Virus record (IMG/VR): IMGVR_UViG_3300034374_008949
Span: 1 to 34,144 of that record
Strand: one strand, 5' to 3'
From: a virus
Length of the DNA stretch: 34,144 nucleotides
Shown here: piece after piece, positions 1 to 34,144 of the stretch
Numbering within the stretch: position 1 is the stretch's first letter
Layout of the letters: each line of letters begins with the position of its first letter
Made by a program: the position numbers and the translations under genes
Notes under the pieces: model-generated
Told to the model about the DNA's origin: nothing
The model's database searches: none
What the model saw: the letters and a program-made list of their open reading frames with translations, nothing else

Positions 1-1
1 T

Positions 2-856
2 GACTCATTAGTTACAGGTGAAAATAGTTGCTATATCTTCTCTGGTTCAGGCGCAGGTGGTGACTACCCGGCAGGTACTTTAATCATACAATCTCGCTCA
101 AACGAAAATAGAAGCATCTTTTTTGCCACCGGATCTACTCCCGAAGACCGAATGAGAATTGCGCCCAATGGGCACGTGATCATTGCTGAAGACGGAATTA
201 CTGGTGATGTTTCCGATGCAGTACTCACAATTAGCTCAGATGAAGCGAATAGTGCAATATTTATGCGCCGCAGTGGCACCGGACGTTTTGACACAGCAAT
301 TAGAAATAACGGCGGCAATTTTGAAATTTATGCAAGCGCAGATAGCGGTACTGTTGCCGGACTAAATAGAATTTTAATGACCAATATCAATGGAACACAC
401 CTAATAACTTGCGGCACTACAGCTTCAGCAGCAAATGCGTTTATTCACACGGCCAATGAAAATAGAATTTTGCGATCTACTTCTTCTATTGCTTACAAGC
501 AAAACATCGAAGATATTCTTACAGAAAAAGCAGATGCAGTATTAAATCTTAGACCTGTCTGGTATCGCTCTAAAGCAGAGGCAGATCGAGAAGACTGGTC
601 TTGGTACGGTTTAATTGCAGAAGAAGTTGCAGAAATTGAACCGCGCCTTGTTCAATGGTCGTATTCTGAAGATGCTTACGAAACTCAGATTAACGATCAG
701 GGCGTCGAAGAAAAAGTTTTGGTAGACAATACCAAGGCATACCCTGACGGTGTTCAATACGATCGCGTTACTGTTTTGTTGTTGGATGTTGTTAAACGCC
801 AACAACAAGCAATTGAAACTCTTGAAGCAAAAGTTGCTGCTCTTGAGGCACAATAG
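2..856 (+). CDS. Tail fibre, C-terminal part, with S74 intramolecular chaperone (5' end outside window)
   Basis: The reading frame is open from base 2, so this is the C-terminal part of a longer gene. The visible N-terminal part is beta-rich and Gly/Ser/Thr/Asn-rich with the phrase PEDRMRIAPNGHVI, the same repeat style as the long fibre at 22107-24788. The last 130 residues form a peptidase S74 (endosialidase-type) chaperone domain: SSIAYKQNIED holds the Ser-Lys pair expected for self-cleavage, followed by YGLIAEEVAEIEP, and a C-terminal coiled coil VVKRQQQAIETLEAKVAALEAQ. In the family this domain guides trimer folding of fibres and is then cut off. Role: host receptor binding at the tail or baseplate. 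Confident as an S74-bearing phage protein; the exact position on the virion is inferred. Confidence 0.88.
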   Translation, partial: DSLVTGENSCYIFSGSGAGGDYPAGTLIIQSRSNENRSIFFATGSTPEDRMRIAPNGHVIIAEDGITGDVSDAVLTISSDEANSAIFMRRSGTGRFDTAIRNNGGNFEIYASADSGTVAGLNRILMTNINGTHLITCGTTASAANAFIHTANENRILRSTSSIAYKQNIEDILTEKADAVLNLRPVWYRSKAEADREDWSWYGLIAEEVAEIEPRLVQWSYSEDAYETQINDQGVEEKVLVDNTKAYPDGVQYDRVTVLLLDVVKRQQQAIETLEAKVAALEAQ

Positions 857-869
857 TCCTACTCGCTAA
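854..869 (+). repeat. Post-stop sequence shared by both S74 fibre genes (copy 1)
   Basis: TAGTCCTACTCGCTAA begins with the stop codon of the first fibre gene. The same 16 bases, with one difference (A for G), follow the stop codon of the second fibre gene at 22091-22106 on the other strand, and the similarity continues into AT-rich bases beyond. Because it lies outside the coding frame, it is not explained by protein conservation. Confidence 0.7.
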
Positions 870-872
870 ATA

Positions 873-1511
873 ATGGAACCGCTGCTACTGCCAGTAGCTC
901 CTAACCTCCCGGCTCCAACACTGCCTACTCCTCTGTCCTTGGATACTCCTTTCCTGGAGCTTCCAAGGGCAGATCTTCCTGCATATACGCCCCTCTACAT
1001 TCCACCGGTTGCTACCGCTGGTGATCCAGATACTCTTCTTCCCAATGCAAAGAAAGAACCAGAACCTACGAAAGAAGAGCCAAAGCTGACACCAGAATCA
1101 ATAAGGGGCCTGATACAACAAGCACTCCAGCAGCAACCCAAACCACAACTTCCAAAACTCGTCTTACCTTCGCCTTCCTTAGAACCAACATCACCAGTAG
1201 AAGTCACAACAATTACCCTGCCAGGAACTAATCTTGATATCCCCGTGCCAAAGGCAGAAATACTTTCGGCTGCAGCAACAACAAGCGTCATAAGCGTTGG
1301 TGCTACCCTCGCCGCTACTTCAATGTTTAAACGTTTAGTACAAATCTTCAAGCCAGCCTTCAAGGCTGCCGCTGCAAAGGTTCAGAAGTTACGGGGGAAA
1401 CCTGTTGAGACTTTTGGAAGGCGGCGATGGAGATTACGTCGGAGCAAAGCGGATAAAATTGTGACTCGGGTCGTATCATGTAACCCATCTTCTGCAGCTC
1501 GGCGCACTTAA
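873..1511 (+). CDS. Proline-rich virion-type protein
   Basis: 212 residues, starting 16 bases after the fibre stop codon. Residues 1-110 are very rich in Pro, Leu and acidic residues, with a KKEPEPTKEEPKLTPE stretch, and look disordered. Around residues 130-150 is an Ala/Thr/Val-rich, possibly membrane-seeking or coiled segment, followed by a strongly basic C-terminus (KLRGKPVETFGRRRWRLRRSK). Position after a tail fibre on the same strand suggests a structural or fibre-associated role; I do not recognise a named family. No clear Shine-Dalgarno sequence precedes the ATG. The last 150 bases overlap, in antisense, the end of the minus-strand gene at 1360-1902; both frames look coding there. Confidence 0.65.
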   Translation: MEPLLLPVAPNLPAPTLPTPLSLDTPFLELPRADLPAYTPLYIPPVATAGDPDTLLPNAKKEPEPTKEEPKLTPESIRGLIQQALQQQPKPQLPKLVLPSPSLEPTSPVEVTTITLPGTNLDIPVPKAEILSAAATTSVISVGATLAATSMFKRLVQIFKPAFKAAAAKVQKLRGKPVETFGRRRWRLRRSKADKIVTRVVSCNPSSAARRT

Positions 1512-1902
1512 GTACCCTCACCAACTCATAATCAAGACGTTCTTTTTCAATTTTTTTACGTGCTAATTCTTTACATAACTCCACCATCTTTCCATCCAAC
1601 GGAACACTAAGGCTAATCTGTGCTCCAAAGTTTTGATTCCTCACATAACTAGCATCAGGATTATTAACGTCATTACCTAAGTAAAACGGTGTCATTACCA
1701 GGGTAGACGAATTACATGTATGTCCATTCCCAAAGCCCTGCTGGCTATAACCACCCTGATTAATCTGCACCGCCTGGTTTGATACTGAACCAGTAGATGT
1801 TGCAACAGGATTTGCAATGGCAGTCGTGCCACCTTCCTGTGCTCTAACTGGCGCTAAACACCCTATTGCGAGAAGACAGACAAGGAGTTTGTCGTAGAAC
1901 TT
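1360..1902 (-). CDS. Secreted small cyanophage protein, no normal start codon
   Basis: About 180 residues beginning with a clear signal peptide (KLLVCLLAIGCLAPVRAQ) and continuing with Asn/Gln/Gly-rich sequence, then a charged helix (CKELARKKIEKERLDYELV) and a Cys-containing end (LKCAELQKMGYMIRPESQF). From memory, paired proteins of this style occur in marine cyanophages; function is unknown. The frame stays open upstream through the whole preceding gene, but no ATG, GTG or TTG lies close before the signal peptide. I placed the 5' limit at an AAG codon (1900-1902) that is one substitution from ATG; this is a guess. It overlaps the end of the upstream gene by about 40 bases. A sequencing error, a rare start codon or a frameshift from the upstream gene are all possible. 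Confidence 0.55.
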   Translation of the reverse strand, partial: KFYDKLLVCLLAIGCLAPVRAQEGGTTAIANPVATSTGSVSNQAVQINQGGYSQQGFGNGHTCNSSTLVMTPFYLGNDVNNPDASYVRNQNFGAQISLSVPLDGKMVELCKELARKKIEKERLDYELVRVLKCAELQKMGYMIRPESQFYPLCSDVISIAAFQKSQQVSPVTSEPLQRQP

Positions 1903-2216
1903 GTAGTAATAGTTCTTGTGATGTCCGTCTGCTCCACAATTCCTGCGCTCCTGGTAACCACTTCCAAGCTGTAAGGAAGACTGGTGTCCGTCACTGAATA
2001 CGTTGTTGCCGCAGCGTTGATGTCGCCACTGGGGGTTACGTTGCTTCCACTTACGTTGCGATAATCTCCTCCATATACCTTTACTTGCACTGTTTCGTTG
2101 ATTGTTTGGCTGGTTGTAGTTGTACTCGTCATGCTGCCCTGGGTGAAGTTTGGTACAACTGACTGCGCGTAAACAGGACCTCCAAATAGAATTAACAGAG
2201 GTAGTAATTTCCACAT
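1863..2216 (-). CDS. Secreted small protein, cyanophage type
   Basis: 117 residues from an ATG at 2216; an upstream in-frame start at 2252 would only add a hydrophilic lead before the signal peptide. Residues 1-19 are a textbook signal peptide (MWKLLPLLILFGGPVYAQS). The mature part is Thr/Ser-rich and beta-prone with the phrases VVPNFTQGSMTSTTTTSQTI and SLEVVTRSAGIVEQTDITRT, and ends SLSVFSQ. I recall similar proteins in marine cyanophages next to a second secreted protein, as seen here; function is unknown. It is probably a periplasmic or outer-envelope protein, or a virion protein exported during infection. Confidence 0.72.
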   Translation of the reverse strand: MWKLLPLLILFGGPVYAQSVVPNFTQGSMTSTTTTSQTINETVQVKVYGGDYRNVSGSNVTPSGDINAAATTYSVTDTSLPYSLEVVTRSAGIVEQTDITRTITTSSTTNSLSVFSQ

Positions 2217-2283
2217 TGCATTGATCTCTTGCCTATAACTCAATACTATCACCGGCTAGAATTAGACCACAGAAGTTATAACC

Positions 2284-3507
2284 GTGAAGATCTCCCAGAA
2301 AGGTTTAGATCTTATTAAACATTTCGAAGGTCTACGCCTACACGCTTACTACTGCAGCTCCAATGTATTAACCATTGGTTATGGCTCAACAGGCTTACAT
2401 GTAAAGCCTGGTATGACCATCACCAGGGGCGATGCAGAAGACTTGTTAATTAAAGATTTGGCTCGTTTTGAGGACGGAATCAACTCCTTAGTTGACATCC
2501 GCCTTAACCAATGCCAGTTCGATGCCCTGGTCTCGTTTGCCTTCAACTGCGGTGTTGGTGCCTTCTCTGAATCCACTCTCCGCAGGCGCCTTAATTCTGG
2601 CGAAGACCCAAACACTGTTGCCCGAGAAGAACTAAAACGCTGGACCAATGGCGGACTTGCTGGTCTAATGCGTCGCCGTGCTGCTGAAACTGAACTGTTC
2701 TGCAGTGGCTCTGATTACTCTGCCCATAAGAAAGTGACGAACCTTACTGCTACTCACGACACCCTGCTCAAGAAAGAACCAATTGCTGGTTCCGAGCTGC
2801 CTGCTGACAAGAAGAAATCAGTCCTTGCTGGCAAGGTTTATTCCAAATGCACAATCCTTAAGGAGGAATCTGGTCATGTCCAAGTCGAACTTGGGTACAG
2901 CGCTGGTACTTGGTGGGTGTTTCCTGGTCATTGGAGTGAGCTTGACGGAGAACTACATACTGAAGCAGCAGTTGAAGGTTCTGACATCTGCCTCGAAGTT
3001 CCTGAGTGGCTCCAAACTGATAACTACACCCAAGCTGGACGCACCTGCAACAGCTCGTCTTGCGCAATGTGCCTCAAGTTCTTTAGACCTGAAGCCATTG
3101 AATCCGATGATGAGTATATTAAAAAACTAATCGGCGGTGGTTACGGAGATACGACCGACCATGGGGCTCAAACCAACCTTTTGAAGTCCTATGGCCTTAA
3201 CTCCACCTGGCACACCAACCTGTCGTTTGCCAACTTAGAAACCGAACTGAAGGCTGGCCGTCCGGTTGTTATCGGTATCCTTCACAGAGGGACCTTATCG
3301 GCACCTACGGGCGGTCACATGCTCGTTGTTCGTGGCATGAAGGAGAACGGTGACTTCATTGTCAACGACCCGTACGGCAGCGTTAATGACGGTTACAGCG
3401 GTCCTCCGGAAAACGGAAAGGGTGCTATTTACACCCGGAAAATGCTCACATCACGTTGGCTGCCAGAAGGTCCGTCCTCTGGCTGGGGTAGAACTTTCCA
3501 GCCATGA
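2284..3507 (+). CDS. Bimodular endolysin: GH24 lysozyme fused to C39-like peptidase
   Basis: 407 residues, GTG start. Residues 1-145 are a T4-type lysozyme (GH24) that cuts the glycan strands of peptidoglycan: the E-x8-D/C-x5-T triad is E15, C24, T30, with TIGYGSTG following and FNCGVGAF and GLMRRRAAETELF further on. Cys in place of Asp is a known variant of this family. Residues about 160-235 are a linker or SH3-like segment. Residues about 240-407 resemble Peptidase_C39_2: likely Cys255 (TCNSSSCAMCLKFF), His345 (GGHMLVV) and Asp362 (NDPYG). The second module probably cuts a peptide bond or binds the wall. There is no signal peptide, so it needs a holin; the next gene overlaps its stop codon by four bases and has two membrane segments. 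Confidence 0.9.
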   Translation: MKISQKGLDLIKHFEGLRLHAYYCSSNVLTIGYGSTGLHVKPGMTITRGDAEDLLIKDLARFEDGINSLVDIRLNQCQFDALVSFAFNCGVGAFSESTLRRRLNSGEDPNTVAREELKRWTNGGLAGLMRRRAAETELFCSGSDYSAHKKVTNLTATHDTLLKKEPIAGSELPADKKKSVLAGKVYSKCTILKEESGHVQVELGYSAGTWWVFPGHWSELDGELHTEAAVEGSDICLEVPEWLQTDNYTQAGRTCNSSSCAMCLKFFRPEAIESDDEYIKKLIGGGYGDTTDHGAQTNLLKSYGLNSTWHTNLSFANLETELKAGRPVVIGILHRGTLSAPTGGHMLVVRGMKENGDFIVNDPYGSVNDGYSGPPENGKGAIYTRKMLTSRWLPEGPSSGWGRTFQP

Positions 3508-3815
3508 AACTAGGCCCGGACCCTAAACAGCTAAGGGATTATCTGGGCTCTTTAGTTCCAGCTGCTGTCTTGACGTGGGCGCTTGCAATTCTTACTGCGA
3601 GCTACCTCGGTATTGCAACAAAAGTCGATGCCGCTTTTATTTCTAGTCTGGTTACAAGCGTACTTGCAGTCTATGGAATTAGCCGAAAGGAGGCAGATAA
3701 AAAAGAACCGACTCCGCCACAGGTAAAACGGGGACGCCCTCCTGGAACAACCAAAGGAAATCCCCCTGTCGCTTCAACAACGCAGACCAATGGGAAACCG
3801 CAATCGCAACCCTGA
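3504..3815 (+). CDS. Holin candidate, two membrane segments
   Basis: 103 residues, with the ATG overlapping the endolysin stop (ATGA), so translation is probably coupled. Two hydrophobic stretches are visible, at about residues 17-35 (VPAAVLTWALAILTASYLGI) and 43-60 (AAFISSLVTSVLAVYGI), then a charged, Pro-rich C-terminus (EADKKEPTPPQVKRGRPP). This size, topology and position next to a lysozyme are typical of class II holins, which form holes in the inner membrane to let the lysozyme out. The identification rests on context and topology, not on a recognised family motif. Confidence 0.7.
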   Translation: MKLGPDPKQLRDYLGSLVPAAVLTWALAILTASYLGIATKVDAAFISSLVTSVLAVYGISRKEADKKEPTPPQVKRGRPPGTTKGNPPVASTTQTNGKPQSQP

Positions 3816-3951
3816 CATTAAAGTCAACATTTGCTACGAATTAAACGACCAAAGAAAATGCCTCACACTTCATAAAGTGGAGGCAAATGCATTGAAAAGC
3901 GCCGTCGAAAACGAAGGCGGTGTTGTCTGGTGGTATACGCCAGTTAATTAG
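3790..3951 (+). CDS. Small hypothetical protein, 53 residues
   Basis: The frame MGNRNRNPDIKVNICYEL to VVWWYTPVN starts inside the last codons of the holin candidate (26-base overlap) and ends four bases into the convergent minus-strand gene. It has a plausible soluble composition with two cysteines and ends in a WWY motif. No family recognised. It could be a third member of the lysis cluster (a spanin is unlikely, as there is no signal or membrane segment). Support is coding-like composition and the gap it fills. Confidence 0.5.
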   Translation: MGNRNRNPDIKVNICYELNDQRKCLTLHKVEANALKSAVENEGGVVWWYTPVN

Positions 3952-4109
3952 CGCTGCTTTGCTTTACCAACGACCATTGCCAAGGTTTCAATGATCTTGT
4001 AGATCTTGCCAACCACTGCATCATCCTTAGGAGTAGGGGTGAGTGCGGTGATGGCAGAAGCTGCAGCATGAACGGCCAGCAGAACTTCGATGTACTTAAC
4101 GAAATCCAT
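3948..4109 (-). CDS. Small membrane-associated protein, 53 residues
   Basis: Starts MDFVKYIEVLLAVHAAASAI and ends VVGKAKQR. One amphipathic or membrane segment covers residues 6-24; the middle has TPTPKDDAVVGKIYK and the C-terminus is basic. A single-helix protein this close to the lysis genes could be a holin, antiholin or pinholin-like partner, but that is inference. It is the last gene of the minus-strand operon that begins near 5431 and converges on the lysis cluster with a four-base overlap at the stop codons. Confidence 0.6.
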   Translation of the reverse strand: MDFVKYIEVLLAVHAAASAITALTPTPKDDAVVGKIYKIIETLAMVVGKAKQR

Positions 4110-4133
4110 AAGATTTACCCAACTGCTTGTATT

Positions 4134-4358
4134 CTATGCCCTTGATCTGTAGAAGAAAAACGACTTGTGTTCTTCTGAGATCTCCCAACGAATATCTTCA
4201 TGTTTTTCAAACCATTTCTTCCACACCCTAAATTGTTTCTCAGGCAACGCAGACTCACAACGCATGCAAATTGAGTCCCCCTCTGGGATTTCTTGCATCC
4301 ACTGCCGCACTTGACGGATAGCAATGGCCTGGGTCCTGGGACCAAACCTACCGGTCAA
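4134..4358 (-). CDS. Small hypothetical protein, about 74 residues
   Basis: Coding-like sequence with GRFGPRTQAIAIRQVRQWM, a CMRC pair and a charged, aromatic end (KWFEKHEDIRWEISEEHK). No ATG is available upstream of the conserved-looking part. I chose a TTG at 4358 that overlaps the stop codon of the previous gene by 11 bases; a GTG at 4379 is the alternative. The CxxC and a basic helix could hint at nucleic-acid binding, but no family is recognised. Confidence 0.5.
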   Translation of the reverse strand: MTGRFGPRTQAIAIRQVRQWMQEIPEGDSICMRCESALPEKQFRVWKKWFEKHEDIRWEISEEHKSFFFYRSRA

Positions 4359-4575
4359 ATTTGAACTTAGCTTCCGCACCGATTTCTTGGGGCGTTGTTG
4401 CATCCAATCGTTTATCTGGCGTTTGGACTTGCCGATTGCTAAGCTCGCAAGCCACACGCACCCGCGCTGCGTATAAATCCACGGGAGCAAACGCATCTTC
4501 AAGATCAGGTTCTGAGGCAAAAAAGTCGTCCCAGTCTTTTTGATCCGTCGTAACCTTGATGTTGCCACTAGCCAT
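4348..4575 (-). CDS. Small acidic hypothetical protein, 75 residues
   Basis: Starts MASGNIKVTTDQKDWDDFF, followed by an acidic helix (ASEPDLEDAFAPVDLY). The ATG at 4575 overlaps the stop of the upstream gene (TAATG), giving tight translational coupling. Function unknown. A competing frame across the same bases (4134-4568) is basic and less protein-like in this part, so only its downstream half was kept, as a separate gene. Confidence 0.6.
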   Translation of the reverse strand: MASGNIKVTTDQKDWDDFFASEPDLEDAFAPVDLYAARVRVACELSNRQVQTPDKRLDATTPQEIGAEAKFKFDR

Positions 4576-4715
4576 TAATCGTCATACATCAAGCATTCTG
4601 GTGCTGATGGGTTCTCTTCGCAATAACACTCTAAACAAGTTTTCTTCTCTTTGTTAACATCATGCTTGCAAACTTGTTCTTCTTGGGAAGAATTATTTTT
4701 GCTATCAGCAGTCAT
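4575..4715 (-). CDS. Cys-rich small protein, 46 residues
   Basis: The frame MTADSKNNSSQEEQVCKHD to CLMYDD holds five cysteines in the second two-thirds (VCKHD, TCLECYCEENPSAPEC), a spacing that could bind zinc or form a small redox or metal site. The start overlaps the stop of the upstream gene (ATGA at 4712-4715) and its stop overlaps the next start (TAATG), so it sits perfectly inside the operon. That context is the main support; no family recognised. Confidence 0.6.
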   Translation of the reverse strand: MTADSKNNSSQEEQVCKHDVNKEKKTCLECYCEENPSAPECLMYDD

Positions 4716-5431
4716 GGACGTGTCGTCAAAGGAACAAGGATTGCGGGGAAGGGATTATCGTCTTGATGTTCCCTTCTCCATGCCGTCTCCCATTCAGCCA
4801 GTGAATGTTCGTGGTCCTCAGCGCCGGTGTAACCAAGGGTCACATCAGCCAATACCGAGCTTTCTTCTGCGGTATCTTCAAAGAGTAAACGAGAAAAATC
4901 CTCAAGCAAGATAAATGGTGTGGGATCGGCAACTTCAACAACGATCCCAACGGCATAATCTAAACGCTCATTTCGGGTAGAAGAAATACAAATTAAGTAC
5001 TCCCCAACACCAAGGGGATAGTACATATCATCGCCTCTGTCCAGGCGGCGTGGGTCGTAATTGTTGTATAGGTCAGACCCAGCGGCCATCACATGACCGA
5101 CATAAGGATTAAATAGTGAACCGTCTTTTTCAATCGTGATGCTGTCAGCACCAAAGATCATCCGCCCCTGGATCGGATTCCTATTGATGTCGTATGCAGA
5201 AACCTGGATGTAATTAGGTTTAGGACCACCTTTTGCAATGATGATCCAGGCAGGAACCCTTATTGCAATCTTGAACCAATGGTTATATGTACCGCCGCCA
5301 TAACCACCGGACACCACCTGGCTCAAGGGACCAAGGGTGCCGGTCAGATAACGAATAGAAGTCTGGTCAAACGTACCAATCAACAGCGGATCGTTAGCAG
5401 TACGCTGCCGCTGGCTTAATTGATTACGCAT
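4712..5431 (-). CDS. Conserved cyanophage protein, probable virion component
   Basis: 239 residues starting MRNQLSQRQRTANDPLL. The sequence is beta-rich with several Gly-rich turns (TGTLGPLSQVVSGGYGGG), the phrase LDRGDDMYYPLGVGEYLIC, and an acidic C-terminal region that ends in AEWETAWRREHQ. I recall similar proteins in marine cyanophages, without a known function; its beta-sandwich look and lack of catalytic motifs fit a structural or adsorption protein. First gene of an operon of five overlapping genes running to 3948. Confidence 0.65.
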   Translation of the reverse strand: MRNQLSQRQRTANDPLLIGTFDQTSIRYLTGTLGPLSQVVSGGYGGGTYNHWFKIAIRVPAWIIIAKGGPKPNYIQVSAYDINRNPIQGRMIFGADSITIEKDGSLFNPYVGHVMAAGSDLYNNYDPRRLDRGDDMYYPLGVGEYLICISSTRNERLDYAVGIVVEVADPTPFILLEDFSRLLFEDTAEESSVLADVTLGYTGAEDHEHSLAEWETAWRREHQDDNPFPAILVPLTTRP

Positions 5432-5451
5432 AATATTTTTACTTTTATTAT

Positions 5452-6123
5452 CTATCCTTCATCATAATAGGGAGCATCTTTAGCACATAACGGATGTAAA
5501 ATCGTCTGCTTATGTGATCGCTGTAATAGTTCATTTAACCTATTTGCCCGCTTTGCGGCGCTAACCAACATCAAGTCCTCCGCTTTGAACTCCAACTCCA
5601 TCGGTTGAACATGTTTTGGTGGCATACCAATGTTCCAGGTGGAAACCATGTGTAATGGGTTGCCACACCAGGGATTACCGCAGACCCGTGTTACGACCAT
5701 CGCCCCCACATCCCCCCACGCACACTGGTATATCACCTTATGGGGCGTGACGTTTTCTGATTTCCGATTGCTGTAGTACGCACGGTAAGACGGAAAACAA
5801 ATACGTCTTGGTGATGCTTTACCAGGGAGTTTTATCTTCCAGCACTCGTTTGAAGCGCCGACATCAATCGCTGCCCAGAGCCGGTGGTATTTGATTTTGT
5901 AGTCTACATTGAGAAAATTGAGATTAAATCCGCAGAGATTGGACTTGATCTTGATGACGCAGTGGTAGCACCAATGCATTTGCATGTCTCGGATGGTATG
6001 TCCATGCGGGCATTGGTATCCCTTGTAATACCCATGAGACTTAAGTTGAGACTCATCAAGGGAATCGATGTCTTGGACGTGCCGAAAGTCAGCCAGCTCC
6101 AAAGCCTGGGCCACATTTGCCAT
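5452..6123 (-). CDS. HNH-type endonuclease-like protein
   Basis: 223 residues. Residues about 37-60 carry a zinc-ribbon-like CPHGH..CYHC pair. The C-terminal half has PSYRAYYSN, then VTRVCGNPWCGNPLHMVS, which resembles the final part of the HNH nuclease fold where CxNPxHL binds the metal and DNA; the central His is probably in TPHKVIYQC. Phage proteins of this kind are usually homing endonucleases or DNA-binding relatives. The ATG overlaps the stop of the upstream HNH-like gene (TAATG). Whether it still cuts DNA cannot be seen. Confidence 0.62.
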   Translation of the reverse strand: MANVAQALELADFRHVQDIDSLDESQLKSHGYYKGYQCPHGHTIRDMQMHWCYHCVIKIKSNLCGFNLNFLNVDYKIKYHRLWAAIDVGASNECWKIKLPGKASPRRICFPSYRAYYSNRKSENVTPHKVIYQCAWGDVGAMVVTRVCGNPWCGNPLHMVSTWNIGMPPKHVQPMELEFKAEDLMLVSAAKRANRLNELLQRSHKQTILHPLCAKDAPYYDEG

Positions 6124-6452
6124 TAGTCCCAGCTCCAGGAGGGTTTCCGCTTGTACGGACGTGGTCGATAGGCCTGAACCAACTCTTCTCTGTTGTCTTT
6201 TTCTCGGTTTAGGGGGCCGTGCTTAACGCAGAAACCATCTGGGCATTGGCCTGTTCGCATGTAATAGACAATTCTGTGGGCCAAGAAGACCTCGTTGTCG
6301 ATTGAGATCTCGTAAAAACCGCTGACTTTGTTTCGTCGGGTGACAAATTTCCCAGTTTCGACCCTTTTTAGGGCGCTTGGGTGCTCATCCGTCAGTTCCA
6401 GGATTTCTTCCAGCCTCCAGAGCGGTGGCATCTCCAGGTAGTTGTGCGGCAC
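6123..6452 (-). CDS. Small HNH-like DNA-binding/nuclease protein
   Basis: 109 residues with the phrase FYEISIDNEVFLAHRIVYYM, then GFCVKHGPLNREKDNREELV, which matches the HNH_3 type homing endonuclease pattern (AHRxxxxxxxG ... V.H..G...DNR). The N-terminus is unusual and short. I kept the GTG at 6452, which lies only a few bases after a TATTCT hexamer, so the message might be leaderless; an ATG at 6431 is the alternative. It heads the two-gene HNH unit directly next to the concentric inverted repeat at 6454-6622. Confidence 0.6.
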   Translation of the reverse strand: MPHNYLEMPPLWRLEEILELTDEHPSALKRVETGKFVTRRNKVSGFYEISIDNEVFLAHRIVYYMRTGQCPDGFCVKHGPLNREKDNREELVQAYRPRPYKRKPSWSWD

Positions 6453-6453
6453 A

Positions 6454-6622
6454 ACACAGAATAGGAATGAATTTGCTTAGATCTTAGTCTAAGTTACGCC
6501 GTTCGGATAGTGTAAACGTCTATTCTGTGTTTCTAAGTCTCATGAGAAGCAGAACAAACACTTACACTATCGGAGCGGCGTAACCTGGCCCTTATCTAAG
6601 GAAAAATACGCCTATTCTGTGT
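6454..6622. repeat. Concentric imperfect palindrome, three nested pairs of arms
   Basis: Three pairs of inverted arms share one centre near 6538. Outer arms: 6454-6465 and 6611-6622, 12 perfect bases (CCTATTCTGTGT read inward). Middle arms: 6476-6482 and 6594-6600 (CTTAGAT/ATCTAAG). Inner arms: 6493-6515 and 6562-6584, 23 bases with two mismatches (GTTACGCCG...GATAGTGTAA). A third copy of the 12-mer (one change) lies in the loop at 6519-6530, and a TCTCATGAGA palindrome at 6538-6547. The whole 169 bases could fold as one long stem, as RNA or as a DNA cruciform. No gene of useful length lies here. Confidence 0.8.
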
Positions 6623-6675
6623 CGCTATCACGCCTCATCTTCCCACCTTGGTCTCAACATGAGACTAATAGGCCA

Positions 6676-6705
6676 TAAAAAACCCGCCTTGCGCTAGAGG
6701 CGGGT
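6676..6705 (-). terminator. Rho-independent terminator after the glycosyltransferase gene
   Basis: Arms ACCCGCCT (6682-6689) and AGGCGGGT (6698-6705) form a perfect 8-base stem with an 8-base loop. On the minus strand the stem is followed by a run of six T. It lies about 22 bases after the stop of the glycosyltransferase and ends the minus-strand transcript coming from 12.5 kb, so the HNH genes beyond must have their own promoter. Confidence 0.88.
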
Positions 6706-6727
6706 AGGTCTTCGTCGGTTCCCGGAG

Positions 6728-8002
6728 TCAGCTTACGCCAGCCAGCTCCTTTTTCTTGGACCGTTTTTGTTTCTTCTTACTTTTTGGAGCAGGAGTTTCC
6801 TCTTCCAACCCGTGATCCACTTCTTTCAGCACGTCTTCAAAGATTCCGCCAAACTGAGACGCAACCGTGTCCCATGAGAATTGTTCATCCGTGGCACGGA
6901 CGTAGCACAACTCAGCGACAGCATCCAGTTTTTCCCGATCTTCGTAGAGTTCGGTCATCAATTCCGCCAGGTGATCGGCAGAAGGACAGGGCATCTCCCG
7001 TGCGTAGTTAGTGTCCACATCAACGTGGTCACAACGGATCAATTTGCCGTAGCCCTCAAAGATTTCTTTGCAGGAGGTGTGATCCGGCACGATTTGGGCG
7101 ACACGACAGGCGGCGTGCTCGAAGTTGACGAGACCCCAGCCCTCACCCTTGCAGGTATTAACGCCAATATCGACGGCGTTATAGATCAGGTTGAGTGCGT
7201 CCACCTGGACATTGGGCGGATGTGCATCATTACTACTGAGGATGATGCGGTTGTTGGGATCGAGGCCAACCTTGTTCATCTCCCGTGCGAAGACCGCCAT
7301 GATGTCCCAACCCTGGTCCTTTTGCCCCATGTGTAGGTAGAGCTGGGCATCGGGTTTGTCGACAGCAAACTTGGCGAAGGCTTCGATCGTAATGTCGATG
7401 CGCTTACGGAATTGGTTGCGGTTGCCGTTGAAAACAATGAAGGCATCCAGGGGCAAACCAAGACGCTTCCGTGCTTCTTGCTTATCGACGGGGAAGAATT
7501 GACCGTGGGTAACGCCGTGGGGGATGACAGCGATGGGCTTATTGATGCCACCTTTCACGAATTCGTACGCACCAAATTCGGTGTAGGAGATGATCCCATC
7601 CCATTCGTTGGCGGTATCGGACAGGCAACCAAGCCAGTTGTACGAATCCATGGGTGCATAACCCACGAATTTAAACTTGCCAGCCTTGTGCAAGTCTTGG
7701 ATCTGCTGGTACTGAGCGTTGATGATCCACATGTCGTTGATGGTGAACACCACGTCAGGTTGTTCTTTCTCAACGATCTCCCGAATCCGTTGCTCACCAA
7801 AGGGTGCGGTTTGATAACGGTTGGACGAGGGGTACATCCGATATTTCTCTTGCAGCGGATGTGGGTCACCCCACCAGTTATTGCCGAGCACAATGATTTC
7901 GAAGCCGTCAACCAGCCTTTCGAGCACATTCTCAGTGACACGTGCGAAGCCAGTCATGGCGACGATGTCACCAACCCATAAAAGCTTTGGTTTTTTACTC
8001 AT
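6728..8002 (-). CDS. Family GT4 (group 1) glycosyltransferase
   Basis: 424 residues with a GT-B fold layout. The N-terminal half begins KPKLLWVGDIVAMTGFARVTENVL (a typical donor-independent Rossmann start). The C-terminal nucleotide-sugar half has FIVFNGNRNQFRKRID, VDIGVNTCKGEGWGLVNFEHAAC with the E-x7-E motif that contacts the donor sugar, then QIVPDHTSCKEIF. The last 25 residues are a Lys-rich tail (PKSKKKQKRSKKKEL). It transfers a sugar from a nucleotide donor to an unknown acceptor. Last gene of the minus-strand unit, followed by a terminator. The sugar-nucleotide genes at 14.6-18.1 kb could supply its donor; this is inference. Confidence 0.88.
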   Translation of the reverse strand: MSKKPKLLWVGDIVAMTGFARVTENVLERLVDGFEIIVLGNNWWGDPHPLQEKYRMYPSSNRYQTAPFGEQRIREIVEKEQPDVVFTINDMWIINAQYQQIQDLHKAGKFKFVGYAPMDSYNWLGCLSDTANEWDGIISYTEFGAYEFVKGGINKPIAVIPHGVTHGQFFPVDKQEARKRLGLPLDAFIVFNGNRNQFRKRIDITIEAFAKFAVDKPDAQLYLHMGQKDQGWDIMAVFAREMNKVGLDPNNRIILSSNDAHPPNVQVDALNLIYNAVDIGVNTCKGEGWGLVNFEHAACRVAQIVPDHTSCKEIFEGYGKLIRCDHVDVDTNYAREMPCPSADHLAELMTELYEDREKLDAVAELCYVRATDEQFSWDTVASQFGGIFEDVLKEVDHGLEEETPAPKSKKKQKRSKKKELAGVS

Positions 8003-8025
8003 GTAACCGAGTTATTCTCGATTAA

Positions 8026-8385
8026 CTATACCGAAACAGCAGGAGTTGTGGACCGTACAAGTTCTTTTTCTTCCGTATGTTTAGCGCCTAACTTCTCTTT
8101 TAAGAATTCAGCAGCTTTGTGGGTTTCCGTTGTGTCACCACAGGTGTAGAGGTCAACAGCTGCGTAACCGATCTCAGGCCAGGTGTGGATGGAAGCATGA
8201 GATTCCGACAGAAGCGCGAGGAGCGTAACGCCTTGCGGCTTGAACTTCTCACCGATGATACGGATGATGTTGGCCCCAGCCATGTTGAGTGCAACCTCAA
8301 GGGACAGCTGGAGCTTGGTGTAGTTATTCAGTATTTCTGCGTCGCAGTCATACAGGTCGAGGATCAAGTGACGACCATTACTCAT
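8026..8385 (-). CDS. speD: S-adenosylmethionine decarboxylase proenzyme
   Basis: 119 residues from the ATG at 8385, which has GAGG nine bases upstream; an ATG at 8400 would add five residues without a good ribosome site. The proenzyme cuts itself in LSESHASIHTWPE between Glu61 and Ser62; Ser62 becomes the pyruvoyl cofactor. His67 and Cys82 (LYTCGD) are the other catalytic residues, and the numbering is one less than in the Thermotoga enzyme, which supports the chosen start. The enzyme makes decarboxylated SAM, the aminopropyl donor for spermidine. speD is a known auxiliary metabolic gene of cyanophages. The start overlaps the end of the primase-helicase by eight bases. Confidence 0.95.
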   Translation of the reverse strand: MSNGRHLILDLYDCDAEILNNYTKLQLSLEVALNMAGANIIRIIGEKFKPQGVTLLALLSESHASIHTWPEIGYAAVDLYTCGDTTETHKAAEFLKEKLGAKHTEEKELVRSTTPAVSV

Positions 8386-11020
8386 TTTCGTGTGCCTCAT
8401 CGATATCTATCTTCTCACCAGACTTTTTATCCAGCACATCACCGTAGTGAATACGCCACTCTTCTTTGTTGAGACCAACCTCCACGATGGAGGGGAACTT
8501 GGCGTATTTCTGGTCAGAAGCACGGCAGGCAACATTAACGACCCGCATGCCACGACGATCTTTAAATTTGTAGACATTTAGCCCAAGCTGGTGGACACAC
8601 ACGTCCATAAGCAGGGTTTCAAAACGGCTACGGCCAAGGATATTGCTGTTGGAACCACGGGAGAACTCACAGTAACTGGCGTATAACCAGGTGTCCCATG
8701 AGACGTAGACGTTGGAGGAACCAGCGGCTGAGTGTTTGGCTAGACCGATCGGCGCAGAAATTCCTGGATCAAATACCAGACAATGTTCCATCCAATCCAT
8801 GATTTGGTTGGATTTGAGGATTTGTTCACGGTGGTGCTTCGCGAAGAAGTTGACCTTCTTGGTGGTTTCCATGAGGTATTCACGCATTTGCGCTTCGGTC
8901 ATGTCGAGCACCCAGTTCACCAATCCAGGAATGAGAGGAGCGAACTCACCGAAAGGACGACCCCTATCGTCCATGTCAATAAGGGTTCTTTGTTCAGCAG
9001 AACTGCCAGTAAAAGGCCGGTCAAAAGGAATGGTGAGGCGACGACGAGCCAAACCAGAAGTCGGGTCAGTAGTTTGGATGGGTTCATTGGCTGTAATCAT
9101 CACCAGGCCGTTGTATTTGAACGGCTTTTGTGATCCGCTTTGGAATTTGCGTTCGTTACGAATGAGGTCACGGCCAGTGATGGCCTTAAGAACGGAGACT
9201 GAACCGCCGTACCGCTCCACATCATTGAAGAGCAGGAGCTTTTTCTTGTAGAGGTTGGCGGTTTCAAACCGGTTTTTCTCCAGGTGCTCAAGGGAAGAGA
9301 TCATGGCGTTCTCATCCCCGACCAATGCGTGAGCAAGGTTGGAGTAGGTGGACTTACCGGACTTACCGGGGCCAACAATTTCAACGAACTTCTGGATTTC
9401 AGAGTGGCTGAGGAGGACTGCTCGCAGCCATGCCCTCAGAACCTGGACTCGTTCCCAGCTTCCGTCTTGTGCATTTTTGAGCCACTTGACGATAGGTTCG
9501 CAAGTTGCGTAAGGATCGTAGTCGTATGGCAGTTGTTGGGTGATGTACATTTCCCGATCGAAGGGAAGCAGTTCACGCGTTTCGAGTTCGAGGATTCCAT
9601 TGGTGAACAGGAGATAATCGTTGTCTTCGTACCACTCATCAAAGATGAGGGTGATGCGCAGCTGCTCGAGAATATCGTTGACCAGATTCATGCTGAAGCC
9701 TTTGGGCAACAGCTCTTCTTTGATCTGGGCCAACTGATCACGGATCTCGCCTTTGATTTCGAGATCAGTTAGTGCCGACCAGAGGCCTTTGCTCTTGTAT
9801 TCGTAAAGCAAGAAACAGCCTTGCACCTGGCTAAAACGCAGGTTACCTTTGTACTGCTGAATCAATACATTCGCAATTACATCAGATGAAGGATTTCTTG
9901 ATTGTTGCTTGTTGCCTGTGGCCAAGTCCGGTCGCTTCGTTTCCCACTGCATGGCACGGGGAGTTGAACGCGGCTCATTCTTACCAAGTTGGATGTCACC
10001 AATATGAATCATCGAATCATCTCCGTACTGTTCAAGAAGTTTTTCAGCCTGATCTAGTTGCTCATCATCGGGACTCATCGACTTATGGTCCTGAGACAGA
10101 ACAAAGCCATGCTCCTGAGCAACATGAATCAGGGAGCCAAGACCACGACCACCACCTTTAGAGAAGGAGAGCCAACGACGCTGGCACTCACCTTCCTGGT
10201 ATTTGTCGGATTGCTTAGACCAATCATCCCACTGTTCGAGCAGTGATTCATCCAAGGAATGAAGCGACTGACCGATTGTGATCCAGATGTCGTAGTCGTC
10301 TACGGCTTCCTGGGGCAGAGACCACATTGCTTCTGCGGCCAGTTTGATGTCACGTTCCAGGGGGACCTGGGCGTTTAGTGCAAAGCTGGGGCCAATAATG
10401 CGAGTGGTTTCTGTGGAGGGAATCCCCTGCTTGATGTTTTTACTGATGATGGCATTTAGCAGCCAGTCCGGAAACTCTGGCAGCTCATTAACCCACTCAA
10501 ACCCCTGGTCAGGAGCGGTGTAGTAACCATCAGTCTCAGGGTGTAGACCCATGAGAACACCCTGGTGCTTACGCCAGAGGATCTCAAGTTTTTCTTTGTT
10601 CCCCTCTGCGTGCCAGGTGTACTTATTACGAGCGAAATGCTTATGTTTTTCGCGATCCAGACGGTAGAGTTTACGTTCCCGACCCTCTTTGCCGCTGAGG
10701 ATGGTCAGGGTTTCTGGTAAGGCATCACTGAAAGTTGTACCGGCGAGCGTCTCGATAAGCGGGTAAACAGTCGGTCCATCAACATCGACCCAGACCAAGC
10801 CATAAGGATGGTTGTACACAGGGCCGCCCAGAAGACCGACGGCTTTGCATTGGCCAGATACAATTTCCTCTTCGATCTCGCGAACAGAATATGGTTTGTT
10901 CTGCCAGCCCGTAGTGTACGGGTCCTTTTTCGCGCCAAGTGGCGTGAGCGGCCAGTCGATCGGGATGTAGTCAAGACGTACCTCACCTGGACGAAGTGCT
11001 TGCTGGTTCTTACTCGTCAT
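8378..11020 (-). CDS. Primase-polymerase/SF3 helicase (P4/D5 type)
   Basis: 880 residues. Residues about 10-190 look like an archaeo-eukaryotic primase (bifunctional primase/polymerase) domain: LVWVDVDG around residue 77 is the metal-binding hhDhD motif. Residues about 220-310 resemble a primase C-terminal (PriCT) helix region (YDIWITIGQSLHSLDE). Residues about 440-500 fit the D5 N-terminal domain (LLFTNGILELETRELLPFD). The SF3 helicase follows: Walker A GPGKSGKST near 550, Walker B LLLFNDVE near 595, motif C VMITANEPI near 640, then an arginine region GLARRRLTIPF. One protein would prime and unwind phage DNA. This is unlike the separate gp41/gp61 of T4-like cyanophages. Confidence 0.9.
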   Translation of the reverse strand: MTSKNQQALRPGEVRLDYIPIDWPLTPLGAKKDPYTTGWQNKPYSVREIEEEIVSGQCKAVGLLGGPVYNHPYGLVWVDVDGPTVYPLIETLAGTTFSDALPETLTILSGKEGRERKLYRLDREKHKHFARNKYTWHAEGNKEKLEILWRKHQGVLMGLHPETDGYYTAPDQGFEWVNELPEFPDWLLNAIISKNIKQGIPSTETTRIIGPSFALNAQVPLERDIKLAAEAMWSLPQEAVDDYDIWITIGQSLHSLDESLLEQWDDWSKQSDKYQEGECQRRWLSFSKGGGRGLGSLIHVAQEHGFVLSQDHKSMSPDDEQLDQAEKLLEQYGDDSMIHIGDIQLGKNEPRSTPRAMQWETKRPDLATGNKQQSRNPSSDVIANVLIQQYKGNLRFSQVQGCFLLYEYKSKGLWSALTDLEIKGEIRDQLAQIKEELLPKGFSMNLVNDILEQLRITLIFDEWYEDNDYLLFTNGILELETRELLPFDREMYITQQLPYDYDPYATCEPIVKWLKNAQDGSWERVQVLRAWLRAVLLSHSEIQKFVEIVGPGKSGKSTYSNLAHALVGDENAMISSLEHLEKNRFETANLYKKKLLLFNDVERYGGSVSVLKAITGRDLIRNERKFQSGSQKPFKYNGLVMITANEPIQTTDPTSGLARRRLTIPFDRPFTGSSAEQRTLIDMDDRGRPFGEFAPLIPGLVNWVLDMTEAQMREYLMETTKKVNFFAKHHREQILKSNQIMDWMEHCLVFDPGISAPIGLAKHSAAGSSNVYVSWDTWLYASYCEFSRGSNSNILGRSRFETLLMDVCVHQLGLNVYKFKDRRGMRVVNVACRASDQKYAKFPSIVEVGLNKEEWRIHYGDVLDKKSGEKIDIDEAHENE

Positions 11021-11026
11021 GTCTTC

Positions 11027-11200
11027 CTATTTCTCGATCTCCACTTTAAAGTTTTTGTCAGGGAAAGTCCCCTCTTGCAGCAGCATAAAAGCGTGTAAAT
11101 GCATGAGGGTGGGCAGATAAAAACAGTCTCCATCAGCCGCATTTGCCATGCGACTCATGAGACTATTCATCCACTCACCAACGGAAACATGAATTTCCAT
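11027..11200 (-). CDS. Small hypothetical protein, 57 residues
   Basis: The frame MEIHVSVGEWMNSLMSRM to NFKVEIEK is helical and Met/His-rich (LPTLMHLHAFMLLQ). It ends six bases before the primase-helicase start, in the same direction, so it is probably co-transcribed with it. No clear Shine-Dalgarno site and no recognised family. Support is position and composition only. Confidence 0.5.
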   Translation of the reverse strand: MEIHVSVGEWMNSLMSRMANAADGDCFYLPTLMHLHAFMLLQEGTFPDKNFKVEIEK

Positions 11201-11272
11201 TGGAGGCTTGACTTGAGTGTCTCCTTATCCTACGGCCGCCAATCCGGAGTACCTCTTAGGAGAAACTAAAAA

Positions 11273-11428
11273 TTAGTTAGTCTTATCAGACTCAACTTTG
11301 GCCTGTTTATCTAGCCTTTCAGCCCTTTCCATGATGCGATTGTAGATCATTACTACGTCTTCTTTTGTTACAACAGCGGTCTCGCAAGCGCATTGCCACG
11401 CTATTTTCTCGCACTGCTCCCTATTCAT
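11273..11428 (-). CDS. Small hypothetical protein, 51 residues
   Basis: MNREQCEKIAWQCACE is followed by a long charged helix (VVMIYNRIMERAERLDKQAK). It has three cysteines in the first 14 residues. It lies five bases after the stop of the gene at 11434-11697 and continues the minus-strand unit. The 72 bases between it and the next gene show nothing I can name. No family recognised. Confidence 0.5.
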   Translation of the reverse strand: MNREQCEKIAWQCACETAVVTKEDVVMIYNRIMERAERLDKQAKVESDKTN

Positions 11429-11433
11429 CAGTT

Positions 11434-11697
11434 TTATTTATCTTCTTTATCAGTATGCCACTTAGCAGTTAATCGCATCTCACCACCGAGGCCGATGGAA
11501 TCACCGGTCTGCAGCTCTGGATCCACAGGTTTTTCTGTGTATTCCGGCTTGAAATACTCCTCCAGCTCCCGTTCCGCCTCGATCTGGTTCTCGATCTCAA
11601 TCATCTTGAGACGAGCTTTCAACTTGGATTCAAACCAGAGTTTCTTCAGCCATTTGATGACGGCTGCAATGATGTCTTTAAATAAGGTCTGGATCAT
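11434..11697 (-). CDS. Small amphipathic, charged-helix protein, 87 residues
   Basis: I chose the ATG at 11697 (MIQTLFKDIIAAVIKWLKK), which overlaps the upstream nuclease gene by 20 bases; an upstream start at 11736 is less likely. An N-terminal amphipathic or membrane helix (residues 3-20) is followed by a coiled-coil-like charged region (LKARLKMIEIENQIEAERELEE) and an acidic, Pro-containing tail. Function unknown; it may be membrane-anchored. Confidence 0.55.
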   Translation of the reverse strand: MIQTLFKDIIAAVIKWLKKLWFESKLKARLKMIEIENQIEAERELEEYFKPEYTEKPVDPELQTGDSIGLGGEMRLTAKWHTDKEDK

Positions 11698-12532
11698 AAA
11701 CGTTGCAGTTTTCGATTTGTTTGTAATACTCCTCAACGATCTTGTACCAATCGTCTCGGAGAGAGTCCAAGAAGCGACGGGAGATCTTGAAGACTTGCGT
11801 GCGTACGGGCGTTGACACCAGGATGGCTGCCTGCTGGACCTTCATGCCCAGGGTCTGCTCGATTGCGATGTCGTAAGCAGCAAGTTGTTTGCAGGTTTTT
11901 TTGAATTTCATGTGACCACCGAGGAGATCACGCCATTCAGGCGAACCTTTCTCCAGATCTTTGGGCCACTTGCGGCTGTAGGGTTTGACGCTGGTCTTCA
12001 GGTCAGCAAGAGTAAGCTTGTTATTAGCCACAGCAATGATGTCAGGAGCACCAGCCCAGGCACGACCTTCATCATCGCAACCCCACACACGAGCCACGTC
12101 GTCAGCACCAAGAGTAAAATCAAACTTGTCAAGTACCGGCGATTCGGCCCAAAGGACCTCCTGGAACTGATCCAATATCTTCGGCATTCCCGCCCAAAAG
12201 TCCGCATACTCCTCCTTGATTTCTGGGTTTTTATTCCCTTTTAGGTACTGTTCCATCCCGTAGTGAATTGCCGTACCCCGTTCCGCTGCAGCTTCTTTGA
12301 CGCCAGGATTTGCTTTCGACCACATTTCGAGCTTCCGTTTGTTTGCTTCGGAAGCTGTTTCGCTGATGATTGTGGTTACGGACGGTGCAGGTCCAGTGGG
12401 TAACGGAGTAGTGTAATGTCTTTTTCCGTTAAGCGTTATTCTGGCTGCGGTCCGGTTAATCGACCGCATAAGTTCTGGTTGCTCATCCTCGGCTTTAATC
12501 CAAGGATCGTGTGTCTCAATGTTAGCAACCAT
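11678..12532 (-). CDS. PD-(D/E)XK exonuclease, RecB/Cas4-like
   Basis: 284 residues with the ordered motifs of the PDDEXK_1 nuclease family: RGTAIHYGMEQYL (motif I His), WAES with the Glu in the second strand, WAGAPDIIAV (GxxD metal ligand), LADLKTS (D-x-K catalytic pair) and QLAAYDIAIEQ (QxxxY). I see no cluster of four cysteines, so an iron-sulphur centre as in classic Cas4 is unlikely. A role in processing or recombining phage DNA, or degrading host DNA, fits its position at the head of the replication operon. The promoter must lie in the 51-base gap shared with the divergent plus-strand genes. Confidence 0.85.
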   Translation of the reverse strand: MVANIETHDPWIKAEDEQPELMRSINRTAARITLNGKRHYTTPLPTGPAPSVTTIISETASEANKRKLEMWSKANPGVKEAAAERGTAIHYGMEQYLKGNKNPEIKEEYADFWAGMPKILDQFQEVLWAESPVLDKFDFTLGADDVARVWGCDDEGRAWAGAPDIIAVANNKLTLADLKTSVKPYSRKWPKDLEKGSPEWRDLLGGHMKFKKTCKQLAAYDIAIEQTLGMKVQQAAILVSTPVRTQVFKISRRFLDSLRDDWYKIVEEYYKQIENCNVYDPDLI

Positions 12533-12583
12533 TGAAGGTTTTGTATATTGAAGCTATCTTATCGGATAAATGGCCTTAGTGGA

Positions 12584-12688
12584 ATGCGGGATTTTACGTA
12601 TGCGATAGCAGCAATATTGGGGGCTATGCTCTTGGTCATTGGCATTGATGCTTACATTTTCTTTTCAGAGGTAGCAGCACGTCAATGA
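12584..12688 (+). CDS. 34-residue single-span membrane peptide
   Basis: MRDFTYAIAAILGAMLLVIGIDAYIFFSEVAARQ written in two parts: MRDFTYAIAAILGAMLLV then IGIDAYIFFSEVAARQ. Residues 5-27 form one membrane helix. Its stop overlaps the hli start (ATGA), so the two are translated together. It resembles in size the small single-helix subunits of photosynthetic complexes, but it matches none that I can name. The gene starts in the 51-base divergent gap after 12532. Confidence 0.55.
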   Translation: MRDFTYAIAAILGAMLLVIGIDAYIFFSEVAARQ

Positions 12689-12924
12689 AAATTTTTATCG
12701 CAGCATTTCAAGCCGTGTGGATGATTGCCAGCTGGGCGATTGGCACATTGTGGCGTGAGTATATGGTCGATTTGCACATCGACAAGTGGCCCTGGCACCC
12801 CAACGACTACATCTGGTTTGCCGAACGGTGGAACGGCAGGCTTGCGATGTTTGGCGTTATTGCAATCCTGCAACTAGAGTTGATTTACAAGGAGAGTTTT
12901 TGGAAGCTGATCGGTGTCCTCTAA
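12685..12924 (+). CDS. hli: High-light-inducible protein (Hli/Scp)
   Basis: 79 residues. The chlorophyll-binding signature ExxNGRxAM is present as AERWNGRLAMFGVIAILQLEL in the C-terminal helix, with Glu, Asn and Arg as in the family. The N-terminal part (residues 1-25) is a second hydrophobic segment (FIAAFQAVWMIASWAIGTLW), which is longer than in ordinary one-helix Hlips. Hli proteins sit in the thylakoid membrane, bind chlorophyll and carotenoid and protect photosystem II assembly under stress; cyanophages carry them to keep photosynthesis running during infection. Translation is coupled to the 34-residue peptide before it. Confidence 0.9.
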   Translation: MKIFIAAFQAVWMIASWAIGTLWREYMVDLHIDKWPWHPNDYIWFAERWNGRLAMFGVIAILQLELIYKESFWKLIGVL

Positions 12925-13075
12925 CTTGACGCGGTTCTACTGCGAAACAGACGACCCTTTTTGTTTAAGTTTCTTTAGCGGCGGCGTGATCGCTGATGTG
13001 GACAAGGAAGAAGCCGATAGTTTTGAGAATGGATTGATTGCAAACTCCGTCAATTACGTTAGGGTTGATCTGTAA
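12914..13075 (+). CDS. Small acidic protein, 53 residues
   Basis: GTG start with GGAAG seven bases upstream, overlapping the end of hli by 11 bases; a TTG at 12926 is the alternative. The sequence (FYCETDDPFCLSFFSGG then VIADVDKEEADSFENGL) has two cysteines and many acidic residues. It sits between hli and the glycosyltransferase on the same strand. No family recognised. Confidence 0.5.
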   Translation: MSSNLTRFYCETDDPFCLSFFSGGVIADVDKEEADSFENGLIANSVNYVRVDL

Positions 13076-13090
13076 TTCTTGGCGTTTGCC

Positions 13091-14602
13091 ATGAAGATTG
13101 ACCCGAAGGATATCAATTTATATGCCGTTGCCCATGGTGGCAAGCAGGTTACGTTCAAGAGCGTAGCGACGATCCACCGCTTTGATGCGGACAAGGACCA
13201 CAGGCCGGACATGAATCCGTACTGGTCTGAGCTGACCTGCATGGAATGGATGCAGCAGAACTGCAAGCAAGATTTTATTGGTGTTGCGAACTACCGGCGT
13301 TGTTTTACGGATGAAGCGTTGTCCAATTCTGAGGATGACGTGCTGTATGTGCCGGAGCGTTTTTACCTGCCGATGCCGATCAGTGAGCATTGGCATGGCT
13401 GTCATGCACCCACCTACCAGGTACCTGACCAGACCCTGGCACTAGCCAAGAAACATAAGCTGCCAATTCCAGCGGACATGCTGGAGGATTTCTGGAACGG
13501 CAAGAGGTTGCATCCCATCCTGATGCATTACGGCAACAGGGATTTGGTGAAGCGGTTCACTGGTCTGCTGTTTAGTTGCATGATGCCGATCTGGGAGGCA
13601 TACAAGGATGAGTATGAGCACCTTGAAGGCTACCCGCAGCGCTGGCTTGGCTACCTAACTGAACGTATTCAGAGCTGCCTGATCATTAACAAGGACTATT
13701 TCTTTGGTGACCTAAAGGTCAAAGAAGCACCCATGGTGATGGTTGAGCACGGCCAGGTACACACCTTTGCCGGTTTAGCGCCTGCCCATTGTTTAGTCAA
13801 AGACAAAAACGGTTACCATCATTTGGGACAGATCAACACAGAACCCGAACCCATGGAAGAAAGCAATACGCCAATCGAGTTGATTGCTACAGCTGTCGTC
13901 AATCGCGACCAGGATCTGTGGAAGCACTATGAATCGATCGACTATCCGGTCGAGCGTTATGTGGTGGTCGATAACTCCGAAGGCAAGTTTGATGACGTAA
14001 AGGATGTCCTCTTTGCTATTGAGGTCAATCCCAACAAGTTTGTCGAAGAAGTAGTCATCATCCGCCCCAACATCAACCTTGGGTACGGCGGTGCCATTAA
14101 CCAGATCGTCAAGCAGAACGTCGACTGCAACTACTGGTTCATTACCAATGACGATTGGCATGTTGAACCTGGTGAGCTGAAGCGTCTTGCTGCACGCCTC
14201 GAAGGTGATTTCACTGGCCTGCTTTGCGAAGGTGGTGAGATGAACGGATACTCAGCCTTCATCATGAGCGATGAAATGATCGAGAAGGTTGGGTTGATGG
14301 ACGAAAACTTCTACCCTGCCTACTGCGAAGACAACGATCATCGCTACCGAATGAAGCTTGCTGGCCTGACCTGGGACCGATTCCCCCTAAAGGCGAAGCA
14401 CGTTATCAGTAGCACCCTGCACAGTAACCCTCAGTTCGAGGAAAGGAACAAGGTTAGCTTTGCTTCCAACATCGAGTATTACATCGAGAAGTGGGGTGGT
14501 GATCGCGGAATGGAAGTTTATACGACACCGTTTAACTCCGGTGCTCCGATAGATTACTGGCCATATCGCCTCGATCGCATTTATAACCAGCAATGGCTGT
14601 GA
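13091..14602 (+). CDS. DUF4422-GT2 two-domain glycosyltransferase
   Basis: 503 residues from the ATG at 13091. Residues 1 to about 245 match the DUF4422 type of glycosyltransferase (PYWSELTCMEWMQQN, IGVANYRRCF, FLPMPISEHW-like region, QRWLGYLTERI). Residues about 260-490 are a second, GT-A/GT2 type domain: ELIATAVVNRDQDLWKH start, NINLGYGGAINQIVK, FITNDDWHVEPG with NDD in the DxD position, FYPAYCEDNDHRYRMKLAG. Both halves probably transfer sugars, so this enzyme may add two residues of one glycan. It opens the sugar-nucleotide operon and overlaps the next gene by ten bases. Confidence 0.82.
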   Translation: MKIDPKDINLYAVAHGGKQVTFKSVATIHRFDADKDHRPDMNPYWSELTCMEWMQQNCKQDFIGVANYRRCFTDEALSNSEDDVLYVPERFYLPMPISEHWHGCHAPTYQVPDQTLALAKKHKLPIPADMLEDFWNGKRLHPILMHYGNRDLVKRFTGLLFSCMMPIWEAYKDEYEHLEGYPQRWLGYLTERIQSCLIINKDYFFGDLKVKEAPMVMVEHGQVHTFAGLAPAHCLVKDKNGYHHLGQINTEPEPMEESNTPIELIATAVVNRDQDLWKHYESIDYPVERYVVVDNSEGKFDDVKDVLFAIEVNPNKFVEEVVIIRPNINLGYGGAINQIVKQNVDCNYWFITNDDWHVEPGELKRLAARLEGDFTGLLCEGGEMNGYSAFIMSDEMIEKVGLMDENFYPAYCEDNDHRYRMKLAGLTWDRFPLKAKHVISSTLHSNPQFEERNKVSFASNIEYYIEKWGGDRGMEVYTTPFNSGAPIDYWPYRLDRIYNQQWL

Positions 14603-15474
14603 AGAAAGATCCCATCAGTATTTACGGCGGCACTGGCATCCTTGGAAGCTATTACCGCCAGCTGTTTCCAACATTGCTTGTGCCACGGGAGCAGCTTGCG
14701 CCTTTCAGTAGTGAAGTCCTGTACCTAATCAGTACGACTGACAACTACACCTACAAGGAAGATCCCCTGGTTGATATTGAAACCAACCTTGTGGCGTTGA
14801 TGAAACGTCTGGATCTGTGCCGTGCGTACGGGATCAAGACATTTAATTTTGTGAGCAGCCACTTTGTCTACGATCCGTCTCATGTGAGACCCGATGAGAC
14901 AGCATCATGCGAGCCGAACGGGTTCTATTCCATCACGAAACGCACCGCTGAAAAGCTGGTGATGGAATACTGCAACACCTTTGGTATTGACTGGCGAATC
15001 TTGCGTGTTGGCAACGTGTACGGAGGACCAGACTCCGGGTCAACCAAACGAAATGCGTTGCATTTCTTGATTAACAAGGTGCGGAAGAATGAGCCGGTCC
15101 AGATCCACCGGCAAATTTCCCGTGACTTCATGCACATCTTTGATGTGTGTGGTGCCATCCATACGGTGTGTGAGCACGGGCACTGGAATGAGATCTACAA
15201 CATCGGCACGGGCATCGAGACTCCACTGGCTGATTGCGTCCAGAAAGCTAAGGAGTACCTGGGATCTAAGTCCAGTATTCACTTAGTTGATGCGCCAGTT
15301 GATTATCCGCAAGCGCTGCGATTTAGCCTAGACTGCAGCAAGCTAAATTTCCTGGGGTTTACACCCAGCATTTCATTAGAGGAAGGACTTCAAGACCTAT
15401 GTTCAAGTCAAAGGTTATGTACTCCGGACCGTACTTTGACGGACAAGAAATTGAAGCAGCAGTTAAAGCACTGA
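14593..15474 (+). CDS. Extended SDR sugar-nucleotide reductase/epimerase
   Basis: 293 residues. The NAD(P) Rossmann motif is YGGTGILGSYY (Gly12-Gly18), and the catalytic pair is Tyr112/Lys116 in FYSITKRTAEK; the substrate-binding end has NVYGGPDSG, SRDFMHIFDV and a final LDCSKLNFLGFTPSISLEEGL. This is the dTDP-rhamnose reductase/CDP-abequose synthase type of enzyme, which reduces or epimerises a 4-keto sugar nucleotide. With a 3-dehydratase next to it, reduction of the C4 ketone of a dideoxy sugar is the best guess. The last 25 residues run 76 bases into the next gene and look less conserved. Confidence 0.85.
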   Translation: MAVKKDPISIYGGTGILGSYYRQLFPTLLVPREQLAPFSSEVLYLISTTDNYTYKEDPLVDIETNLVALMKRLDLCRAYGIKTFNFVSSHFVYDPSHVRPDETASCEPNGFYSITKRTAEKLVMEYCNTFGIDWRILRVGNVYGGPDSGSTKRNALHFLINKVRKNEPVQIHRQISRDFMHIFDVCGAIHTVCEHGHWNEIYNIGTGIETPLADCVQKAKEYLGSKSSIHLVDAPVDYPQALRFSLDCSKLNFLGFTPSISLEEGLQDLCSSQRLCTPDRTLTDKKLKQQLKH

Positions 15475-16616
15475 AGGAAGGGAGCTGGTACCCAGCTGGA
15501 GAAGAGGTTGACAAATTTGAGAAGCAGTTTTCGAAACGGTTTGGTTTCGATTCTTCGCTGATGGTGAACAGCGGCAGTTCCGCCAACTTGGTGATGATTG
15601 CTGCATTGAAAAAATATTTTGATTGGCAGGATGGATCCGAGATTATCGTTAGTGTTGTTGGGTTCCCGACTACGGTCAACCCCATTCTCCAGAACGGTTT
15701 AGTTCCCCGTTTTGTTGACATCACATGGGATGACCTGAACTGGAATCTGGATCAAATCAAGGAGTCAATCAATGAAAAGACAGTTGCCGTTTTTAGTAGT
15801 CCTGTATTGGGCAATAGTTATGACCTTGACCAGCTCCTTGATTTATGTGAACGGCACTCGCTGAAGTACATCGCAGACAACTGCGACTCCCTTGGTTCTA
15901 AGTGGAAGGGCGAGTATCTGACGGAGCATGCCGTTGCGGGATCCTCTTCTTTTTATCCGGCACACCACATCACCACGCTGGAAGGTGGGATGGTGTCCTC
16001 CAAGAACGCAGAGATCGTGCGTCTTGCTCGGCAGTTTGCCTGGTGGGGACGTGACTGTTATTGCGTGGGTAGCTGCAACCAGCTGATCAACGGCAGTTGC
16101 GGCAAGCGGTTTGATGCTTGGCTGCCTGGTTATGACGGGATTGTTGATCACAAATATGTGTTCAGCCAGATTGGTTACAACTTGAAACCGATTGATTTGC
16201 AGGGTGCAATCGGCCAGGTGCAGCTGACCAAGATTGACGAGATCCACCAAAAACGACGCGAAAACTATTCACGAACCAAAGAAATTCTTAAGAAATTAGG
16301 AAGCGAGTTGCGTGTTGTTGACGAGAAACCAGAGGCTGAAACCTCTTGGTTCGGTGTGCCGATCATCTGTGAACACAAAGAGTACAAGCGTGAACTCCAG
16401 TTGTACCTAGAAGCAAACGGTATCCAGACCCGCAATTACTTTGCAGGCAACCTGTTGCTCCATCCTGCGTACCGAGACCTTGGTAATGCAAAGGATTACC
16501 CGAACGCCTATGACGTTCTTAGCAAAGTGTTCTTTATGAGTACTGCACCCATACTTACGGAAGAAAATTTTGCGTATATTGACGAGATCGTATCAAACTT
16601 CACCGGAGCGTACTGA
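15399..16616 (+). CDS. rfbH: RfbH-type NDP-4-keto-6-deoxyhexose 3-dehydratase (PMP and iron-sulphur)
   Basis: 405 residues of the DegT/DnrJ/EryC1/StrS fold. Instead of the PLP-binding lysine it has His189-His190 in FYPAHHITTLEGG, the hallmark of RfbH/DdhC/E1 dehydratases that use pyridoxamine phosphate for C3 deoxygenation. Iron-sulphur cysteines are present: Cys162 in DNCDS and Cys220, Cys222, Cys226 and Cys234 in RDCYCVGSC and SCGKRF. In the known pathway it removes the C3 hydroxyl of NDP-4-keto-6-deoxyglucose with electrons from a flavin/iron-sulphur reductase, giving a 3,6-dideoxy sugar. No such reductase is in the window, so the host would have to supply it. AGGAAGGA precedes the ATG; the next gene starts within its stop (TGATG). 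Confidence 0.9.
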   Translation: MFKSKVMYSGPYFDGQEIEAAVKALKEGSWYPAGEEVDKFEKQFSKRFGFDSSLMVNSGSSANLVMIAALKKYFDWQDGSEIIVSVVGFPTTVNPILQNGLVPRFVDITWDDLNWNLDQIKESINEKTVAVFSSPVLGNSYDLDQLLDLCERHSLKYIADNCDSLGSKWKGEYLTEHAVAGSSSFYPAHHITTLEGGMVSSKNAEIVRLARQFAWWGRDCYCVGSCNQLINGSCGKRFDAWLPGYDGIVDHKYVFSQIGYNLKPIDLQGAIGQVQLTKIDEIHQKRRENYSRTKEILKKLGSELRVVDEKPEAETSWFGVPIICEHKEYKRELQLYLEANGIQTRNYFAGNLLLHPAYRDLGNAKDYPNAYDVLSKVFFMSTAPILTEENFAYIDEIVSNFTGAY

Positions 16617-17161
16617 TGAAAGTTACCCCGCTTGCGCTACCAGAAGTCAAGCTAATTGACCTGGATGTATTCGAGGATGACCGTGGTGCTTTCACAGTTC
16701 ATTGGCATGAGGAGAAGTTGTCGGATGCGGTTGATGGCCATCACTTCCGGCAAGACAGCTATGTGTTGTCCAAGAAACATGTCGTGCGTGGCATGCATTA
16801 TCAGTTGCCGCCCTACGAGCAAGGCAAGTTGGTGCGTTGCATGAGCGGCGTCATCCAAGATGTGGTGGTTGACATCCGTAAGTCTTCCCCGCGTTTTGGT
16901 CAGTGGGTTGATGTGTTGCTGTATTCGCAGGACCATCAAGCATTGTGGGTACCGCCTGGCTTTGCCCACGGGTATGCAACCTTGGAACCCAATACGGCAG
17001 TCTTCTATAAGTGCACGGATTTACATGCGCCATCTGCTGAGCGCAGCATCTTATGGAACGATAAAGATTTAGATATTGACTGGGAAGTAACAAAGAAAGC
17101 TATAGTTTCAGCTAAAGATTCAAAGGGAATTCCTTTCAAGGAAGCAGAGGTATTTGAGTAA
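16616..17161 (+). CDS. rmlC: dTDP-4-dehydrorhamnose 3,5-epimerase-like (RmlC cupin)
   Basis: 181 residues, full family length. The double-stranded beta-helix motifs are all there: DDRGAFTVHWHEEKL, VVRGMHYQLPP with His61 and Lys71 (GKLVR), VVDIRKSSPRFGQW, PPGFAHGYATLE with the second His, VFYKCTDLHAP with the Tyr region and ILWNDKDLDIDW with the Asp that pairs with the catalytic His. It epimerises C3 and/or C5 of a 4-keto-6-deoxy sugar nucleotide. In a dideoxyhexose pathway the same fold does the C5 epimerisation of ascarylose synthesis, so the true substrate could be CDP- or dTDP-linked. Start and stop are coupled to both neighbours (TGATG and TAATG). Confidence 0.92.
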   Translation: MKVTPLALPEVKLIDLDVFEDDRGAFTVHWHEEKLSDAVDGHHFRQDSYVLSKKHVVRGMHYQLPPYEQGKLVRCMSGVIQDVVVDIRKSSPRFGQWVDVLLYSQDHQALWVPPGFAHGYATLEPNTAVFYKCTDLHAPSAERSILWNDKDLDIDWEVTKKAIVSAKDSKGIPFKEAEVFE

Positions 17162-18135
17162 TGGAAAACTATTTGGTTACGGGTGGCGCTGGGTTTATTG
17201 GTCGTCATCTCATCAAGCACCTGCTGGAGACCACGGACGCCAAGATTTATACGCTTGACAAGCTTGGTTACGCCAGTAATTCTGATGCGTTACATGAATT
17301 GCCTGGTGCACGGGAACGTCACCGGCTGTTCTGTTGTGACCTGACGGATGAAGGATATGTACAAGATGTTGTACATACTTTGCAACCGACCCGGATTTAT
17401 CACCTGGCTGCCGAAAGCCATGTCGATAACTCGATCCAGTCACCGCGTGAGTTTATCCAGAGCAACATTGTCGGCACCTACACCCTGCTGGAAGCATGCC
17501 GCCAGATGCTCCTGGAACCATTTCGGTTCTTGCACGTTAGTACTGATGAGGTTTTTGGGAGTTTGCATCCGGATACCAAGGATGAATTCTTTGTTGAGTC
17601 CACGCCTTACAACCCAAGCTCCCCATATTCAGCTAGTAAGGCAGCCAGTGATCACCTGGTGATGGCATGGCATAACACCTACGGATTCCCTGCTGTCATT
17701 ACAAATTGCAGCAATAACTATGGCCCTGGTCAACATCCCGAGAAGTTGATTCCCATGACCATTACCAATGCCCTGGGCAATCGTCCGATCACTGTACACG
17801 GCAAGGGATTAAACATTCGTGACTGGTTGCATGTAGAAGATCATGTCAAGGCACTTGCTTTAGTGATGGACGAGGGAGTCTTGGGTCAGCAGTATTGCAT
17901 CGGTGGCTTTGGCGAACGTACCAATATGGAAGTAGTGGAGACTATTTGTTATGTACTGGATGAATTGCTGCCACGTCCTACGCCATACTCCGACTTGATT
18001 ACGCACGTCTTGGATCGTCCGGGCAATGATCTGCGGTATGCGATTGATCCAACAAAGATTCAAGAACTGGGCTGGCGCCCAGACTATGACTTTGAAAGTG
18101 GCATCCGAGAAACCATCAAGGAATACGTTAAGTAA
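17161..18135 (+). CDS. rmlB: NDP-glucose 4,6-dehydratase (RmlB/RfbB family)
   Basis: 324 residues. Motifs in order: VTGGAGFIGRHL (NAD site, residues 6-17), YHLAAESHVDNSI, STDEVFGSL with the Thr/Asp/Glu of the active site, Tyr156/Lys160 in PYSASKAASDH, NCSNNYGPGQHPEKLIP, and RDWLHVEDHVKA near the end. HVDNSI and the NCSNNYGP..PEKLIP string are typical of dTDP-glucose dehydratases rather than CDP-glucose ones. It makes NDP-4-keto-6-deoxyglucose, the entry point for the 3,5-epimerase and the RfbH-type enzyme just upstream. Last gene of the sugar operon; no thymidylyltransferase (RmlA) is present. Confidence 0.94.
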   Translation: MENYLVTGGAGFIGRHLIKHLLETTDAKIYTLDKLGYASNSDALHELPGARERHRLFCCDLTDEGYVQDVVHTLQPTRIYHLAAESHVDNSIQSPREFIQSNIVGTYTLLEACRQMLLEPFRFLHVSTDEVFGSLHPDTKDEFFVESTPYNPSSPYSASKAASDHLVMAWHNTYGFPAVITNCSNNYGPGQHPEKLIPMTITNALGNRPITVHGKGLNIRDWLHVEDHVKALALVMDEGVLGQQYCIGGFGERTNMEVVETICYVLDELLPRPTPYSDLITHVLDRPGNDLRYAIDPTKIQELGWRPDYDFESGIRETIKEYVK

Positions 18136-18182
18136 TTCGGTTACCACAACTGTTAGTATTGGGTATACCACATTTGCAAACA

Positions 18183-18386
18183 ATGAATAAGCTGCAAGAG
18201 TATTATGATGTTGTGACGGAAGGGAATGAGTTCCTGGATAATCACAACCAGCTTTTACAAAGTTTGATGCTATCGAGGCAAAATGCTGGTAACCAATCTT
18301 CTAATCAGGAACCCCAAGGAATCGGAAATGAGTCTGTCGAACCAAGTCAAGGAGTCGGTCAACCAGGCGGCGGGGACTTTGCGTGA
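18183..18386 (+). CDS. Small hypothetical protein, 67 residues
   Basis: MNKLQEYYDVVTEGNEFLDN starts a helical N-terminal half (LQSLMLSRQNAGNQ), followed by a Gln/Gly/Pro-rich low-complexity tail (GVGQPGGGDFA). It starts 48 bases after rmlB and overlaps the next gene by 59 bases, in another frame. An upstream TTG would add eight residues. No family recognised. Confidence 0.55.
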   Translation: MNKLQEYYDVVTEGNEFLDNHNQLLQSLMLSRQNAGNQSSNQEPQGIGNESVEPSQGVGQPGGGDFA

Positions 18387-18534
18387 GGCACTAGCCTTTG
18401 CAGCACGCACCGAACATCCTGTTGTGATCAGCAGCCTGACCGATGTCTTGGTGAGGCTTGAGTCCCTGGAACACATGGACGAGATCATGGAGAAGTTCGG
18501 CAAGAGTAAAGACATCCCTACAAATTTTGGCTGA
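18328..18534 (+). CDS. Small helical protein, 68 residues
   Basis: MSLSNQVKESVNQAAGTLRE, then EALAFAARTEHPVVISSLTDVL and a helix ending EIMEKFGKSK. AAGGA sits six bases before the ATG at 18328, a good ribosome site, so this start was preferred to one 45 bases upstream. All-helical, no cysteines, no recognised family. It overlaps both neighbours. Confidence 0.62.
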   Translation: MSLSNQVKESVNQAAGTLREALAFAARTEHPVVISSLTDVLVRLESLEHMDEIMEKFGKSKDIPTNFG

Positions 18535-18694
18535 GCGTTACACGGATGAGCAACGACTCCAGGATTACTTCTGGAAGTTGGAGTCTTTGATTCCAAACCC
18601 AGGACCTAACTGGGCAAAATCTGCAAAGCCATGTAAGTGGAAAAAGATTCTGGATGAAAAGGCTAAGGGTTATACTGAAGATGCTCATATGTAA
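18527..18694 (+). CDS. Small hypothetical protein, about 55 residues
   Basis: The coding-like part begins after the stop of the previous gene (AERYTDEQRLQDYFWKLESL, then PGPNWAKSAKPCKWKKILDE). No ATG is available; a TTG at 18527 overlaps the previous stop by eight bases and is my choice. The frame is open further upstream but becomes Trp/Ser-rich there, like an antisense or shifted frame. Trp- and Lys-rich, unknown function. A terminator follows after about 40 bases. Confidence 0.5.
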   Translation: MAERYTDEQRLQDYFWKLESLIPNPGPNWAKSAKPCKWKKILDEKAKGYTEDAHM

Positions 18695-18732
18695 ACAGCT
18701 CAACGCGAGCGTTTAGCGGTAGTGAAGTTCTT

Positions 18733-18766
18733 AAAGATCTCGGCTTGAGCACCCGGGATCTTTTTT
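18733..18766 (+). terminator. Rho-independent terminator of the sugar/hli operon
   Basis: Arms AAAGATCTCGG (18733-18743) and CCGGGATCTTT (18753-18763) pair over 11 bases with one G-T pair and a 9-base loop, followed by TTTTTT. It closes the plus-strand unit that begins at 12584. Confidence 0.88.
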
Positions 18767-18801
18767 ATGTAGAGTGGATTATATACAGTTCAATTCAAAT
18801 C

Positions 18802-18984
18802 ATGGACGAACATACCCGCAAGAATTGGGAAACAGTCCGTAAAGCTTTGTTTGCAGCTGGCAAGACTGATTGCTTTATTTATCAGCAAGCAGTTTCCGTT
18901 ACGGATGGCCATGGCCTGATTGACAAGCATCCTGGGCTCGTAAATGCGGATGAGATTGCAAAACAACTTCTGGAAGAAAGTTGA
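18802..18984 (+). CDS. Small hypothetical protein, 60 residues
   Basis: MDEHTRKNWETVRKALFAAG and FIYQQAVSVTDGHGLIDKHP, ending EIAKQLLEES: a compact soluble helix-strand-helix pattern. An upstream in-frame start at 18745 would run through the terminator, so the ATG at 18802 is preferred. The gene is separated from the sugar operon by a terminator, so it has its own promoter somewhere in 18767-18801, where a TTATATA stretch occurs. No family recognised. Confidence 0.6.
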   Translation: MDEHTRKNWETVRKALFAAGKTDCFIYQQAVSVTDGHGLIDKHPGLVNADEIAKQLLEES

Positions 18985-18993
18985 TATAGTTTA

Positions 18994-19272
18994 TTGATAC
19001 GCAAAGTTGTAGTGAACCCTGGGCCAAAGAAGCGCCGGATTAACAGCAATCGCGAGAAGATGCGGACATATAAAAGGTCATCCAGTTGCCACTGTTGCGG
19101 CTTGGATGACCATCGGGTTCTTGAGTTTCACCACGTTGGACCAAAGAATTATTCGGTCGGCAACATGGTGAATAGCGGTTGTTCTTGGAAGACGATCTTA
19201 AAAGAAATCCAGAATTGTATTGTGGTGTGCTCCAACTGCCACCGTATTACCCATTACGAAGCGTTGCCTTGA
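18994..19272 (+). CDS. HNH endonuclease
   Basis: 92 residues. The zinc-ribbon and HNH motifs are clear: SCHCCGLDDHRVLEFHHVGP with the His-His catalytic start, Asn in KNYSVGNMV, and IVVCSNCHRITHY with the second CxxC and the metal-binding His. Such small phage HNH proteins act as homing or nicking nucleases, and some help terminase. The start is a TTG; a GTG six codons later is an alternative. It lies between small genes and its 3' end overlaps the convergent Dps-like gene by 26 bases. Confidence 0.85.
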   Translation: MIRKVVVNPGPKKRRINSNREKMRTYKRSSSCHCCGLDDHRVLEFHHVGPKNYSVGNMVNSGCSWKTILKEIQNCIVVCSNCHRITHYEALP

Positions 19273-19798
19273 TGAACCAGGCAGCCTTGAATGCTTCTCC
19301 GCAAAGTTCAGCCATGTAGTTTTGGATGTCGATGGCTTTGACTTTGGCAGCAGCAGCTTCCAGCTTTTTGGTTTTCATGCCCAGCTCTTCAAGGTTTTTG
19401 TAATAGACCGAGAGCATTTCAGTGGGCTTGTAGCTTTTGACGTGCTTGAACTCAGGGCTGGCATCCATCAACCCGTCATGACACATTGGGAGCAAGTAGT
19501 CCATTGAACGGATGAACTCACCGATTTTGTCGAACTGCTCGACGTGTGCTTCGTACTGATCCTTAAGGAAGGCATGGATCCCAGTGAAGTTAGGCGCTTC
19601 GTAGTTGAAGTGCATCAGGTGAGATTGCACTTGAAGTTGGTGGACGTAAGCAGCCAGCTGGATTAGTTGCTGGATGAAGACACCAACATCTCCGCCTTTG
19701 GACTTGGTAGGTCCTTTAGGTTTTGATTGCGGTCCAGGAGAAGCCTGCTCAACGGCAGCAGGCATTTCCTGGGGCACTTGAGGACCAGGCGTATACAT
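19247..19798 (-). CDS. dps: Dps/ferritin-like protein with complete ferroxidase residues
   Basis: 183 residues. After a Pro/Gln/Lys-rich, disordered N-terminus (1-36) comes a four-helix Dps fold. The residues of the Dps intersubunit ferroxidase site are present with the exact family spacing: His63 (HLMHFNYEAPNF), His75 twelve later (FTGIH), Asp90 fifteen after that (EQFDKIGE) and Glu94 four further. In this family they oxidise Fe(II) in a 12-subunit shell that may also bind DNA. The Trp usually next to the first His is Phe here. It lies two bases from a virion-type gene, so it may be a virion component or a phage stress protein. Family call confident, role in the virion inferred. Confidence 0.78.
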   Translation of the reverse strand: MYTPGPQVPQEMPAAVEQASPGPQSKPKGPTKSKGGDVGVFIQQLIQLAAYVHQLQVQSHLMHFNYEAPNFTGIHAFLKDQYEAHVEQFDKIGEFIRSMDYLLPMCHDGLMDASPEFKHVKSYKPTEMLSVYYKNLEELGMKTKKLEAAAAKVKAIDIQNYMAELCGEAFKAAWFIKATLRNG

Positions 19799-19800
19799 AC

Positions 19801-21114
19801 TTAGTAATTAATCTCTTCCCAGTTTAATGCAGTTAAGACATCGGCACCTGCGCTTTGAGTTGAAACAATAAGGGCAAGGACATTAGAAGTACTGGTAAAG
19901 GAATTTCTTTGCAGTTGATACTTAAATAAGTCAACAGTAGAAAGGTCAGTCGTGGTCGAGCCTTGGTTTGAACCAGCTACAAATCCGTGAACAAGGCTTT
20001 GGCCACCGCTGATACCAGTTGCTGTGGTATTGATTTCAATCGGTGAATCAGCACCAGCACTGACCCATGTCCCACCGGAGACAGTTGTTGCACCGTTGAC
20101 TAGTTCCCAACGGTAGTTTGCGTTATTAGTAATGCCTAAAACCGAGATACCGTTTAGGACAACAACAGCATCTGGCGTGGAAGCCTTAAGACGAATAGCG
20201 GCTGTTGGATAAAGAGTTCCAGTAACTGTCAAGTCGTATGGTGCGGTGATATCTTGACCTGCAGCACGTCCTTTACCGCGCAAGTCATAACCACCTTCCG
20301 ATAGGACAGTGGAACAAATCTGTTTAAGCGTGCTGTCTGTTGAAGTGGTATCTAAGTTTTCAATTTCATAGCGACAGGGTAAAGTCGCCGTTGACATGTA
20401 GGTAGAAGTAATGTTATTGGCGTGGTGGAAAGAGTGGCAATGAACAAGTTCACCATCAATCAAGAACCCAGCACGTACGGTACCAACACCAAGCCATTCA
20501 AAATCAAACCACGAGAGTTGTGACTTTGTCATGTCGATTGTGTAGCCAGATGGACCAGAACCATCTAGCTTGTCGATATTCCAATCGGTTTGGGCGACAC
20601 GAGTATTAACAACGCTACCGGTATTGCTGGAGCGCTGAACCAGGAAAGGATCTGCAGTTCCGCTTACTTCAACGTAATAACCATTGTCAGAACCGAAGTA
20701 TCCAACACGTTGACGCAGGTTTGCTTTGCCACTACTCATGACAAAACTATTCATTACCTGCAGAGATTTCCCTGGCTGATAAGGAAAAACTCTTGTCGTT
20801 TCACGGTAAACCTGTGAACCAGAAGTTGTGTTGATGGTCAGGTCAACTAAGCCTTCGTCCGAGTTGAAAGTTGCAGTCGAACCAGAGGTGGACCACTTAC
20901 CGTTATCGGTGTAACGATGAGAAGAATCGAATAGGGTGAAAGGTTCTGATACTCTTAATCGACCAAAAGAATCACCTGCAGTTGTTGCAGGCTTTACATA
21001 AGTGAAGGTACCGCTAGTAGTTGTTACTTCTAGCGGTTGCCCACTGCAGGTTTGTACCTTTATCGTTTCAAATAATCCGCTATTGCCTGAGTCCCGATAT
21101 AGAGGTCTTGCCAT
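19801..21114 (-). CDS. Virion structural protein, cyanophage type
   Basis: 437 residues, beta-rich and without catalytic motifs. Starts MARPLYRDSGNSGLFETI and has SFGRLRVSEPFTLFDSSHRY, then KSLQVMNSFVMSSGKANLRQ and WFDFEWLGVGTVRAGFLIDG, typical of a protein I recall in tailed marine phages as a structural component. It is Thr/Ser-rich in the last 150 residues. First of the run of minus-strand structural genes after the S74 fibre; only two bases separate it from the Dps-like gene. Confidence 0.75.
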   Translation of the reverse strand: MARPLYRDSGNSGLFETIKVQTCSGQPLEVTTTSGTFTYVKPATTAGDSFGRLRVSEPFTLFDSSHRYTDNGKWSTSGSTATFNSDEGLVDLTINTTSGSQVYRETTRVFPYQPGKSLQVMNSFVMSSGKANLRQRVGYFGSDNGYYVEVSGTADPFLVQRSSNTGSVVNTRVAQTDWNIDKLDGSGPSGYTIDMTKSQLSWFDFEWLGVGTVRAGFLIDGELVHCHSFHHANNITSTYMSTATLPCRYEIENLDTTSTDSTLKQICSTVLSEGGYDLRGKGRAAGQDITAPYDLTVTGTLYPTAAIRLKASTPDAVVVLNGISVLGITNNANYRWELVNGATTVSGGTWVSAGADSPIEINTTATGISGGQSLVHGFVAGSNQGSTTTDLSTVDLFKYQLQRNSFTSTSNVLALIVSTQSAGADVLTALNWEEINY

Positions 21115-21141
21115 TATGTAGTATTAATGTAGATACCTTTA

Positions 21142-21495
21142 TTATCTCATCCCATCACAGCGGAGCATATTCATTAGGTCTTCTGCTTGTTTGTATTCTT
21201 TCTTAGCAAATTCGTATTGAGTGCAGGCTGCTGCATAGAAAGCTTTGTAGATTTCCTTGCCGGAAAGAGCGCCGGTGTATTCAGCGATGGTGTCAGCAAA
21301 GCAGTTGGTTGCTTCTGTGAGGAGATTTTGATTGGTCATGTGATTAAGGGTGGCCGAAACGTTGGTGGTGTCGTGAAGATTGTGGCGTTGGTCCTTGGCT
21401 ACCAATGGCTCTTCTGGATCCGCAACTATTTTGTTGTCACGGTACCACTTTTGCCATTGATGGATAGCAGCCATGGCTTGGTTTGTTTCTTCCAT
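21142..21495 (-). CDS. Hypothetical helical protein, 117 residues
   Basis: MEETNQAMAAIHQWQKWYRD, then QNLLTEATNCFADTIAEYTG and FYAAACTQYEFAKKEYKQAEDL. All-helical, with three cysteines and no membrane segment. It starts just after the terminator at 21502-21535, so it has its own transcription start or is read through. Unknown function; probably a virion or assembly protein from its neighbours. Confidence 0.62.
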   Translation of the reverse strand: MEETNQAMAAIHQWQKWYRDNKIVADPEEPLVAKDQRHNLHDTTNVSATLNHMTNQNLLTEATNCFADTIAEYTGALSGKEIYKAFYAAACTQYEFAKKEYKQAEDLMNMLRCDGMR

Positions 21496-21501
21496 GTATT
21501 G

Positions 21502-21535
21502 AAAAAGGGGGCGCTACTGCGTAGCTACCCCCAAA
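21502..21535 (-). terminator. Rho-independent terminator
   Basis: On the minus strand, GGGGGTAGCTAC pairs with GTAGCGCCCCC (slightly imperfect, short loop) and is followed by CTTTTTC. It lies 25 bases after the stop of the gene at 21559 and ends the fibre-side transcript. Confidence 0.75.
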
Positions 21536-21558
21536 GTTTAGTCAGTAAATAAAAGAAA

Positions 21559-21861
21559 TCAAGCAGTTGCGAATGCTTCTGCAGGATTTGCCTGTTCGAG
21601 TAGACCTTTTTCGTACATCTCGACAGCTTTTACCATTTCGAAATAGCGTTCACGCATAGCAGGACCAGCTTCCCGGATGCAGAAGTCTTGCCAAAGACCG
21701 GTGTAGCAGCCGTTGGTACGACCAGAGCAGCGGTACATGTGCTCCATGAAATCAGCTTTGCGCTGTTCTTCGGCCACATCCCAGTTCCGAAGTTGTTCTT
21801 TCAGCCAGGGAGTATCGAAAGCGCCTGCGGTATTGAGTTTCTTTGCGAGGTCGTCAGTCAT
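21559..21861 (-). CDS. Hypothetical protein, 100 residues
   Basis: Start chosen at the internal ATG 21861 (MTDDLAKKLNTAGAFDTPWL), which overlaps the upstream gene by eight bases; a longer frame upstream of it is a shadow of that gene. The protein is helical and has a Cys pair (YRCSGRTNGCYTGLWQDFCI), ending NPAEAFATA. No family recognised; its place between virion genes suggests a structural or assembly role. Confidence 0.62.
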   Translation of the reverse strand: MTDDLAKKLNTAGAFDTPWLKEQLRNWDVAEEQRKADFMEHMYRCSGRTNGCYTGLWQDFCIREAGPAMRERYFEMVKAVEMYEKGLLEQANPAEAFATA

Positions 21862-22051
21862 TGGAATCAATTGCCGTGATAGAAGTATAGACCCCTTGGA
21901 CGGAGGAACTGGCTTCAAAGAGGAGGTCATCCAGTTCGTCCTGGAGCGCCTCTGCAATTTGAGTAGGTGTTTTACCACCGAAGGAGTCGTAGTCTAGTTC
22001 CAAGTCAACCGCAAAGGATACGGTTAATTTAGGCACGGTAATCGGGTCCAT
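21854..22051 (-). CDS. Small hypothetical protein, 65 residues
   Basis: MDPITVPKLTVSFAVDLELD is followed by a helix (TPTQIAEALQDELDDLLFEA) and ends TSITAIDSND. Strand-helix pattern, acidic. Separated from the fibre gene by 55 bases that hold the shared post-stop sequence. Unknown function. Confidence 0.6.
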   Translation of the reverse strand: MDPITVPKLTVSFAVDLELDYDSFGGKTPTQIAEALQDELDDLLFEASSSVQGVYTSITAIDSND

Positions 22052-22090
22052 TGATGTAAGTAAGGACCCAATTACATTAGCAGCAATTTA

Positions 22091-22106
22091 TTAGTGAGTA
22101 GGACTA
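22091..22106 (-). repeat. Post-stop sequence shared by both S74 fibre genes (copy 2)
   Basis: TAGTCCTACTCACTAA directly after the fibre stop codon (the gene ends TAGTAG). Fifteen of 16 bases match the sequence at 854-869 behind the other S74 fibre, on the opposite strand. It is not part of either protein. Confidence 0.7.
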
Positions 22107-24788
22107 CTAGGCAATGCCAGCATCAGTTAGACGCTGTTCAAGGGTTTCGATCTTGGCGATTGCCTCCTGCAGCGCAGCAGTCAGCAGCGGCACCAACTTG
22201 GACTGGTCGATGCCTTGGTACTTAGGATTTCCTTCGTTATCAACCGCATCCTTAGCGCCAGAGATTGCTTCAGGAACAACATCTTGCACCTCGTGAGCAA
22301 TAAAACCGTCAACAACTAAAGTGCTTCCAATAAAATTGAAACGATTAACATTGAGTTGCTTCAGGCGATCAATACCATCAGTAAGCGCGACAACGTTTTC
22401 CTTAAGTCTGTAATCAGAAGTGGTGTTGTAATTAACTCCGTTACTTGTAGCGTTAATAGTAATTGAGCCGATAGTACTGCCGCCATTAAGACGGAAATCT
22501 GCAAAACGGTCGTCGTCGCCAGAGGTGTAAGCAAATTTATTGATATACAGCGCCGAAAAAGTTCGGTCTGCATTGTTAGCTATGGCTAAAGCTCCACCAC
22601 CACTACCTGTATCTTCAAGCCACGACATAGTGCTATTGCCGCTGGTTCTATTCCACGGCGTAGAGCTAATATCATTGCCAAAATAGACATTACCAGCGTT
22701 ATTAATCCTCATCCGCTCTACGGCCGTCGCGGTGGTCGAGGGGGTGGTGGAGAAGCTGAGGCGAGTTGGTGCGCTAGCAGGACTCCCCGTGTGATTTGAA
22801 TCAGCGTAACAACTTATACTTGCATAAGAACTTGCTCCAGTGCCCTCATCATTAGACGCAAAGAAAATATGTCCAAGATCATTACCAGCAGAAACAGTTG
22901 TATCGTTCCGCCCAATGGTTATTTCACCGCCGCCACCATCAATAACTTGAAGGCTGCCACGAGTAAAGTTACTATTCGTCCCAACCAACAGCCTGCCGTC
23001 GCTGTCGATTCGCGCTCGTTCTGCAGGATCATCAGCCGCAAGAGTTCCATTCGATGTGAAAAACGCTAACCCTTGGACATCAGTGTCTGAGCCCTCCTGA
23101 ACAGGAGCAATGGCACACTTGAATCTGTTATTTGTACCAGGGCGGCTCCATGCCAAAGCTGAGCCATAGTTCCCATCTGCTTGGGCAGCTGTACTTTCCA
23201 AGAAAAGGCCAACACCGTCGAAAACTTCGTTATCAGTAGGGTCAAAACCTCCAGCTCTTGTGGTAAAAATGGCACGAGGATCTACGGTGTTGATACCGAC
23301 GTTGCCATCGGCTTTGATGGTCATCCGCTCCGTCGGGCTGCTCTCTCCGTCGGCAGTAGTGGAGAACACTAGGCGTGTTGGTTTGTCACCGTCCGCATGA
23401 TCACCATCTGCAAATGCGCGGATTGTTGCGCACTCTTCAACTGTTGTTCCTGTACTGTCATTCCCGTACCAGCTAATTGCGCCAAGTTCGTTGCCGCTAG
23501 ATACTGTTAAATCGTTGCGAAGAAGTGCAATACCGCCGCCGCCATTCCGGGCAATCTGCAGCAGTTCAGCATTACCACCAAACGCACTATTCGTACCAAC
23601 CAACAACCTGCCGTCGCTGTCGATGCGGGCGGCTTCTGCACCACCTGTCGTAAAACCTAGGGTGTTTGCACCAGGGCGATAAATACCAGTATCGGCAGAA
23701 CCATCTGCCCAGAAAGTTATTCCTGGCGAAGACTGAGTGCCGTCTGCAAAACGAGCAACACCCGATTGGCTAGTACCATCAAAGTTAAAAAGGATGTTTC
23801 CATTATTTTCGATACGCATCCGTTCGGTTGGCGATGCTGCGCCGGCGGCCGTAGTCCTGAACTCTAGGCGTGTTGGCTTATCACTATTACCGTGGGTGCC
23901 ATCGGCTCTTGCGATAATTTGAGCGCATTCTTGCCACGTTCCATTTTCAGCGTTGCCCCAAAAACGAATCCGGCCAATGGTGTTGTTAGTTGACACTGAA
24001 CTATCATTTCTAGCAAGGTTTAATGCCCCTCCACTAGCGTGAACACCTTGCAAAATGGATGAGACATCTGCAGTAATGTCACTAATCGTGCCAACCAGCA
24101 ACCTGCCGGAGCTGTCGATGCGCATGCGCTCCGTATAGGTAGTGCCGTCCCATTCACCAAACTGCAGAACGCTGTTGTATCCGATGTCTTTGTCGGATCC
24201 AAACATGTACAAAGCAGGTCTTGCAGTGCCCCCTGCAATGTGAAGAGTCGCGGTTGGACTCGTAGTGCCGACCCCTACGCGATCATTAACAGCATCAACA
24301 AAGAAGGTATCGGTATCAACAGTGAGGTTACCGTTTGCGCTGATACGCATTTTTTCGGTTGGGGATGATCCCCCGTCGGCGGTGGTAGAGAACACTAATC
24401 GTGTTGGTTTATCGCCATCGGCATAAGTTCCGTCGGCAACTGCTGCAATGTTGGCACACTCCTCATAAGATGTCGAATCGTTATTAAAAAAGCGAATTTC
24501 ACCGATGCTATTGCCTTCAACGATTGAGGTATCGTTGCGAGCCAAAACAAGAGCGCAAGAGGTAGTATCAACCACTTGCAAATTCGCGCCTGATATCGAA
24601 CTAGACGTGCCAACTAACAGTTTGCCGTCGCTGTCAATAGTTAGCCGTGGGCTTGCAGCAGCATTGGTATTGAATGCAAGGGTATTAGCCGCAGATAAGT
24701 AGACACCATTATCCGGCGCAGCACTTGTTGATTCAAACGCCAGGGCTTGAACAAGATTGCTGATTAACTGAGCGGTTGTCTGCGACAT
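22107..24788 (-). CDS. Long tail fibre with repeated modules and S74 chaperone
   Basis: 893 residues. Four modules begin RIDSDGRLLVGT or a close variant, near residues 51, 224, 390 and 595, each followed by LARND(T/S)S-like strands and by KPTRLVFSTTADG...SPTERMRI. This repeat gives a long trimeric beta-shaft. The last 110 residues are an S74 chaperone: SDYRLKENVVALTDG with the Ser-Lys dyad, VDGFIAHEVQDVVPEA, and a terminal coiled coil (LTAALQEAIAKIETLEQRL). It is the receptor-binding candidate of this locus. First ATG at 24788 follows a GGAGG-containing leader. The repeats are conserved at DNA level too, so recombination between modules is possible. Confidence 0.9.
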   Translation of the reverse strand: MSQTTAQLISNLVQALAFESTSAAPDNGVYLSAANTLAFNTNAAASPRLTIDSDGKLLVGTSSSISGANLQVVDTTSCALVLARNDTSIVEGNSIGEIRFFNNDSTSYEECANIAAVADGTYADGDKPTRLVFSTTADGGSSPTEKMRISANGNLTVDTDTFFVDAVNDRVGVGTTSPTATLHIAGGTARPALYMFGSDKDIGYNSVLQFGEWDGTTYTERMRIDSSGRLLVGTISDITADVSSILQGVHASGGALNLARNDSSVSTNNTIGRIRFWGNAENGTWQECAQIIARADGTHGNSDKPTRLEFRTTAAGAASPTERMRIENNGNILFNFDGTSQSGVARFADGTQSSPGITFWADGSADTGIYRPGANTLGFTTGGAEAARIDSDGRLLVGTNSAFGGNAELLQIARNGGGGIALLRNDLTVSSGNELGAISWYGNDSTGTTVEECATIRAFADGDHADGDKPTRLVFSTTADGESSPTERMTIKADGNVGINTVDPRAIFTTRAGGFDPTDNEVFDGVGLFLESTAAQADGNYGSALAWSRPGTNNRFKCAIAPVQEGSDTDVQGLAFFTSNGTLAADDPAERARIDSDGRLLVGTNSNFTRGSLQVIDGGGGEITIGRNDTTVSAGNDLGHIFFASNDEGTGASSYASISCYADSNHTGSPASAPTRLSFSTTPSTTATAVERMRINNAGNVYFGNDISSTPWNRTSGNSTMSWLEDTGSGGGALAIANNADRTFSALYINKFAYTSGDDDRFADFRLNGGSTIGSITINATSNGVNYNTTSDYRLKENVVALTDGIDRLKQLNVNRFNFIGSTLVVDGFIAHEVQDVVPEAISGAKDAVDNEGNPKYQGIDQSKLVPLLTAALQEAIAKIETLEQRLTDAGIA

Positions 24789-24822
24789 CTGGAGGCCTTA
24801 CTTCGATTCCTCCATTTTAGTG

Positions 24823-25086
24823 TTAGTTGCCTAGTAACTTCTCTAGGGAGTTTGCTTGGTGCTGTTGGTAATAACCTAAACGTTCTTGGATGATGTTGTA
24901 GTAATTGATGGCAGCATCTACCATTTCTTCTGCATCCATGCTGCTTGCCAGCTGTTCATTGGAGATCATGCTGGCCACAAGGGTTGTTACACCCCATTCA
25001 AGCTTGTTGCCAATCAAGGCATTAAGAGGAGTCCCATCCTGGGTAAACCCAGCAATCATTTTATTAAGTGCTGCGTCACCGCCCAT
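24823..25086 (-). CDS. Hypothetical helical protein, 87 residues
   Basis: MGGDAALNKMIAGFTQDGTP, then TTLVASMISNEQLASSMDAE and YYNIIQERLGYYQQHQANS. All-helical, soluble. A strong AGGGGAG ribosome site precedes the ATG. It lies just before the fibre gene, in the same direction, so a chaperone or accessory role for the fibre is possible but only from position. Confidence 0.65.
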   Translation of the reverse strand: MGGDAALNKMIAGFTQDGTPLNALIGNKLEWGVTTLVASMISNEQLASSMDAEEMVDAAINYYNIIQERLGYYQQHQANSLEKLLGN

Positions 25087-25128
25087 GGAACTCCCCTCAA
25101 CTAGTACTTATTCTTTATTGTATGCCCC

Positions 25129-25347
25129 TTACTTTTCGTTACGTGCCAGCCAGTACCAGTAACAACGGGAAGCATTGAGGTGAAAACGCTTACCAAGCAG
25201 GAGTTTTAGTTTCTTCTGCTCAAGGTCTTCTACTTCTTTGACGTTGTAGGGCAGCACTTCATCACCATCGCAGAGCATGGAAGTTTCCAGCTCATTCATT
25301 TGCAGCTGAAGATTGAAGTCCTCAACGCTGTGTTCATGGCACGACAT
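25129..25347 (-). CDS. Hypothetical protein, 72 residues
   Basis: Starts at the ATG 25347 (MSCHEHSVEDFNLQLQMNEL), 22 bases after the stop of the Gp157-like gene; the longer frame from 25578 overlaps that gene and its first half looks like a shifted frame. The C-terminal part has EVEDLEQKKLKLLLGKRF and ends YWYWLARNEK, very aromatic. No family recognised. Confidence 0.6.
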   Translation of the reverse strand: MSCHEHSVEDFNLQLQMNELETSMLCDGDEVLPYNVKEVEDLEQKKLKLLLGKRFHLNASRCYWYWLARNEK

Positions 25348-25369
25348 CTTGATGCGTGCATCTTCTGCG

Positions 25370-26080
25370 TTAGTGGGAGGCTCCAGCTTCTGGTAGAAGT
25401 TCTCCGAAATGTTCGGATGCATCCAGTTCCACTGGGTCTGAGAAGATTCGTTTCCGTAGGACTGAGTAGTCTTGGACAACTTTGACTCCAGGCGGTAATT
25501 GTTGACCTGCTTGATAGGCGTGACGGATTGCATCGAGGTTTGGGAGGACTTCATGTTTGGTTTTAGGTTCTGTGTCATCGGAGATGACTTCTCCTGACAT
25601 GGAACGTACCACAGTTCTCTTCATAATTGTGGTTTCTTGTTCAACGCAGTAGTTACTACGTTCTTCACCACTCCAGTAATCAGGGTCGCTTGTGATTTCA
25701 ACCTTGAGTTCTTTACGGCGTGACAAGGTGAACTGGTAGTTACGGCCAGTGATCTTGTTGGTATCAGCTGGGAGTACACGCCTTAACCACTTGATCAGCT
25801 CTTTGAGCTGCCGCAGTTGGGATTCGTGATGACGCTTGGCTTTCGTGATGAGATCAGTTTCTTTCTTGACGCGCTCCAAGGCATCTTCATGGTGCGCCAT
25901 GGCGTAATAGATACGATCCACCTTTTCAGACCGTATGTTGGCGCAAGCTTCCAGTTCGGCTTTCGCCAGCTCTTCAGATTCAGGAGTGAGGAGAGGAAGA
26001 GAGCGTTCCAGGGCACCATAGTGCTCGTACAGCTGAATGACGTTGAGTTGGTTCAGCTTAGTGTGAGTGATCTGGGTCAT
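25370..26080 (-). CDS. Siphovirus Gp157-like protein
   Basis: 236 residues. A coiled-coil N-terminal half (LERSLPLLTPESEELAKAEL; ALERVKKETDLITKAKRHHE) is followed by ELIKWLRRVLPADTNKITGR and YQFTLSRRKELKVEI, where the turn into the strand TGRNYQFTLSRR is typical of the Gp157 family (PF05565) and the related Gam-like phage proteins. They are found with recombination and replication genes and may bind DNA ends. Position beside the replication cluster fits. The ATG at 26080 is four bases from the next gene's stop. Confidence 0.68.
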   Translation of the reverse strand: MTQITHTKLNQLNVIQLYEHYGALERSLPLLTPESEELAKAELEACANIRSEKVDRIYYAMAHHEDALERVKKETDLITKAKRHHESQLRQLKELIKWLRRVLPADTNKITGRNYQFTLSRRKELKVEITSDPDYWSGEERSNYCVEQETTIMKRTVVRSMSGEVISDDTEPKTKHEVLPNLDAIRHAYQAGQQLPPGVKVVQDYSVLRKRIFSDPVELDASEHFGELLPEAGASH

Positions 26081-26083
26081 GAC

Positions 26084-26203
26084 TCAGATGGTTTGAATGT
26101 TGGATTGAACTTTGTTGAGTACGTAGGCCAGCAATGCTGCGCATGCTGTCCAAAGAATGTCTTGGACAATGGGAAGAACGGTGGCAAGAATGGATTCGAA
26201 CAT
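26084..26203 (-). CDS. 39-residue membrane peptide
   Basis: MFESILATVLPIVQDILWTA, then CAALLAYVLNKVQSNIQTI: almost the whole length is one hydrophobic helix (residues 5-31). Its stop lies three bases from the Gp157 start. The leader TTCAACTC replaces a Shine-Dalgarno sequence, as in the GP88 gene, and a copy of the conserved block (26225-26259) lies just upstream, so this is probably the first gene of a transcript. Function unknown. Confidence 0.5.
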   Translation of the reverse strand: MFESILATVLPIVQDILWTACAALLAYVLNKVQSNIQTI

Positions 26204-26224
26204 GAGTTGAAGTGTGAATGAGGC

Positions 26225-26259
26225 GGCAGTTTAGTGTCGTACCGAACAAGTGCGGTTAG
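26225..26259 (-). promoter_or_regulatory. Conserved upstream block, copy A
   Basis: On the minus strand the block reads CTTGTTCGGTACGACACTAA followed by ACTGCC. It matches copies B (29962-29997) and C (32871-32907) over about 26 bases. All three lie 20-60 bases upstream of the start codons of minus-strand genes (26203, 29940, 32850). It may be a promoter for an unusual or phage RNA polymerase, or an operator. It does not show a normal -35/-10 spacing. Confidence 0.6.
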
Positions 26260-26444
26260 TCTACCGGTGCTGTCAAGTACTGATCCAATGCGCCACGGAA
26301 GAATTGCTTCCGCTCTTCATCGGTAAGGCCAGACCACCAGGCCAGGTCAGGATCATGTTCATCCCATTCGATGTGGATGGTTGAACCGTTGTCGTCATCA
26401 ACGAATGAAACCTTGAGCTTCATTACCCAATCGGCGTTATCCAT
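26256..26444 (-). CDS. Small acidic protein, 62 residues
   Basis: MDNADWVMKLKVSFVDDDNG starts a beta-hairpin-like stretch (STIHIEWDEHDPDLAWWSGL), then a helix ending FFRGALDQYLTAPVD. Trp- and Asp-rich. The ATG overlaps the end of the SWIM gene by eight bases. No family recognised. Confidence 0.65.
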   Translation of the reverse strand: MDNADWVMKLKVSFVDDDNGSTIHIEWDEHDPDLAWWSGLTDEERKQFFRGALDQYLTAPVD

Positions 26445-27384
26445 TGGAACGTTTGTTGTTGGTGAGCTGAGGCAGTGATGTACCTGGGAAAGGAACGTAG
26501 CCTGCCTCCATCATGTTGAAGAAAAGATCCCAGGCGTCGTGCTGCGTGAACGTTTGGTTTGGCTTGTAGGTACGCCAGTGCGACTTTGGAGCCTGAGCAC
26601 CATGCTTGGTGTAGAGGAGAAGGAACCTGCCGTTGTCAGTGGAGTTCTCTGGAGGTGCGTACCACCATGCAACGCACTTATCAGGTGCGTAAGCAGGGCA
26701 GGCATTACGGATTTCAGTGCGCTTGCAGAGTAGTTCGCGGTAGTTACGGAACCAGCTCAGGTGTTTGCACCAGGGTCTGTAGTCCTTGATCTCTTTCTGG
26801 AAAAGAGAAAGGTTGTTGAGTTGACGTTGAAAGGACCCACATGAGCATTGAGGCTCGCTATACACGGCCCTGTCGTCTTGCTCATCGACCAGTTCAGAGT
26901 CCAGGTCAATGGGCCGATCCTCAAGCCGCATCCCGTCCGGCGCAACCAGATATCCAATATCAGCCTGGTCCGACTGGATGATTGCTTTAAGTTGTTGTTC
27001 ATCTTCAATGTGTATAAATTTGTCAGCCCATCTTCCCTGCATAAGTGCGTGGGGGGTATGTTTCCCAAGGGCATGTACATAGGACCAACCTTTAAACATA
27101 ACGTATGCATTCTTACGCCATGCCGTAGGACCACGGTAGTTTGGTCCAAGGTAGGAGAAGAAGTCAGGCAGTCTGTGGGTGAAGGAAGTGTATGCGTCTT
27201 TGATTGGTTGACGCGGGAAGGACCGTTCGACCCCATCGCGGTAGACGACTAGGCAGTCATCACCGGAGATGTAGATGCCGCAGACATCAGTGTCATCGAA
27301 GTCTGGGAATGCACGACGAATGTTGGAACGGGTGTAGATGCAAGCCTGTGCCGCATCCAGTTCCTGCTGGAGTTCTGTTGACAT
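26437..27384 (-). CDS. SWIM-type zinc-finger protein
   Basis: 315 residues. A CxC...CxH zinc site, the SWIM pattern, is at residues about 179-211 (PQCSCGSFQRQLNN then YRPWCKHLSWF). Around it are two alpha/beta regions with similar wording (RSNIRRAFPDFDDTDVCGIY and RTEIRNACPAYAPDKCVAWW), each followed by a strand, a YRDG or YTKHG turn and a TH or TQHDA helix, so the N- and C-terminal thirds look like a duplicated domain. SWIM fingers bind DNA or proteins in transposases, helicases and ligases. No catalytic motif is visible; a DNA-binding or regulatory role is inferred. The leader has CAACTCA repeats and no Shine-Dalgarno. Confidence 0.7.
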   Translation of the reverse strand: MSTELQQELDAAQACIYTRSNIRRAFPDFDDTDVCGIYISGDDCLVVYRDGVERSFPRQPIKDAYTSFTHRLPDFFSYLGPNYRGPTAWRKNAYVMFKGWSYVHALGKHTPHALMQGRWADKFIHIEDEQQLKAIIQSDQADIGYLVAPDGMRLEDRPIDLDSELVDEQDDRAVYSEPQCSCGSFQRQLNNLSLFQKEIKDYRPWCKHLSWFRNYRELLCKRTEIRNACPAYAPDKCVAWWYAPPENSTDNGRFLLLYTKHGAQAPKSHWRTYKPNQTFTQHDAWDLFFNMMEAGYVPFPGTSLPQLTNNKRSNG

Positions 27385-27407
27385 GAGTTGGTTGGTTTGA
27401 GTTGAGT

Positions 27408-27611
27408 TCAGATAAACAAGTCAGGATCACCTGCTTGCTCATCTAAGGTAGCACGGCTCTTGGCATTGTCATAAGCAGATTTACCTACGCGGAATGTGGC
27501 GTAGGCAAGAGCTGCCCAGGCAACTGGGTTGCCAATGACTGTGAGTGCGCCAGCTCCCATGAGAGCAAAGGGACCTGCTGTTTTGATGACTGCTTTGTGT
27601 GTGGATTTCAT
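27408..27611 (-). CDS. Small membrane protein, 67 residues
   Basis: A basic N-terminus (MKSTHKAVIKTAGPFALMGA) leads into one or two short hydrophobic stretches (residues 12-42, GALTVIGNPVAWAALAYATF), then a charged tail (KSAYDNAKSRATLDEQAG). Small bacterial-type membrane protein of unknown role, transcribed divergently from the gene at 27694; a palindrome lies between them. Confidence 0.6.
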   Translation of the reverse strand: MKSTHKAVIKTAGPFALMGAGALTVIGNPVAWAALAYATFRVGKSAYDNAKSRATLDEQAGDPDLFI

Positions 27612-27650
27612 GTTTGTTTTTCTGAATACATTCTGTAATTCAAGAATAGG

Positions 27651-27685
27651 TTTAATTGTTTAGTAGAATACTGAAAACAATTAAA
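27651..27685. promoter_or_regulatory. Palindrome in divergent promoter region
   Basis: TTTAATTGTTT (27651-27661) and AAACAATTAAA (27675-27685) form a perfect 11-base inverted repeat with a 13-base spacer. It lies in the 82-base gap between two divergently transcribed genes, nine bases before the plus-strand ATG. An operator for a repressor dimer is the simplest reading; there is no U-run, so a terminator is unlikely. Confidence 0.6.
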
Positions 27686-27693
27686 TACAAACC

Positions 27694-27945
27694 ATGGATG
27701 AAATCAAGTACATACCGCTAACCGCATTACAAATTGAGCCAACGCTTGATGATAAGTTCTGGGAAGAAAAGGTAAAGCGCAGCATTCAGGATTGCGATTC
27801 GGTAAGTACTTTGAAAGAAATGGCGACCCTCTTGGTGAGGATCGCCACGCAAAGACAAGGTGTGATCAGAGGGTTGGTACAAGATCTATTCATCTTCAAC
27901 AACAAGTCTGTTGATGAGAATGATCTAGCCAACCCTGAGGTTTGA
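27694..27945 (+). CDS. Hypothetical helical protein, 83 residues
   Basis: MDEIKYIPLTALQIEPTLDD, then KFWEEKVKRSIQDCDSVSTL and TLLVRIATQRQGVIRGLVQD. Mixed helix and short strand, soluble. It is the only plus-strand gene in a long minus-strand region and ends directly next to the convergent DUF5895-like gene (27946), with no room for a terminator. No family recognised. Confidence 0.68.
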   Translation: MDEIKYIPLTALQIEPTLDDKFWEEKVKRSIQDCDSVSTLKEMATLLVRIATQRQGVIRGLVQDLFIFNNKSVDENDLANPEV

Positions 27946-29001
27946 TCAGAGGGACTCGTCTTCTCCAGTCATGGGATCACGAGCCGGAAGTGCTTTGACT
28001 TCTACCTCGCTGATCGTGCGGGAGACGGGCTGGATCTCAACACCTTCCTTGATGCCATAGGCACCACCCAGTTTCTCAGCGTCTTGACGTGAGTGCTGGT
28101 TGATGTAGTCGTCGTACATCTCCTGGAATTTCCAGGTGGAGTCACGATCTTCATCAGGGATGGAGAGACGTGCAAGGGAAGCAACGGCTTCGTCCTGGTC
28201 CGAGTAGCCCGGGATATCGAACGACTCGATAGCGCAGATCTCAACGTTGTTGGCACCACGCATTTCGTTTGCCAGCACCGGGCAGAAGACGGTGGTAGCA
28301 AAGAACTTCTCGTTGAATGCCAGGGGCACCTCAGAATCCAGCGCCTTGCTCAGGCACTTGGACATCTCCTTTTCATACAGACGAATCTTTTCAGACACGT
28401 CGGTACCGTTCAGACCCTTGAGGGTGAGAACCATGGGGATCTTGTGAGCCCGCTTGTTCTCTTCGGTGAGGATGTAGACGAGGTACTTGGTGCGGACACC
28501 GTACTTACGCTTGTACATTTCACCTTTGCTATTGGCAAGATCAGAGGCAATCTTGTCAGCTTCAAAGAGTTCTTTGACTTCGGGATTGTCAAAGGTGCCA
28601 ATCGTTTGGCGCATCCCAGTGGTCTCTTCGACCATCAAGGGAGAACGGAGAAGCACTTGGAGACGAGGCTCGACAAAATTGAGGCCCTCCTCGATGGAGG
28701 TATTGGGAGCCATACCGAAGGTCTGCTTGTAGTTCCAGTGAACTGAGCCTTTGGTGAAATCAGATTCTTCTGCAGTCCAACCGCAGGAATCAAGATCGGA
28801 GTTGCGGACGAACCATCCACGGATCTTTGATTTGTTGAGAGGTTGAATGGTCACCAGGTTCTGGTAACCAGAGACAAACTTCTTGTCCTGGAACATCATG
28901 AAAGAGTCCAGGCCACGAGAGGCAAGGGCCGAGGTTTTCTTAGTAGTCAAGGAGGAAGGCATAGTGATTTCGTAGTCAGGGGTGGATGCTTTTAACGTCA
29001 T
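27946..29001 (-). CDS. DUF5895-like protein of the replication region
   Basis: 351 residues from the ATG at 29001; a TTG 14 codons upstream directly follows an in-frame stop and has no ribosome site. The N-terminal part (SGYQNLVTIQPLNKSKIRGW, then NSDLDSCGWTAEESDFTKGS), the SPLMVEETTG phrase and a central YLVYILTEENKRAHKIPMVL region resemble the DUF5895 proteins of cyanobacteria and cyanophages, as far as I remember them. Mixed alpha/beta, no nuclease or NTPase motifs. Between the SSB and the SWIM protein it may be a DNA-binding or recombination accessory. Function unknown. Confidence 0.7.
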   Translation of the reverse strand: MTLKASTPDYEITMPSSLTTKKTSALASRGLDSFMMFQDKKFVSGYQNLVTIQPLNKSKIRGWFVRNSDLDSCGWTAEESDFTKGSVHWNYKQTFGMAPNTSIEEGLNFVEPRLQVLLRSPLMVEETTGMRQTIGTFDNPEVKELFEADKIASDLANSKGEMYKRKYGVRTKYLVYILTEENKRAHKIPMVLTLKGLNGTDVSEKIRLYEKEMSKCLSKALDSEVPLAFNEKFFATTVFCPVLANEMRGANNVEICAIESFDIPGYSDQDEAVASLARLSIPDEDRDSTWKFQEMYDDYINQHSRQDAEKLGGAYGIKEGVEIQPVSRTISEVEVKALPARDPMTGEDESL

Positions 29002-29121
29002 CCCAGGACGGACACCAAGCTTAGTGCTAACCTCCGGCTGCAAACGTTAAGAGAAGCAGCACAGACATCAGCATTCCAGGGCTTAGTAGCAGTACTAATA
29101 AGCCCAGATCATGGGGTGTCA

Positions 29122-29940
29122 CTAGAAGGGAGCGCTGTCGTCGTCCGTGTTGTCAGGTGCACTGCCGTATTGACCAGGAAGATCAGGCAGAGCAGAACCG
29201 TTTTGACCCCAAGGATCAGGTTGTTCTTCTGCTGTACGACCACCCCAAAGGGAAGTGACATTGCTACCAGAAGCCACGGTAGTTTGCGGCTCGATACGCT
29301 TCTCACCATCCTGGGGCTTAGGACCAAGAGTCATGGTGACGACTTGAATCTTGGTTTGTGTACGCCGTTCCTTGGTGTTGTTATCAGTCCAAGCATCGGT
29401 TACAAAGCGACCCTGGATCGTGAGGCCAGTGCCTTTACGCGTGAAGTCAACAAGCAGTTGCGCGTTGTTGGGTTTATCTTCTGCGTTGTTGATGGCGTAG
29501 AAGTTAAAGAGATCAGACTGATTACGACCAGTGTTGACGGTCAAAGTCTGATTGCAGATCATCAAGCCATTGGCTGTGGTCTTAAACGCCCTGGCGTCAT
29601 CGGTGTCAATGTTTTTGACACAACGACCGGAGAGGATGATGGTGTTGAGAATGGGGAACTGCTCTGCATCAACAGGCGAAAAAACTCCTCCGTGGAGAGA
29701 GAATTCCCTTGCGTCAATGTCGTAGCGGAGTTTCGAACCATGGAGGTAGATGTGACTGCCTTTGGATAACCGAGAGAAACGCTCGATTGATTTGCCGTAG
29801 ACATTGAGATCAATATGCGTTGGAGCTTTGTTTCCGACAGGCGGAAGACCCAGTGTGCAACGCAGGGCGGTTGATGTTGCGCTGGTATAGACTTCCCGTG
29901 GATCGTCTACCAGTTGAGCGCAAACTGCAACAAAGTTCAT
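29122..29940 (-). CDS. ssb: Single-stranded DNA-binding protein with two OB folds
   Basis: 272 residues. Two OB-type segments follow each other: residues 1 to about 93 (MNFVAVCAQLVDDPREVYTS, THIDLNVYGKSIERFSRLSK, KGSHIYLHGSKL) and about 96-205 (NTIILSGRCVKNIDTDDARA, NQSDLFNFYAINNAEDKPNN, GTGLTIQGRFVTDAWTDNNT). A Pro/Gly-rich linker then leads to the acidic tip DDDSAPF, close to the DDDIPF tail that binds partner proteins in bacterial SSBs. Tandem OB folds in one chain recall the dimeric SSB of Thermus/Deinococcus. It should coat single-stranded DNA next to the polymerase encoded upstream. Copy B of the conserved block lies 20-60 bases before the start. Confidence 0.82.
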   Translation of the reverse strand: MNFVAVCAQLVDDPREVYTSATSTALRCTLGLPPVGNKAPTHIDLNVYGKSIERFSRLSKGSHIYLHGSKLRYDIDAREFSLHGGVFSPVDAEQFPILNTIILSGRCVKNIDTDDARAFKTTANGLMICNQTLTVNTGRNQSDLFNFYAINNAEDKPNNAQLLVDFTRKGTGLTIQGRFVTDAWTDNNTKERRTQTKIQVVTMTLGPKPQDGEKRIEPQTTVASGSNVTSLWGGRTAEEQPDPWGQNGSALPDLPGQYGSAPDNTDDDSAPF

Positions 29941-29961
29941 CTTTTGAAAGGAGAGGTGGAA

Positions 29962-29997
29962 GGCAGTTTAACGTCATACCTGGGACGAGAAGATTAG
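29962..29997 (-). promoter_or_regulatory. Conserved upstream block, copy B
   Basis: On the minus strand CTCGTCCCAGGTATGACGTT followed by AAACTGCC. It lies between the polymerase stop codon and the SSB start, overlapping the former by three bases, and aligns with copies A and C. It would let ssb be expressed independently of polA. Confidence 0.62.
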
Positions 29998-31853
29998 TGG
30001 GTTTCCGCCCAGGTCTTACCGACCCGTGAGTCGCCCTCAATCTTACAGCGGAAGTTGAAGAATTCCTGGGCTTGAGGGAAAGCCTTCATAGCTTGTTCAC
30101 GGATTGCTTCTGTGTATTGAGGATCACAGGCAATTTGAACTTCATCATGGATCATGAGCATCTGCTCCCAGCTTTGACCATGGGGCAAACCCAAGTTCTG
30201 CTCTAGGTTTTGATGAATGTTTACTACAACTTGTTTCATAAGAATTGCACCTGCTGATTGCAGTAGAACATTCAAACCTTTGAAAGCAGAACGGCAGTGG
30301 AGGATGCGTCGATCAAGACCAAGAAGATAACCACGCAAACCAATTGTTTGCTCCAGTTGTTGTTTCAATTTCTTGAGCGCTGGCACACCAGTCATAAAGC
30401 CATTGATTGCAGCTTTACCCATGGCAGCTAGCTTCTCAGGATCCTTCTCATCCGGATCAATGATCGTTCCTGCTTTTGCAGCACCACACCCGTACAACAT
30501 CCCGTACAAAAGACGCTTGCTGATGTCCCTGGTCTCCACACCAAACTGCTCTTGGTTGTAGGTGTGGATGTCAACTTCAGGGTTGATGACCAGTGCGGCA
30601 TACTCACCGTCATCCCATAAAGCAAGATAGCCAGCAAGACAGCGAAGTTCCAAAGCTTTGGCATCGATACCAATCAGATCCCAACCATCTGGTGCATGGA
30701 AAAGGTTGCGGCATTCATGACCGTAGGGCGAATAACCCGCTGGAACTTGACCCAAGTTTGGAGATTTGTGTGAACAACGCCCCGTAATGCATCCATTTGT
30801 GATGACATTGCCGTGCATACGACCGTTGTCATTGTTGACAAGCTTGAGCCAGGCATTGTTGCCATCAGCTAGTTGACCCAACCGCTTTTTGATAAGCATG
30901 TATTCGGCCAAGGGTTTGGCCTCTGGGTAGGGGAGTCGCTCAAGTATCTCGTCATCAAGGATTGGATTTCCTTTTTCAGTACGTTTCTCTGGTTGCCATC
31001 CGTACTTTGAGTTAAGTCGCTCAACAATTTGCTGACGAGATCCAGGATTGAACTCTTCGTATCGAATTTTTTCGAAAGGTTGTCCTTTGACATAACCACG
31101 TTTTGCGTTGTTTACCTTTGGGACAAAGACTTCTTTGTGTTCAATAGGCGGAAAGATCTCCTTTAGATTGCTTTCGATGTCGCTTTGTTTTGCTCGTAGA
31201 TCATCCATGAGATCAAGAGCTGCATCCACATCAAAAGGAATACCTGTTCGAATTTGCTTGTTAATTGCCAGAGCAAAGTCATGTTCGAGTCGTAGCGCGG
31301 GTTGTGGGTAGTGTTGCTTTGAGATGTGTTGCCAAAGTTTAAGAGTGACGTTAACGTCCTGGACACAGTAGTCCAGCATCTCTTGAGAATAGTGGGAGAA
31401 GTCTTTGAAGTCGATCTTATGATCGGCCAAGCGCCATCCCCAGGCCTTAAGTGATGCGCCACCCTTGAGCTTCGGTGGAACCTGCGGATATTGTTCATCA
31501 TCAAGGTTGTAGAGAACTTCTTTGGGCCAGATGAGGCGAGTGCAGATGAGTGTGTCCAGAATGCGTCCTTTGAGGGCTGTTTGATGCAGCTTTTGCAGGA
31601 CGGGGATGTCATAGAAAAGGATGTTGTGTCCTATAAGAACATCAGCGGTTGCCAGATGATCAAGAGCAGAAGCAATGTCATCAGGCCCATAAGTAAAAGT
31701 TTGTTGGCGTCCAATGTCATGGATAACGATGCAGAAGATGGTGGTGACGTTGTCGTAAAGACCGTCTGACTCGAGGTCAAAGATGAGCCAGGTTTCACTT
31801 TTGGAATCGGGCACAGTCTTGAATACTGAAGTCTTCACTCCGGAGGTCGTCAT
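29994..31853 (-). CDS. DNA polymerase, family A (T7-like), with 3'-5' exonuclease
   Basis: 619 residues. Exonuclease domain, residues about 20-190: Exo I WLIFDLESDGL with Asp26/Glu28, Exo II LIGHNILFYDIP, Exo III LDYCVQDVNVTL. Polymerase domain: TGRCSHKSPNLGQVP, motif A LIGIDAKALELRCLAGY (T7-type DAS/KxLELR), motif B KRLLYGMLYGCGAAKAG and motif C MLIMIHDEVQIACD with the catalytic Asp. About 85 residues shorter than T7 gp5. It is the replicative polymerase; T7 gp5 needs thioredoxin, and a thioredoxin-binding loop is not obvious here. The ATG at 31853 lies inside the upstream gene by 59 bases. Confidence 0.95.
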   Translation of the reverse strand: MTTSGVKTSVFKTVPDSKSETWLIFDLESDGLYDNVTTIFCIVIHDIGRQQTFTYGPDDIASALDHLATADVLIGHNILFYDIPVLQKLHQTALKGRILDTLICTRLIWPKEVLYNLDDEQYPQVPPKLKGGASLKAWGWRLADHKIDFKDFSHYSQEMLDYCVQDVNVTLKLWQHISKQHYPQPALRLEHDFALAINKQIRTGIPFDVDAALDLMDDLRAKQSDIESNLKEIFPPIEHKEVFVPKVNNAKRGYVKGQPFEKIRYEEFNPGSRQQIVERLNSKYGWQPEKRTEKGNPILDDEILERLPYPEAKPLAEYMLIKKRLGQLADGNNAWLKLVNNDNGRMHGNVITNGCITGRCSHKSPNLGQVPAGYSPYGHECRNLFHAPDGWDLIGIDAKALELRCLAGYLALWDDGEYAALVINPEVDIHTYNQEQFGVETRDISKRLLYGMLYGCGAAKAGTIIDPDEKDPEKLAAMGKAAINGFMTGVPALKKLKQQLEQTIGLRGYLLGLDRRILHCRSAFKGLNVLLQSAGAILMKQVVVNIHQNLEQNLGLPHGQSWEQMLMIHDEVQIACDPQYTEAIREQAMKAFPQAQEFFNFRCKIEGDSRVGKTWAETH

Positions 31854-32028
31854 CGTTTTCTTTTATCCAATTAAGAATCTTCTGTGCACCAGAACGGTAA
31901 GGGTGACTGAAAACCTTACAAACTGATGAGTCAGAGTCTAATGGAATCAAAGTAAAAGAACCGTTGGAAGCGTGGATTCCGTATGGGGAACCCTGCTTCC
32001 AACAGGCAATCAAGTAAGACACAACCAA
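31795..32028 (-). CDS. Small hypothetical protein, 77 residues
   Basis: MVVSYLIACWKQGSPYGIHA, then SFTLIPLDSDSSVCKVFSHP, and an acidic/charged helix (QKILNWIKENDDDLRSEDFS). Mostly strand, then helix. The last 59 bases overlap the start of the polymerase gene in another frame. Unknown function; co-transcription with the polymerase is likely. Confidence 0.6.
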   Translation of the reverse strand: MVVSYLIACWKQGSPYGIHASNGSFTLIPLDSDSSVCKVFSHPYRSGAQKILNWIKENDDDLRSEDFSIQDCARFQK

Positions 32029-32079
32029 TAAAATAAAGACGGACAGATCGTACTTGATTTTCTAGAAGACGCAAGGCCC

Positions 32080-32850
32080 TTAAGAATCTTTTTTGGATGT
32101 CTTCCCGTATCCCACAAATCCACCTTCCTTCTTACGTTGGGATATTGCTTGCATTGCTTCTGAACCTGCAGGTTGACTGCCGTGTACTAGAAGAGCAAAC
32201 GGCTTGTCACCAAAGCAATGACTGTCGTCGTGGTCGATCTCCAGGTCGAGTTCGGCGGCCTGTTCTTCCGTGTAGACAACGTGAGATACACGTTTGAAAA
32301 CATCAGGATGCTTGGGGATTAAGTAATCGAGTGTTCCACCATGGGACGCAGTCAAATAGAAGTTAGACGGGATGAGATCCTTGAGTGCTAGCCACATGCC
32401 AAGGGACTTGGTGTAGGCGTAGAACTTTTGACTGGGCCTGCTCTGGGCAACCATGATCCAAGCTTTCATGTAGTTCTCAGTCCAAAAGTCACCTGACTCA
32501 TGGATGCGAATCATCTGCTTGGGTGGCTGGGTGAGAAGGGACAGGTCAATGAGATCACGCAGCAATGTTGTTTGATTGCCATTGAGGTACATGGTTTCTC
32601 TGAGGAGATCCCAGTTATGCCAGCGTGCTTCTCGTACATTTGGCCTGACTTCTGACATTGCAGCAAAACAACGGAAGTCACGTTCTGCAGTGACGCCTGT
32701 CATCTGGGGCAGGTCAGTGATTGAACCTGTGGCTCGATCAGCAAAGGTCTTGCAGATGCCAGCATGCGGACAGGAGTAACCAGCTGGCAATGAAAAGATG
32801 AGACGGTTACGGAGCTTGCCGTTACCTTTGGAGAACTTGAGGAGTTTCAT
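32080..32850 (-). CDS. GP88-family phage protein
   Basis: 256 residues. The N-terminal half has SLPAGYSCPHAGICKTFADR, then FRCFAAMSEVRPNVREARWH, and the middle has IRIHESGDFWTENYMKAWIM and FYAYTKSLGMWLAL, which match the Gene 88 family (PF17338) first named in mycobacteriophages and found in many phages and plasmids. Conserved Cys, His, Asp and Tyr residues suggest an enzyme, but the reaction is not established. The Lys-rich C-terminus is AISQRKKEGGFVGYGK. It heads the polymerase transcript; copy C of the conserved block and a TTCAACTCA leader lie upstream. Confidence 0.82.
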   Translation of the reverse strand: MKLLKFSKGNGKLRNRLIFSLPAGYSCPHAGICKTFADRATGSITDLPQMTGVTAERDFRCFAAMSEVRPNVREARWHNWDLLRETMYLNGNQTTLLRDLIDLSLLTQPPKQMIRIHESGDFWTENYMKAWIMVAQSRPSQKFYAYTKSLGMWLALKDLIPSNFYLTASHGGTLDYLIPKHPDVFKRVSHVVYTEEQAAELDLEIDHDDSHCFGDKPFALLVHGSQPAGSEAMQAISQRKKEGGFVGYGKTSKKDS

Positions 32851-32870
32851 GTGAGTTGAATTGAGTGGTT

Positions 32871-32907
32871 AGCAGTTTAACGTCGTACTTAGGACAAGTA
32901 GTTAAAA
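32871..32907 (-). promoter_or_regulatory. Conserved upstream block, copy C
   Basis: On the minus strand CTTGTCCTAAGTACGACGTT followed by AAACTGCT, ending 20 bases before the GP88 start. Matches copies A and B: consensus CTTGTYCYRRGTAYGACGTT then AAACTG. Probable promoter or operator for the polymerase-region transcript. Confidence 0.62.
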
Positions 32908-33495
32908 TAGTTACGGACCAAAGAAGAGCTACGTCAGGTCCGAGGGAACCAGAGTTTCTGTAGCTTCCTCTGGTTGGAAAGCGAATGGCCTTGCGGTTGA
33001 TCGCGTGAGGCCACACCCTCTATTCATAAGCTGAGCTTATCGATGAGAGCCAAGGATACCGTTCACGGATTTTAAGTAAGGGTCGGCCCCTACTCCTTAG
33101 CTTGCTTCATCGTTTGAGTCGTGGCTTCCACCCCACAACTCCTGGTACAACTGGGCCTGAATCCAGTTGGTAGTCACCTCGTGGCCACGAGTGGTCTGCA
33201 GAACCGAAGAAAGTATAAACCAATTCTTAAAAAGGGGATAAGATTGATTTGCCCTTTATACTTCATGGGCGTTACCCGCACAGAAGATTGCGGTCAGGGC
33301 TTTGCTCCGAGAGGCTTAGCTCGATTCTTCTTGGAACCTGGGGCAACTGACTTCCACCTGTTGCCTCAATCCTCCTTCAGTTCGGTAGCACCGTTGAGTT
33401 GAAGTTGCAAAACCTTTCACGTTGTGTTACAGAGTGAACGACATCATATACAGGTACAGCAATATAATTTCCGTATAAATCACTACAAAATAGTC
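32908..33495. other. 588-base region without a convincing gene, many hairpins
   Basis: Neither strand has a frame here with a believable start, composition and ribosome site. Several perfect inverted repeats occur: CGGACC/GGTCCG (32914-32919, 32937-32942), AACCAGAG/CTCTGGTT (32947-32954, 32968-32975), ATAAGCT/AGCTTAT (33026-33032, 33034-33040), AACTGG/CCAGTT (33149-33154, 33163-33168), the palindrome CTCGTGGCCACGAG (33178-33191), and GGCAAC/GTTGCC near 33343-33366. The region could hold a structured RNA or a decayed gene. No tRNA with a normal T-loop was found. Confidence 0.5.
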
Positions 33496-33648
33496 ATGAC
33501 TTTAACTTACAGGGGCTGCAAGTACGACCAAGAGACCCAAGCAAAAACTGATCGGGCATGGTGGAACTTAGTTCACCGTCCCTGGAACGTGCTGGTGTAC
33601 CGTAACAAGCGCTACTTTCCCTTTGTCACTGGAGGTCAAATCAAATGA
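33496..33648 (+). CDS. DUF4278 small protein
   Basis: 50 residues from the ATG at 33496 (MTLTYRGCKYDQETQAKTDR). The LTYRGxxY opening and the later VLVYRNKRYFPF form the pair of strands typical of DUF4278 (PF14105), a family restricted to cyanobacteria and their phages. Function unknown. An upstream start at 33424 would add unrelated residues. The string TATAAATC (33474-33481) is close to a T4-type late promoter and 15 bases before the ATG. Its stop overlaps the next start (ATGA). Confidence 0.82.
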   Translation: MTLTYRGCKYDQETQAKTDRAWWNLVHRPWNVLVYRNKRYFPFVTGGQIK

Positions 33649-33761
33649 ACAAAGCACTGATCGTTTACCTGGTGGACAAAAAGAAAAAGCAGGCACGCAA
33701 GGAGATTGAATCCAAGCATGCCGTTGCGGAATTAAAAAAACAATACGCCGCGACCTTCTGA
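33645..33761 (+). CDS. Small basic protein, 38 residues
   Basis: MNKALIVYLVDKKKKQARKE, then IESKHAVAELKKQYAATF: one charged helix with a Lys-rich patch. The ATG overlaps the DUF4278 stop codon, which makes translation coupling likely and is the main support. The 3' end overlaps the convergent minus-strand frame at 33732. No family recognised. Confidence 0.55.
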   Translation: MNKALIVYLVDKKKKQARKEIESKHAVAELKKQYAATF

Positions 33762-33914
33762 TCGCCACTCATCCAAACCACCCTTTGGTTCCTCTTTGGA
33801 ATCAGAGGGTTTGTTATTGGAACGCAGCTTCTCCAATGATTGGAAAGCGTTGGCAAAAGAGATGTCTAATTCTCTCCGCAATTTCTCGATGTTCGAGTTG
33901 GGTTCCTGGGTCAC
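33732..33914 (-). CDS. Small hypothetical protein after thyX, overlapping it
   Basis: 60 residues with GTG start (VTQEPNSNIEKLRRELDISF), then FQSLEKLRSNNKPSDSKEEP. It overlaps the last 101 bases of thyX in another frame. Both frames look coding: a helix LRRELDISFANAFQSLEKL here, and a conserved ThyX end there. A shorter version starting at a TTG after thyX is possible. Its 3' end also overlaps the plus-strand gene at 33645-33761 by 30 bases. Confidence 0.42.
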   Translation of the reverse strand: MTQEPNSNIEKLRRELDISFANAFQSLEKLRSNNKPSDSKEEPKGGLDEWRSEGRGVLFF

Positions 33915-34143
33915 AGCGAAGTTGTAGGTAGTGGATCCATGAACGCAGTGTACCGTTCATGTACAAAGACGTTGGTGTATTTAGTGGCAAAACCATGCGA
34001 GCACATTCTTTTGCCACACCAGAACTAACCATCTCTTGGTAAAGATGCTCAGCTTCTTCAAAGAGTTGACTGGTGCGCCGGTAAAGGCTTGCCAGTTTGT
34101 CAGGTCCAAGTGTTTCAGCAAGATCATCAGTTGAGTTCTGACG
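33814..34143 (-). CDS. thyX: FAD-dependent thymidylate synthase, C-terminal part (5' end outside window)
   Basis: The last 109 residues of ThyX; the frame is open to the window edge. CARMVLPLNTPTSLYMNGTL and RSWIHYLQLRCDPGTQLEHR match the conserved helix-strand and FAD/dUMP-binding region of the family (ARxVLP..., then N.RS..H...LR...AQ.E.R). Here Thr stands for the usual Ala before Gln-Leu-Glu. The enzyme makes dTMP with flavin and folate and supplies the phage's DNA synthesis; thyX is common in cyanophages. The catalytic RHR-type motif, if present, would be in the missing N-terminal part. Confidence 0.9.
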   Translation of the reverse strand, partial: RQNSTDDLAETLGPDKLASLYRRTSQLFEEAEHLYQEMVSSGVAKECARMVLPLNTPTSLYMNGTLRSWIHYLQLRCDPGTQLEHREIAERIRHLFCQRFPIIGEAAFQ

Positions 34144-34144
34144 A

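Follow-up and report, generated by a model that had tools for sequence, protein, structure and literature searches.

A candidate dTDP-linked 3,6-dideoxyhexose module in an S-EIV1-like cyanophage

A 34,144-nucleotide stretch of viral DNA, referred to here as the window, carries a run of nucleotide-sugar genes directly behind a glycosyltransferase (GT) gene, and so raises the question of which sugar a phage might make with them, to which nucleotide that sugar would be linked and where it would be placed.

Gene order, lineage and module composition

The primase gene (8378..11020, − strand), the product of which is 63% identical to that of Synechococcus phage S-EIVl, marks the source as, on sequence grounds, an S-EIV1-like cyanophage, and a gene for a high-light-inducible-like protein (12685..12924, + strand; phrog_178, E=1e-4), a cyanophage marker, flanks the cassette. 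The four genes which a sequence-only reading had placed at 14593-18135 are real and intact, their coordinates being confirmed by ORF calls, and comprise an extended SDR (14593..15474), a predicted E1/RfbH-type PMP- and [2Fe-2S]-dependent nucleotide-sugar 3-dehydratase (15399..16616), an RmlC-type dTDP-4-dehydrorhamnose 3,5-epimerase (16616..17161) and an RmlB-type dTDP-glucose 4,6-dehydratase (17161..18135). All lie on the + strand and each overlaps or abuts the next, the start of the RfbH-like gene overlapping the SDR gene by 76 nt. The glycosyltransferase proposed to lie just upstream is also present (13079..14602, + strand), directly before the SDR gene; it has two domains, an N-terminal DUF4422 half (45 bits) and a C-terminal GT half (approximately residues 257-507) which matches the galactosyl transferase phrog_29879 over residues 272-486, and the GT structure model gave GT-A-like matches at low confidence (pLDDT 53).

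The gene order of the window recurs in independent assemblies (L002-L004). Comparison with L002/L004 gave dN/dS values of 0.06-0.16 for SDR, RfbH, RmlC and RmlB, which are rough because dS is high, and no internal stops; the four genes are under purifying selection. A promoter/terminator scan returned no more sites than were found in shuffled sequence.

The same reading had taken the four genes as the core; however, it is GT-SDR-RfbH which is kept in all 25 related S-EIV1-like contigs, most of them having a single-GT version of the C-terminal half directly 5' of SDR-RfbH, whereas RmlC and RmlB occur together in 8 of 26 records (window counted) and are absent from 18 of the 25 relatives (every one except L002-L008). 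The unit is thus a GT-SDR-RfbH core with an RmlC-RmlB add-on and not a fixed four-gene cassette. S-EIVl itself shares the neighbouring exonuclease, speD, GT4 and Dps-like genes with the window but has no matches to SDR, RmlC or RmlB, nor was an RfbH match seen, and there an ATP sulfurylase adjoins dps in place of the cassette. The nucleotidyltransferase and E3 reductase said to be missing were indeed not found: PF00483 was absent from the window (a fragment) and from 26 related S-EIV1-like records, and a ferredoxin-type (Fer2) domain, PF00111, from the window and the S-EIV1-like records searched. A glucose-1-phosphate cytidylyltransferase (RfbF) could be supplied by the host.

Enzymes of the cassette

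The top NCBIfam model for the RfbH-like protein is RfbH (PRK15407) at 362 bits, the next model scoring 145; this is below the 423-bit equivalog cut-off, and the protein is a relative of that family and not a strict member. Its nearest solved structures are those of Yersinia E1 (3bcx/3bb8, 249/245 bits), followed by ColD (146 bits) and then aminotransferases (116 bits or less). His189 (codon 15963..15965, + strand), the predicted catalytic residue, corresponds to E1 His220 and takes the place of the aminotransferase Lys, whilst Cys162 (15882..15884, + strand) and Cys220, Cys222 and Cys234 (16056..16100, + strand) match the E1 Fe-S ligands C193 (Salmonella/Yersinia), C251, C253 and C261. The histidine and all four cysteines are invariant in an alignment of 85 viral and 17 bacterial homologues. 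The RfbH-type 3-dehydratase originally proposed is therefore borne out in its His-for-Lys exchange and its four Fe-S cysteines, and the protein is predicted to be an E1/RfbH-type 3-dehydratase; an aminotransferase assignment was ruled out by His189, the cysteine ligands and the HMM ranking. In the tree its clade is separate from the CDP-operon references (support 100).

Family models and motifs likewise confirmed the 4,6-dehydratase, epimerase and SDR that had been claimed. RmlB scored 415 bits against TIGR01181 (cut-off 365) and 356 bits against the RmlB structure 1g1a, as opposed to 90 bits against TIGR02622, under the threshold of 278 for CDP-glucose 4,6-dehydratase; it carries GGAGFIG, STDE (127-130) and Y156/K160 (YxxxK). 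It is 42-44% identical to dTDP-type references compared with 21-25% to CDP-glucose 4,6-dehydratases (RfbG), and the dehydratase tree separates the two types at a support of 100. RmlC scored 199 bits against TIGR01221 (cut-off 155.8) and 162 bits against a PDB RmlC, has the catalytic residues H61 (RGMH), K71 (QGK), Y131 and D168, and reads QGKLVR, the RmlC motif, where an epimerase from a CDP operon has HAKMVF; it is an RmlC-type protein, putatively acting as a 3,5- or 5-epimerase. For this window the choice between CDP and dTDP, which had been left open, falls to dTDP because of the RmlB identities, the tree split and the QGKLVR motif. The likeness drawn earlier to AscB/C/E/F of CDP-ascarylose synthesis thus holds for the roles of the enzymes but not for their homology, and membership of that pathway was ruled out for the dehydratase and epimerase by models, identities and tree.

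The SDR has no NCBIfam matches beyond generic NAD-epimerase models. It has the residues S88/Y112/K116 and was ruled out as a dehydratase, the STDE motif being missing, and as RmlD (TIGR01214, 24 bits against a cut-off of 224). The nearest fold to its AF2 model (pLDDT 88.7) is RMD, which uses NADPH (Z 29.8), level with GalE-type 4-epimerases, and as these tie no function was assigned from fold; an NADPH-dependent 4-keto-sugar reductase is probable. The gene adjoins RfbH in 81 of 85 viral loci; of the four where it does not, L031, L035 and L037 stop at a contig end. A further SDR of ~350 aa found right after RfbH in many cyanomyoviruses was rejected as an alternative dehydratase, the motif being absent.

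Nucleotide linkage, hosts and proposed pathway

Every motif-bearing 4,6-dehydratase beside this RfbH in viral loci is RmlB-type (23/23), and neither RfbF nor RfbG was found in any of the 85 viral RfbH loci examined. One viral locus (L071) has overlapping RmlA-SDR-RfbH-RmlB genes, with a DNA helicase and Nudix hydrolases as the only PHROG matches at its contig ends; three others (L053, L055, L084) have RmlB-SDR-RfbH in tandem and lack RmlC, and in cyanomyovirus islands, some of which contain a TagD-like cytidylyltransferase, RmlB-RmlC-SDR precede RfbH. The RmlB-SDR-RfbH pairing recurs with different RmlB clades in the tree. Among isolated phages, S-B05 carries RfbH with RmlB, RmlC and SDR, and S-B43 also has an RfbH. 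A search for gp23 to type other viral contigs was uninformative, as both contigs and controls gave zero matches. In two bacterial loci (L100 and L111) RmlB and RmlA, both over cut-off, are divergent from SDR-RfbH; bacterial genomes with a close RfbH have RmlB over cut-off in 12 of 15 cases and CDP-glucose 4,6-dehydratase, likewise over cut-off, in 1 of 15, and one genome (G033, the source of L100) carries dTDP and CDP genes together on one contig. From its gene context, the cassette sugar is very probably dTDP-linked. We know of no previous description of such a thymidine-linked branch, which is present in many cyanophages and some bacteria.

Such an RfbH occurs in only 3 of 121 Prochlorococcus-family genomes, two of which entered the set because they have it, and the enzyme is thus rare among related hosts. 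RmlB is over cut-off in 83 of the 121 and CDP-glucose 4,6-dehydratase is present in 43, so that a host CDP substrate is possible for the 18 contigs without RmlB/C. Cyanobacteria have ferredoxin/flavodoxin reductase systems. Although E3 is missing, the further claim that a dedicated one must come from the host may not hold: it may be dispensable, as SpnQ, a dTDP-type Fe-S 3-dehydratase, draws electrons from ferredoxin or flavodoxin reductase pairs (PMC8987622). The phrog_3704 'ferredoxin' adjoining the cassette in relatives was rejected as the donor, its aligned sequences having no Fe-S cysteine motif.

Gene content, active-site residues, conservation of GT-SDR-RfbH, association with RmlA/RmlB and absence of CDP-pathway genes together suggest that this S-EIV1-like cyanophage carries an auxiliary sugar module which probably leads to a dTDP-linked 3,6-dideoxyhexose, most likely destined for a host surface glycan. 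From these we infer what the enzymes act on and how the product is configured, as well as the source of electrons, the acceptor and the biological consequence, as follows. RmlB, from the phage here and from the host in most relatives, would produce dTDP-4-keto-6-deoxyglucose from the dTDP-glucose of the host. The RfbH-type enzyme would then form a PMP Schiff base and eliminate the 3-OH, with host ferredoxin supplying electrons to it by way of its [2Fe-2S] cluster. Where encoded, RmlC would invert C5 to give an L-series sugar, the SDR would reduce the 4-keto group with NADPH, and the adjacent GT would transfer the sugar during infection to an acceptor, most likely host LPS or O-antigen.

It is possible, if unlikely, that RmlC and RmlB instead feed dTDP-L-rhamnose synthesis with host RmlA and RmlD, whilst GT-SDR-RfbH acts separately on its own host-made substrate; the true RmlC character of the window epimerase, the retention of SDR-RfbH without RmlC/B in 18 of 25 relatives and the frequency of RmlB in host-family genomes would all suit this. 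However, RmlB stands in tandem with SDR-RfbH where RmlC is lacking and is joined by RmlA in L071, this association is repeated with different RmlB clades, and a partial Salmonella RmlD query found no RmlD in any viral locus. A CDP-linked 3,6-dideoxyhexose in the style of ascarylose or abequose, with RfbH and SDR drawing on host CDP-4-keto-6-deoxyglucose, is quite unlikely: E1 is the nearest solved relative of RfbH, and the host-family CDP dehydratases and the TagD-like enzymes of some islands could be read in its favour, but the viral copies lack RfbF/RfbG neighbours, their motif-bearing dehydratases are all RmlB, RfbH falls outside the CDP-operon references and the window RmlB/RmlC are dTDP-type.

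That RfbH acts as a transaminase yielding a 4-amino-4,6-dideoxy sugar is highly improbable; the DegT/DnrJ/EryC1 fold would allow it, and SpnQ sets a precedent, transaminating if supplied with PLP and glutamate but no reductase (PMC8987622), but the invariant His189 and cysteines, and an RfbH model ranked far above PseC and WecE, argue otherwise. As to destination, a change to the surface glycan is a better reading than decoration of the virion or phage DNA, which we consider rather improbable. The phage genome has several GTs, and S-B43, an RfbH-bearing phage, is reported to hypermodify its own DNA (PMC12783734); against this, a non-exhaustive search of the window identified no DNA-modification gene, and the same module is found in large LPS-type cyanomyovirus islands and in bacterial glycan clusters.

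Comparison with known systems

The proposed dTDP-dideoxyhexose enzyme resembles E1/RfbH (AscC, DdhC), the CDP-4-keto-6-deoxyglucose 3-dehydratase, in its PMP fold, in having His where aminotransferases have Lys and in its four Fe-S cysteines. However, it is only ~36% identical, forms a separate clade, has a longer C3-C4 loop (C-X-C-X11-C compared with C-X-C-X7-C) and occurs in a dTDP gene context, whereas E1/RfbH is accompanied by RfbF/RfbG/E3. The SpnQ-type RfbH of Streptomyces also has the cysteines and a dTDP context, RmlB adjoining RfbH, but belongs to another clade (36-37% identity), and SpnQ itself acts on a 2,6-dideoxy sugar after a 2,3-dehydratase, an enzyme which was not identified in the window. 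ColD, the GDP-4-keto-6-deoxymannose 3-dehydratase, represents the same type of 3-deoxygenation with His for Lys but has no Fe-S cluster (PMC8987622), unlike the window RfbH with its four ligands.

The 3-dehydratase substrates covered in one review are CDP, GDP and dTDP-2,6-dideoxy sugars (PMC8987622), and we found no literature assigning a dTDP-3,6-dideoxyhexose to a phage. We tentatively suggest, at somewhat less than even confidence, that SDR-RfbH represents a fourth substrate class, taking dTDP-4-keto-6-deoxyglucose directly to dTDP-3,6-dideoxyhexoses in cyanophages, cyanobacteria, Bdellovibrionota and others; in oxygenic hosts it would be driven by photosynthetic ferredoxin, and an infecting phage would thereby impose a surface sugar on its host. 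If true, this sugar would be beyond synthesis by most potential hosts and would offer a testable way in which phages could make surface changes in the host that act against rivals or grazers; dTDP-4-keto-6-deoxyglucose would join the known Fe-S 3-dehydratase substrates, phage-genome annotations that read 'aminotransferase' or 'CDP-...' would be corrected, and part of the cyanophage 'LPS genes' would gain a concrete chemical identity.

The function of those genes has been called unknown, with the possibility that they are stuffer DNA (PMC3037559), and a role in modifying the surface of the host has also been put forward for the genes of LPS-type cyanomyovirus islands (PMC2984593, PMC3037559, PMC7824862). 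Like the window, the islands of P-SSM2 and S-SSM7 combine phage-borne nucleotide-sugar genes with GTs; the module described here differs from them in being compact, in belonging to an S-EIV1-like lineage and in having what appears to be a defined dideoxysugar logic.

Gene content and genomic setting

The window is a 34,144-base virus record in IMG/VR, probably a fragment, whose primase shares 63% identity across 98% of its length with that of Synechococcus phage S-EIVl, a high Arctic lake isolate. It also encodes speD, an hli-like gene, a family A DNA polymerase, a single-stranded DNA-binding protein, an exonuclease and tail fibres, consistent with an S-EIV1-like cyanophage. The four plus-strand genes predicted by the sequence-only reading were found in place: an SDR (14593-15474), an RfbH-like protein (15399-16616), RmlC (16616-17161) and RmlB (17161-18135), with a DUF4422-glycosyltransferase (GT) fusion upstream (13079-14602). 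The frames are intact and, compared with two independent assemblies of the same gene order (L002 and L004), under purifying selection; the last 76 nt of the SDR frame also encode the start of RfbH, and SDR frames likewise extend beyond the RfbH start in related contigs of this lineage. RmlC and RmlB both exceed curated equivalog cut-offs.

The GT-SDR-RfbH core occurs in 25/25 related S-EIV1-like contigs, running from the exonuclease/hli side to a dps-like gene, or as far as a truncated record reaches. RmlC and RmlB, always together, are confined to the window and seven contigs, L002-L008 (8/26 records), and neither PF00908 nor a full PF16363 match was found in the remaining S-EIV1-like records, including those of 79-85 kb, near S-EIVl size. 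Thus, the four genes proposed as a single 3,6-dideoxyhexose cassette do adjoin in the window, but the unit is a core with an RmlC-RmlB add-on, probably gained once in the lineage as its carriers form a single clade in the RfbH tree (98).

The interval from exonuclease to dps-like gene holds variable cargo (window 18135-19272; contig L085, 5222-7242), with ATP sulfurylase adjoining dps in S-EIVl and the sugar module in relatives; its edge holds an HNH gene in the window (18994-19272) and an endonuclease VII gene in contig L015. L093, binned as a Rhodothermales MAG, carries phage exonuclease-GT-SDR-RfbH with an RfbH 92% identical to that of the window, and is probably misbinned S-EIV1-like phage DNA.

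The 3-dehydratase, its SDR partner and electron supply

The best profile of the RfbH-like protein is the RfbH model (362 bits, below the cut-off of 423), and its structure matches rank E1 (3bcx/3bb8, 249/245 bits) over ColD (146) and true aminotransferases (at most 116). Aligned to Salmonella RfbH (context rfbI-rfbF-rfbG-rfbH-abequose synthase), His220 corresponds to H189 and the [2Fe-2S] ligands C193/C251/C253/C261 to C162, C220, C222 and C234. None of these five residues varies among the homologues aligned, 85 viral and 17 bacterial. In the window protein the final cysteine loop is C-X-C-X11-C, four residues longer than the X7 of Salmonella. In the RfbH tree, viral and close bacterial proteins form one clade (support 100), which includes neither the CDP-operon references nor those from Streptomyces dTDP operons; the S-EIV1-like copies group together (97). 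Aminotransferases were compared through HMM and sequence scores instead. A protein of ACG-2014f and relatives (L131:2890-4083), annotated as 'aminotransferase' or 'hypothetical' in dozens of genomes, keeps His at the PLP lysine position and, of the four Fe-S cysteines, is missing three; its sequence suggests a ColD-type (GDP-linked) 3-dehydratase and not an aminotransferase.

An SDR accompanies RfbH in 81/85 viral loci. That of the window has S88/Y112/K116 without the STDE motif of dehydratases; modelled with confidence (pLDDT 88.7), it lies nearest to RMD, an NADPH enzyme, but epimerases tie. Many cyanomyovirus-like contigs (several of L045-L084) carry an SDR of about 350 aa (ALVLGAGGFIGSHMVKRL...) immediately after RfbH; this SDR resembles proteins of the GDP-mannose 3,5-epimerase type and has no dehydratase motif. 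One bacterial relative, the Bacteroidia MAG L103, lacks the SDR and has a thiamine-diphosphate enzyme after RfbH (5288-7021). This would be compatible with a YerE-like enzyme taking the 4-keto product instead, and suggests a branched (yersiniose-like) 3,6-dideoxy sugar there.

A search of S-EIV1-like records for a Fer2 domain found none. As SpnQ, a dTDP-type Fe-S homologue, runs on ferredoxin or flavodoxin systems (PMC8987622), host ferredoxin would, by analogy, be a reasonable electron donor. Two viral contigs have true plant-type [2Fe-2S] ferredoxin frames 1.2-1.5 kb downstream of RfbH (L044:10402 and L067:10653), possible donors to it. A conserved protein adjoining the cassette in L002 (11414-12085) and relatives matches phrog_3704 'ferredoxin' (E=5e-97); no Fe-S cysteine motif was found in it, its S-EIVl homologue is annotated PurM, and the PHROG name looks wrong.

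Nucleotide linkage and likely product

The choice between a CDP- and a dTDP-linked sugar, previously left open, falls very probably on dTDP, as the RmlB and RmlC comparisons and independent gene contexts indicate. The window RmlB shares 42-44% identity with dTDP-type enzymes against 21-25% with RfbG, and the 4,6-dehydratase tree splits the two types at support 100, with the window RmlB on the dTDP side. The window RmlC retains the RmlC motif, which is absent from the epimerase encoded in a CDP operon of Sphingomonas. Elsewhere, overlapping RmlA-SDR-RfbH-RmlB genes occur in IMG/VR contig L071 (RmlA and RmlB being the top models, yet under curated cut-offs), RmlB-SDR-RfbH without RmlC in loci L053, L055 and L084, RmlB-RmlC-SDR and then RfbH in cyanomyovirus islands, and SDR-RfbH divergent from RmlA and RmlB in two Bacteriovoracales genomes. 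All 4,6-dehydratases found by motif in viral loci were RmlB-type (23/23), neither RfbF nor RfbG was found in any viral RfbH locus examined, and among 15 bacterial genomes that encode a close RfbH, RmlB is over cut-off in 12 and RfbG in one. Against a dTDP-only reading, RfbG is present in 43/121 Prochlorococcus family genomes, so that phages without an RmlB of their own could in principle use a dTDP or a CDP sugar. A TagD-like cytidylyltransferase opens two cyanomyovirus islands directly ahead of RmlB (L083:1669-1995; L086:1501-1995), a possible sign that the product of those phages is CDP-linked.

RmlC is not required, since RfbH copies are kept without it. We infer an L-series product (ascarylose- or colitose-like) where it is present and a D-series product (paratose- or abequose-like) where it is not.

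Role and relation to known systems

RfbH of the present type occurs in 3/121 Prochlorococcus family genomes, two of them included because they have it, and RmlB over cut-off in 83/121; the phage would therefore usually add a sugar that the presumed host family cannot make. The precursor would be an intermediate usually present in that family. Cyanophage LPS genes have been proposed to alter the surface, blocking rival phages or grazers (PMC2984593, PMC7824862), and this would most likely be the role of the window cassette.

Cyanomyovirus LPS clusters are already known, rfbH-type genes are listed among marine viral auxiliary genes with CDP-pathway names (PMC10653327), and S-H68 is likewise annotated as CDP-pathway. 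Relative to the open-access literature, the assignment to dTDP appears to be new, as do the GT-SDR-RfbH core of S-EIV1-like phages and the separate clade of Fe-S 3-dehydratases.
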